DNA of 64,000 nt. It comes from Urbifossiella limnaea. Its GTDB lineage: Bacteria; Planctomycetota; Planctomycetia; Gemmatales; Gemmataceae. Below are positions 1 to 64,000 of this stretch, piece after piece (positions within the stretch are counted from its first letter, which is position 1; the number at the start of each line of letters is the position of its first letter). The notes under the pieces were generated by a model that was not told the DNA's origin, searched no databases, and worked only from the letters and a program-made list of their open reading frames with translations. The DNA is taken from assembly GCF_007747215.1 (NCBI RefSeq), contig NZ_CP036273.1:5750322-5814321 (forward strand), in the 5' to 3' direction. The translations under genes were made by a program, and so were the position numbers.

Positions 1-263
1 AACCCCAGGTTCATGTTCATCGCGGCGAGGTAGTCCATCCGGTCCGTGTACGGGATGAACTGGATCGGCGTGACGTTCTCGCCGATCTTCTCGGCGCAGC
101 GGTGGAGGTAGCCGAGGTGCGGGGTGACTTCGGAGACGATCTCGCCGTCGGTCCGCAGGACGAGCCGCAGCACGCCGTGCGTGCTGGGGTGCTGCGGCCC
201 CATGTTGACGAGCATCTCGTCGGTGCGGACGTCGAACTCGACGACGGTTTGGTCGGTGGGCAT
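1..263 (-). CDS. nuoD: NADH-quinone oxidoreductase subunit D, N-terminal part
   Basis: This is the first 87 codons of a leftward gene that runs off the window. The translation begins [20 protein letters not shown] and continues with [16 protein letters not shown], the hallmark N-terminal stretch of the 49-kDa/NuoD subunit of respiratory complex I. The [13 protein letters not shown] and [12 protein letters not shown] stretches that follow are also conserved. NuoD sits in the peripheral arm and helps form the quinone-binding site at the membrane interface. No nuoA, B or C lies directly upstream; the preceding gene is a regulator, so either nuoD heads a split nuo cluster or the rest lies further left. 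No Shine-Dalgarno sequence is visible before the ATG. The identity is secure; only the gene's extent is unknown. Confidence 0.93.
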
Positions 264-272
264 GGTGGGGGT

Positions 273-301
273 AGCCTACCGAACCGCCGTGCGAAGTGCA
301 A
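273..301 (-). promoter_or_regulatory. Possible promoter just upstream of nuoD
   Basis: On the minus strand, TTGCAC (296-301) and TAGGCT (273-278) are separated by 17 bp. The predicted transcript start would fall only about 3-5 bases before the nuoD ATG, which would make the message nearly leaderless and fits the lack of a Shine-Dalgarno sequence. The -10 match is weak, so this is tentative. Confidence 0.3.
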
Positions 302-305
302 AGGG

Positions 306-325
306 CTCCGCCGCGAGCGGCGGAG
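306..325 (-). terminator. Short GC hairpin after the sigma-54 regulator gene
   Basis: CTCCGCCGC (306-314) pairs with GCGGCGGAG (317-325), directly downstream of the regulator stop codon on the minus strand. It is followed by CCCTTT rather than a real U tract. It could be a weak terminator or a stabilising stem between the regulator and nuoD. Confidence 0.3.
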
Positions 326-330
326 GGGAA

Positions 331-2319
331 TCACCGCATCGCCCCCGTGGGCGTCCAGTCGGACTCCGCCGCCGCCGGCAGCACCGGCGGCTCGGGGCTC
401 TCCACCACCACCACGCGCTCGATTCCCTTCTTCTTGATCTTCGTGTGGAGGGTGTCGCGGCTCATGCCCAGCACCTTCGCCGCGTGGCTCACGTTGCCGC
501 CGGTCTGCTTCAAGGCCCGGCGGATGGCCCACGTCTCGATCTCGTCCATGTCCAGGCTCGGCGGCAGGTCCGCGGCCGCCACCGCCGCCGCCGACGCAAG
601 CTCCGACACCCCGCCCAGCGGCAGCGACTCGGCGTCCAACAGGTCGGCCTCGCTCATCACCGCGGCGCTCTCCAGGACGGCCCGCAACTGGCGGACGTTG
701 CCGGGCCAGGTGTACGCCTGCAACTTCCGCATCGCCGCCGGCGTGAGGCGGAAGCTGCGCCGGCACTCGCCCGACACCCGCGCCAGGAAGAACGCCGCCA
801 ACTCCGGAATGTCCTCCGGGTGCTCCCGCAGCGCCGGCACGCGAATCTGGATGACCTTCAGCCGGTAGCACAGGTCCTGCCGGAACCGGCCGGACTTCAC
901 TTCCTGGTCCAGGTTCCGGTGCGTCGCCGCCACGATCCGCACGTCGACCTTGATGTCGGACGTCGCACCCACAGGGCGGAACGCCTTCCCCTCGATGACG
1001 CGCAGCAGCCGGGCCTGGCAGTCCAGCGACAGTTCGCCGATCTCGTCCAGGAAGAGCGTGCCTTCGTCCGCCTGCTGGAACAGGCCGGGGTGGTCGCGGT
1101 CGGCCCCGCTGAACGCCCCCTTCTTGTAGCCGAACAGCTCGGCCTCGAGCAGCGTCGGGGCGATGGCCGCGCAGTTGACCACGACCAGCGGGCCGCCGAC
1201 GCGCTTGCTGTTGCGGTGAATGGCCAGTGCCACGAGTTCCTTGCCGCTGCCGCTCTCGCCCTGCACCAGCACCGTGTACGCCTGCGGGGCCGCGCGAAAG
1301 ATCTGCTGCCGCAGCGCGATGACCGCGGAACTCTCGCCGATGATGTCGTCGGCGGTCGGCGTGTGCGTCCGCAGGCGGCTGTTCTCGGCCTCGAGCCGGC
1401 GGCGCTGGCGGTGGATCTCCAGCCCGTGCGCCAGGTACCCGGCCACGGCCTCGATGAACCGCACGTCGCGCTCGTCGAACGCCCGGCCGGAGCGGTACAC
1501 GTGCAGGGCCGCGAACGAGTCGCCGCTGCTCGTTTTCAGCGGGATGCAGATGGCGTCGGCGAACGACGAGAGGCTGTCGGTCGGCGGGTGGGCGGCAGTC
1601 AGTTCGGGGAATAGCCAGACGGTGCGGCCGGTCTGGTGAGCCTGCTGAGTCAGGCGGCGGGAGAGCGGCATGTCCACCGCCGCAGTCTCGGGCAGCACGA
1701 CCTTCGGGGCCGGGTCGTCGGCGTCGACGCTGAGGTAGCCGGCGAGCTTGGCGGTGGTTTGGTGGAGTATCGAACGCAGGGCCATCACGATGAGTTCGTG
1801 CGGCGTGCGGGCCTCGACGGCGGACGTCATGAACTTGCACAGCGCGGTCAGTTCGTCCATGCGGAGGCGGTTCGCGGACTCTTCGGGCGGCGGGTCGCCC
1901 GGGAGGGTGCGCTCGGCGGGCAACTCGTGGACCTTCGTGGAGCCGTGGTAGCTGCCGACGGTCGCCCGGCCGATCGGGAGCGTGACCGGGGCGGCAGGCT
2001 TCAACTGCGTCTTGGCGGCGAGGCGGGGGCCGGCCGTGAAGCGGAGCACCACCTCGCCGATCTTGATGACCTCGCCGTCCGCGATCTCGACGGCCCCGGT
2101 GATCTTCTGCCCCTCGACTCGTGTGCCGTTGAGGCCGAAGTCGCGGACGTGCCACTTGCCGTCCTCGAAGTACACCTTGGCGTGCAGCCGGCTGGCCAAC
2201 TCGTCGCGCAGCACCAGGGTGTTGTCGCGGCTGCGGCCGAGGGTGACGGTGGTACCCGGGGAGAGGTCGACCGAGGCGGGCAGGCAGTCGCCGGCCTCGG
2301 AGGTGAGTCGGGCTCGCAT
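331..2319 (-). CDS. Sigma-54-dependent regulator with FHA and GAF-like sensor domains
   Basis: The 662-residue protein should activate RNA polymerase holding sigma-54. An N-terminal FHA domain (about residues 24-95, with LGRS and a SRLHAK-type core) binds phosphothreonine peptides. A GAF-like region (about 160-305) follows, then an AAA+ domain with Walker A GESGSGKE (near 352) and Walker B LFLDEIGEL (near 425). The sigma-54 contact loop reads GAFSGA (near 400), a Thr-to-Ser variant of GAFTGA. The C-terminus is a Fis-type helix-turn-helix (about 600-620, GGNVSHAAKVLGMSRDTLH). No receiver domain is present, so FHA binding may link it to Ser/Thr kinase signalling; this is inferred from domain content. 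ATG 2319 was chosen because residues upstream of it look non-coding and GGAG lies 11 bases before it; the frame stays open to 2424. Confidence 0.9.
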   Translation of the reverse strand: MRARLTSEAGDCLPASVDLSPGTTVTLGRSRDNTLVLRDELASRLHAKVYFEDGKWHVRDFGLNGTRVEGQKITGAVEIADGEVIKIGEVVLRFTAGPRLAAKTQLKPAAPVTLPIGRATVGSYHGSTKVHELPAERTLPGDPPPEESANRLRMDELTALCKFMTSAVEARTPHELIVMALRSILHQTTAKLAGYLSVDADDPAPKVVLPETAAVDMPLSRRLTQQAHQTGRTVWLFPELTAAHPPTDSLSSFADAICIPLKTSSGDSFAALHVYRSGRAFDERDVRFIEAVAGYLAHGLEIHRQRRRLEAENSRLRTHTPTADDIIGESSAVIALRQQIFRAAPQAYTVLVQGESGSGKELVALAIHRNSKRVGGPLVVVNCAAIAPTLLEAELFGYKKGAFSGADRDHPGLFQQADEGTLFLDEIGELSLDCQARLLRVIEGKAFRPVGATSDIKVDVRIVAATHRNLDQEVKSGRFRQDLCYRLKVIQIRVPALREHPEDIPELAAFFLARVSGECRRSFRLTPAAMRKLQAYTWPGNVRQLRAVLESAAVMSEADLLDAESLPLGGVSELASAAAVAAADLPPSLDMDEIETWAIRRALKQTGGNVSHAAKVLGMSRDTLHTKIKKKGIERVVVVESPEPPVLPAAAESDWTPTGAMR

Positions 2320-2339
2320 AACGCCGGTCGCTCCAAACC

Positions 2340-2391
2340 GGGCCGCCCGTAGGGCTTGCGGGCGGCCCCAGGCGGCCGCCGTCCGGCGGCC
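2340..2391 (-). other. Paired GC-rich hairpins in the regulator's upstream leader
   Basis: Two adjacent stems lie just before the regulator start: GGGCCGCCCG (2340-2349) with CGGGCGGCCC (2359-2368), and GGCCGCC (2374-2380) with GGCGGCC (2385-2391). If transcribed, they would form a structured 5' leader ending about 20 bases before the ATG. No known riboswitch pattern was recognised. Confidence 0.35.
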
Positions 2392-2457
2392 GTGCGGGCC
2401 GAAACTAACAGCCAACTTTAGCACGCGGAAATCCCGGCGGGCGGCCCGTTTAGCGGC

Positions 2458-2486
2458 TTACCGGGGGGCGACCGCGGGGGTATTGT
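2458..2486 (+). promoter_or_regulatory. Possible promoter for leuD
   Basis: TTACCG (2458-2463) and TATTGT (2481-2486) are separated by 17 bp, about 70 bp before the leuD ATG. The spacing is right but the hexamers are only moderate matches, so this is a weak prediction. Confidence 0.22.
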
Positions 2487-2556
2487 ACCCTCCCCGCGAC
2501 TTCACGTGGCACACACCGAAGACGACGGTTGTGCCGGTTCCGATGGGCGAAAAACG

Positions 2557-3126
2557 ATGCAAAATCAAATTGAAGGTCGGGCGTACGTCCTGGGCGACAA
2601 CATCGACACCGACCAGATCATCCCGGCCCAGTACCTGACGTACAACCCCTCCATCCCGGAGGAGTACCGGATGTTCGGCAAGTACGCCCTCAGCGGCGTG
2701 CCGGACGACCAGGCCGGGCTGCCGAAGGGCCACGTCCCGTTCCACCCGCCGGGCGGAGACGGATTCGTGTCGGCGTACAGCATTATCATCGGCGGCAAGA
2801 ACTTCGGCTGCGGGTCGAGCCGCGAGCACGCCCCGATCGCCCTCGCCGCCGCCGGCATCAAGGCCGTCGTGGCCGAGTTCTACGCCCGGATTTTCTATCG
2901 AAACTCCGTCAACGGCGGCTACCTCGTCCCGATCGAAACCCAGGCCCGGCTGGTCGATCAGGTCTGCACCGGCGACGAGTTGGCGATCGACCTGACTGCC
3001 GGCACGCTGACCAACAAGACGACCGGCGACACGTGGCAGTTGCTGCCGCTGGGTGAGGTGGCGCCGATCATCGAGGCCGGCGGGCTGTTCCCGTACGCCG
3101 AGAAGGTCGGGATGCTGAAGCGGTGA
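2557..3126 (+). CDS. leuD: 3-isopropylmalate dehydratase small subunit
   Basis: LeuD is the swivelling small subunit that, with the Fe-S subunit LeuC, isomerises 2-isopropylmalate to 3-isopropylmalate in leucine synthesis. The 189-residue protein shows the family start GDNIDTDQIIPAQYL and the signature GGKNFGCGSSREHAPIAL (about residues 80-97), which contacts the substrate. LeuC is not in the window, so the two subunits are encoded apart. I chose ATG 2557 because LeuD proteins normally start a few residues before YVLGDNIDTD; an in-frame ATG at 2506 would add 17 poorly conserved residues. Homoaconitase or methylbutylmalate-type small subunits share this fold, but LeuD is the simplest reading. 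Confidence 0.88.
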   Translation: MQNQIEGRAYVLGDNIDTDQIIPAQYLTYNPSIPEEYRMFGKYALSGVPDDQAGLPKGHVPFHPPGGDGFVSAYSIIIGGKNFGCGSSREHAPIALAAAGIKAVVAEFYARIFYRNSVNGGYLVPIETQARLVDQVCTGDELAIDLTAGTLTNKTTGDTWQLLPLGEVAPIIEAGGLFPYAEKVGMLKR

Positions 3127-3195
3127 CCGCGCCGCCGCGAGCGGCGAAGTCCCGAGCATACCACTACCACGACCCCCCACAACCCACCACCTACG

Positions 3196-4278
3196 ATGCC
3201 GCTCTCCATCCGCCCGGACGCCGCCCTCGACCTCGTCAGCCTCGGCGCCCTCGTCCACCGCCTCGACCCCGGCGTCGTGCCGTTCCGCAAGGCGAAGGCG
3301 TTCGACATCCACGTGTCCGGCGGCGAGTACAACGTCGCGGCCAACCTGTCCGACTGCTTCGGCCTCCGCACCGCCGTCGCCACCGCGATGGTGGACTACC
3401 CGATCGGCGAGCTGATCCAGGCGCAGGTGCGGGCGATGGGCGTGACGCCGTTCTACAAGCACTTCGAGCACGACGGCGTCCGCGGCCCGAACCTCGCCAC
3501 GGTGTACAGCGACCGCGGCCACGGCGTCCGCGCACCGGTCGTCTTCTACAACCGCTCGAACGAGGCCGCGGCCCGACTGAAGCCCGGCGACTTCGACTGG
3601 GCGAAGGTGTTCGCCGGCGGCCTGAAGTGGTTCCACTCCGGCGGCATCTTCGCGGCGCTCTCGGAGACGACGCCGGAGCTCATCATCGAAGGGATGAAGG
3701 CAGCGAAGGCCCAGGGTGCCGTCGTGTCGTTCGACTTGAATTACCGGGCGAAGTTGTGGAAGGCGGCCGGCGGCGACGGCCGGGCGGTCGAGACGCTGCG
3801 CCGCATCGTGAGCCACGTCGACTGCCTGATCGGCAACGAGGAGGACATGCAGAAGGGGCTCGGCGTGAAGGGGCCGGAGGTGACGGCGAAGACCGAGTCG
3901 AAGCTGGACCCCGAGGTGTTCTTCGGCATGATCGAGAACACGGTGCAGGAGTTCCCGAACATCAAGCTCGTGGCTACGACGCTGCGCGAGGTCCACCACA
4001 CGAACCGGCACGACTGGGCGGCGGTGTTGTGGCTGGAGGGCGCGCGGCACGTGAGCCCGACGTGCGAGTTGGACGTGATCGACCGCATCGGCGGCGGCGA
4101 CGGCTTCGCGGCCGGGTGTATCTACGGGCTGCTGTCGGGCCGGTCGGCGGACGAGTCGCTGCGGCTGGGGTGGGCGCACGGGGCCCTACTGACCACGTTC
4201 CACGGCGACGTGACGATGGCGCGGGTGGAGGAGGTGGAGGCGTTCGCCAAGGGGGGCAGCGCCCGGGTGCAGCGGTGA
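3196..4278 (+). CDS. PfkB-family sugar kinase, probably 2-keto-3-deoxygluconate kinase
   Basis: This 360-residue ribokinase-fold enzyme should transfer phosphate from ATP to a sugar or sugar acid. The C-terminal PfkB signature is DRIGGGDGFAAG (about residues 296-307), with the catalytic Asp in GGGD. The N-terminal glycine-rich substrate motif is GGEYNVAANLS, and FDLNYRAKLW near residue 178 is characteristic of KDG kinases. It lies 69 bp after leuD on the same strand. With the gluconokinase at 6.35 kb it suggests sugar-acid use, although the two are not in one operon. Substrate is inferred from motif similarity only; fructokinase or another PfkB member remains possible. Confidence 0.8.
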   Translation: MPLSIRPDAALDLVSLGALVHRLDPGVVPFRKAKAFDIHVSGGEYNVAANLSDCFGLRTAVATAMVDYPIGELIQAQVRAMGVTPFYKHFEHDGVRGPNLATVYSDRGHGVRAPVVFYNRSNEAAARLKPGDFDWAKVFAGGLKWFHSGGIFAALSETTPELIIEGMKAAKAQGAVVSFDLNYRAKLWKAAGGDGRAVETLRRIVSHVDCLIGNEEDMQKGLGVKGPEVTAKTESKLDPEVFFGMIENTVQEFPNIKLVATTLREVHHTNRHDWAAVLWLEGARHVSPTCELDVIDRIGGGDGFAAGCIYGLLSGRSADESLRLGWAHGALLTTFHGDVTMARVEEVEAFAKGGSARVQR

Positions 4279-4283
4279 CGGAT

Positions 4284-4333
4284 TTCGCCGCTTGCGGCTT
4301 CGCGTCGCCCCGCGCGAAGCCGCGAGCCGCGAA
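4284..4333. repeat. Intergenic palindrome, GCCGCTTGCGGC family (copy 1)
   Basis: Two 21-base arms (4284-4304 and 4313-4333) are complementary with two mismatches around an 8-base loop. The left arm holds the core GCCGCTTGCGGCTT that recurs near 46.5, 56.2 and 57.7 kb. It lies just after the PfkB kinase stop and could act as a terminator or a REP-like element. Confidence 0.7.
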
Positions 4334-4428
4334 GCCCCGAGCCCCGACTCGGAAACTCGGGTAGACCTGGTAACCCCGCCCCGGTATACGCCCCGTCATT
4401 CGCGCGGGATGTGCGGGGAGGACCGGCC

Positions 4429-5427
4429 GTGGCGGACGACGCGGAGCTGGTCGTCGAGACCCAGCACCTGACGAAGATCTACCAGAACCGGCAGATCGCC
4501 CTGAACGACGCCACGCTCACCGTGGAGCCCGGCTGCGTCCTCGGCCTGCTCGGCCCCAACGGCGCCGGAAAGACCACCTTCCTCCGCCTCATCCTCGGCC
4601 TCCACCGGCCCACCGCCGGGTGGGCCAAGGTGTTCGGCCGCGTCATGACGCCCAACGCCGCCGACCTGCGGCGCCGCATCGGCTACATCCCCACGAACCC
4701 GCAGTTCCCGAAGGGGATGACGCCGATCACGTACCTGGACTACATCGCCAGGCTGTTCGGGCTGCCCGCCGACGTGCGGAAGCCGAAGCTCGCCACCCTC
4801 ATCCGCGCCGTCGATTTGCTGCCACACTCGGGCGATTCGATCGCCCACTTCAGCGCCGGCATGACCGCCCGCCTTGCCGTCGCCGCCAGCCTGCTGAACG
4901 ACCCCGACCTCCTCATCTGGGACGAACCGACGCACGGACTCGACATCGAGGCCCGCCGGTCGATGCTGGAACTAATCAAGACGCTGGCCGCGGAGAAGAC
5001 GCTCATCCTCAGCAGCCACAACCTCACGGACGTGGACGAGGTGTGCAACCACGCCGCGGTGCTGAACAAGGGGCAGCTGATCTTCCACGGCACGCTGCAA
5101 GACCTGAAGGGCCGCATCCGCCGCAACCACTACGAGCTCGACATCGACGGAGAGCAGAAGGCGATCACGAAGTGCGTGGCCGCGCTGCGGAACCTGGCCG
5201 ACTTCAAGCAGGTGCTGTTGCGGCAGCGGCGGCTCGAGATCAAGCTGACGGACGAGGTGCCGAACGCGGCACTCCTGGCGCAGCTGTTCCACCTCCTCGG
5301 CGAGAACAAGGTGACGGTCATCTCGGTGCGGACGCTCGGGATGCAGACGGAGCAGGCGTACCTGGACCTGGTCGAGCGCGAGGAGAGCCGCGGGTTCGCC
5401 CGGCTGTACAAGGACGAGGCGGCGTAG
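4429..5427 (+). CDS. ABC transporter ATP-binding protein (ABC-2 exporter type)
   Basis: The 332-residue ATPase powers an ABC-2 type exporter with the permease encoded 24 bp downstream. It shows Walker A GPNGAGKTT (near residue 43), a divergent signature HFSAGMTARL in place of LSGGQ, Walker B LLIWDEPTHGLD and the switch histidine in LSSHNL. A C-terminal region of about 100 residues follows, as in NatA/CcmA-like exporters. GTG 4429 was chosen because GGGGAGGA ends 6 bases before it; another GTG at 4411 is in frame. The pair resembles multidrug, lipid or Na+ export systems, and the substrate cannot be told from sequence. Confidence 0.9.
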   Translation: MADDAELVVETQHLTKIYQNRQIALNDATLTVEPGCVLGLLGPNGAGKTTFLRLILGLHRPTAGWAKVFGRVMTPNAADLRRRIGYIPTNPQFPKGMTPITYLDYIARLFGLPADVRKPKLATLIRAVDLLPHSGDSIAHFSAGMTARLAVAASLLNDPDLLIWDEPTHGLDIEARRSMLELIKTLAAEKTLILSSHNLTDVDEVCNHAAVLNKGQLIFHGTLQDLKGRIRRNHYELDIDGEQKAITKCVAALRNLADFKQVLLRQRRLEIKLTDEVPNAALLAQLFHLLGENKVTVISVRTLGMQTEQAYLDLVEREESRGFARLYKDEAA

Positions 5428-5451
5428 GCGAGCGGCCCCACCGAGGCACAC

Positions 5452-6237
5452 ATGGAACAGACCCCCCCCGTCGTCACCGTCCGGTTCAATCGGTTCCTGC
5501 CGTACTGGGCGGTATTCCAGACCGACATGCGGCAGACGCTCCGCGGATGGACGTACCGCCTGTGGGTGCTCGTCACCGTCCTCGCTGCGGCCGGCTTCAT
5601 CCTGTACCGCGTCGGCGTTCACAACGAGGCCGGCATGTTCCGCTCGGCCGCCGCCCAGTCCGGCGACCTGTTCCGCCTCGTCGTTCTCGGCAGCCTGGCG
5701 CTGGTGGTGGTGCTCTCCGTCTCGGCGGTCGGGGCCGAGCGCGGCACCGTCGCCGACTCGGTGCTCAGCCGCGGCATCAGCCGGCACCAGTACTTCCTGG
5801 CGAAGTGGCACGCGCGCCTCGTCGTCGTCGTGTGTACGTTCGCGGCGCTCGGCATCGGCGTGCTTGTGGCGAGCTACCTGCTGTTCAAGTCCGACGCCGA
5901 GAGCGACCTGACCGCCGGCGGCGGGCTGATGGCCGTCGTGATGGTGGCCGCGGTGCTGGCGGTGATCGTGTCTTGGGGTGTAACGATCGGGGCACTGACG
6001 AACGGCACGGTGCTGGGCATCACGGTGTTCTGGGTGGTGCTGTACGGTGCGGGGTTCGCGCTGTCGTGGCTGCCGGAGCCGTGGCCGAGCCCGGACCGGT
6101 ATCTCGCCCGGTTGCGGTTCGTGCTGAAGGGCGAGTACCAAACGGCGGGCCTGTCGAACCTGGTGCTCGGGGCTGCGGTGCTGAGCACGCTCGCCGCGGC
6201 GGTCGGCGTGGTCGGCTTCGCCCGGCGAGACGTGTGA
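5452..6237 (+). CDS. ABC-2 type transporter permease
   Basis: This 261-residue integral membrane protein follows the ATPase gene after 24 bp and is almost certainly its partner. About six hydrophobic spans are visible: near residues 35-53, 72-92, 123-146, 157-184, 188-208 and 235-255. The conserved loop GAERGTVADSVLSRGISRHQYFLAKW between spans 2 and 3 (split here for description: GAERGTVADSV, then RHQYFLAKW) is typical of the ABC2_membrane_2 group. The charged tail ends FARRDV. No substrate-binding protein lies nearby, consistent with export rather than import. Confidence 0.87.
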   Translation: MEQTPPVVTVRFNRFLPYWAVFQTDMRQTLRGWTYRLWVLVTVLAAAGFILYRVGVHNEAGMFRSAAAQSGDLFRLVVLGSLALVVVLSVSAVGAERGTVADSVLSRGISRHQYFLAKWHARLVVVVCTFAALGIGVLVASYLLFKSDAESDLTAGGGLMAVVMVAAVLAVIVSWGVTIGALTNGTVLGITVFWVVLYGAGFALSWLPEPWPSPDRYLARLRFVLKGEYQTAGLSNLVLGAAVLSTLAAAVGVVGFARRDV

Positions 6238-6327
6238 AGCCTACTGCTCAAGATTCGGTAGCCCCTCGTTCCCGCGCTCAGAGGGTAACGGTTCGGCCGC
6301 TCCGCTTCCGTCACCGAGTACGATGTG

Positions 6328-6349
6328 GGTAGCCCGCGCGGAGGCTACC
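6328..6349 (+). other. Hairpin overlapping the gluconokinase ribosome-binding site
   Basis: GGTAGCC (6328-6334) and GGCTACC (6343-6349) form a perfect 7-bp stem around CGCGCGGA. The Shine-Dalgarno GGAGG (6340-6344) straddles the loop and right arm, 8 bases before GTG 6353. If it folds in the mRNA, it could limit ribosome access. Confidence 0.35.
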
Positions 6350-6352
6350 ACC

Positions 6353-6841
6353 GTGATCGTCGTGATGATGGGCGTATCCGGAACCGGCAAGAGCACCGTC
6401 GGCAAGCTCCTCGCCGACGAGTTGGGCTGGTCGTTCGTCGAGGGCGACGACTATCACCCGGCCGCGAACGTCGAGAAGATGAAGGCCGGCGTCGCGCTCA
6501 CCGACGCCGACCGAGGCCCGTGGCTCGCGGCCCTGCGCGACCGCATGGACGCCGCCCTTGCCCGCGGCGAAAACGTGGTGCTGGCCTGCTCGGCGCTGAA
6601 GCACGCCTACCAGGACTACCTCGAAGCGCACGACCCGGCACACATCCACCTCGTGTGGCTACACGGCCCCGAGGCCTTGATCCGCGAGCGACTGGCGGCG
6701 CGGACGGGGCACTTCATGAGCCCGTCGCTGCTACACAGCCAGTTCCAGACGCTGGAGCCGCCGGCGGACGCGATCCGCGTGGACGTGGCCGACCCGCCGG
6801 GGGTGATCGTGGCGCAGGTGCGGCGGGCGCTGGGCGTGTGA
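6353..6841 (+). CDS. gntK: Gluconokinase
   Basis: The 162-residue enzyme phosphorylates D-gluconate to 6-phosphogluconate with ATP, feeding the pentose phosphate or Entner-Doudoroff route. It has the P-loop GVSGTGKSTVG near the N-terminus, the substrate motif EGDDYHPAANVEKMKAG, LTDADRGPWL, the CSALKHAYQDYL helix and RTGHFMSPSLLHSQFQTLE; all are diagnostic of the GntK/IdnK family, and the length is typical. GTG 6353 is preferred because GGAGG lies 8 bases upstream and family members begin a few residues before the P-loop. An in-frame ATG at 6323 would add ten residues. It is separated from its neighbours and is probably its own transcription unit. Confidence 0.92.
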   Translation: MIVVMMGVSGTGKSTVGKLLADELGWSFVEGDDYHPAANVEKMKAGVALTDADRGPWLAALRDRMDAALARGENVVLACSALKHAYQDYLEAHDPAHIHLVWLHGPEALIRERLAARTGHFMSPSLLHSQFQTLEPPADAIRVDVADPPGVIVAQVRRALGV

Positions 6842-6894
6842 CGCAGCCGACCCGTATACCACTCCGGTCGCCCCGCCGCACGAAGGGACCGCGG

Positions 6895-7563
6895 ATGCTC
6901 AACTTCGTCCGCCCGACGCCACTCACCGACCGCGTCTACGAGTACGCCCTGACGGTCGGCCTGCGTGAGCCCGACGCCCTCCGCGCGCTCCGCGAGGAGA
7001 CCGGCCGGCTGGCCGAGGGCGAGTGGCAGATCGCCCCCGAACAGGGGCCGCTCCTCGCGCTGCTGGTGAAGTTGATGGGCGCGACGAAGTGTCTGGAAGT
7101 GGGCACCTTCACCGGCTACTCGGCGCTGTGGGTGGCGTCGGCGCTGCCGGCCGGCGGACAGGTCGTGTGCTGCGACGTGAACCCGACCTACGCCGAAATC
7201 GCCCGCCGGCACTGGGCCGCGGCCGGCCTCGCCGACCGTATCGAGCTCCGCCTGGCTCCGGCCCTCGACACCCTCACCCGGCTCCGCGCAGGGGGTGCGG
7301 ACGGCACCTTCGACTTCGCATTCATCGACGCCGACAAGTCGAACTACGACGCCTACTTCGAGGCCGCGCTGGCGCTGCTGCGGCCGGGCGGTCTGGTGGC
7401 GATCGACAACACGCTGTGGGACGGCAAGCCGGCCGACGACGCGATCACCGACGCGGACACGGCCGCGATCCGGGCGCTGAACGCGAAGCTGCACGCCGAC
7501 ACGCGGATCGACCTGTGCTTCCTCCCGTTCGCGGACGGCCTCACGCTCGGGCTGAAGCGATGA
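6895..7563 (+). CDS. SAM-dependent O-methyltransferase (caffeoyl-CoA/catechol type)
   Basis: The 222-residue class I methyltransferase should move a methyl group from S-adenosylmethionine to a hydroxyl, probably with a divalent metal. SAM motif I is CLEVGTFTGYSALW (near residues 66-79) and VVCCDVNP provides the ribose-binding acid. The metal-binding Asp cluster is FIDADKSNYDAYFE (near 143), followed by GGLVAIDNTLW. Length and motif order match the Methyltransf_3 family. The acceptor is unknown. ATG 6895 gives the canonical N-terminus. The stop codon overlaps the ATG of the next gene (ATGA), so the two are translationally coupled, a tight link to an ImpE-like protein with no obvious shared function. 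Confidence 0.88.
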   Translation: MLNFVRPTPLTDRVYEYALTVGLREPDALRALREETGRLAEGEWQIAPEQGPLLALLVKLMGATKCLEVGTFTGYSALWVASALPAGGQVVCCDVNPTYAEIARRHWAAAGLADRIELRLAPALDTLTRLRAGGADGTFDFAFIDADKSNYDAYFEAALALLRPGGLVAIDNTLWDGKPADDAITDADTAAIRALNAKLHADTRIDLCFLPFADGLTLGLKR

Positions 7564-8333
7564 GCCCGCACGAGGCCTTCGCCGACGGCCGGCTCGCGGA
7601 GGCGGTGTCGCTCCAGGAGGCGGCCGCCGCCGCGCACCCGGACGACGCCACAGCCCGGTTGTTCCTCGTCGAGTTGCTGGCGTTCGCAGGTCGGCTCGAC
7701 GACGCGGAAGCGCACCTCGCCGCGGTCCGCTCCGGCGACCCCGCGTGGCCCGCGGCGGCGCGCGCGTTCCGCCGCCTGCTCCGCGCCGAGCGACAACGCA
7801 CTGTCACGGCGCGCCGGCCGACGGTGCTGCCGACGGCACCGGCGCACGCCAAGCGGCGCTGGCTGGCGGTGAAGCGACTCCGCGACGGCGACCCGGCCGG
7901 CGCCGTGCGCTGGACCGACCACGCCGACGCCGCCACCCCCGAGGTCGAGGGCTTCCTCGACGGTCAGGAGTTCGACAGCCTCCGCGACGCCGACGACCGG
8001 TTCGCGTCGGTGCTGGAGGGGGTCGTCGGCGGGCGGTGGGTGTGGTTCCCGTGGGAGGCGCTGCGGCGGGTGAAGGTGGAGTTGCCGCGGTTCGCGTTGG
8101 ACCGGCTGTTCCGCCCCGCCGAGGTAAAGCTGCGCGACGGCAGCGTCCACCGGGTCCACCTGCCGCTGGTGTACCCTGGCTCGCACGCGGCCGACGGAGC
8201 GTTCGCGGCCGGCCTTGAGACCGACCGCGTGTGCCCGGACGACGGCCCGATCCGCTGCGTGGGTGGGAAACTGCTGCTGGCCGGCGACGCCGAGGTGCCG
8301 CTAGCCGAGTGCCGGATGATCGAGATTCGCTGA
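7560..8333 (+). CDS. ImpE/TagJ-family protein, orphan of a type VI secretion locus
   Basis: The 257-residue protein matches the ImpE (TagJ/SciE) family. It has an N-terminal TPR-like region (DGRLAEAVSLQEAAAAAHPD, then FLVELLAFAGRLDDAEAHL), the central GFLDGQEFDSLRDADDRF and VLEGVVGGRWVWFPWEAL segments, and the C-terminal PLVYPGSH box. In type VI secretion systems TagJ binds the sheath protein TssB and helps recruit ClpV. No other type VI gene is visible here, so it may be a stand-alone protein with a different role. It begins at an ATGA overlap with the methyltransferase gene. Family assignment is from recalled motif order. Confidence 0.72.
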   Translation: MSPHEAFADGRLAEAVSLQEAAAAAHPDDATARLFLVELLAFAGRLDDAEAHLAAVRSGDPAWPAAARAFRRLLRAERQRTVTARRPTVLPTAPAHAKRRWLAVKRLRDGDPAGAVRWTDHADAATPEVEGFLDGQEFDSLRDADDRFASVLEGVVGGRWVWFPWEALRRVKVELPRFALDRLFRPAEVKLRDGSVHRVHLPLVYPGSHAADGAFAAGLETDRVCPDDGPIRCVGGKLLLAGDAEVPLAECRMIEIR

Positions 8334-8416
8334 CGCGGCGAGCCGAGGGCCGTCGGGCCCCGGGTGTTTCACCTCAGCCGAAACACCCGGGGCCCGACGG
8401 CCCTCGGCTCGCCGCG
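8334..8416. terminator. 36-bp perfect palindrome between convergent genes
   Basis: Arms 8334-8369 and 8381-8416 are exact reverse complements over 36 bases with an 11-base spacer. It starts one base after the ImpE stop and ends 11 bases before the stop of the opposing lipoprotein gene. It lacks a U tract on either side but would form an exceptionally stable stem on both transcripts, so bidirectional termination or mRNA protection is likely. Confidence 0.75.
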
Positions 8417-8427
8417 TTCGCCGACTT

Positions 8428-8721
8428 CTACTCGACCTTCTCGCCGTTCTTGTACCGCGTCACGATCGGCGTCTTCGGCGCCGGCGGCGTGTTCTTCAGG
8501 TCGTAGTCCAGCTCGTTGCCGAGCTTCGTCAGCGCCGCGGCGGGGTTGTCCGCTGCCACCTCGCCGGGCGTGATCAGGATCGCGGGCGGCACCGGGCGGC
8601 CGGCCGCCACCGCGTCCTTCTCGGGCGGGGCGTCCGACTTCGCCACCGAACCGGAGGTCGGCAGGCCGGTGCAGCCGACGGCTGACGCGGCGAACACCGT
8701 CAGAAGCAGGAGACGCGTCAT
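8428..8721 (-). CDS. Small secreted lipoprotein of unknown function
   Basis: This 97-residue protein starts MTRLLLLTVFAASAVGCTGL. The short basic start, the hydrophobic stretch and the AVGC lipobox predict cleavage and lipidation at Cys16. The mature part is small and polar, rich in Pro, Ala and Lys, with no recognised domain; the PAILITPGEVAADNPAAAL stretch is its most distinctive portion. Its ATG overlaps the stop of the upstream 180-residue gene (ATGA), so the two are translationally coupled and may work together at the cell envelope. No function is assigned. Confidence 0.68.
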   Translation of the reverse strand: MTRLLLLTVFAASAVGCTGLPTSGSVAKSDAPPEKDAVAAGRPVPPAILITPGEVAADNPAAALTKLGNELDYDLKNTPPAPKTPIVTRYKNGEKVE

Positions 8722-9260
8722 GGCCGCACCTCCCGCACGTCGCGGTCGGAGGTCGGGGCGGTGGCGCGGGCGGCGGCGGTGGCAGGGCCGGCGGGCACCG
8801 GCGGGGCCGGGGCCGTCAGCGGCGTGACCGCGACGCCGGTGCCGAGCTGGCGGTCGAGCACGTCCGCGGGGCGAGCCTTCGGCAGGCCGAGGGCGGCGGT
8901 GCGGGCGTGGTACAGGGCGCCGGCCTGGCGTTCCAGTTCGTCCACCTGGCGGTGGAGGTTGTCGTCGCCGCGCTGCTCGGCCACCTCGCGGAGCTTCAGG
9001 CACACGGCCATCCGCCGCTCGTAGGCGTCCTGCTCGTCACGTAGGGCGGCAGCCTTCACCTCCGGCGCCAGGCCCGGCGGGGCGTCGGCCTTCGGGGCCG
9101 GCGCGGGTTCGGCCTTCGCCTTGGCTTTGCCGAACAGCTTGTCCACGACAGTGGTCTGCGTGGGACGTGCGGCCCGCGGCGGCGGGTCGGCGGCCGCGGC
9201 CGCCGTCGCCCCGGCGGCGGCGGTGAGGGCGGCGAGCCCCCAGGCGCGGTATCGGTGCAT
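8718..9260 (-). CDS. Secreted Ala/Pro-rich protein with a coiled-coil segment
   Basis: The 180-residue product begins with a signal peptide (MHRYRAWGLAALTAAAGATA, cleavage probably after AAAA near residue 24). A Lys/Ala/Pro linker (KAKAKAEPAPAPKADAPP) is followed by a charged helical region at about residues 70-120 (LRDEQDAYERRMAVCLKLRE, then DDNLHRQVDELERQAGALYH) that looks able to form a coiled coil. The C-terminal 50 residues are low-complexity Ala/Pro. I do not recognise a family. It precedes and overlaps the lipoprotein gene by four bases, suggesting an envelope-associated pair. Confidence 0.65.
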   Translation of the reverse strand: MHRYRAWGLAALTAAAGATAAAAADPPPRAARPTQTTVVDKLFGKAKAKAEPAPAPKADAPPGLAPEVKAAALRDEQDAYERRMAVCLKLREVAEQRGDDNLHRQVDELERQAGALYHARTAALGLPKARPADVLDRQLGTGVAVTPLTAPAPPVPAGPATAAARATAPTSDRDVREVRP

Positions 9261-9431
9261 GGCTTCCCCCCTCGGGCCGCGGTCGGTCGGCCGGTCCCCA
9301 TCCCCCGGGGGCCGGCGCGGTCGCTCGGACGGTGTGACGCGCGGCTGAGTGGGCGGCTTATGCCGGCGGAATGTGGGCGTGTAAAGCCCACCTTCGCCGC
9401 GGCGCCGCCGGGCCGCCTATGAATGCCTCCG

Positions 9432-10949
9432 ATGACCACCTACAACGACGCCCGCGTCCGCGCCGCCAACTCCCGCCCCGCGAACCCCGCCGGGCGGTAC
9501 GTCCTCCTGTGGCTCCAGACCACCCGCCGCCTCCATTCGAGCCACGCCCTCGACTACGCCCTCCACCTGTGCCGGCACTACAAGAAGCCGCTGGTCGTGT
9601 ACGAGGGGCTGAAGCTCGGCTACCCGTGGGCCAACGCCCGCAACCACACCTTTATGCTGGAAGGGACGCGAGACACCGCCGCCGACGCGGCCCGGCTCGG
9701 CGTCGCGCACTGGCCGTTCGTCGAGACGCCCGACCAGCCCGGCCGCGGTCTCGTCGTCCGCCTCGCCACCGACAGCTGCGCCGTCGTCACCGACGACTCG
9801 CCGTGCTTCGTCGTACCGGCGCACAACCGGGCGGTGGCGGCCAAGTCGCCGGTCGCGGTGTACCTCGTGGACGGCAACGGCGTCGCCCCTCTGAAGCTGC
9901 TAGGTGACAAGCCGGTGTCGGCGGCGGCGCACCTCCGGCCGCGAATCCACGCCCAGTTCCCGGAGGCGTGGGCGAACCGCGCCGCCGCCGAGCCCGACGT
10001 GCCGAAGGTGGCGAAGTCCCAACTCGCGCCGCCGTTCGAGCCGTGGCGTGTGCCGAAGGACATGGCGGCGTTCGTGCGGCAACTGCCGATCGATCAGACG
10101 GTGCCGCCGGTGCCGGGCGTAGTCGGCGGAACGGTCGCAGGCCGCGCCGTGCTGGCGGAGTTCGTGGCGAAGAAGCTGCCGCGCTACGCCGAGGGCCGCA
10201 ACCAGCCGGACGACCCGGCCCGCGGCGCGGCCAGCCGGCTGAGCCCGTACCTGCGGTTCGGCCACGTCGCCATCGAGGACGTGATAGACGCCGTGTTCGG
10301 CACCCTCGGCGACTGGTCGCCGGCTGAGATCAACCCGACGGCGAAGGGGAAACGCGACGACTTCTACAGCCGCGACGCGAGCGTGAACGGCTTCCTCGAC
10401 GAGGCAATCACGTGGCGCGACGTGGGGCGGCAGTTCTTCTTCGCGGGGGCGGGCACGGTCGTGCCGCACTCCGCCGACAGCACCCCGCCTTTCCCCGACG
10501 TGCTGCCGGCGTGGGCGCAGGAGACGCTGCGGAAGCACGCCGGCGACCGCCGCGAGCACCTGTACACACCCGAGCAGTTCGAGGCGGCCGATACGCACGA
10601 CCCGCTGTGGAACGCCGCCCAGACAGAGCTCGTGCGCACCGGGCGGATGCACAATTATCTGCGGATGCTGTGGGGGAAGAAGGTGCTGGAGTGGTCGGAG
10701 ACGCCGGCCGAGGCGTACCGTGTGCTGGAGCACCTGAACAACAAGTACGCGCTCGACGGCCGCGACCCGAACTCGTACACGGGCATCCTGTGGTGCTTCG
10801 GCCTGTTCGACCGGCCGTGGCCGCCGGAGCGGCCCGTATTCGGCAACGTGCGGTACATGTCGAGCGAGAACACCGCCCGCAAGTTCAAGCTCGCCGGCTA
10901 CCACGAGTACGTCCGCGGCCTCACCGGCCCGGCGGCGACTCTGTTCTGA
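9432..10949 (+). CDS. phr: Class II deoxyribodipyrimidine (CPD) photolyase
   Basis: The 505-residue flavoenzyme uses blue light to split cyclobutane pyrimidine dimers. The C-terminal signature NKYALDGRDPNSYTGILW and the following CFGLFDRPW are diagnostic of class II photolyases, as are LSPYLRFGHVAIEDV and the FAD-domain stretch RTGRMHNYLRMLWGKK. The N-terminal alpha/beta domain starts near YVLLWLQTTRRLHSSHALDY. The length is usual for class II. ATG 9432 (MTTYND) is chosen; ATG 9423 would add three residues and neither has a strong ribosome-binding site. It stands alone between a secreted-protein pair and the giant surface gene, and is probably monocistronic. Confidence 0.92.
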   Translation: MTTYNDARVRAANSRPANPAGRYVLLWLQTTRRLHSSHALDYALHLCRHYKKPLVVYEGLKLGYPWANARNHTFMLEGTRDTAADAARLGVAHWPFVETPDQPGRGLVVRLATDSCAVVTDDSPCFVVPAHNRAVAAKSPVAVYLVDGNGVAPLKLLGDKPVSAAAHLRPRIHAQFPEAWANRAAAEPDVPKVAKSQLAPPFEPWRVPKDMAAFVRQLPIDQTVPPVPGVVGGTVAGRAVLAEFVAKKLPRYAEGRNQPDDPARGAASRLSPYLRFGHVAIEDVIDAVFGTLGDWSPAEINPTAKGKRDDFYSRDASVNGFLDEAITWRDVGRQFFFAGAGTVVPHSADSTPPFPDVLPAWAQETLRKHAGDRREHLYTPEQFEAADTHDPLWNAAQTELVRTGRMHNYLRMLWGKKVLEWSETPAEAYRVLEHLNNKYALDGRDPNSYTGILWCFGLFDRPWPPERPVFGNVRYMSSENTARKFKLAGYHEYVRGLTGPAATLF

Positions 10950-10962
10950 ACCACGGTGTTGG

Positions 10963-11091
10963 AGGTCGGGTCGAGGCCCGACGCGGGAGACGGGTGCGTC
11001 AACACGAAACCCCGCGGCGTCGGCGCCGCGGGGTTTCATCGTTCATTGTTGGCGCCCCGCGTCGGGGTCTCGCAAGGCCTCGACCCGACCT
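10963..11091. terminator. Nested palindrome with a central 14-bp stem
   Basis: An outer inverted repeat (AGGTCGGGTCGAGGC at 10963-10977; its complement at 11077-11091) encloses an inner perfect stem, GAAACCCCGCGGCG (11006-11019) with CGCCGCGGGGTTTC (11024-11037), around a TCGG tetraloop. It lies between the convergent photolyase and giant-protein genes and should terminate both. Confidence 0.72.
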
Positions 11092-11110
11092 ACAAGATCG
11101 AGCCCGGCGG

Positions 11111-14100
11111 TCACCCGACGTACACGCCGTCGAGGTCGAACAGGCTGTCGGCGTCGGGCCAGGCCGGGGTCGCGGCCAGGGACGGGGCCAGGGGCGTCGC
11201 CGCCACCGGGTCGATCCGCACCGGCTCGATCGGGGCCACGGTCGCCCGCACCCGGTCGTCGGTCGCCACCACCGGCAGCCCGGGTGCGAACACCGTCTCG
11301 GCCACTTCCAGCCACAGCGCCGGTGCCGGCCGGAGCACCGTCCCCGCGGACGGCTTCTCCGCCGTCGTCGGTCGCGTCGTCGTCACGTCCACCGGCGCCG
11401 GCAGCTCCGCCGACGCGAGCCCGGCCGGGAGCCGCCGCACGCCCACGTCCAGCGCCTCGGCCATCAGGTCGGCCGGGTTCGCCGTCGGGTCCAGGTCGGC
11501 GAGCCCCAGCTCGTGGCTCAGCTCGTGCATCACCACCGTCAGCAGGTCCACCCCCCGCGCGGCCGCGCCGTCGGTCGCGCCCAGGCCGAACGCCACCGAC
11601 GACCCGAACTCGGCGTCGTCGGCCGGCGTCGGGTCCACGAACCACCCCGCCCCGCCCGCGTCGTCGTCGATGTGGACGGAGCCCGGCACGTGCTCGCCGA
11701 GCCGGCCCGCGTCGTTCAGGTCGAGGATCGACACGGTGACGGCCGCCAGCCGCCCGGGGTCGGCCCCGGCCGCGACCAGCCGCCGCGTCGCCTCGACGAC
11801 GATCGGCGCCAGCTCCGCCGCCGTCAGCGCCGGGGCGGTGCCGCTCGTCACCGCGAACCCGGCCAGCTGCGGGCTCGCCGCCAGCAGGCTCGGCGGCAGC
11901 GCCGCCGCCGTCGTCCCCTTGGCCACGTCGACGGCGTTCAGCACCCACGTCGCCGTCCCGTACACCTTCACGTCCAGGTACCCGTCGCCGTCGGCGTCCT
12001 TCCCGAACATGACGTACGACCAGTACTGGTTGACGTTCGTCGCCAGCTGCCCGCTCGCCGTCCCGCCCTCGACCTGCAGCCGGATCCACGGCCACTTCTT
12101 GTACGAGTCGCCCACGTAGTACCGGACCGCGTAGTCGGCCCCCGCGTCCACCTTCACCCGGAACGTCCCGGCCGGCCCGCCCAGCGTCGCCCCGTCCCGG
12201 AACAGCGCCTTCTGCGCCGCCGTCATCGACGCCGGCAGCGACGTCGTCGCCCGCTCGAACTCGTTCACGGCCGTCAGCCACCCGTAGTCGGCCCCGGCCG
12301 TCCACAGCTGGTTGCCGCGGACGCCCACCATGTTCGGGTTCGTGTCGTCCGACGCGCCGTTGAAGTCGAACCGCCGCACCGCCGGCACGGTCGGCACCGC
12401 TGTCGGCAGGTAGACCTCGATGCCCGTGCCGCGCTCGCCGCCCGACACCGACTCCGCCTCGATCACCGACGACACCCCCGTCGTCGAGTACGGCGCCTTC
12501 ACGGAGAACGTCGGCCCGGACGCCGGCACCACGACCTGGAAGCCGTCGTACGTGGTGTTCGCGTCCGCCCCGGCCGGCGACCCGAGGGCCGTGCGGACCG
12601 TCAGCACCGTGCCGGGCGCCGCCCCGGTGACCGTGTACGCGGTCACGGTGGACCCGTCGGCCGTCAGCGCCCCGCCCGCGCGGGTGATCGTCAGCGCCGC
12701 CTGCGCCGGCCGCACCTCCAGGGCTGCCAGCGTCCAGTTCGGGTTGCCGGTCACGTTCCCGAACCGCACCCGGATCTGCCCGCCGGCCGTCGTCGCCAGG
12801 AACGACCGGACCAGCGACTGGCCGGCGTCCGGGGCCACCCCGGGCGGCGACGTCAGGCCGTTCAGGTCGGTGTCGTAGGCGTTCGTGGCCGGGTTGAACC
12901 CCCGGGCGACCACCCAGGCGGAGCCGTTCCACACCTCGACGAACATGTCGTCCCGCCGGGCGCCCTGGTCGCCGAGCGTCGCCGTCACCACGTAGTCGCC
13001 GGCCGGCATGTCGAGCACGAACTCGCTCGGGGCGTACCCGCCGAACACCGCGTCCCGCTGGACCGCGGTGCCGGTGCCGCCGAAGGCGAACGGCACCGGC
13101 AGGTTCGCCCCGGTCCACCCCAGGGCGTTGGTCGCCGCGTCCGTGTACGTCGCGGCGGCGAACGGGACGTACCCCGCGCCGACCGTGCCGCCGTTCCCGT
13201 AGTCGCTCGTGGACGCCGCCGGCAGCGGCCCGAAGTCGAGCCGCCGGGCGTTCGGGAGCACGAACGGCTGGGTGTACGCCCCGGCCCGGAACCCGGTGGC
13301 GTCGGCCGCGGTCACCGTCGCGGGGGCGGTGCCGGTCGGCCGGCGGACGCCGAACGTGAACTCGCCGGCGGCGTCGGCCTGCACCTGGAACTGCTGGAGG
13401 TAGCCGGCCGCGTCCGGGTTCAGGAGCCGCGTCGCCAGGGCCATGTCACCCGCCGTGAAGGCGGCGTCCACCGGCGTGCCGTTCGACACGGTAATGGTGA
13501 CGAGCGAGCCGGGGATGGCGTCCTTGCCGCGGAAGTAGTCGACGGTCAGCCCGTCGGCGGCGACCGCGGCGAACGCGTGCTGGTCGGCGTAGCCGCCGGG
13601 GGCGGCGACGCTGCCGTCGGTGGAGAACTCGCGCCGCAGCGGCAGCGGCGCGACCAGCCCGGCCGGGATGAGCTGGCCGACCGGCGGGGTCGGGTTCGTC
13701 GGCCGCACGTCGAGGGCCGAGATCGACCAGTTCGGCTCGCCGACGACGTCGCGGAACCGGACGAACAGGCTGAGGTTGTTGCCGACGTCCGCCGCGGCCA
13801 GCGCCGCCGACACGGTGGTCATCTCGCCGCCGGTGGTGAACAGCCCGCCGGCCGGGGTGATGGCGGTCCACGTCGTCGGCAGGCCGGTGGGGCTGTTGGC
13901 GACGCCCCACTCGACCACCAGCCCGTCGCGGCCGCCGACCGGGACGCCGACCAGGGCCGTCAGCTGCACCGGCTTGTTCGGGGCCACGTCGACGCAGAAC
14001 ACGCCGTTGCTCGGGTCGCCCTGGAAGCCGTAGGCGAAGTCCTGGAGCAGCGCCGCGATCGGCGACGCGGCGACGGCCGGCGGGAGGTTCGGCTCCTGGT

Positions 14101-17100
14101 ACGCCTGGTTGCCGTACAGCGGGGTGGTGGCCCACCCGAACCACCCGGTGCCGGCGGTCGCGGCCGCCGGGTAGGTGCTCGTGGGCAGCACCTGGGTGAA
14201 CCCGAACTGCACCGGACTGGTGGCGGTCCCGAAGTCGAACGACCCGCCCAGCCCCCGCGGCACCGGGAAGTTCTCGATCGACGTCCATGAGAGCAGCGGG
14301 TAGCCGGTCAGCGAGAAGTTGCCGGCCGGCAGCGCCGGGTCGCTGAGCGTCGGGTTCAGCGTGACGAGGCCGATCACGTCGAGTTCGAGGGTGTCGCCGG
14401 GGTAGACGACCGGCGTGCCGCCGTGGATGGTGGTCGCGGTCTGCTGGTCGGGCCGGACGGCGAACGTGTCGCCCGGTTGGCCGGCCTCGTCCTTCCCGTA
14501 CACGGTCAGGGCTTCGAGGTTGCCGTCGTACCGGACGCTAACGCCGGCCGACGTGACGCGGTCGTTGTCGCCGATGTTCACGTCCACCGTGTCGGCGCCG
14601 TTGGTACCGTACACGAACGCCGCGTCGGATGCGCCGGCGGCGGCGACGTTCACCAGCGGCGGGAGCAGCGACAGGCCCGCGGCGGGGTCGGTGAACTGGA
14701 CGTAATACGTGTCCGCGACTGTGCCGCCGAGCAGGCTCAACACCGTGAGGCTGGCGCCGGCCGGGAGGTAGTCGAGCACCGTCGCGGCGTTCACGCTGAC
14801 GCGGCGGACGCCGCTGGCCAGACTCGGCAGCGGGGCGTTCACCTCGTTCAGCAGGGTGTTCGCGTGGAACGTCAGCGGGGTGGCCTGGGCGGCGCCGTCC
14901 ACGGTGGCGTGGTAGTTGTCGCTGCCGCTGTTGTTGAGCCGGACGAACCCGGCGCCGAGGCTGCCGATCACGACCGTCACCTGATCGAACCCGACGGCCG
15001 GGGCGATGATCCCGCCGCCGTACACGTCGAGGTTCGAGGTGCCGGTCTGCGTCACGGTGATAACGTCGGCGTCGCCGCCGGTGTTGATCGTCACCGCGTT
15101 CGCCGTCGTCAGGCCCGAGGTGATCGGGCCGTTCACGGTCACCGCGGCGCCGGTGGTGTCGGCGTCCGCGGCGACGTCGGCGTTGACCTCCACCGTGCCG
15201 CCGGAGCTGGCGACCGTGATGCCGGCGTCGATGGTGAAGTCCTGGTCCGACGTGAGGGCCACGCTCCCGACGCCGTTGACCGGCTGGGCGACCGTAAACA
15301 GGGCGTTCGACGTGCCGTTCCCGGTGCTGACGCTCGTTGTGGTACCGTTGTTGAAGAACCCGACCGCCCCGAACCCGAACAGGCTCAGGATCGACGTGAT
15401 CGTCAGGTTCCCGGTGTTGGCGACGTCCACCGCCCCACTCGTGGTGTTGCCGCCCGCCAGGATCGAGACGGTGGTGTCGGCGTCGATCCCGGTCGCGGCG
15501 GCGAGGATCAGTGAGGCCGCGGCGACGTTATTCCCCGCCCCGTTCCCGTCGGTGATTGCCCCGTTGAAGGCCTGGATCAGCACCCGGTCGCCGGCCGCGG
15601 TCACGGTCGTGGCCGCCCCGGTCAGGGCGACGTCGCCGGCCGTGGTGGTGAGCCGGGCGTCGCTCGCGCCGCCGGCGGTCACGGCGGTCACGGTCATCGT
15701 CCCGTTCGCCTGGAGTTCGATCACGCCGTTCGTGGTGGTCGCGCTGGTAATCGTGACCGCGTCGGTCTCGGTGATCCAGATGCCGGTGGCGGACGACGCG
15801 GAGATGCTGACCGCGGTCGTGTCGAGCTGGCCGGTCGCCCCGGCCGCCCCGATCGCCCCGTTGTTCGCGGTCAGCGTCAGCGCGCCGCCGGTCACAAGAG
15901 TCGCGTTCACGTCGTCGTCGAGGATGCTGCCGCTAGACGTGGTGCTCAGGTTGACCGCCGACAGCGTGCCGGCCGTGAGCGTCTCCACGATCATGTCCCC
16001 GCCGAGCGCGGCGATTGTGACCGACCCGTTGGCGGTTGTCGCCGAGCGGACGCGGAGGCCGCCGGTGGTGTCGGCCAGGTCGATCGGGCCGGTGCCGGTC
16101 ACGCTCGCCGTCAGTCCGCGGTTGAGCGTCGTGATCGTGTTGATCTCGACGGTGCCGGCCGCCCCGATGCCGGTCACGGCGGTCATGTTGACCACGTCGG
16201 CCGTCACGTCGGCGGTGCCGTCGAGCGGCGTCAGTTCCTCGATCGCCCCTGCCGCGCCCAGCGCGACGGTGTCGCCGGTGGCGACCACGTTGCCGACGAG
16301 GATGTCGCCGGCGGTGGTGGTGATGGACACGACGTGGGCGGCGTCGAGGAGGTCCACCACGTTCACGGCCGACACGGTGCCGCCGGCGGTGATCGTGATG
16401 TCACCGTTCGTGGTGATCACGTTCGTGAGCGTGATGGCGTCCAGCTCGTCGATCAGGATGGCGCCGGCGGCGCTGGTGGTTGCGGTGAGGCTGCCGAGGG
16501 TGGTGTCGAGGTCGATGCCGCCGGCCGCGGCGAGGGTGGCCGTGGTGCCGGTGAGGTTGTTCGCCCCGGCGTTGTTGTCGGTGATCGACCCGGCCGAGGT
16601 CAGGTTGATGGTCGTCGCGGCGATCGTGTTCACCGCCGTTGTGCTGTCCTCGAAGATCGTCACCGTGGCGCCGGCGGCGCTGACGGTGAGGGAGCCGAAG
16701 TTTGCCGTAGAGGCGGCCGCGACCGAGATGTCGGACGCCGCCGGGCCGTTCAGGGTCGCGACTCCGACGGCGGTGATCGTCCCGTCCGGGACGTCGATTC
16801 CGATGCTGCCCGGCCCCGTCCCGGCGGTGCCGGTCACGCCCAGCCCGGCCGGCGCGTCGACCGCCCCGTCCGTGTCGATCAGCACCCCCGTGTTCGGCCC
16901 GCCGGTGCCGCCCCCGCCTGTGCCCGAGACGCTGATCGCCCCGGTCCCGCCGGCGGTGATCTGCCCGGTCGCGACGTAGACGCCGTAGTTCTGACCGCTG
17001 GCGCCGCCCCCGCCGCCGGTCCCGGTTACGGTCACACTCCCGCCGGACGAGGTGATCCCGGGCGTGGCGGCGACCTCGACGCCGATCGCGATCCCGCCGG

Positions 17101-20100
17101 TGCCGCCCCCGCCGGTCCCGGTCACGGATACGTTCCCGGACCCTCCCGCGGTGACCAGGCCGCCCGCCTGGATCGCGACGCCGCGGCTGAACCCGGAGGC
17201 GGCGGTGCCGCCGCCGAACCCGAGCACGGACACGCTCCCTCCGGCCGACTCGACGCGCGAACCGACTCCGAACACTCTCACGCCGAAGTCAAAGTCGCCG
17301 GTCGTGGCGCCGCCGCGGCCGGTGACGAGGGTGGTCACGCCGGGCCCGGCCCCGCCCGACACGACCGCCCCGCTCCTCACATAGACTCCGGCCTGGAAGT
17401 CCCCGGTAGCCCCGCCGCGGCCCTCGACCGAGACGACCCCGGTGCCGGTCACGTTGGCCCGGATGTCGGCCCCGACGAACGTGCCCGCCACCTGGGCGCC
17501 GGTGTCAGCATCGAGTGTGACGTCGTCGGCCGAGATCGCGCCCGTGACGACGATCTGCGTGGCGAAGGCGGTCAGGTCCTTCGTCGCGGCCAGGGTCACG
17601 GCCCCGGTCACGCTCACGGCCTGGAACGGCTGAGCCCCGGTCCCGACCGTCAGCGTGCTGGTGAGGTCCGGCAGCGCGGTCACGGCCAGCGTGTCGGCCG
17701 CGGTGCCGCGGTTGACGGTGACGCTGCCCGTCGGGTTGTTGAACGTCGTCACCTCGAACGTGCCGTTCGTGCTGCGGAGCCGGGACAGGCCGTTGGAGCC
17801 GGTGCCGTCGTCCTCGAGCACGGCGGCGCTCGCCGCGGCCGGCAGGTTGAAGATCACGTCCGTCACCGAGCCCACGTTCACCAGCACCGGCTCCAGCCCG
17901 GTGTAAGAAACGGTGCGAGTGGACGACCCGTCGTTGAACGCCACGTTGCCGCTGCTCGCGGTCGTGAAGTTGTGGGTGATGACCGTGTACGCGCCGTTGA
18001 CAACGCGGAGTTGGTCGCCGGGAGTGGATGCCTGGGTGCCGCCGTTGTACGCCACGCCGCCGGCCGGGAACGGGTTGCCGTTCACGCCGTCGATCGTGAG
18101 CGTGTCGTTCCCACCGAGGCCGTTGATGGTGAGCGTGGCGATCGCCCCGAGGTCGGCGAAGGTGGCGCCGTTGTCGATGCTAAGCTGGTAGGAGCCCGGG
18201 GTCGCGGCCTTCTGGCGGAGCACGAACTGATCGCCCCCGGCCGTGCCGTTGACGGTCGGCGTGGTGAGGAGTTGCACGTCGTTGTTGTTGCTGCCGCCGG
18301 CGTAGGTGATGTACACGTTCGTGCCGCCGAAGTTGCCGACGAAGGCGCCCTCGGGCAGGCCGGTGAAGAAGCCGCTGACGTTGTCGGTGCCGTCGTTGTT
18401 GATGAGCGTGTAGGTGGCGCCGGCGGTGATGGTGGGTGTCGGCAGGCTCAGGGCGGTGGTGCCGGCCCCGAGGGCGACGGCGCCGGTGACGTTGAGTTGG
18501 TCGTACTGTGTGCCGACAGTCGTGCCGTTCACCTCGGCCTGGAACGTGCCGCCGGTGAAGGTGACGCTGCCGCTGTTGAGGATGCCCGGCGATGTGCCCG
18601 TGGCCACGGTGCCGCTGCTCATCGCCACGGTGCCGTTGACCGTCCCGGTGCCGCCGAGGGTGCCGCCGTTCACGGTGACAGCGCTGCCGGCGGCGGTCGA
18701 GCCGTTGACGTTCAGCCGCCCGGCACTGACGGTGGTGGTGCCGGTGTAGGTGTTGGTGCCGGACAGGGTGAGGGTACCCAGGCCGGTCTTGGCGAGGCTT
18801 CCGACGACCGGGCCACCTTCGAGGAAGTTGGCCATCCCGCCGGTGACCGTGAGGGTGGTCCCGCCGATCACGTTAAACGTCTGCGTCCGGTTCCCGGTGA
18901 AGGTGCCGTTCGTGTTCGCCAGCGACATGTTCGCGGCGATCGTCCCCGCGACCCCCGACCCGCTGGTGGTGATGTCGCCGGGGGACGTGCCGTTCACGAT
19001 GAACCATCCGGTCCCGGTCACCAGGGCGTTGTTGCTCAGCGTCAGGCCGCCGATGAACTCGCGGCTCGGGGGCGCGACCAAACTCCCCACGTCCCAGGTG
19101 CCCCCGTTCAGCGTGAGCGCGATCGCGTCGATGAGCTGATTCGGCAGGTCCAGCCGCAGCGTGCCCGGGGCGTTTACTACGATCGACGTGCCCTGCACGG
19201 TGGTGTTGTTCACCGCCGGGTTGGCGAGGGCCAGTACGCCGGCGTTCACGGTCGTCACGCCGCCGTAGGTGTTGGTGGCGGACAGCGCGAGGGTGCCAGC
19301 GCCCGCCTTGGTCAACGTCGAGGTGGCCCCGGAGACGGTGCCGGTGATGCTCGCCGCCCCGCCGTTCGTGACAGTCACGCCGCCGGTGGTGGCGATCGCC
19401 CCGGCCGTGAGGGTGCCGGTGGTGACGCTCAGGGTGCTCAGTGGGGCCGTCCCGCCGACAGCCGCACCGAACGTGGTCGCGCCCGGCGTGTTGACCGTCA
19501 AGCTGCGGGCGCTCGGTGACGTGGCCAGGACGCTGACGTTATCGACACCGACGTTGAGGAAGAACTGCGTCTCGACGTCGGCGAACCGGACTTGGTAGGT
19601 CTGACCCGGGACGACGAATGCGGTGATGTCGAACGAGTAGTTGAGGTAGGCGTGCGGGTTGGCCCCGGCCGGCGGGTCCGTGCCGAGGTAGAAATTCTGG
19701 AGGACGTCAGCCGGGGCGGTCGAGAATGGGGCCGAGACGGCGCGCAACAGGTCCACCCGTGCGTGTTGGTTAGCCCCGGCCGAGGTGGTCAGGCCGGCCG
19801 GGTTCACGATCGCGCCGGCTCCGTTGTAGTCGTTTACGAACATCTGGTAGGACAGGACGACCTGCGTGGCCGTCGCCGGGACGGTAAACGTCTGCAGCAG
19901 GCCGTGAACGCTCGGGCCGGACTCGTCGGAGACGGCGTAGGTCGTACCGCCCGAGGGGTTCCCGACCGTTGGGCGGCCGCTAGTAGGTGTGCTCGCCCCC
20001 GGGGCGCTGGCGAAGTAGGCGCCGTTGCCCTGCGGTGTGAGTGTGGTCCACCCAGTCAGGGACCCCGTCTCGAAGTTTCCGTTCGTCAACAGTTGGGTGC

Positions 20101-22318
20101 TGCCCCCGGTGCCCGCGCTGTTCACGGTCCCGTTGAACGCCACATTGGCGCCGGTCGTGGTCGTGTTCGCCCCGAGGGTGACGGCCCCGGTGTAGCTCTG
20201 GCTGCCGCTCGTCGTGACCGACCCGCCGTTCAGGGCGATCGCCTCGGCCGCGAGCGTCAGGCCTGCGCCGGCGGCCGACAGGTTCAGCGCCGGGGTGATC
20301 GTGATCGCGTCGGTCCCGGTGCCGCCGTCGATCGACAGGGCGGCCACGAACCCGGACCCGAGCGACGTGACGGTGATCGTGTCGTTGCCGACATCTCCGG
20401 CGTTGATCGCCAGCGACGCCGTCGGGTTGGCGAACGTGGTCGTCTCCCCGGCCGTCGAGGTCACGGTGGTCTGGCCCGCCCCGGCGGCCGTGACGGTGAT
20501 CGTCTCGCCGGTGGTGCTGTAGTTCAGCACGACGGCGGCGGCGGCGATGCTCGAGGTAATCGGGTCGAGGCCGGTGTAGGTCACGCTACCCAGCCCGCCC
20601 AGGACGACGCTCCCGTCGGTGGCGTTGGTGTAGTTGAATGTCTGGGTGGTCGCGGTCCCGCCCTGGAGGACGAGGACGTCGTTCCCGCCCGCGCCGCCGT
20701 TGAAGGCGACGGGCGGCAGCGCCCCACCGGCGTAATTCAGGGTGGCGGTGTCGTCCCCGCCGGCGAGGTTGAGGACGAGGCTCGTGACGGACGCGAGCGG
20801 GATGGTGAGCGTCTTGTTGCCGTTGGACAGCACGCCGCCGGCCGGGGCCGACTGGAACTGCTCGGTGGTGTCGGTGACCACGAGGTTCGTGCCACTCACG
20901 GTCGCGGTTAGCGTGTTGACGACGCCCGCGGTGTCCGCGAGAGTCAGGGTGGTGCCGGCCAGGGACGCGGTCAGGGTGCCGGTCGGGGCGGCGGGGGCAG
21001 CCGTAATCAGCAGGTTGTCGAATACGGCCCCTTGAGCGCCGCCGAAGAAGATGCGGCCGTTCGCGGCGGTGAACCCGTTGTCGGCCCCGTTGATCGGACC
21101 GCTCGACGCGTCCGCCACGAACGTCCCGCTCGTCGGGTTGAAGTCCACCTCCAGGATGGCGAGCTTGGTGGTCGCGTCCCACTGGTACCGCAGGCGATGC
21201 GGGCCGGTGTTAGGGTTCGTCCCGAACTGTGTGTTGGTCCCGCCGTTGCCGGCGTCCGCGTCGCGGGCGTCGATCTGCCCGATCCCGATGCTGGGCGCGT
21301 GATTCCGGTAGTGGATCGACGGGACGCCCGGCTCGAAGGTGAGGCCGGGAACCGGCACGCCCTGACCGAGACCGGCGAACGAGATCGCGGTGCCCGTCGA
21401 GACCAGGTCCATCTCGGCCACGAAGCTGCGGGTGTAGTAGCTCGCGTCGGTGGTCCGCAGGTAGGTCCGAAACCCGTCGTTCCCCCCGTTGAACTGCGCC
21501 GTCCCGCCGACCACGGTCGCCGCCGGGCCTTGCTGCTCGAGGAACGCCGGCACGCCGGTGGCGAAGTCGGCGAAGACCGTCTGCCCGCCCTGGCCGAGGA
21601 TGGCGATCTCGGCCGCGGAGATCGCCCCGTTGTAGACCCGCACGTCGTCGATCAACCCGCGGAACCGCTCGTGCGTGAACCCCGGGTCGTCGTTCGGGCT
21701 GCCGATGACGAACGGCCGGCCCGCGGCGATCGTGTTGATGCCCGCCGCGACCGTCCCGATGGACGTGCCGTTGACGTAGAACTGGGTCGAGGTCGTGGTC
21801 ATCACCGCGGCGATGTGATACCAGGTGCCCGGGACGATGGTGGCCGGGCGCGTCTGGAAGCTCGTCCCGTTCCAGATGCCGATCGTGTCCGCGGCCTCGT
21901 TGACGTGGATGCTCCAGCGGGTGCCCGTCGTCCCCACGGACGTCCGCATCGAGAAGATCGCGTCGTTGTCCGAGTCAGCGGGGGCGTTGATCCAGCCCGC
22001 GACCGTCCCGGTGGTGAAGTCGAACGCGGCGTCCGGGGCGACCGTGACCTGGCTGGTGAGCGTGCCGTCGAACGAGAACGCCTGGCCGAACTGGCCGGCG
22101 GCGAACCCAGTGGTGCCGAGCACGCCATTCCGGCCGCCGACCACGTCGGTCGCGTTCCCGTCGGCCGGGTAGAGGCTCAGCAGCGCTGGGACGCTGCGGT
22201 CTTCCAGTTCCTCGATCCGACCGCCGACGGGGCCGGTGGGCCGGACGTGTGGGGTAGCCGGGCGGGGGCGGAAGGCGCGGGTCAGGAGGCGGGCCGCGAG
22301 CGACTTCTTCGACGACAT
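11111..22318 (-). CDS. Giant exported repeat protein with LamG, autotransporter-type repeats and a metzincin-like motif
   Basis: At 3735 residues this is the largest gene in the window. The N-terminus carries RIEELEDRSVPALLSLYPAD, a planctomycete export-associated motif, followed by a LamG/concanavalin-like domain (about 46-245). Autotransporter-associated beta-strand repeats appear near residues 1000 (KAGAGTLALSATNTYGGVTT) and 1175 (KTGLGTLTLSGTNTYTGTTT). Glycine-rich 32-34-residue repeats fill about 1640-1820, and further beta-helix-like repeats reach about 2400. Three divergent modules starting FDFG or FDFN (near 2690, 3022 and 3315) resemble carbohydrate-binding beta-sandwiches. HELSHELGLADLD near 3600 fits the zinc-binding HExxHxxGxxD pattern of metzincins. 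There is no C-terminal beta-barrel, so it is not a classical autotransporter. Surface adhesion or matrix function is inferred. The start has no Shine-Dalgarno sequence. Confidence 0.85.
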   Translation of the reverse strand: MSSKKSLAARLLTRAFRPRPATPHVRPTGPVGGRIEELEDRSVPALLSLYPADGNATDVVGGRNGVLGTTGFAAGQFGQAFSFDGTLTSQVTVAPDAAFDFTTGTVAGWINAPADSDNDAIFSMRTSVGTTGTRWSIHVNEAADTIGIWNGTSFQTRPATIVPGTWYHIAAVMTTTSTQFYVNGTSIGTVAAGINTIAAGRPFVIGSPNDDPGFTHERFRGLIDDVRVYNGAISAAEIAILGQGGQTVFADFATGVPAFLEQQGPAATVVGGTAQFNGGNDGFRTYLRTTDASYYTRSFVAEMDLVSTGTAISFAGLGQGVPVPGLTFEPGVPSIHYRNHAPSIGIGQIDARDADAGNGGTNTQFGTNPNTGPHRLRYQWDATTKLAILEVDFNPTSGTFVADASSGPINGADNGFTAANGRIFFGGAQGAVFDNLLITAAPAAPTGTLTASLAGTTLTLADTAGVVNTLTATVSGTNLVVTDTTEQFQSAPAGGVLSNGNKTLTIPLASVTSLVLNLAGGDDTATLNYAGGALPPVAFNGGAGGNDVLVLQGGTATTQTFNYTNATDGSVVLGGLGSVTYTGLDPITSSIAAAAVVLNYSTTGETITVTAAGAGQTTVTSTAGETTTFANPTASLAINAGDVGNDTITVTSLGSGFVAALSIDGGTGTDAITITPALNLSAAGAGLTLAAEAIALNGGSVTTSGSQSYTGAVTLGANTTTTGANVAFNGTVNSAGTGGSTQLLTNGNFETGSLTGWTTLTPQGNGAYFASAPGASTPTSGRPTVGNPSGGTTYAVSDESGPSVHGLLQTFTVPATATQVVLSYQMFVNDYNGAGAIVNPAGLTTSAGANQHARVDLLRAVSAPFSTAPADVLQNFYLGTDPPAGANPHAYLNYSFDITAFVVPGQTYQVRFADVETQFFLNVGVDNVSVLATSPSARSLTVNTPGATTFGAAVGGTAPLSTLSVTTGTLTAGAIATTGGVTVTNGGAASITGTVSGATSTLTKAGAGTLALSATNTYGGVTTVNAGVLALANPAVNNTTVQGTSIVVNAPGTLRLDLPNQLIDAIALTLNGGTWDVGSLVAPPSREFIGGLTLSNNALVTGTGWFIVNGTSPGDITTSGSGVAGTIAANMSLANTNGTFTGNRTQTFNVIGGTTLTVTGGMANFLEGGPVVGSLAKTGLGTLTLSGTNTYTGTTTVSAGRLNVNGSTAAGSAVTVNGGTLGGTGTVNGTVAMSSGTVATGTSPGILNSGSVTFTGGTFQAEVNGTTVGTQYDQLNVTGAVALGAGTTALSLPTPTITAGATYTLINNDGTDNVSGFFTGLPEGAFVGNFGGTNVYITYAGGSNNNDVQLLTTPTVNGTAGGDQFVLRQKAATPGSYQLSIDNGATFADLGAIATLTINGLGGNDTLTIDGVNGNPFPAGGVAYNGGTQASTPGDQLRVVNGAYTVITHNFTTASSGNVAFNDGSSTRTVSYTGLEPVLVNVGSVTDVIFNLPAAASAAVLEDDGTGSNGLSRLRSTNGTFEVTTFNNPTGSVTVNRGTAADTLAVTALPDLTSTLTVGTGAQPFQAVSVTGAVTLAATKDLTAFATQIVVTGAISADDVTLDADTGAQVAGTFVGADIRANVTGTGVVSVEGRGGATGDFQAGVYVRSGAVVSGGAGPGVTTLVTGRGGATTGDFDFGVRVFGVGSRVESAGGSVSVLGFGGGTAASGFSRGVAIQAGGLVTAGGSGNVSVTGTGGGGTGGIAIGVEVAATPGITSSGGSVTVTGTGGGGGASGQNYGVYVATGQITAGGTGAISVSGTGGGGTGGPNTGVLIDTDGAVDAPAGLGVTGTAGTGPGSIGIDVPDGTITAVGVATLNGPAASDISVAAASTANFGSLTVSAAGATVTIFEDSTTAVNTIAATTINLTSAGSITDNNAGANNLTGTTATLAAAGGIDLDTTLGSLTATTSAAGAILIDELDAITLTNVITTNGDITITAGGTVSAVNVVDLLDAAHVVSITTTAGDILVGNVVATGDTVALGAAGAIEELTPLDGTADVTADVVNMTAVTGIGAAGTVEINTITTLNRGLTASVTGTGPIDLADTTGGLRVRSATTANGSVTIAALGGDMIVETLTAGTLSAVNLSTTSSGSILDDDVNATLVTGGALTLTANNGAIGAAGATGQLDTTAVSISASSATGIWITETDAVTITSATTTNGVIELQANGTMTVTAVTAGGASDARLTTTAGDVALTGAATTVTAAGDRVLIQAFNGAITDGNGAGNNVAAASLILAAATGIDADTTVSILAGGNTTSGAVDVANTGNLTITSILSLFGFGAVGFFNNGTTTSVSTGNGTSNALFTVAQPVNGVGSVALTSDQDFTIDAGITVASSGGTVEVNADVAADADTTGAAVTVNGPITSGLTTANAVTINTGGDADVITVTQTGTSNLDVYGGGIIAPAVGFDQVTVVIGSLGAGFVRLNNSGSDNYHATVDGAAQATPLTFHANTLLNEVNAPLPSLASGVRRVSVNAATVLDYLPAGASLTVLSLLGGTVADTYYVQFTDPAAGLSLLPPLVNVAAAGASDAAFVYGTNGADTVDVNIGDNDRVTSAGVSVRYDGNLEALTVYGKDEAGQPGDTFAVRPDQQTATTIHGGTPVVYPGDTLELDVIGLVTLNPTLSDPALPAGNFSLTGYPLLSWTSIENFPVPRGLGGSFDFGTATSPVQFGFTQVLPTSTYPAAATAGTGWFGWATTPLYGNQAYQEPNLPPAVAASPIAALLQDFAYGFQGDPSNGVFCVDVAPNKPVQLTALVGVPVGGRDGLVVEWGVANSPTGLPTTWTAITPAGGLFTTGGEMTTVSAALAAADVGNNLSLFVRFRDVVGEPNWSISALDVRPTNPTPPVGQLIPAGLVAPLPLRREFSTDGSVAAPGGYADQHAFAAVAADGLTVDYFRGKDAIPGSLVTITVSNGTPVDAAFTAGDMALATRLLNPDAAGYLQQFQVQADAAGEFTFGVRRPTGTAPATVTAADATGFRAGAYTQPFVLPNARRLDFGPLPAASTSDYGNGGTVGAGYVPFAAATYTDAATNALGWTGANLPVPFAFGGTGTAVQRDAVFGGYAPSEFVLDMPAGDYVVTATLGDQGARRDDMFVEVWNGSAWVVARGFNPATNAYDTDLNGLTSPPGVAPDAGQSLVRSFLATTAGGQIRVRFGNVTGNPNWTLAALEVRPAQAALTITRAGGALTADGSTVTAYTVTGAAPGTVLTVRTALGSPAGADANTTYDGFQVVVPASGPTFSVKAPYSTTGVSSVIEAESVSGGERGTGIEVYLPTAVPTVPAVRRFDFNGASDDTNPNMVGVRGNQLWTAGADYGWLTAVNEFERATTSLPASMTAAQKALFRDGATLGGPAGTFRVKVDAGADYAVRYYVGDSYKKWPWIRLQVEGGTASGQLATNVNQYWSYVMFGKDADGDGYLDVKVYGTATWVLNAVDVAKGTTAAALPPSLLAASPQLAGFAVTSGTAPALTAAELAPIVVEATRRLVAAGADPGRLAAVTVSILDLNDAGRLGEHVPGSVHIDDDAGGAGWFVDPTPADDAEFGSSVAFGLGATDGAAARGVDLLTVVMHELSHELGLADLDPTANPADLMAEALDVGVRRLPAGLASAELPAPVDVTTTRPTTAEKPSAGTVLRPAPALWLEVAETVFAPGLPVVATDDRVRATVAPIEPVRIDPVAATPLAPSLAATPAWPDADSLFDLDGVYVG
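16855..17390 (-). repeat. Coding tandem repeats of about 32-34 residues in the giant protein
   Basis: At least five diverged units share the pattern GGxGxxSVTGTGGGGxxG followed by a GVxV strand, for example SGNVSVTGTGGGGTGG and GAISVSGTGGGGTGG. Spacing is about 96-102 bases. This is consistent with stacked turns of a right-handed beta-helix. Confidence 0.6.
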
Positions 22319-23054
22319 ACGGAGGCACCCGGTGGGGATTCACGTTGATCGCGCCGTCGCGGACGTGGCACTGGCCGACCGTCGGGACGGGCGAAGGAGG
22401 GTCGGTCGCCTCGGGCGAGCGCCGGGGCGGGGTAAAGCGTGTCCGGGCTGGCCGGGGGGCGAGCCGTCGGGGCGAGGAGGGGGCGCCGGCCGCTAGCCGG
22501 CCCCTCCCGCCGGGGGCGGTGGGTCGCGCCGACGGCACCCGCCGCCGGCCTGAGCCGGTGCGAGTCGCGGGTGCCGGGAATTCCGGGGGGCGCGTTCGTC
22601 CGCCTGGGGCGACCAACAGCTATCGGGGTGACGACCCCAACAGCGGCTCAGGTCCGTACGACCGACTATGAAACCGGGGCCACACCAACGCCATGCCAGG
22701 ACCAAGACGGAACCGGCGGCTCGGTCGGTGCGGGGCGGTTGTTCCCCGGGTACGATTCAGACTGCGAATACCTTTACACCAGTTGCACGGGACTAACAAG
22801 TTAAACCGTTCAGGAAGATTGGGTAAACACACTGACTCCCGCCGCTTCAACAGGATGGATCAGTCGGGGCGGATGCATTTCACTGGATGATTAACCGCCG
22901 TAAGGCGATACTTGATAATCACTTAAGTCTGACAAGTAGTAGTCGCTGATGGGAGCTCACGGATCCCAATCGTTGTCGAGAAACTCGACAGCGATCGAGG
23001 AAAAATAGTGCCGCGAGCCGCTATACCATCTCCGCACACTCTCCCGAGGCGCGT
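22319..23054. other. 736-bp intergenic region with a lower-GC right half
   Basis: No convincing gene is seen here. It separates the divergent giant-protein and heme-protein genes and must hold both promoters. The part from about 22740 to 23000 is clearly lower in GC than its surroundings. A 7-bp inverted repeat, TGTCGAG AAA CTCGACA (22974-22990; ten-base arms with one mismatch), is a possible operator about 65 bp before the rightward ATG. TATACC near 23020 is a weak -10 candidate. Short open frames here lack ribosome-binding sites and planctomycete codon bias. Confidence 0.6.
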
Positions 23055-26000
23055 ATGACCCCCGCCCGCCGGTGGCTTGCCCTACTGGTCGCCGCGCTCG
23101 CCTCCGGCCCTGTCGCCGCGGCCGAGCCGTGGGCCGACGCCAAACTCCCCGTCGCCGGCGGCCTCGAACTGTGGCTCGACGCCGCCCGTGCGAGCGCCTC
23201 CACACCGCCACCGCACGACGGCAAGCTCGAAACCTGGTACGACGCCTCCGGCAAGGGTCGCCACCTCCGACAGCCCGTCGCCGACGCCCGGCCCACACGC
23301 TTGCCCGCCGGCGGCGCCGCCGTCGTCCGCTTCGACGGGCTCGACGACCACCTCCGCGCCGTGAAGCAGGCAGCCGAGTTGGACACGTTTACCGTCTTCG
23401 TGGTCGCCGCCCCGCGGGCGAACCCCGGCGGCTTTCGCGGCGTGCTGGCGTTCAACAATGCGAACCAGCGCGACTACGAGAGCGGCCTGTGCCTCGACCA
23501 CGGCCCGAACCCGTCCGTCAAATTCAACTCGCTGAACGTCGAGGGCCGCGGTTTCGGCGGGTGGAAGAACTTGCTCAAGGGCGAACAACCGCTCGGCGAG
23601 TTGACCACGCTCGAAGTGACCGGCGAGGCGAAGGCCCTGCGGCTGACGGTGAACGGCACCCCCGCCGGCGCCCGGCCGCGCGACGGCGCCCCCGTCAGCC
23701 TCGACGAGATCACCGTGGGCGCCCGCTACTACACGAACGGCCCCGGCCCGCAGAAGGTAGATAGCCTCGGCCGCTGGGACGTGGCCGAGGTGCTCGTCTA
23801 CAACCGCGTGCTGCCCGCCGCCGAGGCGAAGGCCGTGCGCGACTACCTGAGCGCGAAGCACGCCGCGCTGAAGCAGCAGTTACCGCCCGACGGCTCGGGC
23901 GGGGCCCCACTCGTGTTGGTGAAAGACCCGCCGCCGGTGCAGATGTTCCTGCCGGGCTTCACGGTCCGCGAGTTGCCGGTGGACCTGACCAACATCAACA
24001 ACGTGCTGTACCGGCCCGACGGCTCACTGATCGCGCTCGGCTACAACGGCAACTTGTACGCGCTCCGCGACGCGGACGGCGACGGCGTCGAGGAGCGCGC
24101 CGAGCTGATCTGGGATGCGAAGGGTTCGCTCCGCGGCCCGCTCGGCATCGCCTTCTTGCCGAACGGCCGCGGCACGCTCGTCCCCTCGAAGGGCCGGCTG
24201 ACGCTCGTCACCGACGACGGCAAGGCCACGACGATCGCCAGCGGCTGGCCCGAAATCTTCCCCGCCGTGGACACGCTCGGCGTGGCGGTCGACCCGCGTG
24301 ACGGGGCCGTCTACTTCGGCCGCGGCTGCGCCAACTTCACCGACCCGTACCAGCGCGACAAGGCCGGCAAGGCGGCGTACAAGCTGACCGACGAGACGGG
24401 CACGATCCAGCGGCTGAGCCCGGACTTCAAAACGCGCGAGATCGTGGCGACGGGCGTCCGCTTCCCGGTGGCGCTGCGCTTCAACAAGCTCGGCGACCTG
24501 TTCGCCACCGACCAGGAAGGCGCGACGTGGGCGCCGAACGGCAACCCGCTCGACGAACTGCTCCACATCCAGAAGGGCCGCCACTACGGCTTCCCGTCGC
24601 GGCACCCCAAACACCTGCCGGCCGTGACCGACGAGCCGAGCACGTTCGACTACGGCCCGCAGCACCAGTCCACGTGCGGGTTCTGCTTCAACGAGCCGGT
24701 GACGGCCGGCGGCCCGACGTTCGGCCCGAAGCACTGGGCCGGCGACGCCATCGTGACGGGCGAGTCGCGCGGCAAGCTGTACCGCACGAAACTGGTGAAG
24801 ACGCCGAGCGGCTACGTCGCCGGCACGCAGCTGATCGCGGCGCTGAACATGCTCGTGGTCGATTGCTGCGTGGCGCCGGACGGCTCGCTGGTGGTGGCCT
24901 GCCACGGCGGTGGCCCCGACTGGGGGAGCGGCCCGACCGGCAAGGGGAAGCTGTTCAAGATCAGCTACACCGACCGCGACCACCCGCAACCGGTGCTCGT
25001 GTGGCCGGCCGGCCCGCGCGAGGTGCGCGTCGAGTTCGACCGGCCCGTCGATCCGGCACTGCTGCGCGACGTGTTGAAGGGGACGACACTGACCGCCGGC
25101 CGGTACGTCCGCGCCGGCGACCGGTTCGAGTCGATGTGGCCGGGCTACGCGGTCGTTCACATGCAGAAGGCCGCGCCGCGCGTAGACATCCCGGTGCGGT
25201 CGGCGCAGCTGACGCCCGACCGCCGCACCCTGGTACTAGCGACGGACGCGCTACCCGCGGCGGTCCACTACGCGCTGACGCTGCCGGGGATGGGCCGCCC
25301 CGCCGAGCCGCCGAAGGGCACTCTGCGGCAGCTGCCGGCGATCGACCTCGGCTTCGACCTCTGCGGCTGCGAGGCGACGTTCACACCGAGCGTCGGTACG
25401 AGATGGAGGGGCTGGCTGCCGCACCCCGACCTTCAGGTTTCGCAGTCGTTGACCGCCGGAAGCGCGCCGCACGACGTGCTGTGGGCGCAGACTGCGAAAA
25501 CCGGCGTACTGACGCTCAAGGCAAAACTCGATCTCGCCGACATGCTGCGGCCGGCCGTGCAGCCGGGTTCGCAGCTCGACCACGAGCCGCCGCCGGAAGA
25601 AGTAACAGTTGCCACCCATCGCGGCTTGAAGACACTTTACGTCGGACCGACGGCACCCGTACCGTTTGATCTCGAAGTGGGCGGCAACATCTCAACGGGC
25701 ATCCACTTCACCACGAAGCAGAGCACGAAGCAGAGCCCGCAGCCCCGCCCGCTGCAACTCCACCGATTTATCCTGCCGTGGGCCAACACCGACTCGAAGG
25801 CGCTCGGCCGCGAAGTCGTCGCCGCGCGAGCGCCCGAACTCGACGGCGGCAGCTGGGCGCGCGGCCGGGCCGAGTTCTTCGGCGAGCAGGCGGCGTGCGC
25901 CAAGTGCCACGCCGTCCAGGGCCGCGGCGGCGACCTCGGGCCGGACCTGTCGAACCTCGTCCACCGCGACTACGCCTCCGTGCTGCGCGACATCGAGAAC

Positions 26001-27050
26001 CCCAGCTTCGCGGTAAACCCCGACCACATCGCGTCCGTGGTGCAGCTGACGGACGGCCGCACACTCACCGGCGTCGTCCGCACCGCGGGCGACAAGCTCC
26101 GCGTCGGCGACGAGAAAGGCACGATCACGGAGGTGGCCAAGGCCGACGTGGAGAAGTTGACGGCGGCGCCGAAGTCGATCATGCCCGAGGGGCTGCCGAA
26201 GCAGCTCGGCCCCGACCGGATGCGCGACCTGATGACGTTCCTGCTGACGCCGCCGCCGCGGATGCCCGACTATGGCCCGACCCGCCCGCCCGAGCCGCGC
26301 ACCCGCGCCGACGTGGCCGCGGTGCTGGCCGGCGCCCCCGTCCCGCCACTGCCGACGCGGCCGATCACCGTCGTGCTCGTCAGCGGCAAGAAGGACCACG
26401 GCCCCGGCGAGCACGACTACCCGGCGTGGGCGAAGGCGTGGAAGGAACTCCTGGGCGTCGCCGAGAAGACGACCGTGGACACGGCCGAGGAGTGGCCGAC
26501 CGCCGCGCAGCTGAAGGCGGCCGACGTGCTGGTCTTTTACCAGCGCGGCTCGTGGACGGCCGAACGGGCGAAGGACATGGACGCCTTCCTGGCGCGCGGC
26601 GGCGGGGCGGTGTACGTCCACTGGGCGGTCGAGGGCGGGCCGGAGGCGCCGGCGTTCGCGCAGCGGATCGGTCTGGCGTCGAACGCGGCCGGGCTGCGGT
26701 TCCGCCACGGGCCGCTGGAGCTGGGCTTCGACACGGGTGCGCGACACCCGGTCGGCCGGAACTTCGACAAGCTGAAGCTGCACGACGAGAGTTACTGGCA
26801 GATGACCGGCGACCCGAAGCGGATCACGCTGCTGGCGTCGGGCAAGGAAGACGGCGCCGACCGGCCGCTGTTCTGGACGCTGGAGCCGGCGAAGGGGCGG
26901 GTAGTGGTGTCGATCCCCGGCCACTTCGCGTGGACGTTCGACGACCCGCTATTCCGGGTGCTGTTGTTGCGCGGCATCGCCTGGGCGGCCCGCGAGCCGG
27001 TGGACCGATTCAACGACCTGGCGACGCCCGGCGCGCGGGTGCGCGACTGA
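23055..27050 (+). CDS. Secreted LamG / PVC-type propeller / cytochrome c / ThuA multidomain protein
   Basis: The 1331-residue protein begins with a signal peptide (MTPARRWLALLVAALASG, cleaved near AAAEP). A LamG-like domain (about 28-275) ends in the YNRVLPAAEAKAVRDYLSAK motif. A glucose/sorbosone-dehydrogenase-like six-bladed propeller follows (about 297-640; PGFTVRELPVDLTNINNVLY, RFNKLGDLFATDQEG). Near residue 950 a class I heme site AACAKCHAVQGRGGDLGPDL introduces the PVC-type cytochrome domain. The C-terminal 230 residues are a ThuA-like domain (KKDHGPGEHDYPAWAKAW, VYVHWAVEGGPEAPAF, PGHFAWTFDDPLFRVL). It probably oxidises a carbohydrate in the periplasm and passes electrons to the heme; this is inferred from the domains. 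GAGG lies before ATG 23055. An acetamidase-family gene follows after 31 bp. Confidence 0.87.
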   Translation: MTPARRWLALLVAALASGPVAAAEPWADAKLPVAGGLELWLDAARASASTPPPHDGKLETWYDASGKGRHLRQPVADARPTRLPAGGAAVVRFDGLDDHLRAVKQAAELDTFTVFVVAAPRANPGGFRGVLAFNNANQRDYESGLCLDHGPNPSVKFNSLNVEGRGFGGWKNLLKGEQPLGELTTLEVTGEAKALRLTVNGTPAGARPRDGAPVSLDEITVGARYYTNGPGPQKVDSLGRWDVAEVLVYNRVLPAAEAKAVRDYLSAKHAALKQQLPPDGSGGAPLVLVKDPPPVQMFLPGFTVRELPVDLTNINNVLYRPDGSLIALGYNGNLYALRDADGDGVEERAELIWDAKGSLRGPLGIAFLPNGRGTLVPSKGRLTLVTDDGKATTIASGWPEIFPAVDTLGVAVDPRDGAVYFGRGCANFTDPYQRDKAGKAAYKLTDETGTIQRLSPDFKTREIVATGVRFPVALRFNKLGDLFATDQEGATWAPNGNPLDELLHIQKGRHYGFPSRHPKHLPAVTDEPSTFDYGPQHQSTCGFCFNEPVTAGGPTFGPKHWAGDAIVTGESRGKLYRTKLVKTPSGYVAGTQLIAALNMLVVDCCVAPDGSLVVACHGGGPDWGSGPTGKGKLFKISYTDRDHPQPVLVWPAGPREVRVEFDRPVDPALLRDVLKGTTLTAGRYVRAGDRFESMWPGYAVVHMQKAAPRVDIPVRSAQLTPDRRTLVLATDALPAAVHYALTLPGMGRPAEPPKGTLRQLPAIDLGFDLCGCEATFTPSVGTRWRGWLPHPDLQVSQSLTAGSAPHDVLWAQTAKTGVLTLKAKLDLADMLRPAVQPGSQLDHEPPPEEVTVATHRGLKTLYVGPTAPVPFDLEVGGNISTGIHFTTKQSTKQSPQPRPLQLHRFILPWANTDSKALGREVVAARAPELDGGSWARGRAEFFGEQAACAKCHAVQGRGGDLGPDLSNLVHRDYASVLRDIENPSFAVNPDHIASVVQLTDGRTLTGVVRTAGDKLRVGDEKGTITEVAKADVEKLTAAPKSIMPEGLPKQLGPDRMRDLMTFLLTPPPRMPDYGPTRPPEPRTRADVAAVLAGAPVPPLPTRPITVVLVSGKKDHGPGEHDYPAWAKAWKELLGVAEKTTVDTAEEWPTAAQLKAADVLVFYQRGSWTAERAKDMDAFLARGGGAVYVHWAVEGGPEAPAFAQRIGLASNAAGLRFRHGPLELGFDTGARHPVGRNFDKLKLHDESYWQMTGDPKRITLLASGKEDGADRPLFWTLEPAKGRVVVSIPGHFAWTFDDPLFRVLLLRGIAWAAREPVDRFNDLATPGARVRD

Positions 27051-27081
27051 TATTCGATCAGAGTTTTTCGGAGGCCCGGCT

Positions 27082-28041
27082 GTGCAGACCATCCGCCGCG
27101 AGCAGGCGAAGAAGTACGCGTTCGACTGGCGCGACGAGCCGCTGCTGCGCGTCGCCCCGGGCGAGCCGTTCGCCGTCGAAACCTACGACGCCAGCACCGG
27201 CTACTTCAAGACGCCCGCCGACCACGCCAACCCCGCCAAGCGGCCCGGCTTCGACCGCATCCCGCCGATGGTCAACCCCATCGCCGGCCCGGTGTTCCTC
27301 GACGGTGCCGAGCGCGGCGACGTGCTCGTCATCACCATCGACGAGATCGAGGTGGAGGCGTACTCGTGGACGGCCGCCGGCCCGCGCCGCGGCCCGCTCG
27401 GCGAGTCCACCCGCTGGCCGGAGCTGTCCGGCGGGTACACCACGAAAATCTTCCGCCACACGCCCGGCCCGAGCAGCACGACCCGCGACGGCACCCTCCA
27501 CTTCAGCGACCGCATCAGCTGGCCGATCACGCCGTTCGTCGGCACGATCGGCGTCGCCCCGGACCGCGAGGTGACGACCAGCAACGACGGCCAGGGGCCG
27601 TGGGGCGGCAACCTCGACATCCGCGACGTGGCCCCCGGCAACCGCATTCTGCTGCCGGTGTTCCACCCCGGGGCGCTGCTGTACCTCGGCGACGTTCACG
27701 CCAGTCAGGGCGACACCGAGTTCACCGGCACCGCCGCCGAGACGATGGCGACCGTGCGGCTGCGCCTGGACATCATCAAGCAGAAGCGCATCCCGTGGAT
27801 GCGGATCGAGAAGCCGGCGTCGGTGGTGTCGGTGTACGCGGAGCGGCCGCTGGAGGGGGCGGTTGAGGCGGCGACGGTGAACCTGATGGACTGGCTCATC
27901 ACCGAGCACGGCTACACGCCGACCGACGCCTACTGCCTGGTGACGACGTGCCCGGACTTCCGCATCAACGTGTACCAGATGTGCAAGCTCGGCAAGCTGG
28001 CGTTCGTCGCCGGTGCGGAGTTGCCGCGGAAGTACCTGTAG
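27082..28041 (+). CDS. Acetamidase/formamidase family protein
   Basis: This 319-residue protein belongs to the FmdA/AmdA family, hydrolases that release ammonia from formamide, acetamide or similar amides. Supporting stretches are AGPVFLDGAERGDVLVITID, GPWGGNLDIRDVAPGNRILL, FHPGALLYLGDVHASQGDTE and the terminal VTTCPDFRINVYQMCKLGKL. The DVHASQGDTE box with its conserved acidic residues is strongly diagnostic. GTG 27082 is the start, with GGAGG seven bases upstream. The gene follows the multidomain heme protein by 31 bp and may share its transcript; it converges on the kinase-fusion gene with only 8 bp between stops and no terminator hairpin. The true substrate is unknown. Confidence 0.87.
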   Translation: MQTIRREQAKKYAFDWRDEPLLRVAPGEPFAVETYDASTGYFKTPADHANPAKRPGFDRIPPMVNPIAGPVFLDGAERGDVLVITIDEIEVEAYSWTAAGPRRGPLGESTRWPELSGGYTTKIFRHTPGPSSTTRDGTLHFSDRISWPITPFVGTIGVAPDREVTTSNDGQGPWGGNLDIRDVAPGNRILLPVFHPGALLYLGDVHASQGDTEFTGTAAETMATVRLRLDIIKQKRIPWMRIEKPASVVSVYAERPLEGAVEAATVNLMDWLITEHGYTPTDAYCLVTTCPDFRINVYQMCKLGKLAFVAGAELPRKYL

Positions 28042-28049
28042 ACCCGGGG

Positions 28050-31000
28050 TTAATCCTTCCTGGACTGCGGCACGGCGAGTCGGGCATCGGCGAGCCGCGA
28101 TCTCGCGCGGGCGATGTCGGCGTCGATCGGGTTGAGGGCGTCGGGGGTGAGGACGCCGGCCTCCACCCGCGCGGCGGCGACGGCCCGGCGCGTCTCGTGC
28201 CGCTCGACGATCTGTTCGAGGAGCCGAACCGCCCCGGCGGCGGGCGCGCCGTCGAGTTGCGCCTCGAACACTCCGATCTCGGCCTCCGCGACCTCGCGGC
28301 GGGTGTTAAGGCCGGCGTCGAACCGGGCCTTCGCCGCGGCTAGCCCCTTCTCCGCCGCCGCCACCCGTTCCCGCCGCGCCTGGATGATGGCGGCGTACAC
28401 CGCGGCCGACCACGGCTCGGGCAGCGGCAGCACAAGGGTGCCGGGCGGCGGGGCGACGGCGGGTGGCGCGACCGGCGCGCGGAGGTCGCCGGTGACGACG
28501 ACCCGAAACCCGGTCCCGGCGTCCCACGCCCGATCGGGCTCGCCCGCCCCGCGGATGTTCACCCGGGCGGAGGCCGGGCCGGAGTTCCAGCCGCCGCCCC
28601 GGGTCACGCGGCCGCCGGGCCGCAGGGGGGAGGCGTCGGCACACCACTCCCACACGTTCCCGAGGGTGTCGTACAGGCCGAACGGGTTGGCCTGCTTCCC
28701 GCCCACCGGCTGCGGCCGCTCCGGGCGGGCGGCGGGGAGGTTGCCGGCGAACCAGGCCGCCGCGTCCAGCGCGGCCACGCCGTCGGCGGCGCCGTGCCGG
28801 CCCGCCGACCCGGCGCGGGCCGCGTACTCCCACTGCACGCCGGTCGGCAGGGCGTACGCCCGGCCGTCCTCCTTCCCGAGCCAGGCGCAGAACGCCCGGG
28901 CGTCGTTCCAGCTCACCTGCGTCACCGGCTCGTCGTCCCCCGGGGTCCAATTTCCGGGCGTCCGCCACTGGTGGGCCGGGTGCCGCTGCCACCGGCCGTC
29001 GCGGTGCGCCCACCCCCCGTCCTTGGCCTTCTCGCCGTCCGTTTGATAACCCGTCGCGGCCACGAACCGGCGGAACTGGCCGACGGTGACCTCGTGGGCG
29101 GCGGCGTAGAACGGGTCGGACACACGGACGCGGGCCGGGGGGGGTTCGGCCGCGACCTCGTCGAGGACGAACTGCGGGGCCGAGCCGGCCCGGAGGTCGG
29201 CCAGCACCTGGGCCCTTTCGGCGTCCGTGGTGCCGGCCGTAAACTCGCCCGGCGGGATGAGGCGCATCTTCATCCCGACGCTGTTCTCGAACTCGACCTT
29301 CACCCCGAGGCGCGCCGCCCACGCCTCCTGGTGCGCCTTCGCCTCCGCGGCCGAGACTGGGGGCACGTCCGGCGGTGGGGCGGCCGGCTCGGGCGTCAAT
29401 TCCTTGACCTCGACCTTGCGGAACTCGGCCGTCGTCCCGGGGAACGCCTGGAGGGCCAGGTGCCCGACCTCCGGGCCGGCGTGCTCGTGGTCGACGAGCA
29501 CCTTGTCGTTCACCCGGACGACGACCCGCCGCCCGCGGGCGATCACCTCCAGGGTGAACCACACGTTGGCCGGGACGGGTGGGGTCGTCACCCGGGCCAG
29601 CATGTACTCGTGGGCCGGAAAGATCATCAGGCTGCCGGTGGCGTTCTGGTCGGCCGCCGGCCCCGCCACCTGCACCTCGTACCCCGGCGGCGCCCCCATC
29701 ACCTCCGCAGTCGGCACGGTCACCCGGAAGTGGACCCCGCTGTTGCCCAGGTCGTTGACCCGGCACTCGGCCCGGAGGTGGAAGTCGCGGTAGTCCCCGC
29801 GGGCCGAGTAAAGGTAGTTCTGGACCGGCCCGCGGCCCGTCAAGACGCCATCGACGACCGTCCAGTTGGCCGGAGATCCGGGGACGGTCTTCCACCCGGT
29901 CAGGTCCTTCCCGTTGAACAGCGACACCCACGCCCCGCCGGCCCCCGTAGCGGCACCGACGGCGGCCTTGAGGTCGCCGGTCAGGGCGACCCGGAAGCCC
30001 TTCGGCAGGGCCGGCCGGGTCGGGTTGTCGAACGAGCGGAAGGCGACCTCCGTGTACACCGCGGCCGCGTTCCACGACCCACCCCGCGACGCCCGCCCGG
30101 TGTTCGGTTGGGTCGGCGGGTCGAGGTTCGCCGGGTCGTCGATCGGGGACCGGCGGTAGAAGTCGGCGACGTGCCAGTCGCGGCACCACTCGTCGGCCCC
30201 GCCGTGGACGTCGAACAGGCCGAACGGGTTGGGCGCCTTCAGCCCGACCGGCCCCGGCTTCGGCCAGGCCTGGCCGAAGACGGCGTGGTCGAGCAGCTTC
30301 GTCGGGACGTTGCCGAACGACCAAATCCCGGGCGCCCCGCCCCGGGCGGCGTACTCCCACTGGGCCTCGGTCGGCAGCTCGTACCCCGGCCCGAGCCAGC
30401 GGCAGAAGGCCTCGGCGTCCGCCCAGCTCACCCCGACGACCGGCTGCCGGTCCTCCTGCCCGGGGGTGACGAACCCGGTCCAGTCGATCGTCCCGGTCGG
30501 GGCGTGCTTGGCGGCCTCGACGAACCGGCGGAACTGGCCGGCGGTGGTCTCGTACTTGGCGAGGTAGAACGGCCGGGTGATGCGGACGGTGTGCCGCGGC
30601 CCGCTCGACTCGGCCGCGAACCGCTGGTAGTCGCCGACGTTCGGCAGCGACTTGAGACTCGACCGGACGGCGGCCAGTTCGACGTCGGTATAGCCCATCC
30701 CGAACTCACCCGGCGGGATCAGGCGGAAGGCGACGCCGGACGGGTGGGTGAACTCGACCGGGACGCCGAGGTGTGCAGCCCATCCCTTCTGTTGCAACTC
30801 GGCCATTGCCGGGTCGAACGGGGCGACCGCGGGCGGGGGGGGGGCGGAGCCCGGGGAGGTCCGGGTCACCTCGACCCGCGCGGTGACGCGACCGCCGGGG
30901 ACGACCTCGAACCGCGCCGACCGCGAGACCTGCGTACTGCCGATCGAGACGCTGCCGCCCCCGAACCGCCCCTGGGTGGCCGTCACGTCCCACTGCTTCG

Positions 31001-32492
31001 TCGTGAGCCCGGCGGCGAACCGCGGTTCCAGCGTGTAGTGCCCCGGCGGCAGCCGCAGCGTCTGGCCGTTGCTCACGTCCTGCCAGTCGCCGGGGGAGTC
31101 GCCGTCGCGGAGGGCGCGGACCGACTCCAGCCCCGCCGCCCGAACCACGATCACCTCGCCGCGGTCGTCGTTCATCAGCTTCTGCACGGCCGGCAGGCCG
31201 ATCCCGAGCAGCACCAGCAGTACCGGCGTCAGCAGCACCAGCAACAGGCAGCCCGCCGCCACCCACGGCCACCGCCGCCGCTTCTTCGCCGGCCGCAGCG
31301 GCGGGGCCGGCTTCGGCGCCACCCGCGACACCACGGTCCCCTGCTGTTGCAACTCGGACAGGTAGCCGGACAGAAGGTCGGCCACCTCCTCGGCCGTCTG
31401 GAAGCGGTCGGCCGGGATCTTGGCGTGGAGCTTCGCCACCACGTCGGCCAGCCAGCGCGGCACCTCGGGGTTCACGTCGCGCACCGGCCGCGGGTCGTCC
31501 TCCACGACGCGCTTCAGCACCGCCAGCGTGTTCTCGGCGCGGAACGGCGGGCGGCCGGTGCACAGCACGTACAGCACGCTGCCGAGGCTGAACAGATCGC
31601 TCCGCGTGTCGAGGGTGTCGCCGCGGGCCTGCTCGGGGCTCATGTACATCGGCGTGCCGGCCACCACGCCCGACTGCGAGATGCTGGCGTCGTCGGCGGC
31701 GCGGGCCAGGCCGAAGTCGGTCACCTTCACCCGCTCGACGCCGTTCTCCAGGAGGATGTTCGCCGGCTTGATGTCGCGGTGGATGAGCCCCTGTCGGTGA
31801 GCCGCGGCCAGCCCGCGGGCGATCTGCGCCCCGATCCGCAGCACCTCCTTCGGCGGCAGCGGGCCGGCCTTGTCGAGCTTCTGTTGCAGCGTCTGCCCGG
31901 CAACGAGTTCCATCACCAGGAACGGCACCGGGGCGTCGTCGTCGGACACGGCGAAGACGTTGACGACGTGCTCGTCGCGGACGGCGGCGGCGGTGCGGGC
32001 CTCGCGGAGGAAGCGGGCGCGGGCGGCGCCGCTGGCGGCCAGCTGCGGGGCGAGCACCTTCACCGCCACGACCCGGTGGAGACGGTCGTCGAACGCCTTG
32101 AGCACAGTGCCGAACCCGCCCACGCCCAGGACCTCGTGCACCTCGTAGTGCGCCAGCCGGCCGAGCGAGCCGGGCCGCGTCGGCGGCGAGAGGAACGCCA
32201 GCACTTCCGTGGGATCGGCGGCCCGCCCCCCGGCGTGGCCCGTGGCCGCGCCCCCCGGCTCGTGCCCGGCCCGGGTCTGGGTCGAGTCCGGGTCGGTCGG
32301 CGGGAGCGTTGCGGTCGCGTCGGCCCCGACGGCCGGGTGGTTCAGGAAGCTGCCGGCCGCGGCGTGGGCGGCGAGCAGCTCCTCGACGCGGCGCCGCGCC
32401 TCGGGGTCGGGGCAGTGGGCGTTCAGGAACGCGGACCGCTCGGCCGGGTCGGCGCGGTCCAGGGCGGCGGCGAACAGGGTTTCTTCCGTCAC
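28050..32492 (-). CDS. Ser/Thr protein kinase fused to FGE, DUF1080 and second FGE domains
   Basis: The 1480-residue protein joins six parts. A complete kinase spans about 114-385 (P-loop GVGGFGTV 123-130, AVK lysine 145, HRD 238-240, DFG 259-261). One membrane helix lies near 408-432. The exported portion holds a sulfatase-modifying-factor/FGE-like domain (about 565-838; YELPTEAQWEYAARGG, RASRGGSW), a DUF1080 beta-sandwich (about 852-1030; FNGKDLTGWKTV), a second FGE-like domain (about 1050-1330; LPTGVQWEYAARAG, GNVWEWCAD) and a C-terminal alpha-helical tail (about 1364-1480). The kinase should be cytoplasmic and the rest outside. The FGE domains probably bind ligand rather than generate formylglycine, since the catalytic cysteine pair is not evident. 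It could sense envelope carbohydrate; this is inference. Confidence 0.9.
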   Translation of the reverse strand: MTEETLFAAALDRADPAERSAFLNAHCPDPEARRRVEELLAAHAAAGSFLNHPAVGADATATLPPTDPDSTQTRAGHEPGGAATGHAGGRAADPTEVLAFLSPPTRPGSLGRLAHYEVHEVLGVGGFGTVLKAFDDRLHRVVAVKVLAPQLAASGAARARFLREARTAAAVRDEHVVNVFAVSDDDAPVPFLVMELVAGQTLQQKLDKAGPLPPKEVLRIGAQIARGLAAAHRQGLIHRDIKPANILLENGVERVKVTDFGLARAADDASISQSGVVAGTPMYMSPEQARGDTLDTRSDLFSLGSVLYVLCTGRPPFRAENTLAVLKRVVEDDPRPVRDVNPEVPRWLADVVAKLHAKIPADRFQTAEEVADLLSGYLSELQQQGTVVSRVAPKPAPPLRPAKKRRRWPWVAAGCLLLVLLTPVLLVLLGIGLPAVQKLMNDDRGEVIVVRAAGLESVRALRDGDSPGDWQDVSNGQTLRLPPGHYTLEPRFAAGLTTKQWDVTATQGRFGGGSVSIGSTQVSRSARFEVVPGGRVTARVEVTRTSPGSAPPPPAVAPFDPAMAELQQKGWAAHLGVPVEFTHPSGVAFRLIPPGEFGMGYTDVELAAVRSSLKSLPNVGDYQRFAAESSGPRHTVRITRPFYLAKYETTAGQFRRFVEAAKHAPTGTIDWTGFVTPGQEDRQPVVGVSWADAEAFCRWLGPGYELPTEAQWEYAARGGAPGIWSFGNVPTKLLDHAVFGQAWPKPGPVGLKAPNPFGLFDVHGGADEWCRDWHVADFYRRSPIDDPANLDPPTQPNTGRASRGGSWNAAAVYTEVAFRSFDNPTRPALPKGFRVALTGDLKAAVGAATGAGGAWVSLFNGKDLTGWKTVPGSPANWTVVDGVLTGRGPVQNYLYSARGDYRDFHLRAECRVNDLGNSGVHFRVTVPTAEVMGAPPGYEVQVAGPAADQNATGSLMIFPAHEYMLARVTTPPVPANVWFTLEVIARGRRVVVRVNDKVLVDHEHAGPEVGHLALQAFPGTTAEFRKVEVKELTPEPAAPPPDVPPVSAAEAKAHQEAWAARLGVKVEFENSVGMKMRLIPPGEFTAGTTDAERAQVLADLRAGSAPQFVLDEVAAEPPPARVRVSDPFYAAAHEVTVGQFRRFVAATGYQTDGEKAKDGGWAHRDGRWQRHPAHQWRTPGNWTPGDDEPVTQVSWNDARAFCAWLGKEDGRAYALPTGVQWEYAARAGSAGRHGAADGVAALDAAAWFAGNLPAARPERPQPVGGKQANPFGLYDTLGNVWEWCADASPLRPGGRVTRGGGWNSGPASARVNIRGAGEPDRAWDAGTGFRVVVTGDLRAPVAPPAVAPPPGTLVLPLPEPWSAAVYAAIIQARRERVAAAEKGLAAAKARFDAGLNTRREVAEAEIGVFEAQLDGAPAAGAVRLLEQIVERHETRRAVAAARVEAGVLTPDALNPIDADIARARSRLADARLAVPQSRKD

Positions 32493-32750
32493 GGGCGTCC
32501 CCCGCAGGTGTCCGGGGTGTTATGCGCAGTCGGCGCACGGACCGGCTCACGGAATTTCGCACAACCGTCGCCCGGCGGCCGAAAATCTCCTTGACGACGG
32601 TGGCTACAGCCCATCCTAATAAGGAACGGCCCCGCACCCGCCTCGCGTGCCCTACCCGCGCCCGATTCGGGAACCCGTCGGCCCGGCGGGGCGTCGAACC
32701 GGAATCCCGTCGGCCCGGACGTTGCGACCGCTCTCACCCAGGACTCGCCG
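32493..32750. other. Divergent intergenic region between the kinase fusion and the exb cluster
   Basis: This 258-bp spacer should hold promoters in both directions. TTGACG (32591-32596) and TAATAA (32617-32622) face the exb genes, but a 20-bp spacer is too long for a typical promoter. A 13-bp exact direct repeat, CCCGTCGGCCCGG, occurs at 32674-32686 and 32706-32718 (32-bp period), a possible pair of protein-binding sites. Confidence 0.4.
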
Positions 32751-33578
32751 ATGCCCCTGACCCGCCTGCTCCCCCCCGGCCGGTTCGTCCTCGTTGCCGG
32801 CCTCGCCGTGCTGGCCCTCGCGCTGTTCCCGGAAATCGCCTCCGCCCAGGAGGAAAAGCCGAAGGACAACATCGTCTTCCACATGATCAAGTCGGTCGGG
32901 TGGGTGTTCGGGCCGCTGCTGCTGAGCCTGTCGATCATCCTCGTCGCCCTGTGCGTGCTCCTCATCCTCGACCTGCGGATGCAGAACGCCATCCCGCCCG
33001 GGTTCGTGGACGAGTTCACCGACACCGTCAACAAGCGGAAGTTCAAGGAAGCCTTCGACCTGGCGCGGAACGACCCGTCGTTCCTGGGCCGCGTGCTGAC
33101 CGCCGGCATGGGCCGGTTGCAGTACGGCATCGAGGACGCCCGCGAGACGGCGATGAACGCCCTGGAGGCGATCAAGAGCGACAAGGACCAGAAGAACAAC
33201 TACACGGCCGTGATCGCGTCGCTCGGGCCGATGCTCGGGCTGGTCGGCACGGTGTACGGCATGATCGAGAGCTTCATGGTGCTCGGCAGCAGCACCGGCA
33301 CGCCGAACGCCAGCGCCCTGGCCGAGGGCATTTCGCACGCCCTCGTGGTGACGCTGTTCGGCATCGGCGTGTCGGTGCCGGCCATCTTCTTCAACGCCTT
33401 CTTCAAGAACCGGATCACGAAGATCACGATGGACACGGCGCACATCGCCGAGGACCTGCTGACGCAGATGTACCACAACTCGAAGAAGGGCCCGCCCGCG
33501 CCGGGCGCCCCGGGGGCGCCGGTGCCGGGCGCCCCGCCGGGGCCGGCCGCGCCCGGGGCGCCGATGCCGCCGCGGTAG
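32751..33578 (+). CDS. MotA/TolQ/ExbB-family proton channel protein
   Basis: The 275-residue protein is the channel subunit of an Exb/Tol-type motor that uses the proton gradient to drive envelope work. It begins with a signal-like hydrophobic stretch ending ASAQ, then a helix (about 49-72, FGPLLLSLSIILVALCVLLI). The family core follows: IASLGPMLGLVGTVYGMI (about 160-177) and a final pair of helices with HALVVTLFGIGVSVPAIFF. The C-terminus is a Pro/Gly/Ala-rich tail of about 30 residues (PGAPGAPVPGAPPGP), an unusual addition. It heads a run of five same-strand genes with two ExbD partners, an unknown membrane protein and a cyclase-repeat protein. Confidence 0.9.
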   Translation: MPLTRLLPPGRFVLVAGLAVLALALFPEIASAQEEKPKDNIVFHMIKSVGWVFGPLLLSLSIILVALCVLLILDLRMQNAIPPGFVDEFTDTVNKRKFKEAFDLARNDPSFLGRVLTAGMGRLQYGIEDARETAMNALEAIKSDKDQKNNYTAVIASLGPMLGLVGTVYGMIESFMVLGSSTGTPNASALAEGISHALVVTLFGIGVSVPAIFFNAFFKNRITKITMDTAHIAEDLLTQMYHNSKKGPPAPGAPGAPVPGAPPGPAAPGAPMPPR

Positions 33579-33595
33579 TAACCAGTGGAGCGTAC

Positions 33596-33634
33596 GCCGG
33601 GAACAGGTAACACCCGACACCGCCTGTTCCCGGC
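33596..33634 (+). other. 12-bp perfect hairpin between exbB-like and exbD-like genes
   Basis: GCCGGGAACAGG (33596-33607) pairs with CCTGTTCCCGGC (33623-33634) around a 15-base loop. An outer CCAGTGG/CCACTGG pair (33582-33588 and 33670-33676) encloses it. No U tract follows, so it may be an RNA processing or stability element that adjusts channel-to-ExbD ratios. Confidence 0.45.
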
Positions 33635-33684
33635 CTCCTGTCTTCCGTTCCCGGACTTGTGTCCCCTGACCACTGGCCTCCCCA

Positions 33685-34182
33685 ATGAGTCACGGCAGCA
33701 GCGGCGGCGACAAGTGCGAGCCGAACCTGATCCCGCTGCTGGACCTGGTCCTGCAGCTGGTCATGTTCTTCATGGTGTGCGCGAACTTCGTGATGGAGCA
33801 GGTGAGCGAGGCGATCAAGCTGCCGGAGGCGGTCGTCGCCAAGCCGATCGAGAAGGCCGACGAGTTCGTCATCTTCCTGAACGTGGACAAGGAGGGGAAG
33901 GTGATCCTGGCCGGCCTCGACGCCCTCAGCGACGACGCGAAGGACAACACGCTGACGAACCCGCAGCAGGTCATGTCGTACATGAAGCGGCGGCACGACA
34001 TGGACATGAAGCGGAAGCCGAAGGACGGGCAGGCCGGGCCGGTGCCGTCGCTGGTCATCATTCGGGCCGACAAGGAGGCCCAGTTCGAGAAGGTGTACGG
34101 GGTGATGAAGGCGTGCCGCTCGGCCGGGTACGATCGCTCCCAGCTCCGCGCCATCCGCTTCGGCGGCAATACGGCACAGTAG
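33685..34182 (+). CDS. ExbD/TolR-family biopolymer transport protein (first copy)
   Basis: This 165-residue protein has the ExbD/TolR layout: a short cytoplasmic N-terminus, one membrane helix (about 12-35, [20 protein letters not shown]) with the key Asp of the proton path in LLDLV, and a periplasmic domain. ExbD and TolR couple proton flow through ExbB/TolQ to conformational work. The periplasmic part ends with the [18 protein letters not shown] stretch typical of the family. It follows the ExbB-like gene by 106 bp and precedes a second ExbD-like gene, a paired arrangement common in planctomycetes. Energised partner and cargo are unknown. Confidence 0.88.
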
Positions 34183-34243
34183 GGAACTTCGGGACCGGGG
34201 GACGGTGGGACTCCGGGACCAAAAGCGTCCCGCCACTGCGAAA

Positions 34244-34283
34244 CCCACGGTCCCACGGTCCCACGGTCCCACGGTCCCACGGT
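34244..34283. repeat. Five perfect 8-bp tandem repeats (CCCACGGT)
   Basis: Five exact copies of CCCACGGT run from 34244 to 34283, ending eight bases before the second exbD-like ATG. A partly complementary stretch (GGGACCGGGGGACGGTGGGA) lies upstream near 34194-34213, so folding is possible. Copy-number change could alter the leader and the spacing before the start. Confidence 0.85.
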
Positions 34284-34291
34284 CCCCCCCG

Positions 34292-34780
34292 ATGTCCGCC
34301 AAGCACAAGAACGTGACCGAGGATGTGACGGTCGAGCTGCCGATCACGCCCATGCTGGACATGAGTTTCCAGCTCATGGCGTTCTTCATCTTCACGTTCC
34401 GGCCGGCCCCGAGCGAGGGGCAGATCGCCATGTCGCTGCCGAAGGAGGAGGGCGGCGGCGACGCCGTCCCCAGCGCCACCGACGACAAGCCGGTGACGTT
34501 CGTCGTCACCGTGGACAGCGGCCCGAACGGCACCGTCGGCAACATGACCATCCGCGAGAAGGACGGCCCCCCCGGCGGCGACGCCATCGGGGCCAGCTTC
34601 GACCGCTACGGGGCCGAGTTGCGGAAGCGCCGCGCCGACCTGAAGGGCCGTCCGAGTAAGCTGACGCTGGAGATCGGCGACGGCATCCTGCACGAATACG
34701 TGGTGCGCCTGCTCGACGTGGCCCGCCAGGCCGAGTTCGAGGACATCGCCCCCATCCCGGCCAACCCCAAGAGCCGCTAG
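34292..34780 (+). CDS. ExbD/TolR-family biopolymer transport protein (second copy)
   Basis: The 162-residue protein starts [20 protein letters not shown] and has one N-terminal helix (about 21-40) with the proton-path Asp in [18 protein letters not shown] periplasmic domain follows, with a Gly/Pro-rich insertion ([18 protein letters not shown]) before [20 protein letters not shown]. Its sequence is clearly diverged from the first copy, so the two are not a recent duplication. They may form a heteromeric ExbD pair with the ExbB-like channel. ATG 34292 is chosen over an upstream in-frame ATG at 34205, because the intervening codons translate the CCCACGGT repeats. No clear Shine-Dalgarno is visible. 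Confidence 0.86.
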
Positions 34781-34904
34781 ACGCTCCCAGGGCCTTTGCT
34801 CTGGGCTGTTGGCTGCCGCCCCTTCGGGGCTCAAACCGGCACCGGTGGTATCCCATCCAGGTCGGCCCGTGACCACCGGCGGACACGCGGTTGCCAGAAA
34901 GCGA

Positions 34905-34931
34905 TTGCGGCGCGGGAACTTCCGGCACAAT
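34905..34931 (+). promoter_or_regulatory. Possible promoter for the duplicated-domain membrane protein
   Basis: TTGCGG (34905-34910), 15 bp, CACAAT (34926-34931). The predicted transcript start is about 27 bases before ATG 34964. The same layout precedes the genes at 39003 and 58784, which strengthens the case. Confidence 0.42.
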
Positions 34932-34963
34932 CGACCGTCCAATGCTGTGGAGGGGTTGCTCGC

Positions 34964-36448
34964 ATGTCATTCGGCCGGAGCCATTCCGCCGCTCAAGTTG
35001 GTTCCCGGTTTGCCCTTGCGGCCGGTCTGGCTCTCGCCTGCGCAGCCGGCGTTCGCGCCCAACCCGAGAAACTCGACGAGGAGCCGCCGCTCCCGCCGCA
35101 GGAGCTCAAGCGGTTCAACGAGACGAAATGGCGGCCGAAGGGCGGGGCACTCGCCGTCCCCAACCCCGACCGGGCCATCTTCCGCGGCCGGCTCGACGCC
35201 AAGCTGAAGACCGTGACCGGCGGCATCGAGGACGACCGGCCGCTGGCGTCCGAGAAGCAGAACGCCGACGAAGCCGCGGCCTGGGTCGAGGTGGTGGTTC
35301 ACGCCCACGGCCTCGCCGCCGCCGACCTGGAGAAGTACGCCGCAACCGACCTCACGCCCGACGACCTGACTCAGCCGCAGCGACGCTACTTCCGCCTGGA
35401 GCTCGTCCGGTTCGACGGCACGCTCACGAAGTTCCGCCGCGTCACGCCCGTGAAGGCGCTCGCCGACGTGGGCATCACGGCCGTCTACGAGGGCTGGCTG
35501 GTGCCGGTGGACGAGTCGCCGGCGAACCCGGTGCGGGTGGTGTTCACCGAGTTGCCGACCGGCTTCCCGGTTCCGCCGGCCCCGGCCGCGGGCGCCCCCG
35601 CCGGCGAGTGGCTCGCCGCCGAGCGCTGGGTCGCGTTCGCCGGCTTCTTCTTCAAGCTGGCCAGCGAGCCGCAGGCGCCGGTGGTCGTCGGCAAGTCGGT
35701 GACGCCGCTCCCCGGCCCGCCCCCGGAGGCCACCGACCTGGCGCTGGCGACCCGCTACCGGGTCTTCCGCCTGGTCCGCGACGACGCCCCGATCAGCCGC
35801 GACCCGATGCACTGGGAGGAGACGGCGGCGTGGAACCGCACGCTGCTACACGTGCGGAAGTTCGAGCTCGACGCCCTCCAGGCCGCCGCGAATCCGAAGC
35901 TGTCGTTCGCCGACCTGTTCCAGACCGGCCGCGAGGATTATCAGTTCAAGCTGGTGCAGATCAAGGGCCGGCTCATCCGCGTGAAGGCGGTGGAGCGGAG
36001 CAAGCGGCTGGTCGAGGCCGGCGTGCCGAACCTGTACGAGGCGTGGGTGGTGCCGCACGACGAGCCGCGCGGCAACCCGGTCTGCGTCGTACTCACCGAG
36101 TTGCCCGACGGCGTGGCGCCGGCGAACCTCATGAACTTTAACGTGGTCGTGGCCGGCTACTTCTTCAAGCTGTTCCACTACGAGTCGGCCGAGCCCGCGG
36201 GCGACGACCCGGCCCGGCACAAGTGGAAGAAGGCGCCGCTGATCCTGGCCCGCGGCGTGTCGCTGGTGACCACCGACCCGACCGACGGCCCCCGCGAGTG
36301 GGTGAAGTGGTTCATCCCGGTGATCGTCGGCGGGGTGGTGTCGCTGGCCCTGTCAGCGTTCCTGCTGAGCCGGTGGTTTCGCGCCGGCGACGATCGCGCC
36401 CGGGCCGAGTTCGAGAATGCCCGGGTGAAGAACCCGTTCACCGAGTAA
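34964..36448 (+). CDS. Membrane-anchored periplasmic protein with a duplicated domain, unknown function
   Basis: This 494-residue protein has an N-terminal signal peptide (MSFGRSHSAAQVGSRFALAA, cleaved near VRAQ) and a C-terminal membrane helix (about 446-470, IPVIVGGVVSLALSAFLL), so its bulk should be periplasmic. Two related halves are visible. The first has YEGWLVP, VRVVFTELP and AGFFFKL (about 185-230); the second has YEAWVVP, VCVVLTELP and AGYFFKL (about 355-400). I do not recognise the domain. ATG 34964 has GGAGGGG nine bases upstream. Sitting between the ExbD genes and the cyclase-repeat gene, it is a candidate adaptor for the Exb motor; this is inferred from position only. Confidence 0.78.
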   Translation: MSFGRSHSAAQVGSRFALAAGLALACAAGVRAQPEKLDEEPPLPPQELKRFNETKWRPKGGALAVPNPDRAIFRGRLDAKLKTVTGGIEDDRPLASEKQNADEAAAWVEVVVHAHGLAAADLEKYAATDLTPDDLTQPQRRYFRLELVRFDGTLTKFRRVTPVKALADVGITAVYEGWLVPVDESPANPVRVVFTELPTGFPVPPAPAAGAPAGEWLAAERWVAFAGFFFKLASEPQAPVVVGKSVTPLPGPPPEATDLALATRYRVFRLVRDDAPISRDPMHWEETAAWNRTLLHVRKFELDALQAAANPKLSFADLFQTGREDYQFKLVQIKGRLIRVKAVERSKRLVEAGVPNLYEAWVVPHDEPRGNPVCVVLTELPDGVAPANLMNFNVVVAGYFFKLFHYESAEPAGDDPARHKWKKAPLILARGVSLVTTDPTDGPREWVKWFIPVIVGGVVSLALSAFLLSRWFRAGDDRARAEFENARVKNPFTE

Positions 36449-36517
36449 GTCCGTGACTCGCTCGGAGTCGTGTGATACATTAGTTCAACCGTCACCGCCC
36501 GCCCGAGGGAGACGACC

Positions 36518-38206
36518 GTGAGCATGCCGAACGCCACCCCGCCCGCGAACAACCGACCCGCGCCGCCGCCGAAGCCGGCGGGCGGCCCGGCCGTGATCCG
36601 CCGCGTCGGCGGCGTCGAGGAGACGCTGCACGACCGGCTCGTCAACCGCCACCTGCCGGCGTGGGTCGTCAGCGGCCTCGTCCACCTCGGCATCATTGCC
36701 CTGGCCTTCCTCATCTTCGGCTTCCGCGGCCCGGAGAAGAAGCAGGTCGACAAGATCCTGGCGACCACCGTCGAGAAGGAAGAGACGGACGAGAGCACCA
36801 AGGACCTCACGATCGAGGACATCGGCTTCGAGCCGCACGAGGCCGCCATCCCCGACATCGAGCGCGAGGCGGAGAAGACCTCCGTCGGCGTCGTGACCGA
36901 CGACCCGGTCGGCGTGCCGGACGCCAAGACGAACGACTCCAACGCGCTGTCGGCGATCGGCCTGCCGTCGTCGGACCTGACGACGCCCGGGGCCACCGGC
37001 GACGCCGGCATGGCGGTCGGCGGCACCGGCGGTGCGAACGGCCTGGCACAGGCCGAGTTCGCCGGCCGCAGCGGCGGCACCAAGAGCCGGCTGCTGAAGG
37101 AGGGCGGCGGCAACTCCGAGAGCGAGGCGGCCGTGGCCGCCGGGCTGAAGTGGCTCGCCAACCAGCAGAAGCCGGGCGGGTACTGGGAGTTCGACCCGCG
37201 CGACCCGAAGATGAAGACCAAGGACTGGGCCACGTCCACCGGCCTGGCGCTGCTGCCGTTCCTGGCCGCCGGCCAGACGCACCGCTCCGGCGGCAAGTAC
37301 ACCAAGCAGCTGTCCGACGGCCTGACCTGGCTGAAGAACGACCTCAACATCTCGACCGGCCGGTTCAACCACGGCAGCCCGCAGTACATGTACGGCCACG
37401 CCATCTCCACGATGGCCCTGTGCGAGGCGTACGGCATGACCAAGGACCGCGGCCTGCTTACGCACGCCCAGGCCGCGATCAACTACATCGTCCGCGCCCA
37501 GGGGGCCGACGGCAGCTGGGGCTACCAGGCCGGCACCACCGGCGACACGTCGATCGTCGGCTGGCAGGTTCAGGCGCTGCGGGCCGCGCAGCTGACGAAG
37601 GACATCACCGTGCCCGAGGCGTCGGTGAAACGGGCCGTCGAGTTCCTGAACCGGGTGTCGTCGGGCTCGCTGAAGTCGGCCTACGGGTACACCCAGCCGA
37701 ACGGCCGGGCCGGCACGGCGCTGACGGCCGTGGGCCTACTCTGCCGCTACTACGTGGACGGGTGGGGGCCGAACAACGCCGGCATGGCCGAGGGCTCGAT
37801 CGGCCTGTTCGGCAACACCAAGGCCGACGCCGTGAACACGGTGACGAAGACGGACCGCATCCGCGCCCCGCGGACGCTGGAGCAGGTGAAGGCGAACCCG
37901 GGCACGCCCGAGATGTACTACTACTACTACGCCACGCAGGTGGTCCACTTCTACGGCGGCCCCGAGTGGCAGGAGTGGAACGAGGGGCCGAAGGACGCCA
38001 CCGGCAAGCGGCTCGGCGGCATGCGCGACTGGCTCGTGAAGACGCAGAGCAAGAACGGCAACGACAGCGGCAGCTGGAACCCCGACCCGGGGACGATCGG
38101 CAGCCACTGCGGGCGGGTGGGCACGACGTGCCTGACGCTGCTGACGCTCGAGGTGTACTACCGCCACCTGCCGCTGTACAAGCGGAACCAGGGCGCCGCG
38201 GACTGA
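36518..38206 (+). CDS. Membrane-anchored prenyltransferase/squalene-cyclase-repeat protein with TonB-like N-terminus
   Basis: The 562-residue protein starts with a Pro-rich cytoplasmic segment, then one membrane helix (about 48-66, AWVVSGLVHLGIIALAFLIF) followed by an acidic periplasmic linker, as in TonB-type anchors. From about residue 200 it is built from alpha/alpha-toroid repeats of the prenyltransferase/squalene oxidase class (AVAAGLKWLANQQKPGGYWE, AINYIVRAQGADGSWGYQ). No DxDD cyclase or prenyltransferase zinc site is evident, so it is probably a binding scaffold. It follows the ExbB/ExbD-like genes and could be the element they energise. GTG 36518 (GGGAG six bases upstream) or ATG 36524 may start it. 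A strong terminator follows. Confidence 0.83.
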   Translation: MSMPNATPPANNRPAPPPKPAGGPAVIRRVGGVEETLHDRLVNRHLPAWVVSGLVHLGIIALAFLIFGFRGPEKKQVDKILATTVEKEETDESTKDLTIEDIGFEPHEAAIPDIEREAEKTSVGVVTDDPVGVPDAKTNDSNALSAIGLPSSDLTTPGATGDAGMAVGGTGGANGLAQAEFAGRSGGTKSRLLKEGGGNSESEAAVAAGLKWLANQQKPGGYWEFDPRDPKMKTKDWATSTGLALLPFLAAGQTHRSGGKYTKQLSDGLTWLKNDLNISTGRFNHGSPQYMYGHAISTMALCEAYGMTKDRGLLTHAQAAINYIVRAQGADGSWGYQAGTTGDTSIVGWQVQALRAAQLTKDITVPEASVKRAVEFLNRVSSGSLKSAYGYTQPNGRAGTALTAVGLLCRYYVDGWGPNNAGMAEGSIGLFGNTKADAVNTVTKTDRIRAPRTLEQVKANPGTPEMYYYYYATQVVHFYGGPEWQEWNEGPKDATGKRLGGMRDWLVKTQSKNGNDSGSWNPDPGTIGSHCGRVGTTCLTLLTLEVYYRHLPLYKRNQGAAD

Positions 38207-38226
38207 CCGCGGCGGGCGGACCGCAA

Positions 38227-38255
38227 GCCCGGGGGCCTGTGCCCCCGGGCTTTCT
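38227..38255 (+). terminator. Rho-independent terminator after the cyclase-repeat gene
   Basis: GCCCGGGGGC (38227-38236), loop CTGT, GCCCCCGGGC (38241-38250), then TTTCT. This is a classical intrinsic terminator 20 bases after the stop codon, closing the exb-like cluster. Confidence 0.88.
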
Positions 38256-38272
38256 CGTTGACGGGGAGCCCG

Positions 38273-38431
38273 ATGCCGACCGACCCGCCGATTCCGCCGC
38301 CGTCGCGCGAGATCACGTTGGAAGAGTGGATCGCCGCCGGCCAGAGTTGCTGTGGCGCTGCCGACGACGTAGCACCGCCCGAGGTGACGTGTGAGCCGGC
38401 CGCACCAGGGGATTTCAGGCCGAAGGGGTGA
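38273..38431 (+). CDS. Possible small protein of 52 residues
   Basis: An open frame begins MPTDPPIPPPSREITLEEWI and contains a Cys-Cys pair (GQSCCGAAD) and a third cysteine near residue 40. GGGGAG lies seven bases before the ATG. It fits exactly between two terminators (38227-38255 and 38453-38481), so it would need read-through or its own promoter. No family is recognised. Expression is uncertain, but the ribosome-binding site and the position make it worth listing. Confidence 0.38.
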   Translation: MPTDPPIPPPSREITLEEWIAAGQSCCGAADDVAPPEVTCEPAAPGDFRPKG

Positions 38432-38452
38432 CGACCAGAGTCGTCAAAGTGA

Positions 38453-38481
38453 AACGCCCGGGGGTGCTTCCCCCGGGCGTT
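38453..38481. terminator. Bidirectional 12-bp terminator hairpin
   Basis: AACGCCCGGGGG (38453-38464) and CCCCCGGGCGTT (38470-38481) are perfectly complementary around TGCTT. It lies between the small rightward frame and the leftward secreted-protein gene (stop at 38505) and can serve both strands. Confidence 0.82.
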
Positions 38482-38504
38482 CGCGCTACCTGCCCGCATG
38501 CGGC

Positions 38505-38834
38505 TCAGCGCCAGCCGCGCCAGCCGGCCCGGTAAACCGGGTAGTAGCCGTAGCTAACCACCGGAGCCGGGGCGACGACCGCGGCCGGCGCCGCGTACAT
38601 CACGGTCGGCACCGGGGCCACAGCGGCCGCGGGCGCCACGTACCCACCGGGCACGACGTAGCTGCCGGGGGCGAAAAAGGCGCCGGGGGCGACGTAGCTG
38701 CCGGGGGCGAGATAGTAGCCGGGGTACGGGGCGGCGTAAACCACACCGCGGCGGACGATGTACTGGGCGTCGGCATCGCCGGCGCCGGCCGCGACGGCGG
38801 CCAGGGCGGCGATCGACAGGGCGGCGGTGCGCAT
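38505..38834 (-). CDS. Small secreted Tyr/Pro/Ala/Val-rich protein
   Basis: The 109-residue product has a signal peptide (MRTAALSIAALAAVAAGAGD, cleaved near ADAQ). Its mature part is low-complexity, with repeated YVAPG/SYVVPG/GYVAPA units and many tyrosines, ending GYYPVYRAGWRGWR. Such Tyr- and Pro-rich repeats suggest a structural or surface role, but no family is recognised. GAGAGGAA is a good Shine-Dalgarno seven bases before ATG 38834. It ends just before a strong bidirectional hairpin and is probably transcribed alone. Confidence 0.75.
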   Translation of the reverse strand: MRTAALSIAALAAVAAGAGDADAQYIVRRGVVYAAPYPGYYLAPGSYVAPGAFFAPGSYVVPGGYVAPAAAVAPVPTVMYAAPAAVVAPAPVVSYGYYPVYRAGWRGWR

Positions 38835-38901
38835 CACGGAATTCCTCTCCGGGTGTCGGGCGACGATCGGTCGGTGCAACGAGCGTGCCCGGCCGGCGGG
38901 C

Positions 38902-39003
38902 TTACGCCTTGTACTTCTTGGTGGAGCGGGCTTCGTGCTTCTTCTTCTTCCGGCGGCGCTTGTTGGCGGTCCGCAGTTCCTTCCGCTTGTGCTGAATCCC
39001 CAC
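38902..39003 (-). CDS. 33-residue very basic protein, possibly ribosome- or RNA-associated
   Basis: This tiny gene reads GIQHKRKELRTANKRRRKKK after a GTG start and ends RSTKKYKA; 16 of its 33 residues are Lys or Arg. GGAG lies seven bases before the GTG and a promoter-like pair (39042-39068) precedes it. Its size and composition resemble small bacterial ribosome-associated basic proteins such as bTHX or the COX24/AURKAIP1-like group, but I cannot assign a family. An in-frame TAA ends it at 38902. Confidence 0.62.
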   Translation of the reverse strand: MGIQHKRKELRTANKRRRKKKKHEARSTKKYKA

Positions 39004-39041
39004 GGCGGTCTCCACTCGTCGGCTTCGGGTCTAAGACGGGT

Positions 39042-39068
39042 ATTGTACGACTCCGCCGCCCGCGGCAA
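39042..39068 (-). promoter_or_regulatory. Promoter candidate for the 33-residue basic protein
   Basis: On the minus strand, TTGCCG (39063-39068), 15 bp, TACAAT (39042-39047). The inferred start near 39035 gives a leader of about 32 bases before GTG 39003. Same layout as at 34905 and 58820. Confidence 0.48.
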
Positions 39069-39078
39069 CCCGTGCGGT

Positions 39079-39107
39079 TTGACCGTCGCTCCGGTTTCGG
39101 TTAGCCT
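39079..39107 (+). promoter_or_regulatory. Promoter candidate for the TIGR03067 gene
   Basis: TTGACC (39079-39084), 17 bp, TAGCCT (39102-39107), 51 bp before ATG 39159. It is divergent from the adjacent minus-strand promoter. The -35 is good and the -10 is weak. Confidence 0.35.
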
Positions 39108-39158
39108 GAGCCGCCGGCGGCGGGCGCGGCCACCACGCCATCGTTGGAGAAACCCCGG

Positions 39159-39605
39159 ATGCGAGTCGCACTTCTGGCGCTGCTCTCCGCTCTTGCGGTC
39201 GCCGGGGCGAGCGCGCGGCCGGACGACAAGGCCGTCGCGACCGACCGCAAGGCGTTCCAGGGCACGTGAACGTTCGAATCCGTCGAGGTCGGCGGCCGCA
39301 AGCTGCCTGAGGAGTTGCTCCGCGGCATGCTGGTCACGTTCGACGGCGACTCGTACTCGGTGAAGACGGGCGACACCGTGATCGAGGCGGCCACGCAGGC
39401 ACTCGACCCGTCGAAGTCGCCGAAGACTCTCGACTCGAAGGTGACCGCCGGCCCGAACAAGGGTGCGGTCCTCCTCGGCATCTACGAGATCCGCGGCGAC
39501 AGGCTCACCGTCTGCTTCGACCCCGAGGGGAAGGAACGGCCCACGGCGTTCAAGGCCGACGCCGGCACCCGGACGCTCGTCGTCCACAATCGCGTCAAGA
39601 AGTGA
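39159..39605 (+). pseudogene. TIGR03067-family secreted protein interrupted by an in-frame TGA
   Basis: A signal peptide (MRVALLALLSALAVAGASAR) leads into the planctomycete-specific TIGR03067 domain. Codon 37 (39267-39269) is TGA, where the family normally has the Trp of a GTW motif: the sequence reads FQGT, stop, TFESVEVGGRKLPEELLRGM. The rest is intact and typical (LDPSKSPKTLD, KGAVLLGIYEIRGDRLTVCF, DPEGKERPTAF), ending 111 codons later with no other lesion. TGG-to-TGA is a single change, so this is a recent nonsense mutation, a sequencing error, or a read-through site. A restart at ATG 39330 would lack the signal peptide. TGA clearly acts as stop elsewhere in the window. Confidence 0.8.
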
Positions 39606-39633
39606 CCCGAACCTTGCCCCACCGCCGGAAGTT

Positions 39634-39654
39634 GTGACGCGCGCGGCGCGTCAC
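39634..39654. terminator. 9-bp perfect hairpin after the TIGR03067 pseudogene
   Basis: GTGACGCGC (39634-39642) and GCGCGTCAC (39646-39654) form a perfect stem with a 3-base loop, 29 bases after the pseudogene stop. It has no U tract, so terminator function is only probable. Confidence 0.45.
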
Positions 39655-39745
39655 GATGGCGGCTCGCCGCGGCGATCCGGACCGGCGACCGGCTGTGTAC
39701 CGAGTGCCCGTTGTTCCTGCGCCCCGCGGCGTGTGGAGAACACGC

Positions 39746-40372
39746 ATGTCCCGCGCGTCCCGAATCCGGGCTGTGGCCTTGGCGGCTGTGGTCGCCGCGT
39801 GCGGGTGCGGCCGGCCCGACCCGCCCAAACCCGCTGTCGGCACGAAGGACCGAGCCGACGAACGGGAGTCACTGTTGGCCCGGCTGGTGGCACGGGCCGA
39901 CTCCCTCGCCGACGCCGGCGACTTCGGCCCCGCGGAGGCGACGTACTCGCTGGCACTAAGGTACGGCGACGACCCCGCCATCCGTTCCAAGCTCGCCGGG
40001 GTGCGCGACAAGGCGGCCCGCGACCTGACTCCGGCCCAGGCGAAGCGCTTCGACGCGGCACTCGCGCACCTCGCGACGGCCACAGCCGCGTGGCCAGCCA
40101 CGTCCCGTACCACCGACGAGGTCGAGCTCCGCCTCCTCCTCGACACCGCCTACCTCCGCGACCACCGCCGCCGACCGGCCGGCGGAACTGGGGCAGAGGT
40201 GTTCATCGGCCCGGGGAACGAGCCCGTCCACCCGCGAACCCTGGAGCGGGAGTTCGGCGAGCCGACGTCCCGCGACGAGAATCGGGTACTGACGTACGGC
40301 CGGTTGCGGTTCGTGTTCGGGCCCGACATGTTCACAGCGGCCGTCTTCCTGCAGCCGGCACCCGGGCCTTGA
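39746..40372 (+). CDS. Lipoprotein with TPR-like helical region
   Basis: The 208-residue protein starts MSRASRIRAVALAAVVAACG and has a lipobox ending at Cys19 (AACGC), predicting a lipid anchor. Residues 45-110 are helical and TPR-like (LADAGDFGPAEATYSLALRY, then AQAKRFDAALAHLATA). The C-terminal part (PRTLEREFGEPTSRDENRVL, YGRLRFVFGPD) is a compact beta region that I do not recognise. ATG 39746 is supported by GGAG eight bases upstream and by the signal sequence beginning there. It probably sits on the inner face of the outer membrane or on the cytoplasmic membrane. Its function is unknown. Confidence 0.72.
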   Translation: MSRASRIRAVALAAVVAACGCGRPDPPKPAVGTKDRADERESLLARLVARADSLADAGDFGPAEATYSLALRYGDDPAIRSKLAGVRDKAARDLTPAQAKRFDAALAHLATATAAWPATSRTTDEVELRLLLDTAYLRDHRRRPAGGTGAEVFIGPGNEPVHPRTLEREFGEPTSRDENRVLTYGRLRFVFGPDMFTAAVFLQPAPGP

Positions 40373-40426
40373 TCGCCGAACGGCGCGAGACGACACGTGG
40401 CCTCGCGAGAACAGAAGTGCACGCCT

Positions 40427-42490
40427 TCAGCGCACGACCGCGACGCGGCCCGGCGGCGGCACCCGTGCCGCCAGCCACGCCTCCGCCGCGGCGCGGTCCC
40501 AACCGGCCGACGCGTCGAACGCCACCGCCGCGGTGAACCCGCCGGCCGTCCGCAGCCGCACGCCGTCGCCCACGTCGGCCCAGTCGCCGGCCGTCGTCTC
40601 GGCCGCCGGCCAGCACGCGGTCAGCACGCCGTCGGCGTCGTGCCACACCACCGGGCCGCACGGCCGCGGGCGGCACTCGCCGAGCTGGTCGGCCAGGAAG
40701 CGGTGCGCGTCCGCCGCCGGCAGCCGCGCCGGGAACGCGATCGCCGCGAGCGCCCCGCCCGCCGCGAACCGCAGCTCCACGTCCGGGTGATCCAGAAGCG
40801 GCTCCCGCGCCGTCACGGGCGAATCGGGCAGTAGCCGCACCACCAGCCGGTCGCCGTCGCGGCCCCAGCCGTCGCGGTCGAGCCGCTTCGCCAGCCGGGC
40901 CAGCAGCGCCCCGCCGCGGCGGCCGTTCCGCTCGCTGCCGCCCATCGGGTCGCCGGCCAGCACCCACCGACCGGCCAGCGGCGACAGCCGGGCGAAGTCG
41001 GCCTCGCCCACGTCCTCGGCGTGATCGAGAATCAGTAGCGCGAACGGGGGCTCGCTCGCGGGGCCGACGAACACCGGGTCGGCCGCCAAACTCCCGGGCG
41101 TGCCGACCACCACCCGCGCCTCCGCCAGCGTCCGCCCTGAGAGCTCGCTCCCGGCCGCGGTCAGGTCGTCGAGCCGCGCCCGCGCCGCAGTCCGACGCGC
41201 CGCCGCGGCGGCGCGTTTGGCGTCCGTCTCGGCGGCGACGCGGCCGGCGGCGTCGGGCGTGAGCTGCACCGGGGTGGGAACGCCGGCGCGGGTCAGTTCC
41301 TTCCCCGTCAGCACGAACCGACCGGCCACCTCGTCGCGCTCCGCGGCCAGTGCGGCGAGCTTCGCGTCGAAGTCGGGCCGCCGGGCCGCCGCTTCCGCCG
41401 CGGACCGCTGCTCGACCTCGGCCGCGTGCCGGCGGTCGACGGCGTCCACGTCGGCCTGCGCCGCCGCCTCACGGCCGGCGGCGTCCTTCGCGGCGTGCTC
41501 GGCGTCAGCCACCATTCGGTCGAGTTCGGCGGGGTCGGCCGGGGGCTTCGGCTTGTGCAGCAACCGGGCGAAGAAGCCCGACTTCTTCGCGGGGTCGGTC
41601 GCGTCGCTGCGGTACTGCTTCGCGGCGGCGAGCGCCGCGTCCGCGGCGGCGCGGCGGGCAGTCGCCGCGGTCCGCTCGGCGAGTAGAGGCTGGCGGGCGG
41701 CGTCGGCCGCGGCGGCGAGCCGGGCCAGGTCCGCGGCGAACGGCGTTCCCGGCTCGGCGGTCGGGGGGGCTTCGCGGGCGGCGGTCAGCTCGGCGCGCGT
41801 CGCCTCGAGGGCGGCGAAGCGGTCGGCCAGTGCCTTCAGAGCAGCGGCGACCGTCGCCACCGCCTCGGCCGCGGCCAGCTCGGCGGCGGCGGCGCGGAAC
41901 TCGTTTTCGGCGGTGCGGCGGACGCCGTCCACGCGCCCCCGGCCGGCGGCGGCGGTGGTCAGGCGGTTCGCGACGGGGCTCGGGCGGTGCGGGTTCTCGT
42001 CGTCGGCCAGGGCGCGGATCGCCTTCACCGCCGCGTCGCTCGCCGCCATCTCGACGAGCCGGTCGGCCGCGACCGGGTCCGGCGACAGCACCAGGACGCG
42101 CTCCCCGCGCAGTGCCGCACACCGCGCCAGGTCGGCAACGATCCGCTCCCGTGCGGCCCGGTCCGGCGCGTCGAGCACGAACAAGTCGGGGCACGCCAGC
42201 GCCCGCGACACGGCGTCGGCTTCGGCGGCGCTGCGCGGGAACGCGGGGAGCGGCACGGGCAGGAACGGCGGGAGTTCACACTCGCCGACGAGGACGCGGG
42301 CCAGCCAGGGGCGCGGCGGGGCGGGTTCGGCGATGACACGACCGGGGGGTCGGAGCGACAGGATGGACGACATGGACGCGGGATCGTCTCGCTGGTCGGT
42401 GCTCGGGGAACTGACTCGGTCGGCGCGGTCGGGGGGCGGGGTGATGACACCCGGGGCGCTGGGCGCGGCGGACCGTTCCCGGTCGGTCAT
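40427..42490 (-). CDS. Degenerate superfamily 1 helicase-like protein with coiled-coil insertion
   Basis: Up to 687 residues. Segments resemble the first RecA domain of UPF1/DNA2-type SF1 helicases. LACPDLFVLDAPDRAARERI sits where a Walker A should be but has no GxGKT. ERVLVLSPDPVAADRLVE fits motif Ia, LLILDHAEDVGE (near 41030) fits a changed Walker B, and RWVLAGDPMGG (near 40960) fits motif III. A long Ala/Arg/Glu coiled-coil region (about 41250-41950) separates them. The second RecA domain is not recognisable. It is therefore probably not an active helicase; a DNA- or RNA-binding or regulatory role is possible. The start is uncertain: ATG 42490 or ATG 42373 (MSSILSLRPPGRV). Confidence 0.66.
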   Translation of the reverse strand: MTDRERSAAPSAPGVITPPPDRADRVSSPSTDQRDDPASMSSILSLRPPGRVIAEPAPPRPWLARVLVGECELPPFLPVPLPAFPRSAAEADAVSRALACPDLFVLDAPDRAARERIVADLARCAALRGERVLVLSPDPVAADRLVEMAASDAAVKAIRALADDENPHRPSPVANRLTTAAAGRGRVDGVRRTAENEFRAAAAELAAAEAVATVAAALKALADRFAALEATRAELTAAREAPPTAEPGTPFAADLARLAAAADAARQPLLAERTAATARRAAADAALAAAKQYRSDATDPAKKSGFFARLLHKPKPPADPAELDRMVADAEHAAKDAAGREAAAQADVDAVDRRHAAEVEQRSAAEAAARRPDFDAKLAALAAERDEVAGRFVLTGKELTRAGVPTPVQLTPDAAGRVAAETDAKRAAAAARRTAARARLDDLTAAGSELSGRTLAEARVVVGTPGSLAADPVFVGPASEPPFALLILDHAEDVGEADFARLSPLAGRWVLAGDPMGGSERNGRRGGALLARLAKRLDRDGWGRDGDRLVVRLLPDSPVTAREPLLDHPDVELRFAAGGALAAIAFPARLPAADAHRFLADQLGECRPRPCGPVVWHDADGVLTACWPAAETTAGDWADVGDGVRLRTAGGFTAAVAFDASAGWDRAAAEAWLAARVPPPGRVAVVR

Positions 42491-42664
42491 CCGTCACCGT
42501 GGCACGTCGCGGCGGAGCCCGTCATGGTCGGCCGTCCGCGTCGGTGCGGGGGAACGGGGCCAGGCGGGCGGCTTGCGCGGGCCGTCGTGGGGAACGGCTG
42601 GGGCGCAAACTTTCCCGGAGTATAGACGGTTCTCGGGCCGGAAGCCATCACCCGCGCCCAAATT

Positions 42665-43543
42665 TCACGGGACGGACGCTCCCACAGCCGCCGGGGTTCG
42701 GGGGGCGAGCCCACCCGCCGCTCGCGGGGGGAGCGCGCCCAGGAACCGGTCCAACTCCGCGACGTACTCCGGCGTGTACAGGTCGTTGTGGTTACCGCCC
42801 GGCACCGTCACGAACCGCTTCGGCTCGTTCGCCGCCGCGTGCAACTCGCGGCCGAGGCGGTACGGCACGACCTCGTCGGCGTCGCCGTGGACCTGCAGCA
42901 GCGGCCCGCGGTACGCCGGAATCTTGCCGACGGAGTTGAGCCCGGCCCGCATCGCCGCCCGCACCGGCAGGCACGGCACGTGCGACTCGGCCACGTCCGG
43001 CAGGTTCGTGAACGTCCCTTCCAGCACGAGCGCCCGCGCCCCGTCGGTCGCCGCCAAGTCCACCGCGACGCCGCCGCCGAGCGAGTGGCCGACGACCACG
43101 ACGTCGCCTTCCGGCACGCCCGCGTGGTCGGCGAGCCAGCGGCGGGCGGCGCGGGCGTCGGCCAGTACCCCGGCCTCGGACGGCCGGCCGGTGCTCTTGC
43201 CGTAGCCGCGGTAGTCGAACACGAGGACGGAACAGCCCAGGCGGTCGCGGAACAGGCTCAGCACGTGCCGGCGGGTGGTGACGTTGCGGCCGTTGCCGTG
43301 GCAGAACAGCACGACTTCACGCGGCGGGCCGCTGTCGGGCTCGGCGAGCCAGCCGTGGAGGCGGACGCCGTCCGCGGAGTCGATGGTCACGTCGCGCACG
43401 CGCGGGTCGGGGGTCCAGTCGCCGATGGGGTACGGGTGCGGGAAGAAGACGATCCGGTTCTCGACGGCGCCGAGCGGGAGGCTGGCGCAGCCGGCCGCGG
43501 CGAAGAGGGCGAGGGCTGCGGCGAGGGCGGGCGCGGGGCGCAT
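42665..43543 (-). CDS. Alpha/beta hydrolase, probable lipoprotein
   Basis: The 292-residue protein starts with a lipoprotein signal (MRPAPALAAALALFAAAGCA, Cys19). It has the hydrolase fold with the oxyanion segment FCHGNGRNVTTRR, the nucleophile elbow VVGHSLGGGVA (Ser near 154), an acid in HGDADEVVPY and the catalytic His in GGNHNDLYT. It resembles the bem46/YpfH-like serine hydrolases that act on esters or peptides. The substrate is unknown. It lies 33 bp downstream of a small secreted-protein gene on the same strand, so they may be co-transcribed. Its C-terminus is Pro/Ala-rich. Confidence 0.86.
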   Translation of the reverse strand: MRPAPALAAALALFAAAGCASLPLGAVENRIVFFPHPYPIGDWTPDPRVRDVTIDSADGVRLHGWLAEPDSGPPREVVLFCHGNGRNVTTRRHVLSLFRDRLGCSVLVFDYRGYGKSTGRPSEAGVLADARAARRWLADHAGVPEGDVVVVGHSLGGGVAVDLAATDGARALVLEGTFTNLPDVAESHVPCLPVRAAMRAGLNSVGKIPAYRGPLLQVHGDADEVVPYRLGRELHAAANEPKRFVTVPGGNHNDLYTPEYVAELDRFLGALPPRAAGGLAPRTPAAVGASVP

Positions 43544-43576
43544 GACCCGGCTGTATGCCGGCTGCGGGCGGCGGCG

Positions 43577-43963
43577 TCAAGGGCGAGGTGCGGCGAGCCG
43601 GCGGAGCAGGCCGCGGACCGGCGGGTTCGGCGCCGGCGGCGCGGCGTCGGGCGCAGGCGGCGCGGGCGGCGTGACCGACAAGCCGAACTCGACCCGGAAG
43701 TCGCCGCGCTTCACGGACTCGGCCACGGCCCGCGGGATCGCCTCGAACATCTGCACGGTCATGTCGGTGACGACGTGCGTCATCACCGTGGCGGCGCGGA
43801 CGCGGAAGGGGCCGCGGAGCGGGGGGAGCGGGGTGGGCGTCGTGGGCACGACGAGCGTGCCCGTCGCCGGGACGACGACGCGGACGGCCGGCGCCGGTGT
43901 CGCGGGCGGTTGGGCCGCGACGGCCGGGGCGGTGAGGAGGAGCAAGCCCGTGGCGTACTGCAT
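43577..43963 (-). CDS. Small exported protein of unknown function
   Basis: The 128-residue protein begins MQYATGLLLLTAPAVAAQPP, a signal peptide with likely cleavage after AVAA. The mature chain has a Pro/Thr/Val-rich segment, then a conserved-looking middle (TVMTHVVTDMTVQMFEAIPR, AVAESVKRGDFRVEFGLSV) and a Pro/Ala tail ending in LLRRLA. No family is recognised. ATG 43963 is chosen over 44005 because GGAGG lies seven bases upstream and the signal sequence starts there. It precedes the alpha/beta hydrolase gene by 33 bp. Confidence 0.62.
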   Translation of the reverse strand: MQYATGLLLLTAPAVAAQPPATPAPAVRVVVPATGTLVVPTTPTPLPPLRGPFRVRAATVMTHVVTDMTVQMFEAIPRAVAESVKRGDFRVEFGLSVTPPAPPAPDAAPPAPNPPVRGLLRRLAAPRP

Positions 43964-44054
43964 CGCCGCCTCCGTTGTGCCGGTCGGTGTGAGGGCGATT
44001 GTCACCGACGCGGGCGTCGAGTCAAGGGGCTAGCGGCCGTGTGGAACCCGTTGG

Positions 44055-45578
44055 TCACTCCGGCAGCGGACGGTCCTTCGTCTCGGGGAGGAACGGCAGC
44101 ACGCACAGCCCCAGCGCGAAGATACTGCACATGGCCATCCCCGCGTAGCGGAGCGGCAACGGGGCCGGGTAGCTGGCGAACACCGTACTGGTGAGGAACC
44201 CCAGCATCGCCGGCCCCGGCGCCGACAGCAGCCGGCCGACGTTGTAGCAGAAACTCGTGCCGGTACTCCGCAGCCGAGTCGGGAACAACTCCGGGAAGTA
44301 GATCGCGTACCCGCCGAACAGCGACAGCAGGCAGAAGCCCATGAGCGGGATCAGCACGAAGATGTGCCACCGCTCGCTGAGCACGCCGAAGACCAGGGCG
44401 GTGCTGGCGGCGGCGATCACGAACGCCACCGCGAACGCCGGCCGCCGGCCCGACCGGAAGGCGATGTAGCTGAACGTCAGCATCCCGAAGAACGCCCCGG
44501 TGTTCTGCAGCAGCGACGTGAGCCCGGCCCACAGCGTCGTCTGCCACTGGATGTAGGCGCCTCGCCGGGCGGCTTCGAGCTCGCCGGCCTGAACCAGGGC
44601 GTCGGCCTCCGCGGCGTACACCGGCTTGAACACGTACTGCTGCAGGTCGTAGGAGAAGAACCCGATCCCCCACAGGCCGATGACGCCGGACAGGGCCAGG
44701 ATGAGCCCGAACACGGCGTTCGCCCGCCACCGCTTGTCGCCGAGCAGTTCGGTGTACGACCCGGCCTTTTTCACCCCGCCCGCGGCCATCGCCTGCGTCC
44801 ACTTCTCGGGCTCCTTCAGCCGCGCCTGGATGACGACGACCAGGAGCCCCGGGATGATGCCGACGAGGAACATGAGCCGCCACGGGCTGAGCGGGAAGCC
44901 GAACCACGTCTGCCCGTCGAACGTGCCGTCGAGGACCATCTTGCCGAACCCGATGCTCAGGAGTGCGGCGCTGCAGTTGCCGAGCACCGACGACGCCTGG
45001 AACAGCCCGATGACGAACGGCCGGGCGTGGTCCGGCATGGTCTCGGCCAGCAACGTCACCGCGGCCGCGAACACCCCGCCGACGCCGAGCCCGGTGAGGA
45101 GCCGGTAGGCGTGGAAGTCCCAGACGGACTGCGACAGCGAGCTGAGCCCGGTGAACAGGGCGTACAGGAGGATGGTGGCCATCAGGGTTTTCACGCGACC
45201 CCACCGGTCGCCGAGGATGCCGAAGCCGATGCCGCCGACCGCCCAGCCGACGAGGAACCACGTCGTCGCCCACCCGGCGGCGCTGCCGATGTCCGCGTCG
45301 TGGACGGCCGTCCGCGCGTCCTCGGTCGTCGGCGCCTTCTTCCCCTGCTCGGCCGCCTTTCGTTCGAGGTCGGTCTTGAGCGCCGCCACCCGCGGGTCGG
45401 CGGCCGTCACCTGGGGGACGAGTTCGACCATCGCCGGCCGGCGGGCGAGGGCGAACAGCTGCTGGTCCATGCAGTCCATGTCCCAGGCCAGGCAGCAGAC
45501 GATGAACACGAACCACTGGTAGCCGTTGAGGTCGCGGAGGCTGGCCCAGCCGGTGCGCGTGGGGGCGGTGTGAGACAT
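44055..45578 (-). CDS. Major facilitator superfamily transporter
   Basis: The 507-residue protein has about twelve hydrophobic segments and the MFS signature GILGDRWGRVKTL after helix 2, plus YRLLTGLGVGGVFAAAVTL in helix 4 and PELFPTRLRSTGTSFCYNVG before helix 11. These match the sugar/aromatic-acid:proton symporter group. Two features stand out: a roughly 50-residue charged insertion between helices 1 and 2 (ALKTDLERKAAEQGKKAPTT) and a second one between helices 7 and 8. The solute is unknown. ATG 45578 begins MSHTAPTRTGW. It is divergent from proC with 117 bp between starts. Confidence 0.88.
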   Translation of the reverse strand: MSHTAPTRTGWASLRDLNGYQWFVFIVCCLAWDMDCMDQQLFALARRPAMVELVPQVTAADPRVAALKTDLERKAAEQGKKAPTTEDARTAVHDADIGSAAGWATTWFLVGWAVGGIGFGILGDRWGRVKTLMATILLYALFTGLSSLSQSVWDFHAYRLLTGLGVGGVFAAAVTLLAETMPDHARPFVIGLFQASSVLGNCSAALLSIGFGKMVLDGTFDGQTWFGFPLSPWRLMFLVGIIPGLLVVVIQARLKEPEKWTQAMAAGGVKKAGSYTELLGDKRWRANAVFGLILALSGVIGLWGIGFFSYDLQQYVFKPVYAAEADALVQAGELEAARRGAYIQWQTTLWAGLTSLLQNTGAFFGMLTFSYIAFRSGRRPAFAVAFVIAAASTALVFGVLSERWHIFVLIPLMGFCLLSLFGGYAIYFPELFPTRLRSTGTSFCYNVGRLLSAPGPAMLGFLTSTVFASYPAPLPLRYAGMAMCSIFALGLCVLPFLPETKDRPLPE

Positions 45579-45695
45579 GATGGGTCCGGTGCGGCGGGAG
45601 GTTCCCGCCAGATATACCCGCGCCGGGGGCGCGGTGCCAGTGTTTCCGTGGCCGGAAGTGGTACAATGGCGTTTTCCCTTCGCGGGTGAGGCGCG

Positions 45696-46505
45696 ATGGA
45701 CGGTCCGTTCGCGGTCGGGTTCCTCGGGGCCGGGCAGATGGCCACCGCCCTCGCCGGCGGGTGGACCGCGGCCGGCCTGCTCGACCTGCCGCGCTGCCGC
45801 GCCGCCGACCCCTCCCCCGAAGCCCGAGCCGCGTTCTCGAAGGCCACTGGCGTCGAAGCCGTGGGGCAGAACGCCCACGTCACGGCCTGCGACATCCTGG
45901 TTCTCGCGGTGAAGCCGCAGTACGTCGCCGACGTGCTCGCCGAGATTCGGCCCGCGTTGCAGCCGCGGCACCTCGTGATCTCCATCGCCGCCGGTGTGAC
46001 GCTGGCACAGCTGACGGCCGGCCTGGGTGACGCCGTGCGGATCGTACGGGTGATGCCGAACACCCCGTGCCTAGTCGGCGCCAGCGCCAGCGGCTACGCC
46101 ACCCGCGGCGACGGCCCGGACGCGGCGGTGGTCGGCAAGCTGTTCGGCGCCGTGGGTCAGGCGGTGCGGGTCAGCGAGAGCCAGCTCGACGCCGTGACGG
46201 GGTTGAGCGGCAGCGGCCCGGCCTACGTGTACGTGATGATCGAGGCGCTGGCCGACGGCGGCGTGAAGGCCGGCCTGCCGCGCGACGTGGCGCAGAAGCT
46301 GGCGGCGCAGACGGTGCTCGGCGCCGCGAAGATGGTGCTGGACACCGGCCGCCACCCCGGCGCGCTCAAGGACGCGGTGGCGAGCCCCGGCGGCACGACG
46401 ATCGCCGGCCTCCACGCGCTGGAGCGTGCCGGCGTGCGGGCGGCGCTGATGGACGCCGTCGAGGCCGCGACCCGGCGCGCGTCCGAACTCGGCAAGAAGG
46501 AATAG
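45696..46505 (+). CDS. proC: Pyrroline-5-carboxylate reductase
   Basis: ProC reduces 1-pyrroline-5-carboxylate to proline with NADPH, the last step of proline synthesis. The 269-residue enzyme has the N-terminal Rossmann motif GFLGAGQMATALAGG, the VKPQYVADVL and RVMPNTPCLVG boxes, and the C-terminal signature TGLSGSGPAYVYVMIEALAD with SPGGTTIAGLHALE. Its length is normal. GGTGAGGCGCG before ATG 45696 supports the start. A TACAAT (45675-45680) upstream is a possible -10 but no matching -35 was seen. It is followed by a palindrome and guaA on the same strand. Confidence 0.95.
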   Translation: MDGPFAVGFLGAGQMATALAGGWTAAGLLDLPRCRAADPSPEARAAFSKATGVEAVGQNAHVTACDILVLAVKPQYVADVLAEIRPALQPRHLVISIAAGVTLAQLTAGLGDAVRIVRVMPNTPCLVGASASGYATRGDGPDAAVVGKLFGAVGQAVRVSESQLDAVTGLSGSGPAYVYVMIEALADGGVKAGLPRDVAQKLAAQTVLGAAKMVLDTGRHPGALKDAVASPGGTTIAGLHALERAGVRAALMDAVEAATRRASELGKKE

Positions 46506-46513
46506 TTGTGTTC

Positions 46514-46583
46514 GGCTCGGGGCTTCACCGCTTGCGGCTTAGCGCTGGGGAGCGCTAGGCCGCGAGCGGTGAAGCCCCGAGCC
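46514..46583. repeat. Intergenic palindrome, GCCGCTTGCGGC family (copy 2)
   Basis: Arms of 33 bases (46514-46546 and 46551-46583) are complementary with two T/C mismatches that would be G-U pairs in RNA, around a GGGG loop. It holds the core CCGCTTGCGGCTTAGCGCT and sits between proC and guaA. Confidence 0.75.
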
Positions 46584-46600
46584 CCTGCCCCCCGGAACCA

Positions 46601-48157
46601 ATGCCGTCCGACCCCACCGACGAACTCGTCCTGGTCCTCGACTTCGGCTCCCAGTTCGGGCAGCTCATTGCCCGGCGCGTCCGCGAGCTGAACGTCTTCT
46701 GCCAGGTCGTCCGCCACGACATCACCGCCGCCCGCGTCCGCGAGCTGAACCCCAAGGGGATCATCCTCAGCGGCGGCCCCGCCAGCGTGTACGAGCCCGG
46801 GGCGCCGCAGATCGACCCCGCCATCTTCGACCTCGGCATCCCCGTGCTCGGCATCTGCTACGGGATGCAGCTCGCCTGCCGCGCCCTCGGGGCCACCGTC
46901 GGCGGGGCGGAGTCGCGTGAGTACGGCCGCGCCACCCTCACCGTGTCGGACGCCGACACGCTGTTCCGTGGCTTCCCCGTCGAGTCCACCGTGTGGATGA
47001 GCCACGGCGATCAGGTGCAGAACCTGGCGAGCGCCGACTTCGTGCCGCTCGCAACCACCGACACCTGCCCCTACGCCGCCGTGCGGCACCGCACGCGGCC
47101 GGTCTACGGCATCCAGTTCCACCCCGAAGTCAGCCACACGGTTCACGGCGGGCTGGTGCTGCGGAACTTCCTCATCGACGCCTGCGGCTGCCGCGGCCTG
47201 TGGAAGATGCAGACGTTCATCGACCGCACCGTCGAAGAAGTCCGCGCCCGGGTCGGCAACAAGCGCGTCATCTGCGGCCTGAGCGGCGGCGTCGATTCGA
47301 GCGTGTGCGCGGCGCTGTTGCTGAAGGCGATCGGCCCGCAGGTGGCGTGCATCTACGTGGACAACGGCCTGATGCGTGAGGGCGAGACGGAGGTCGTGAA
47401 GCACACGTTCCGCGACTGGTTCAAGGCGGACCTGCACGCCGTGGACGCCCGCGATCGCTTCCTGTCGGAGCTGAAGGGCGTCACCGACCCGCAGGAGAAG
47501 CGGAAGATCATCGGCCGGGTGTTCATCGACGTGTTCAAGCACGAGGCGAAGGCCATCCCCGACGCCCACTTCCTGGCGCAGGGGACGCTCTACCCCGACG
47601 TGATCGAGAGCGGCGGGTCGAAGGACGGCCCGGCGGCGACGATCAAGCTGCACCACAACGTCGGCGGGCTGCCGGCGGAACTGGGGTTCGAGCTGATCGA
47701 GCCGCTGCGCGACCTGTTCAAGGACGAGGTGCGCCGCCTCGGCACCGACCTGGGGCTGCCCGACGAGGTGGTGTGGCGGCACCCCTTCCCCGGCCCCGGG
47801 CTCGCGGTGCGGTGCCTGGGCGAGGTGACGGAGGAGAAGCTGGCGACGCTGCGGAAGGCGGACACGATCTTCCTCGACGAGTTGCACAAGAGCGGCTGGT
47901 ACCGCAAGACCTCTCAGGCGTTCGCGGTGCTGCTGCCGGTGCAGTCGGTGGGCGTGATGGGCGACGGCCGCACGTACGAGAACACGGTGGCGATCCGCTG
48001 CGTGCAGACCGACGACTTCATGACCGCCGACTGGTCGCGGCTGCCGGAGGACCTGCTGGCGCGGGTGGCGACGGGGATCATCAACCGCGTGAAGGGCGTG
48101 AACCGCGTGGTCTACGACATCAGCAGCAAGCCGCCGGCGACGATCGAATGGGAATGA
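46601..48157 (+). CDS. guaA: GMP synthase (glutamine-hydrolysing)
   Basis: GuaA converts XMP to GMP using ATP and glutamine ammonia. The 518-residue protein has both domains. The class I glutamine amidotransferase begins [20 protein letters not shown], with the catalytic Cys86 in LGICYGMQ and the His in QFHPEVSHT (near 172). The ATP-pyrophosphatase domain starts near 205 with the P-loop GLSGGVDSS (near 228) and contains [11 protein letters not shown]. The C-terminal dimerisation region includes [12 protein letters not shown] and ends with the family's KPPATIEWE. It is full length. A small gene overlaps its stop (ATGA). A purine riboswitch was not seen upstream. Confidence 0.97.
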
Positions 48158-48396
48158 CGCGGATCGACGTGTGCGCGTCCGACGACCACGACGCCATCGA
48201 CCGGCTGCAGGCGGTGCTGGGCGAACTCGGCTGGGTGGCCGACGACAACTGGCACGACTCGCCGCTCGGCCTCGGCCTGACCCGCTTCCGGCGCGGGGGT
48301 GACGAGCTCACCGTCTTCCGCGACGCCTGGGCCGTGGACCTGGCGGGTTCCGAGGCGGCGGTCCACCAGTTGGCCGAACGTTTGAGCGGTCGCTGA
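48154..48396 (+). CDS. Small conserved-looking protein downstream of guaA
   Basis: The 80-residue protein ([20 protein letters not shown]) starts at an ATG whose ATGA overlaps the guaA stop, or at ATG 48148 six bases earlier. It is acidic, with two short alternating beta/helix segments ([20 protein letters not shown] and [10 protein letters not shown]), and lacks a signal peptide. No family is recognised. The overlap suggests translational coupling with GuaA and possibly a role in its regulation, but this rests on position alone. Confidence 0.6.
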
Positions 48397-48445
48397 CCCG
48401 CTGGGACCGGGGTTGTGTCCGGCGCCGCTGCGCCGCTGGCGTGCG

Positions 48446-48475
48446 TTGACGCGGTTTGGAGGTTTCCGGTAGGCT
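48446..48475 (+). promoter_or_regulatory. Possible promoter for the zinc-ribbon/HEAT protein
   Basis: TTGACG (48446-48451), 18 bp, TAGGCT (48470-48475), about 98 bp before ATG 48574. The TAGGCT element also occurs upstream of nuoD. Moderate support only. Confidence 0.32.
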
Positions 48476-48573
48476 GCAACGATTGCAACCGACGGCGTGA
48501 ACTAACCTTCGCTGACGAGCGACCGTCCGGGCGGCCGATGACAATTAGCCGCCCGTCACGCCCGGAGACCGCG

Positions 48574-50424
48574 ATGTTCCGGTACCGCTGCCCGCACTGC
48601 ACCAAGCTCCTGTCGGCGCCGGAAGTCCGTGCGGGTAAGACGACGGTCTGCTCGAAATGCTCGCAACCCCTGACCATCCCGGGGGATAAGGCCGATTGGC
48701 TGAACGACCGCGGCGAACCGCTCCTGGCCTCACCCACGATCGTCATCCGCACCCCTCCCCCCCTCGCCGCGCCCGCCCCGCCACCGACCGCAACCAGCGC
48801 CGAAGCCGATAACGACGTGCTCGGCGCCCTCGTCGCCGGGGATCTGCTCGCGCCCGTGGACCAGCCGCACTCGGGCATCTTCGACCTGGACGTGGCCGGG
48901 CCGCCGGGCATGTCGTCGGCCCTGAACGCGCTCCTCGGGCACTCCGACCCCGAACTGGTGGCCCCAGCGTCCGTCGTACTGCCTACCCCTCCGCCGGAGG
49001 CGACGCCGCCCGAACCGCCGCCGGTCGTTGTCTCCACGGTCGCTCAGCAGCCTGAACCGACCCCCACGCCACCGCCGCCGGAACGGACGCGCTTCCCGAC
49101 GCCGCCGCCGCGGGCGCTGCCGCGCCGAGCCAGCGTCATGCCCGACGTCGCCCCCGCGGCCGTCGCGACGCGGCAACGGGCGGCCGGGGTGCAACCGTTC
49201 GCCCCGCAGGTGTCCCCGTCCGGGCGGCACCCGCAACCCGACTGGGAGACGCCCTCGCAGGGCTCGCCGCGGCCGCGCCTCGTCGCCGCCACGCCGGCCC
49301 CGCCCCGCCCCGCCCCGGGCGACGCCGTCGTCGTCGGCAGCCGCACGCAGCAGGACGTGGTCGTGCTACTGTCGGCGGCCCTGGCGTCGCGGATGAAGCC
49401 GCCGCCGAAGCCGCGCCGCGACCTCAACCTGTCTACCGCCCTGTGGCTGCTCGCCACCGGCGTCGCCGTCGGGTTGCTCGCCGTGACCCTGTTCACGCCG
49501 CGCGACTTCGCCGCCGCAGCGCTCTGGGTCGGCGGCGCGGAGGTGTTCGTCGGCTACGTGTGGATTGTGTGGCTGACGGCGAAGCGCGACTGGGTGCGCG
49601 GCGTGCTGGCCGCGGTGCCACCGCTGACGCTGTACTACCTCGGGCAGTGGAAGTACGCCCGCCTCCGGCCGCTGCGGTTCGTCGCCACCGGGGCGGCCGT
49701 CGCCGCCGTGGCGTACTTTTCGGGCGCCGTCCTGCCTCACACCCGGACCCTGGCCGGCGGCGGCGCCGGCGCGGTCGACGTGCCGCCGGAGGTGGACGTG
49801 GCCGCGCGGCGGAAGGTGGACCAACTGCGGTACCACCGCGACAACCGCAACTACCCGGTGCTGGTCAAGCTGCTCCGCGAACTGGCAACGACCGACGCCG
49901 TGTACTCGGCCGAGGCGAAGGACCGCGACGAACTCCGCGCCGAGACGAAGGCGCTGTGCGACCACCCGGACGCCGAGGTGCGGGTGGAGGCGCTGCCGGC
50001 GTTCGCCCGTTGGGGGTCGTCCGACGAGGCCCGCGACCGCTGCCTGGCCGCCGTCCGCTCGGACAACCCGGACGCCCGCATGATGGCGCTGCAGCTGCTG
50101 CCGAAGTGGCCGACCGACCGCGTCGCGGCGGCGGTGGTGACGCGGATGCAGCAGCGGCCGTGCCTCGAAGCGACGGCCGCCCGCAAGGCGCTGACGACGA
50201 TCGGCGGCGGCGTCGCCGAGCGGGCCGCGGTGCCGCTCCTGGGCGAGCAGTACGAGCAGAACGTCCGCATCGCCGCGACCGACGTGCTCGCCGACGAGCG
50301 GGTGGCGAGCGCGTCGGCGCTGCAGGCGCTCCGCGACGCCTCGCGGAACAGCGGCGACTCGGCCGTGCGGGCGGCGGCGATGTCGGCCGTCGGGCGGGCC
50401 GAAGCCATCCTGCACAAGAAGTAG
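48574..50424 (+). CDS. Zinc-ribbon, multi-span membrane and HEAT-repeat protein
   Basis: The 616-residue protein opens with a zinc ribbon (MFRYRCPHCTKLLSAPEVRA; CPHC and CSKC at residues 6-9 and 26-29), then about 230 residues of Pro-rich, low-complexity linker. About four membrane helices follow (about 285-390, e.g. STALWLLATGVAVGLLAVTL and FVGYVWIVWL). The last 200 residues form HEAT-like helical repeats (EVRVEALPAFARWGSSDEAR, VRIAATDVLADERVASAS). Similar zinc-ribbon membrane proteins are common in planctomycetes, with unknown function. GGAG seven bases before ATG 48574 supports the start. The repeats suggest a protein-binding platform on one face of the membrane. Confidence 0.74.
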   Translation: MFRYRCPHCTKLLSAPEVRAGKTTVCSKCSQPLTIPGDKADWLNDRGEPLLASPTIVIRTPPPLAAPAPPPTATSAEADNDVLGALVAGDLLAPVDQPHSGIFDLDVAGPPGMSSALNALLGHSDPELVAPASVVLPTPPPEATPPEPPPVVVSTVAQQPEPTPTPPPPERTRFPTPPPRALPRRASVMPDVAPAAVATRQRAAGVQPFAPQVSPSGRHPQPDWETPSQGSPRPRLVAATPAPPRPAPGDAVVVGSRTQQDVVVLLSAALASRMKPPPKPRRDLNLSTALWLLATGVAVGLLAVTLFTPRDFAAAALWVGGAEVFVGYVWIVWLTAKRDWVRGVLAAVPPLTLYYLGQWKYARLRPLRFVATGAAVAAVAYFSGAVLPHTRTLAGGGAGAVDVPPEVDVAARRKVDQLRYHRDNRNYPVLVKLLRELATTDAVYSAEAKDRDELRAETKALCDHPDAEVRVEALPAFARWGSSDEARDRCLAAVRSDNPDARMMALQLLPKWPTDRVAAAVVTRMQQRPCLEATAARKALTTIGGGVAERAAVPLLGEQYEQNVRIAATDVLADERVASASALQALRDASRNSGDSAVRAAAMSAVGRAEAILHKK

Positions 50425-50519
50425 CGGGCGCGGCCCGGCGGGGTCGGCGACCCGCCGCCCCGCGGCGCGAGGCCGGCGCGCGGTACTGTTCCGCCCGCGG
50501 GCCGGCCGGCGGTTTCGAG

Positions 50520-51287
50520 TCAGGTCTCCGGCTCGCCGCGGTGCGGCGTCTTTCCCGCGGCAAAAAGCAGCTGGCGTGCGAGGCCGTGCATCAGCTTCAC
50601 GTCCTGCGGCGTCGGGTTGGCCCGGCCGAGAAACTGCCGCACGGCGTGCATCAGGGAGTCGGCCCTGCCGCCGAACAGGAAGCCGACCGCGGTGAACGCC
50701 TCCCGCAGATGCTCGAACATCCGCTCCTGTTCGGCGTGACTCGCCACCTTCGGCGCGTGCGTGTCGGCCGGGTTCGCCACCGTGGCCGCGGCCGAGTACG
50801 CCTTCCGCAGTTCGTAGCAGCAGACGGCCACCGCCTGTGCCAGGTTCAGCGACGGGAACTCGGGGGCCACGGGGATGTGGACGAGCCCGTTGCAGCGGCC
50901 GATCTCGTCGTTCGACAGCCCGTGCGGCTCAGGCCCGAAAACGAGCCCGACCGGCCCGGCCGCGGCGGCGCCGAGGAGTTTCGGCATCATCTCGGCGGCG
51001 GGGCCGATCATGCCACGGCGTGCGACGCCGGCCGTGAGCGACGACGTGGCGAGCGTGAGCGAACAGTCGGCGAGGGCGTCGCCGAGATCGGGCACGATGC
51101 GGGCGGCGTCGAGGACGGGGAGGCCGTGGGTGGCGAGGCGGCGCGCCTCCAGGTCGGTGGGGCGCGCGAACGGGGCGACGAGGACGAGGTCGGCGAGGCC
51201 GAAGTTCCGCATCACCCGGGCGGCCGAGCCGAGGTTCCCGGCGTAGTGCGGCCGCACCAGCACGACGCGGACGTTGGCGAGGCTCAT
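50520..51287 (-). CDS. trmJ: tRNA (cytidine/uridine-2'-O-)-methyltransferase, TrmJ type
   Basis: The 255-residue SPOUT enzyme should 2'-O-methylate a ribose in the tRNA anticodon loop (position 32 for TrmJ). All three SpoU motifs are present: HYAGNLGSAARVMRNFG, FGPEPHGLSNDEIGRC and FPSLNLAQAVAVCCYELRKA, which build the SAM-binding knot. A helical C-terminal extension of about 80 residues is usual for TrmJ. Its ATG overlaps the stop of the upstream 400-residue gene (ATGA), so the pair is co-translated. TrmL and other TrmH-family enzymes are alternatives, but the length favours TrmJ. Confidence 0.87.
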   Translation of the reverse strand: MSLANVRVVLVRPHYAGNLGSAARVMRNFGLADLVLVAPFARPTDLEARRLATHGLPVLDAARIVPDLGDALADCSLTLATSSLTAGVARRGMIGPAAEMMPKLLGAAAAGPVGLVFGPEPHGLSNDEIGRCNGLVHIPVAPEFPSLNLAQAVAVCCYELRKAYSAAATVANPADTHAPKVASHAEQERMFEHLREAFTAVGFLFGGRADSLMHAVRQFLGRANPTPQDVKLMHGLARQLLFAAGKTPHRGEPET

Positions 51288-52486
51288 CCCGCCACCGGCG
51301 GGTAGACGCCGGACCCGGCGATGAGGCCGGCGAGGAACTGCACCGCGTCGTGCCGGGCCTTCGCGGCGTCGGCCAGCGCGGCGTAGTCGTTGAGCCGCCG
51401 CGCTAGCTCCGACGCGCTGGGGCAGATCAGGCCGCGCTCCTCCTCGTTCGCCAGGAACTCGCGCGCCGCCGCCAGCGCCTCCGGCAGCCGGTTCAGCTTC
51501 ACCAGCAGGTTCACGTACACCTGCGCCGCGTAGCTGGCGCCCACGTCGCTCTCGCGCTTCGCCTTCTCGCGGAACCGCGCCAGGTTTGCCTCCACGTCCA
51601 CGCCGGCCACGGTGTCGAGGTACGCGCGGTAGTCGGCGTAGCCGTCCTCGAACGGGGCGTCGCCGCCGCCGCCGCGGAGGTTCGGCGACAGCCGCTCACC
51701 ATACACGCACAGCTCGCGGGCCAGGGCGTTCTCCTCGCCCGGCGGCAGGTACAGCGCCATCTGGCACACGCTCGACAGGTGCGACGTGTCGATGTGGTAG
51801 GCGTCGTCGCCGAACAGCTCGGGGTGCCCCTCGACCATCTCGCGGACGCTCGCACCGTCGCGGGCCGGGGCGCCGCGGCCGCTCAGGTCGGCGCGGAGGC
51901 GGTCGGCGAGCTGCGCGTGCAGGGCGCGGGTGAGCCGGCCGACGCAGTAGTCGCGCAGGTCCGGGTTCTGGTTCAGCTCCGAGCCGCTGACAGTGGTGAT
52001 CGCCGAACAGACGCCGTGCCGGTCGAGGATCAGGTCGAACCCCTTCTTCGGGTACAGGCCCTGCTGCCAGGCGATTTCGATGATCGGGTAGATGTCCGCC
52101 TCGGGGCCGGGCTCGAAGTTCTCGATGGCCAGCTTCACCGGCTCGGGCTCGTTGATGAGCCGGTAGAACTGCCAGGCCTTGGTGAGGTCGCCGCGGTCGA
52201 GGGCGAGCCGGCCCACCTCGCGGGCGGCGGCGCGGATGGCCTCCTCGTAGGGCTCGTGGGTGTGCGCCGGCAGGTCGGTGGCGGGGCCGGTCGGGAACGG
52301 CGACACGCCGAGCTCGACGCGCTTCTTCAGGAGCAGCGCGTAGAAGAGGCCGTTGAGGTCGCCGGCGGCGCGGAGTTCGGCGATCAGCGAGTCGGCGGCG
52401 GCGGCGGGGCCGGCGGCGGCGAGGGCGGCGCGGAGGCGGTCGAAGGCGGCGGGGTCGATCGGCGGCGGGGCGTCGTCGGCGTCCAT
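51284..52486 (-). CDS. 400-residue cytoplasmic protein of unknown function
   Basis: The protein begins MDADDAPPPIDPAAFDRLRA and has no signal peptide or membrane helix. It looks largely helical with TPR-like pieces (REVGRLALDRGDLTKAWQFY and VNLLVKLNRLPEALAAAREF). Conserved-looking islands are PIIEIAWQQGLYPKKGFDLI, HGVCSAITTVSG and DAYHIDTSHLSSVCQMALYL; the last contains His/Asp residues that could bind metal. I do not recognise a family, although similar proteins occur in planctomycetes by recollection. It overlaps trmJ by four bases and lies 26 bp after a cyclase-repeat gene, all leftward. A role beside tRNA modification is possible but unsupported. Confidence 0.72.
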   Translation of the reverse strand: MDADDAPPPIDPAAFDRLRAALAAAGPAAAADSLIAELRAAGDLNGLFYALLLKKRVELGVSPFPTGPATDLPAHTHEPYEEAIRAAAREVGRLALDRGDLTKAWQFYRLINEPEPVKLAIENFEPGPEADIYPIIEIAWQQGLYPKKGFDLILDRHGVCSAITTVSGSELNQNPDLRDYCVGRLTRALHAQLADRLRADLSGRGAPARDGASVREMVEGHPELFGDDAYHIDTSHLSSVCQMALYLPPGEENALARELCVYGERLSPNLRGGGGDAPFEDGYADYRAYLDTVAGVDVEANLARFREKAKRESDVGASYAAQVYVNLLVKLNRLPEALAAAREFLANEEERGLICPSASELARRLNDYAALADAAKARHDAVQFLAGLIAGSGVYPPVAG

Positions 52487-52512
52487 GAGCGGCTCCGGGG
52501 GGTGGGGGTATC

Positions 52513-53589
52513 CTATCGCCCCGGCCCCCGAACCGCCGCCCGCGCGCTCAGCGCCTGACTCGTCGCCACCACCGGGTCGTTCTCGCGGACCAGCTCGACC
52601 TCGTTCACCCAGCTGCCGTCCGCCCGCTGCTTCCGCGCCAGCGCCGCCGCCAACCCCGCCGGCTCGCCCAGGTTCGCGGCCCGGTACGCCCGCGCCACCG
52701 ACGCCGCGTAGTAGAAGTACACCGCGTTCCGGTTCGGCTCCAGCGCCGCCGGGTACGGCCCCGGGTGGCGCTCCGCCTGGAAGTTCGTCCGCAGCCAATC
52801 GGCGGCGCGCGTCGTGCGGCGGTCGACATCCGTGGCGTGCGCCCCGCGGCGGCACAGCAGGAGCGCCCGGAGCCCGTCGGCCGTGGCGCTGCCGTAGGAC
52901 ACGCCCACGCCGTCGATCAACCCCGCCTTGTTGCGCACCGGGTCGGCGTGGACGAAGTGGAAGCCACCGTCCGCGTTTTGGCAGCGCCGCAGGAACGCGA
53001 ACGCCGCAGCGGCGCGGGCGTCGGTGAGCGCGCCGGCTGAGGTCAATGCCTCGAGCGCGAACAGCGTCGCGGACAGGTTCGACTCGGTGAACAGCGGCGC
53101 GAAGCCCGTCGCACCGGGCTTCTTTGGTACGACACGGCAGTAACCCCACCCGCCGTAGTGCGGGTCGTCCGCGGTCCAACCCAGCTCGTGGGTCAGCTGC
53201 CGGGCGAGGAGGTACTTCGTCCACGCCGCCTTCGCGGCGGCGCGGGTTACGCCGTCGGCGTGGCACAGCGCTTTCAGTGCCAGCGCCGCGGTGTAGACGG
53301 GATAGTCGAAGCCGCCGTCCGGCTCGCGGACCTCGCCGTCCTTCACAAACGTGTCGAGGAAGGCGAGCGCCTTTTCGCGGGCGGCGGGTGCGGCGTCGGC
53401 GTCCTGGAGTGCGCCAAGCACGAGCGGCGTGAGGGCGGTGCCGTCCTTGAACGCGGCGTACACGTCGGACCGCCACGCCCCGTCGGGCGACTGGCGCTTC
53501 ACCAGGTAGGCGACGGCCGCGGCGGTGTCGGCGCGCGGGGCGGGCGGCTGTGCGACGACGAGCGCGAGCAGCGCGACGGACGGGGACAT
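52513..53589 (-). CDS. Secreted prenyltransferase/squalene-oxidase-repeat protein
   Basis: The 358-residue protein has a signal peptide (MSPSVALLALVVAQPPAP) and then alpha/alpha-toroid repeats like those of squalene cyclases: AVAYLVKRQSPDGAWRSDVY, FLRRCQNADGGFHFVH and LARKQRADGSWVNEVELVRE. The QW-like pattern (Q-x-x-x-G-x-W/F) recurs at least four times. Catalytic acids of true cyclases are not evident, so it may be a periplasmic binding protein. ATG 53589 is used because the upstream ATG at 53619 adds residues that break the signal peptide. It leads the trmJ-containing run and is followed after 26 bp by an unknown gene. Confidence 0.83.
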   Translation of the reverse strand: MSPSVALLALVVAQPPAPRADTAAAVAYLVKRQSPDGAWRSDVYAAFKDGTALTPLVLGALQDADAAPAAREKALAFLDTFVKDGEVREPDGGFDYPVYTAALALKALCHADGVTRAAAKAAWTKYLLARQLTHELGWTADDPHYGGWGYCRVVPKKPGATGFAPLFTESNLSATLFALEALTSAGALTDARAAAAFAFLRRCQNADGGFHFVHADPVRNKAGLIDGVGVSYGSATADGLRALLLCRRGAHATDVDRRTTRAADWLRTNFQAERHPGPYPAALEPNRNAVYFYYAASVARAYRAANLGEPAGLAAALARKQRADGSWVNEVELVRENDPVVATSQALSARAAVRGPGR

Positions 53590-53616
53590 GGGAATACCCC
53601 AGGAAAAGCAGATTTT

Positions 53617-53685
53617 CACGCAGAGGCGCGGAGCCGCAGAGAAGACAGAGTCCTGTTCTTCTCTGCGGCTCTGCGGCTCTGTGTG
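53617..53685. repeat. Intergenic palindrome with 29-base arms
   Basis: Arms 53617-53645 and 53657-53685 are complementary apart from three mismatches, around an 11-base loop. The right arm carries the tandem CTCTGCGG units. It lies between two cyclase-repeat genes on the minus strand and could end the upstream transcript. Confidence 0.62.
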
Positions 53686-53694
53686 AGCAATGGT

Positions 53695-55194
53695 TTACTC
53701 CTTCGCGTCGCGCTTCTCGGCCTGCGCCCGCAGCACGTCCACCGGGAACGGCGTCCGGTCGGCCGTCATCACGAGCAGCGCCGCCGACGTGCAGAACGTC
53801 CGCCCGGTGATGCAGTGGTGGCCGCTCCAGCTGCCGCTGCCGTCCTGGGCCTTCTCCAGGCCGGTGCGCATCTTGGTGTCCCAGTCGGTCCAGTCCTTGC
53901 CGCCCTTGAGCACGAGCGACTCGCTGATGTGCATGAAGCTCAGGAACTCCTCGCCGCCGTTGGAGCCGAACCCGGCCACGAACTTCTCGTCTCGCACGGT
54001 CGCGGCCAGTTGCCCCTGGACCTTGTCGTTGGCCCGCTCGGCCTCGCCGAGTCGCTTTACCGTCTCGCGGGCCTCTTCCTTCTGCTTGTCGGTCGCCTTC
54101 AGGTCTTTCAGCACTTCCTTCGCCTTCGCGCCGTCGACGCGGAGGCCGTTCACCGCGTCCTGCGTGTTGCCGGCGCCGCGGCCGAAGCTGTACAGCTTCA
54201 CCCCCGCGTCGCCCCCGCCGACCCCGCCGGCGCCGGCGAACCCGGCGCTACGGCCGGAGAACGCCCCCTCGGCCGACGCGCCGGGAGGCGCCGCGTAGGC
54301 CCCCGGGTCGCCCGCCTTGGCCTTCCCGGCCGGGAGCGCCGCGACCGCCGCCGGGGCGGGGCCGGACGCCAACGCCTTCCCCTCGGCCGCCGTCTTGGCG
54401 TCGGCCAGCGCCCGCTCCAGCACCCGGCGATCCACCTCGACGCCGTTCTGCCGCGCCCGCGCCACGCTCTTGTTGCACAGCCCCATCGACAGCGTGGGTG
54501 CCCACCCGCCCTGGTTGGCGAACCCGCCGTCGGCCCCCTGGTGGCGCACGATCTTGTTCATCGTCTTGGTCAGCGCCGCGACCAACCGCTCCTCGTCCGG
54601 GCCGGCGCTGCCGCGCATCTCGGCCAGTACCAGGTTCACCAGGAAGGTGTCCACGTACGGCCCGATCTTCCCCTGCAGTTGCGTGCCGCGGACGTCGGTG
54701 ATGTACAGCGAGTCGCCCTCGGCCCGCTCGACGCGGCCGAGCACGAACCGCAGCCCCTTGGCCACGGCGTCCTTGTAATCGCCGGTGGTGGCGGTGTGGC
54801 CGGCGCGGAACAGGGCCAGCAGCGCGAAGCACGTGTTCCCCACGTCCGACGGGTCTTCGACCGTCTTCCCCTCGACGCGGCCGCCGTTCGGCCCCTGGTT
54901 CCGCCAGCCGCCGCCCTGGTTCCAGCCGCCGTCCTCCTGCTGCGACTTCACGAGCCAGGTGAGCCCCTTCTTGACGGAGTCCGACAGCGGCCGCGGGGTC
55001 ACGGCCGTCTTCATCTCGACCTTCACGTTCGTGACCTTGACCGGCGACAGCTTCTCGGCCGCCTTCTCACTCGGCGGCGGGGCGGTGGGAACGGCGGCCG
55101 GCGGCTGGCCGGTCGCGGGGACGAGGTTGAGCGCGAACGTGGCCGCGAGCCCGACGGCGGCGGCGGCCCGGAGCGGGCGGATCAGGCGGGACAT
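53695..55194 (-). CDS. Secreted prenyltransferase/squalene-oxidase-repeat protein with large insertion
   Basis: The 499-residue protein has a signal peptide (MSRLIRPLRAAAAVGLAATF) and toroid repeats: KGLTWLVKSQQEDGGWNQGG, KIVRHQGADGGFANQGGWAP and, at the end, LEKAQDGSGSWSGHHC. Between them lies an insertion of about 160 residues, Ala/Gly-rich first and then a charged coiled-coil-like stretch (KEVLKDLKATDKQKEEARET). It is related to, but not a copy of, the neighbouring 52.5-kb gene and the 36.5-kb gene. GGAGG eight bases before ATG 55194 supports the start. Exported and probably structural or binding rather than catalytic. Confidence 0.84.
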   Translation of the reverse strand: MSRLIRPLRAAAAVGLAATFALNLVPATGQPPAAVPTAPPPSEKAAEKLSPVKVTNVKVEMKTAVTPRPLSDSVKKGLTWLVKSQQEDGGWNQGGGWRNQGPNGGRVEGKTVEDPSDVGNTCFALLALFRAGHTATTGDYKDAVAKGLRFVLGRVERAEGDSLYITDVRGTQLQGKIGPYVDTFLVNLVLAEMRGSAGPDEERLVAALTKTMNKIVRHQGADGGFANQGGWAPTLSMGLCNKSVARARQNGVEVDRRVLERALADAKTAAEGKALASGPAPAAVAALPAGKAKAGDPGAYAAPPGASAEGAFSGRSAGFAGAGGVGGGDAGVKLYSFGRGAGNTQDAVNGLRVDGAKAKEVLKDLKATDKQKEEARETVKRLGEAERANDKVQGQLAATVRDEKFVAGFGSNGGEEFLSFMHISESLVLKGGKDWTDWDTKMRTGLEKAQDGSGSWSGHHCITGRTFCTSAALLVMTADRTPFPVDVLRAQAEKRDAKE

Positions 55195-55390
55195 GCGGAG
55201 TCCTCCGACGGGAGGGGAACGGGGCGCACTTCCGACGCCCCGCCGGCAGTCTAACGGGTCCGCGGTCCGGGGTGGGTAACGGGTTGGTAACGGGGGGCGG
55301 CCGCCGGGGCCGAAAACTCCTCTTCTCGCGCCGCCGGGGAGTCGCTATCAGCCGCCCCATCTTCACCCTCGCCGAACGGCCGGAGGACGG

Positions 55391-56164
55391 ATGCGCACGT
55401 GGCGGAAGCTAATGGCGACGGCAGCGCTCGGGGCGGCGGTCGGCGGCGCGGCCGCCCAGCCGCCGGCGCCCGCAACCGGCGCGAAGGCCGCGGACCCGCT
55501 CCGCGCCGCCGACCCGCTGGGGGCGATGGTCGCGGAGGCGAAGTCGGCACACGCGGCGCTGCGCGACTACGCCTGCACGTTCACCCGCCAGGAGCGCGTG
55601 AACGGCAACCTCGGCGCGGAGCAGGTGGCCGAGCTGAAGTACCGGGCCAGCCCGTACAGCGTGTCGGTCCGGTTCGCCCGGCCGGCGGAGGTGGCCGGCG
55701 CGTCGGCGACGTTCGCCACCGGCAAGCGGCTGGAACAGGTGAAGGTGCGGCCGGCCGGCGCAAAGGGGAGCGACCGGTTCCTGCTCGTCGGCCAGGACGA
55801 CCCGAAGGCGAAGCTGGACGGGCTCCACCCGGTGACCGGCTACGGCGTCGGCGCCGTGATCGACCGCGTGGCGAAGGTGGCGGCGACCGAGAAGGCGATG
55901 AACAACGCCCTGGAGGTGCACTCGGGCGAGTTCCAGTTCGCCGGCAAGACGGTGACGCGGTACGAGATTCTGGCCCGCCGCCCGCACGCCAACCGGTACG
56001 CCTACCGGATGCTGGTGTACGTGGACCCGCAGACGAAGCTGCCAATGCGGTGGGAGGCCTACGACGCCCCGCGGCCCGGTACCACCGTCGGCGAGCTGGT
56101 CGAGGCGCACAGCTACACCGCCCTGCGGCCGAACGTGGGCCTCGGGGATAACGCGTTCGAGTAA
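55391..56164 (+). CDS. DUF1571-family secreted protein
   Basis: The 257-residue protein has a signal peptide (MRTWRKLMATAALGAAVGGA, cleaved near AAAQ) and the DUF1571 domain: RDYACTFTRQERVNGNLGAE, YRASPYSVSVRFARPAEVAG, FQFAGKTVTRYEILARR and YRMLVYVDPQTKLPMRWEAY. DUF1571 proteins are periplasmic and common in planctomycetes; by fold they resemble LolA-like lipid carriers, which is a recollection rather than a demonstrated link. ATG 55391 is supported by CGGAGGACGG immediately upstream. It converges on the sulfatase gene with a palindrome between them. Confidence 0.84.
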   Translation: MRTWRKLMATAALGAAVGGAAAQPPAPATGAKAADPLRAADPLGAMVAEAKSAHAALRDYACTFTRQERVNGNLGAEQVAELKYRASPYSVSVRFARPAEVAGASATFATGKRLEQVKVRPAGAKGSDRFLLVGQDDPKAKLDGLHPVTGYGVGAVIDRVAKVAATEKAMNNALEVHSGEFQFAGKTVTRYEILARRPHANRYAYRMLVYVDPQTKLPMRWEAYDAPRPGTTVGELVEAHSYTALRPNVGLGDNAFE

Positions 56165-56172
56165 GCCGAATT

Positions 56173-56214
56173 GCCGCTTGCGGCGTAGCTTCACAACGCT
56201 ACGCCGCAAGCGGC
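56173..56214. repeat. Intergenic palindrome, GCCGCTTGCGGC family (copy 3)
   Basis: Perfect 17-base arms (56173-56189 and 56198-56214) flank TTCACAAC. The left arm is GCCGCTTGCGGCGTAGC. It lies between the convergent DUF1571 and sulfatase genes and probably terminates both. Confidence 0.75.
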
Positions 56215-56221
56215 GAAACCC

Positions 56222-57655
56222 TCACTTCTTCGCCGCCGGCAGCAGCGCCTTCATCCGCCGTACCGTTTCGGCGCTCGCCGGGTCCGCGGCCAGGTTCCGC
56301 AGCTCGCCCGGGTCCGCCTCGTAGTCGAACAGCTGCTCGCCGCGCTTGCCGTCGTCCCACGTCGTGTACCGGTAGCGCTCCGTCCGCACGCTCCGGCCCA
56401 TGAAGAACGGGTTCTTCCCCGTCACCTCGCCCGTCGTCGTGGGGGTGCCGCGGCTCACCTGCGTGACCGCCGGCCGCTCCCACGCCGCGGCCGGGTTCTC
56501 CAGCAGCGGGCGCAAACTCGCGCCGTCGGTGCGCGGGGCGGTCAGGCCGCACGCGTCGGCCAGCGTCGCGTGCAGGTCTGTCAGTTCCACGGTGCGACGG
56601 CACACGCCACCGTTACCCTTGGCCCGCGGGTCGTGGACCACCAGCGGCACCCGGGCGCTGTTCTCGAACAGGCTCATCTTCTGCCACAGCCCGTGCTCGC
56701 CGAGGTGGTAGCCGTGGTCGCTCAGGAACACCACGATGGTGCGGTTCGCCAGCCCGAGCCGGTCCAGTGCCGAAAGTACCCGGCCGACCTGCGCGTCCAT
56801 GAACGCCACCGACGCCAGGTACGCCTGGATCGCCTCGCGGCGCTGGGCGTCGGTCATCGCCTCCTGCTCGGGCTTGGCGCTGCCGAACGCCGGCCCCGGC
56901 CCCGCGGCGCGGTGTCCGGCGGGCACGCTCGCGAGCGTGATGTCGGCCGCGGGGTACTGGTCGAAGTAGGCCCGCGGGGCGACGTAGGGCGTGTGCGGGC
57001 GGAAGAACCCGCACGCCAGGAAGAACGGTCGGTCCTTGTTCGCTTCCAGCAGCTTCGTGATTTCGGTCGCGGTCATGCCGTCGGTGTGCGTCTCGTCGCC
57101 GCCGGCCGATGCCAGCCAGCTGAGGGTGCCGCCGAACCGGGCCGAGCCCTTACCCTTCGGGTTCAGAGTGAAGATGCGGTTCGCGTCCTCGTCGTCCTTG
57201 TCGAAGCCGCGGGGGTTGATGACGCGCTCCCAGCTCGGCGGGTCGTCGAGCCCGTCGGTGCCGATCTGCCCGGGGACGCCGTAGTGGTACAGCTTGCCGA
57301 CGCGGGCCACGTAGTACCCGGCCCGGCGGAACGTCTGCGGAAGCGTCTGCACGTCGGGCACGTTGCGGCGGAACTGCGTGGCGTTCTCGTAGACGCGCAG
57401 CGTGTCGGGCCGCAGCCCGGTGAGGAGGCTGGCGCGGCTCGGGTTGCACAGCGGGAACTGGCAGTACGCCCGGTCGAACCGCACGCCCTTCGCCGCGAGC
57501 TTGTCGATGTTCGGGGTTTTGGCGCGGCCCTGGTAGCAGCCGAGGGCGGTGTTGGTGAGGTCGTCGGAGACGACGAACAGGACGTTCATCTTGTCCTGCG
57601 CCGCGGCCGGGCCGGTGGCGAGGAAGAGGGCCGCGAGCGCGAGCAGACGGGTCAT
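56222..57655 (-). CDS. Secreted sulfatase, iduronate-2-sulfatase-like
   Basis: The 477-residue hydrolase should remove sulfate esters from polysaccharides or glycans. It has a signal peptide (MTRLLALAALFLATGPAAAQ) and the type I sulfatase signature CNPSRASLLTG near residue 74, whose Cys becomes formylglycine. Metal ligands appear in NVLFVVSDDLTNTALGCYQG and in FLSDHGYHLGEHGLWQK. The ACGFFRPHTPYVAP stretch resembles iduronate-2-sulfatases. A true FGE is not encoded here; the FGE-like domains of the kinase fusion lack the expected cysteines. It is followed on the same strand by nothing but a palindrome, and is preceded by a DUF1080 gene upstream. Confidence 0.92.
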   Translation of the reverse strand: MTRLLALAALFLATGPAAAQDKMNVLFVVSDDLTNTALGCYQGRAKTPNIDKLAAKGVRFDRAYCQFPLCNPSRASLLTGLRPDTLRVYENATQFRRNVPDVQTLPQTFRRAGYYVARVGKLYHYGVPGQIGTDGLDDPPSWERVINPRGFDKDDEDANRIFTLNPKGKGSARFGGTLSWLASAGGDETHTDGMTATEITKLLEANKDRPFFLACGFFRPHTPYVAPRAYFDQYPAADITLASVPAGHRAAGPGPAFGSAKPEQEAMTDAQRREAIQAYLASVAFMDAQVGRVLSALDRLGLANRTIVVFLSDHGYHLGEHGLWQKMSLFENSARVPLVVHDPRAKGNGGVCRRTVELTDLHATLADACGLTAPRTDGASLRPLLENPAAAWERPAVTQVSRGTPTTTGEVTGKNPFFMGRSVRTERYRYTTWDDGKRGEQLFDYEADPGELRNLAADPASAETVRRMKALLPAAKK

Positions 57656-57682
57656 GGCGGCACCGGGAGAGGAGGGATGGGG

Positions 57683-57746
57683 TCGGGTCTTCGCCGCTTG
57701 CGGCTTGGCGCTGGGCAACGCCAAGCCGCAAGCGGCGAAGACCCGA
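57683..57746. repeat. Intergenic palindrome, GCCGCTTGCGGC family (copy 4)
   Basis: Perfect 28-base arms (57683-57710 and 57719-57746) flank CTGGGCAA. The arm contains CTTCGCCGCTTGCGGCTTGG. It lies between the sulfatase start and the stop of the upstream DUF1080 gene, so it separates two co-directional genes. Confidence 0.8.
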
Positions 57747-57758
57747 GCCGGACGAAGA

Positions 57759-58784
57759 TCACTTCCCTTCGACGACCCACACGTTGCGGTACACCACCGG
57801 GTCGCCGTGGTTCTGGAACTGGAACACGCCCGGCGACGGCCGCTCCGGCTGGCCGCCCGGGCACTCCTTCGGGAACGCCACGTCGTCGTGGATCACCACC
57901 CCGTTGTGCCGGATCGTGGCCTTCGCGTTGGCCGTCTTCTTGCCGTCCTCGCCGAACGCCGCGGGGGTGAAGTCGATGTCGTAGGTCTGCCACACGAGCG
58001 GCGGCAGGCACATGTTCACCCGCGGCTTGTGCTGCGTGTAGATGCCGCCGCACTCGTTGTTCTCGCCGCTGAGGCCGAAGCTGTCGAGCACCTGCAGCTC
58101 GTAGCGGTTCTGGAGGTACACCCCGCTGTTGCCGCGGCCCTGGCCGGTGCTGTTGGGCATCCACGGCAGGCGGAACTCGATGTGCGCCTTGAACGCGCCG
58201 AAGGCGTCCTTGCTCGTCACGCCCATGTCGAGGAACTCGCCGTCGGAGAGTTTTACCAGCTTGCCGCCGTTCCAGTTCTTCTCGTCGCCGGGGGCACCGA
58301 ACAGCACCTTCGCCCCGGCCGGCGCCTTCGCCCCGAGCGTCGTCGACTTCCGCTCCACCTTCTTGAGCGCGAACGTGTTGCCTCCCGCGGTCACCTTGAA
58401 CTCGCCGCCCCCGATCTCGACGGTGGAGGTCTCGGCCGCGTGCTTCAGGGTGGCGGTCACCTTGCTGTCCTTGGTGGCGGCGGTGCCGGCGAGCACCTCT
58501 TTCATGTCGGCGCCGTCGCCGGGTAGGCCGCCGTGGTACGCCTTGATGGTAAACTCGCCGAGCCCCTTGGCGATGACCTGCGCGCCGACCTTCCTGCCGC
58601 CGGGCAACTCGCCGACGTACTCGCCCTGGACGGCGAAGTCCGGGTCGGCCGCGGCCTTCGTCGGCTCGGCGATGGCGATGCGCTCGCGCTTCTTGGGCGC
58701 GTCCTTCTTTTCTTGTGCGGGGGCTGCGGCGGACGCGGCGACGACGCCGAGCCCGAGCAGGGCGGGGAGGAGGCGGCGGAGCAT
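57759..58784 (-). CDS. Secreted DUF1080 (3-keto-disaccharide hydrolase-like) protein
   Basis: The 341-residue protein has a signal peptide (MLRRLLPALLGLGVVAASAA), a first domain of about 120 residues (VQGEYVGELPGGRKVGAQVI), and a C-terminal DUF1080 concanavalin-like domain: KDAFGAFKAHIEFRLPWMPN, GNSGVYLQNRYELQVLDSFG, NECGGIYTQHKPRVNMCLPP and the final HGDPVVYRNVWV. DUF1080 proteins include 3-keto-glycoside hydrolases and related glycan-active enzymes. Located upstream of a sulfatase on the same strand, it fits breakdown of sulfated polysaccharides. A promoter candidate lies at 58820-58847. Confidence 0.86.
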   Translation of the reverse strand: MLRRLLPALLGLGVVAASAAAPAQEKKDAPKKRERIAIAEPTKAAADPDFAVQGEYVGELPGGRKVGAQVIAKGLGEFTIKAYHGGLPGDGADMKEVLAGTAATKDSKVTATLKHAAETSTVEIGGGEFKVTAGGNTFALKKVERKSTTLGAKAPAGAKVLFGAPGDEKNWNGGKLVKLSDGEFLDMGVTSKDAFGAFKAHIEFRLPWMPNSTGQGRGNSGVYLQNRYELQVLDSFGLSGENNECGGIYTQHKPRVNMCLPPLVWQTYDIDFTPAAFGEDGKKTANAKATIRHNGVVIHDDVAFPKECPGGQPERPSPGVFQFQNHGDPVVYRNVWVVEGK

Positions 58785-58819
58785 GGCGGGAACCTCGGGG
58801 AGGGAGTCAGACAGGTCGT

Positions 58820-58847
58820 ATTGTCCCGAATGGGTCGCGGCTGGCAA
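58820..58847 (-). promoter_or_regulatory. Promoter candidate for the DUF1080 gene
   Basis: On the minus strand, TTGCCA (58842-58847), 16 bp, GACAAT (58820-58825). The inferred start gives a leader of about 28 bases before ATG 58784, matching the layout at 34905 and 39042. Confidence 0.45.
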
Positions 58848-58907
58848 CCGAGCTAGTCCGGTCGACAGGTCGGGGCTTAGCATCCCCTCATCCCACAGGG
58901 GCGAGCG

Positions 58908-59357
58908 ATGGCGAAGCGAAAACCGACGAAGCCCACAGCGGCGCCGGACACCGCACCGGTGAAGCTGCTGTCCGGCGGGAACCCGCAGATCGCCAAGGCC
59001 GACGGCGACGCCCCGGTGCAGGCCTACATCGCGGCGATGCCCGATTGGAAGAGCGCGGTCGGCAAGCGCCTCGACGCCTTGATCGAGACGGCGGTGCCCG
59101 GCGTGTTCAAGGCCGTGAAGTGGAACACGCCGTTCTACGGCGTCGACGGCCGCAGCTGGTTCCTCGGCTTCCACTGCTTCACGAAGTACGTGAAGGTCGC
59201 GTTCCTGTTCGGTGCCAAGTTGCGGCCGCTGCCGCCCGTCGCCAGCAAGGACCCGAACGCCCGCTACCTGCACGTCCACGAGGACGGCGACCTCGACGAG
59301 GAGCAGTTCGCCGCGTGGGTGAAGCAGGCCGCCGCGCTGCCGGGGTGGGTGCCGTAG
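58908..59357 (+). CDS. DUF1801 (YdhG-like) domain protein
   Basis: The 149-residue protein has a Lys/Thr/Pro-rich start (MAKRKPTKPTAAPDTAPVKL) and then the DUF1801 fold: AYIAAMPDWKSAVGKRLDAL, FKAVKWNTPFYGVDGRSWFL and YVKVAFLFGAKLRPLPPV. This family adopts a frataxin/YdhG-like fold in cytoplasmic proteins of unknown role. No signal peptide is seen. GGGGCGAGCG precedes ATG 58908. It is divergent from the DUF1080 gene and converges on the DUF1552 gene across a long palindrome. Confidence 0.84.
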   Translation: MAKRKPTKPTAAPDTAPVKLLSGGNPQIAKADGDAPVQAYIAAMPDWKSAVGKRLDALIETAVPGVFKAVKWNTPFYGVDGRSWFLGFHCFTKYVKVAFLFGAKLRPLPPVASKDPNARYLHVHEDGDLDEEQFAAWVKQAAALPGWVP

Positions 59358-59391
59358 GGGCTCGTGTTCGTTCGTTGGCGGTGTCTCAAGC

Positions 59392-59458
59392 CGTTAGGCC
59401 GGGGCGCGAGCCCCGTCGGGATAGAGAACCCCGGCGGGGCTCGCGCCCCGGCCTAACG
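59392..59458. terminator. 24-bp perfect palindrome between convergent genes
   Basis: Arms 59392-59415 and 59435-59458 are exact complements and pairing continues inward with one mismatch (CCCCGTCGGG against CCCGGCGGGG). It lies between the DUF1801 and DUF1552 stops. Its sequence (AGGCCGGGGCGCGAGCCCCG) differs from the GCCGCTTGCGGC family. Confidence 0.75.
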
Positions 59459-59471
59459 CGGCCCAGGTGCC

Positions 59472-60806
59472 CTACGAGCGGAAGATCGAGCCCGTCAGCG
59501 CGCCGGTGCTGTCCGCGAACGACTCGGCGTTGATGCCCATCGCGCGGAGGATGCTGAGGTACGCGTTCGACATCCTCGCGTCGGTCCCGCGCCAGTAGGT
59601 GCCGTGCCGCAGGCCCATCGCGGTACCGCCGGCGACCAGCGTCGGCAGGTTGCGCGGGTTGTGCGTCGTGCTCGCGCCGCTGCCGAACAGCACGATCGTG
59701 TTGTCCAGCACCGGGCCGGTCCGGTCGCGGTACTCCGTCAGCCGGCGGAGGAAGTGCGCCACCTGCTGGCTCAGGAACAGGTCGTACCGCGCGAACGCCA
59801 GCTGCCCCGGCTTGTCGCCGGCGTGCGACAGCGAGTGGTGCGTCTGCGACAGCCCGAGCTTCAGCGGGAACGTGTCGCTGATCCCCATCCCGTCCTCGCG
59901 GTTCAGCATGAACGCCACCGACCGGGTGATGTCGGCGTCGAACGCCAGCGCGATCAGGTCGAACATGTTGCGGTAGTACTCGGCCGGCTCCCCCTCGTTC
60001 GTCGCGGACAGGTTCAGGTGGCTGCTGTCCTGCTTCTTCAGCGGCACGTCGGCCCAGCGCTCGGCGGCGATGAGCCGGGCCTCGACCTCGTTCAGCGACG
60101 TGAGGTACTGGTCCATCCGCTCGCGGTCGGACTGGCCGAGCTGCCGGCCGAGGGCGCGGGCGTTCTCGGCCACCGCGTCCACCAGCTTGATGCGCCGCTG
60201 CAACTCGGTCCGTTGCGCCGCCAGCGAGGCGCCGTCGCCGCGGAACAGGCGGTCGAACACGCGGCGCGGGTTGTTCTCGGCGGGGATCGGCCGGCCTTCG
60301 ACGCTGTACGAGATGGTGCCCGTCCGCGACAGGAAGCCGGTGCCGGCGTCGATCGACAGCACGAGCGACGGCTGGCGGCAGAACTGGCGCGTGTGCAGCG
60401 CCACGACCTGATCGAGGCCGACGGAGTTGTAGGTGCCCGGCTTCGGCTCGTGGAGCGGGGCGCCGGTGAGCCACATGTCGGAGCAGACGTGCGGGTCGGC
60501 CTTCGGCCCGCTCGGGTGGTGCAGCCCGCCGAGGAAGCTGAGCTTCTCGCGGAACGGCGCGAGCGGCTCGGTGGACTTGCCGAACACGAACCGGCCGTCC
60601 TTCTCGGCCCGCGGGAACCAGCTCCACTCGTCGAGGCCGTGTTCGGCGCGCGGCAGCGACATGCCGTTGGCCGTGTAGAGGGCACAGAACCGCTTCGGCG
60701 GCGTGGCCGTGACCTCGGCCCCCATCGCGTCGAGGAGCGGCAGGGCGAGCGCGGCGCCGCCGGCCCCGCGGAGGAAGGCACGGCGGTCGAGTTTCAGCGC
60801 GGGCAT
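59472..60806 (-). CDS. DUF1552 protein with Tat signal
   Basis: The 444-residue protein begins with a twin-arginine signal ([20 protein letters not shown]), so it is exported folded. The body matches DUF1552: [75 protein letters not shown] and [20 protein letters not shown]. These proteins are nearly always encoded beside DUF1592 cytochromes in planctomycetes, as here (3 bp apart). Their fold resembles alkaline-phosphatase-like hydrolases by recollection. The activity is unknown; a shared role in periplasmic carbohydrate oxidation is inferred from the operon. Confidence 0.9.
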
Positions 60807-60809
60807 GGG

Positions 60810-63755
60810 CTACTTCTCCAAAAACGCCGGGCTCGTCACCACCAGCCGAATCATGTCCTGCATCCGGTAGCCGGTCGGCTTCAGCTTCAGCCCCTCGCGG
60901 CGGAGCCAATCCAACTCGCTATAGCTCAGGGTGCGGCCGACGGCGTAGGTCGCCAGGTGCTTCAGCACGCTGAACGCCACCTGATCCAGCCGGTCGTCGG
61001 CGAGGTAGCGGCGCAGGTCGGTGAAGCCCGTCACCACGGTCTTGTCGGGGAGCGTGCTGCGCGTGTCCGTCGCGCCCGCGCGCCACTTCCCGCCGGCGTC
61101 GTACTCCTCGAACGGCAGCCCCCACGGGTCGATCTTCGCGTGGCAGCCGGCGCACCCCGGCGCGTTGCGGTGCTTCTCCAGCCGCTCGCGCAGCGACAGC
61201 TTCTTCGTGTCGTCCTGCAGCGCCGGCACGTTCGGCGGCGGGTCGTCGGGCGGCTCGGCCACGATGCGGCGGGCCAGCCACGCCCCGCGCTTCACCGGGT
61301 TCGGCTCGCGGCCGTCGGACAGCCCCGCCAGCACCGCCGGCTGCGTCAGCACGCCGCCGAGCTCGCGCCGGCCGTGCCGCACCGGGACGAACTCGAAGCC
61401 GCTCTCGGTGCGGTCGCCCAGTCCGTAATACCCGGCCACCGTCTCGTTCGCCAGCACGTAGTCGGACGCGATCAGGTCGCGGGCCGGCAGGTTGTTGCGA
61501 AACAGGTGCTGCAGGAACTCGGCCGGCTCGCGCCGCAGCTGCACCCGCGTGTCGCGCGTCAGATGCGGGAACCGGGCCCGGTCGGGCTCCAGCACCTGGA
61601 ACTTGTCCAGCGCCAGCCACTGTGCCGCGAACTCGGTCACGAACCGCCCGAACCGCGCGTCGGTCACCAGCCGCGCCACCTCGGCGTCAAGCTTGCCGCG
61701 CAGCTCGCCGGCCGCGGCGAGCTTCAGCGTCGTGTCATCCGGCGGGCCGTTCCACAGGAAGTACGACAGCTTCGACGCCAGCTCGTACCCGTCGAGCGGC
61801 TCGGCGGCGGGCGTCGCGCTCGTCTCCACCAGGAACAGGAACTGCGGCGACGTGAGCGCCACCAGCAGCGCGTCCTTCACGCTGTCGCGGAACCCCCGAC
61901 CGGACGCCAGCGACTTCTCGAACACGCCCACCAGCGTCGCTTCCTCCTGCGCCGTGACCGGCCGGCGGTAGGCGCGGGTGGCGAAGTCGCGGATCAGCTT
62001 CCGCCCGTCGGCGTCGGTGAAGATCGCCCGGTGTTCGCGCGGCGGCCACGTCTCGTGCAGCGGCCCCTCGAACTCGACCGACTTCACCAGCAGCCGGGGC
62101 ACGTCGCGGCCGTCGGCGTACTCGCTCCGCACGCCGATCTCGCGGACGCCGGCCAGGTAGTTGACGTTGTCCTTCTCCACGTCCGGGCTCGGGTAGTTCC
62201 GAATCGCCCCCTCGAACACGAACCGCGACAGCCCGGTGTCACTCACCGTCTGCGGCGCGCCGACCGGGGCCAGCGTGCTGCCGCAGTCGCGGCGGAAGCC
62301 CAGGTGAACGCCGACCCGCGGCGCACGCTTCTCGAACGCCGCGAACCGCTTTGCCAGGTCGCTCTCCTCCGGCAGCGGCGTGAGCGCCACCCGCTCCACC
62401 TTCGCGCCGCCGGTCAGCTTTGCGTCGACTGCCAGCAGCCCGGCCGGGAGGCGGACCACGACGAACGCCGGCTGCTTCAGCGACCCCGTGAACTCGCGGC
62501 CGCCGAGCGTCAGCGTCAGGTCGCCGGCCTTGCTGCCGGTCACGTCCACCTGATAGACGCCGGCCGCGGGGATGGTGAGACTGCCCTTCCCCTCGGCAAG
62601 CGCGATCGGTCCCTCGCCCGCCTTCGCGCCGGGGTCGAGGAGCAGGCCGTCGTCGTACTTCGCGGCGGTGACAGTGACGCGGAACCGGCCGTGGTCAGGC
62701 AGCTCGCGCAGCGCGACGCGGAAGTTCGCCCGCGGCCCGTAGGTGCTGTCGGCCCCGAACACCTCGGAGCTGGGGATCGCCGGCCGCAGTAGCAGCCCCT
62801 GCGGGACGGGGTCGTAGGCGCGGCCCTTCGGGTAGCCGCGGGTGCCGCGCAGGCACGCGAACACGGAGTGATAAATGCTGTCGTAATCGCGCCAGCCGCG
62901 GACCGTGTCGTTCCCCTGATACCCCTCGATGAAGCGGTATTTGGTCCGCATCCGGAACGGCGTGTACGCGAACCCCTTCTCCGGCGCCAGCTCCGTCACC
63001 ATCCAGTCGCGGTTCTCCAGCAGCAGGCTGTCGGCGCCGAGGATGAGGTTGTCCTTGATCGGGGCGGGGTTGATGCCGCGGCCGAGGTCCACGCGGAACG
63101 TCTGGATGGTCGGCTTCGCGGCCGGGTCCACGACGCAGCGGTCGAGCGCGGCCTCGGCGACCTCGAAGTACGCCTCCAGCAGCAGCGGCGACAGCTGGAG
63201 CGTGTCCTTGTTATTGACGAACCCGTCCTTCGAGACGGCGTCCGGCGGCAGCCGGTCGGCGAGTTCGTCGTCGAGGCGGAGGAGTTCGCGGAGGGTATTG
63301 CGGTACTGCGCGACGGTGAGCCGGCGGGTAAGGCCGTTCTTCGGCCCCGGCCGGGCGCGGGCGGCGGCGAGCGCCTTGCCGATCCACTCGGCGGCCCGCT
63401 TCCGCTCGTCGGCGCCCGGCTGTGTGGCCCCTTCCGGCGGCATACTGCCGTCGGCGAGTTGCTTCTGGACGTGTTCCCACAACTTGAACTGAGGTTCACC
63501 GAGGGCCGCGGAGAGGGTATCGACGCGGACGCCGGACTCCGCCTTGCCGTCCTTGTGGCAGCGGACGCAGTAGCGGGTGAGGAGCGGCCGCACGTCGCGG
63601 TCGAAGGTAGGGTCGGCGGGCGGGGCGTCGTCGGCGCTGCCGGTGGGGGCGACGGTGCAAGCCAGCGCGAGGAGCGGCGCGATCACCCAGCAGCGGCGGA
63701 GGACGGGGAGCGTGGTCGGCGACGACACGAAGCGTTCCAGTGCGGGGCGGGCCAC
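60810..63755 (-). CDS. DUF1592/DUF1587-family planctomycete cytochrome c protein
   Basis: The 981-residue exported protein has domains in the usual order. The PSCyt1-like heme site [13 protein letters not shown] is near residue 59 and is followed by DUF1587 ([20 protein letters not shown], about 160). Next is a middle region with a carbohydrate-binding-like beta segment (about 350-460), then DUF1595 ([18 protein letters not shown]), DUF1592 ([20 protein letters not shown]), DUF1588 ([20 protein letters not shown]) with a second heme motif [12 protein letters not shown] (near 870), and DUF1585 at the C-terminus ([19 protein letters not shown]). The two CxxCH motifs predict covalent heme. Electron-transfer-linked oxidation of an exported substrate is inferred. 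ATG 63755 or a downstream GTG near 63686 may start it. Confidence 0.92.
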
Positions 63756-64000
63756 TGGCCCGACGGGTGATAAGAGCTTATCACGGCCGGGCGGGTTGTC
63801 ACCAGCGGGTCTTTCCGCGGATCAGGTGCCCGGGCGGCGTTGGGAGGCGGCAGTGGAACGGAGACAGAGTTTGCTCGGGATTTCGCTTGACCGTTGTGAG
63901 CATGGCTGTGAGGCTACGCGGAGGGTCGATGGAGTACAATGCTCGTGTTGTTCGTGCCTGATACGGCTGGGCAAAGAGCCTCACGACCAGCGTCTCTACC
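63756..64000. other. Right-end intergenic DNA with a weak promoter candidate
   Basis: No gene is supported in these 245 bases. On the plus strand TTGACC (63887-63892), 17 bp, GAGGCT (63910-63915) and, further on, TACAAT (63934-63939) could belong to a promoter for a gene beyond the window. The region also contains the leftward promoter of the DUF1592/DUF1552 operon, which I could not identify. Confidence 0.35.

Follow-up and report, generated by a model that had tools for sequence, protein, structure and literature searches.

In the planctomycete Urbifossiella limnaea, genes for an ExbB/ExbD-type motor run into a gene for a protein that is laid out like TonB and ends in an alpha/alpha toroid, which raises the question of whether this toroid is what the motor moves. 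To our knowledge, Ton and Tol are the only systems whose transfer of energy to the outer membrane is understood in detail, vWA transducers having been proposed lately. Here, we analysed this locus within a 64,000-nt stretch of the U. limnaea genome (the window). Gene content, conserved linkage, motor residues, an SxxxH signature in the membrane helix and the predicted fold lead us to favour, with a probability of roughly 0.7, a motor driven by the proton motive force with a toroid-headed, TonB-like force transducer, as a variant of the Ton/Tol kind.

The motor genes and their putative anchored accessory

Five ORFs, all on the plus strand, span positions 32751-38206 and encode, in order, an ExbB-like channel subunit, two ExbD-like proteins (ExbD1 and ExbD2), a protein of 494 residues (P494) and the 562-residue toroid protein, with 106, 109, 183 and 69 nt between successive genes. 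All five members agree with the initial annotation, which had described an ExbB-like channel, two diverged ExbD-like proteins, a periplasmic membrane protein and a toroid-repeat protein in one run. It had also ended this run with a strong terminator, of which the hairpin stands: fold prediction gives a GC-rich, terminator-like hairpin with a perfect 12-bp stem at 38225-38252 (+), a 59-nt stretch folding at -38.1 kcal/mol (z -2.4). Its T-tract is weak (TTTCTCGTT), however, and a consensus terminator scan did not call it, so that a terminator is only plausible. The spacer between ExbD1 and ExbD2 holds a short tandem repeat (GGTCCCAC) at 34248-34288 (+). A divergent gene at 28050-32492 (-) encodes a 1480-aa protein in which, by eye, a Ser/Thr kinase is fused to formylglycine-generating-type and 3-keto-disaccharide-hydrolase-type domains.

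The ExbB-like protein (32751-33578, +; 275 aa) opens with a signal-like segment and belongs with ExbB/TolQ by its MotA_ExbB domain (PF01618, 4.2e-24; 85.1 bits against a curated Pfam cut-off of 22.9), its match to ExbB in the PDB (1.6e-10) and its conservation. The motifs GTVYGM and ALVVTLFG retain the pore threonines, which align with T148 and T181 of Escherichia coli ExbB. The protein departs from classical Ton/Tol channels at two sites: the conserved ExbB/TolQ Trp that contacts the transducer motif from TM1 has no visible equivalent in TM1 of the window protein, and the Glu of GIAEAL is replaced by His (GISHAL). Most Gemmatales motor loci have His at this position, against Thr in the vWA loci of Isosphaeraceae, and the residue found there may track the kind of transducer. 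Further ExbB-like genes lie elsewhere in the same genome, at C1:3218257-3218880 and C1:4335814-4336167 (L199 and L200); one adjoins a gene for a 441-aa ExbD-domain protein (PF02472, 4e-14), while the other is distant and has no ExbD among its neighbours.

Both ExbD-like proteins score above the curated Pfam cut-off of 25.4 bits for ExbD/TolR: ExbD1 (33685-34182, +; 165 aa) with 65.6 bits (PF02472, 5.8e-18) and additional ExbD/TolR matches in the PDB, and ExbD2 (34292-34780, +; 162 aa) with 39.5 bits (PF02472, 7.2e-10). Their transmembrane aspartates, Asp20 and Asp23, respectively, are kept in every complete homologue aligned. The two proteins have clearly diverged from each other and, because most complete loci contain both, they are judged likely to form a heterodimer.

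P494 (34964-36448, +) is predicted to begin with a signal peptide and to carry a pair of OB-fold-like domains in tandem, ahead of a TM helix at the C-terminus. No family or relative of it was found in Pfam, NCBIfam or a PDB sequence search. Its AlphaFold2 model (mean pLDDT 79.8) places two repeated beta-rich domains before the helix (residues 444-488), its halves align with each other at a BLAST E value of 8e-24, and Foldseek matches it, at low TM scores, to OB-fold proteins such as single-stranded-DNA-binding proteins, MCM and lysyl-tRNA synthetase. P494 was found in 33 of the 37 Gemmataceae genomes examined and in 39 of 118 genomes drawn from across the phylum, and most relatives beyond the genus group of the window have one OB-fold-like domain. 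Outside Gemmataceae, the P494 gene often adjoins ExbB where the toroid gene is missing, and it is possible that this family is a general accessory of these planctomycete motors. In several planctomycete families (L181-L183, L190, L191, L207 and L213), a P494-family protein stands beside ExbB-ExbD with no neighbouring transducer.

The toroid protein and its membrane helix

The last gene (36518-38206, +; GTG start, with an in-frame ATG at 36524) had been described as coding for a protein with a Pro-rich start, one helix and an acidic linker, and each of these elements was recovered. Nine prolines fall within the first 45 residues; a TM helix follows at residues 37-67 (36626-36718, +), with a pLDDT of 82-95 over its core in the predicted structure; and a disordered linker (residues 74-182; 36737-37063, +; pLDDT below 50) leads to the toroid domain (residues 186-545; 37073-38152, +; pLDDT mostly above 90). 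Acidic residues outnumber basic ones by 23 to 10 within 116 residues of the linker region. A linker motif, DLTxxDIG, is kept in many Gemmataceae sequences in the alignment and could possibly act as a motor box.

The docking of TonB and TolA on ExbB/TolQ relies on a motif of Ser, His, Leu and Ser spaced by three, six and three residues (PMC12905483; PMC12204202), and cryo-EM structures show this motif touching ExbB/TolQ (PMC12905483). The TM helix of the window protein carries its first half, SxxxH, as in a TonB-type helix, with Ser52 at 36671-36673 and His56 at 36683-36685 (+); the Leu and the second Ser of the full motif are not retained (A63 and F67). In an alignment of 51 toroid-family sequences, the Ser is present in 48 of 48 cases, the His in 47 of 49 and the Leu in 35 of 50, and, besides Met1, Ser52 and His56 are the sole near-invariant columns outside the toroid. 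In the non-redundant family set, 150 proteins have a hydrophobic segment near the N-terminus; SxxxH is present in 119 of them and SxxxN in 14, most of the remaining 17 looking like signal-peptide forms. The background rate of SxxxH is 1.8% among unrelated ORFs with a hydrophobic stretch, although the 119 are related sequences and not independent draws; the linker that flanks the helix, by contrast, shows no conservation. All six genuine planctomycete TonB_C proteins with a readable N-terminus have SxxxH, as do most anchored toroid proteins from 20 deep-branching loci. The earlier comparison with TonB, which had been one of topology, thus extends to the TonB/TolA signature of the helix itself.

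The domain behind the linker had been called a squalene-cyclase-type repeat, and its fold, but not a cyclase function, is borne out. Taken alone, the 562-aa protein matches SQHop_cyclase_C weakly in Pfam (0.0017); 15 of 17 homologues match the same family, the best at 2e-10, and searching the PDB with a profile of the 51 sequences retrieves squalene-hopene cyclase (5e-11). The protein thus shares with the squalene-hopene cyclase superfamily a toroid fold and weak sequence similarity, and differs from it by consisting of one toroid attached to a TM anchor and linker, with no DxDD motif in the toroid domain. Only two of the 51 homologues contain DxDD (positions 118 and 175), in both cases where the window protein has its linker. 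Cyclase activity was rejected as the main function on the ground that the window toroid lacks this motif. In broader terms, the toroid protein could be a membrane-tethered enzyme, terpenoid-cyclase-like or glycan-acting, with the motor genes as historical neighbours or mere positioners. The squalene-hopene cyclases that head its sequence matches would fit this, as would the Foldseek results, which are generic to the fold and comprise toroid enzymes, including a GH76 mannanase; we nonetheless consider it quite improbable, as the toroid lacks DxDD and catalysis alone would not account for the near-invariant Ser and His of the TM helix. Two more toroid-repeat proteins are encoded at 52513-53619 (-) and 53695-55194 (-); both start with a signal-like segment and lack an SxxxH TM helix, and one of them has a long Gly-rich insert.

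Conserved linkage and an exchange of effectors

Loci were fetched from relatives and their genes assigned with iterated profiles. Among 37 genomes of Gemmataceae, the family of the window, ExbB, ExbD, P494 and the toroid gene lie together in 19, in the order ExbB-ExbD-ExbD-P494-toroid, and P494 adjoins the toroid gene in 29 of the 33 genomes that have P494. Several of the Gemmataceae loci without the full cluster are cut by contig ends, and three (G006, G016 and G029) are real splits. Toroid-motor linkage is also found in L064 and again in two other, distant planctomycete families outside the class of the window: one locus (L211) reads toroid-ExbB-ExbD-ExbD-P494 with a TPR gene upstream, and the other (L264) has the toroid gene linked to motor genes. 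The toroid gene stands apart from the motor in Pirellulales and in several Gemmatales relatives, with ExbB 2.6 Mb away in G006. Conservation of gene order in relatives had been named beforehand as a test that could overturn the proposed association, and the order held. The recurrence of the same layout across the phylum suggests an undescribed route of force into the planctomycete cell envelope.

A class of vWA force transducers was recently proposed beside tolQ/tolR-like motors (PMC12204202, Mol Biol Evol 2025). In three loci that we place, by inference, in an Isosphaeraceae-type group (L185, L187 and L188), the gene after ExbB-ExbD-ExbD-P494 codes for a vWA-domain protein whose TM helix bears SxxxH, in keeping with this class. 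Because a vWA transducer ends the same ExbB-ExbD-ExbD-OB operon in Isosphaeraceae, the toroid protein appears to occupy the transducer slot. That one lineage combines this motor and accessory gene with a toroid and another combines them with vWA is the best evidence for the toroid protein as transducer. A tethered enzyme would leave this exchange unexplained. The exchange also lends some backing to the suggestion of the initial annotation that the motor may move the toroid part. The main text of the report on vWA transducers makes no mention of squalene, prenyltransferase or toroid (PMC12204202), and the open-access literature on toroid or squalene-cyclase transducers, or on such planctomycete Exb systems, yielded nothing beyond PMC12204202 and PMC12505986.

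The complex that we infer for a toroid-headed transducer, with its stoichiometry, force and ligand, would work as follows. Protons passing through a ring of ExbB that surrounds the ExbD1/ExbD2 pair, a probable heterodimer, would drive a conformational cycle; the SxxxH helix of the toroid protein would dock on the outer face of ExbB; the flexible linker of about 110 residues would span the periplasm; and the pull would be taken by the toroid, bound to a ligand at the outer membrane, the cell wall or an envelope polymer. P494, with its periplasmic OB folds and C-terminal TM helix, would serve as an accessory motor subunit. Several observations weigh against this reading: the separation of toroid and motor genes in Pirellulales and several Gemmatales, the incomplete docking motif of the window protein, the lack of a visible Trp in ExbB TM1, the His in place of the GIAEAL Glu, and structural matches of the toroid that are generic to its fold.

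Candidate tasks and comparison with known systems

What such a transducer might do can be approached through its distribution. All 59 relatives have toroid homologues. Of the 118 genomes from across the phylum, 104 have them at E<=1e-30, a single genome giving as many as 12 scored matches, although not every homologue counted bears the anchor. TonB_C was found in 10 and the receptor plug in 24 of the 59 relatives. Since the system is near-universal in the class and TonB and TonB-dependent receptors are patchy, general envelope maintenance or macromolecule handling is our tentative guess, held at well below even odds; the same patchiness leaves room for a role in import. Two narrower tasks are sub-cases of the toroid-headed transducer, and their probabilities overlap with it.

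The first is Tol-like: the toroid protein would concentrate or pull an envelope-anchored partner, thereby stabilising or constricting the outer membrane. We regard this as doubtful. The breadth of the toroid family is what would be expected of a housekeeping system, and no OmpA/Pal domain (PF00691) was detected in the window genome; yet OmpA-type domains are present in 47 of the 59 relatives, no TolB- or Pal-like gene was seen among the neighbouring genes, the number of toroid matches per genome is unlike Tol, and Tol systems have nothing equivalent to P494 or the toroid. The idea that the clade lacks Pal was rejected on the same count of OmpA-type domains.

The second is Ton-like import, in which the toroid would open or pull an outer-membrane channel or capture polymers; this we think rather unlikely. 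Toroid folds frequently bind glycans, and the scarcity of TonB_C and plug domains among the 59 relatives also speaks for it. So does the reported uptake of chondroitin sulphate by planctomycetes, a polysaccharide uptake whose mechanism is described as unknown (PMC5520146). Against it, the loci examined show no consistent association with a receptor, porin or glycan gene, and no TonB-dependent receptor plug (PF07715) could be recognised in the window genome.

It is possible, though somewhat against the odds, that toroid-headed transducers driven by such motors form a family that extends across the phylum, commonly with several members in one genome, and that this family replaces TonB/TolA or works alongside them and powers an envelope process without counterpart in model bacteria, such as polymer uptake or outer-membrane maintenance. 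If true, a near-universal toroid-headed transducer would represent a third effector fold and a candidate power source for outer-envelope work in planctomycetes, for example polysaccharide uptake (PMC5520146), where TonB is patchy.

The initial annotation had set this locus apart from standard Exb/Ton and Tol systems, which is supported in that TonB_C, plug and OmpA domains were not detected in this genome, and needs correction in that the closest precedent is the vWA class (PMC12204202). With TonB-ExbB-ExbD, the locus shares ExbB/ExbD homology, the SxxxH transducer helix, the Pro-rich N-terminus and a linker of about 110 residues; it differs in having two different ExbDs and an OB-fold accessory, with no receptor plug detected in the genome and no TonB_C fold (PF03544 matched neither the 562-aa protein nor any other part of the window genome). 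With TolQ-TolR-TolA-Pal it shares homology of the 5:2-type motor, ExbB and ExbD1 matching TolQ and TolR models in a family-model search, whereas no TolA or Pal partner was found here and the effector is a toroid. From the vWA transducers it differs in the effector, an alpha/alpha toroid with no vWA match in Pfam, and in that the TPR gene reported for vWA systems (PMC12204202) is not in the window operon, although one lies upstream in L211. It resembles them in its TolA/TonB-like topology beside a motor with two diverged ExbD/TolR-like genes, in the SxxxH TM helix, in the disordered linker and in the globular, non-TonB C-terminal domain; vWA transducers likewise occur in the PVC group and, in Isosphaeraceae, at the end of the same ExbB-ExbD-ExbD-P494 operon.
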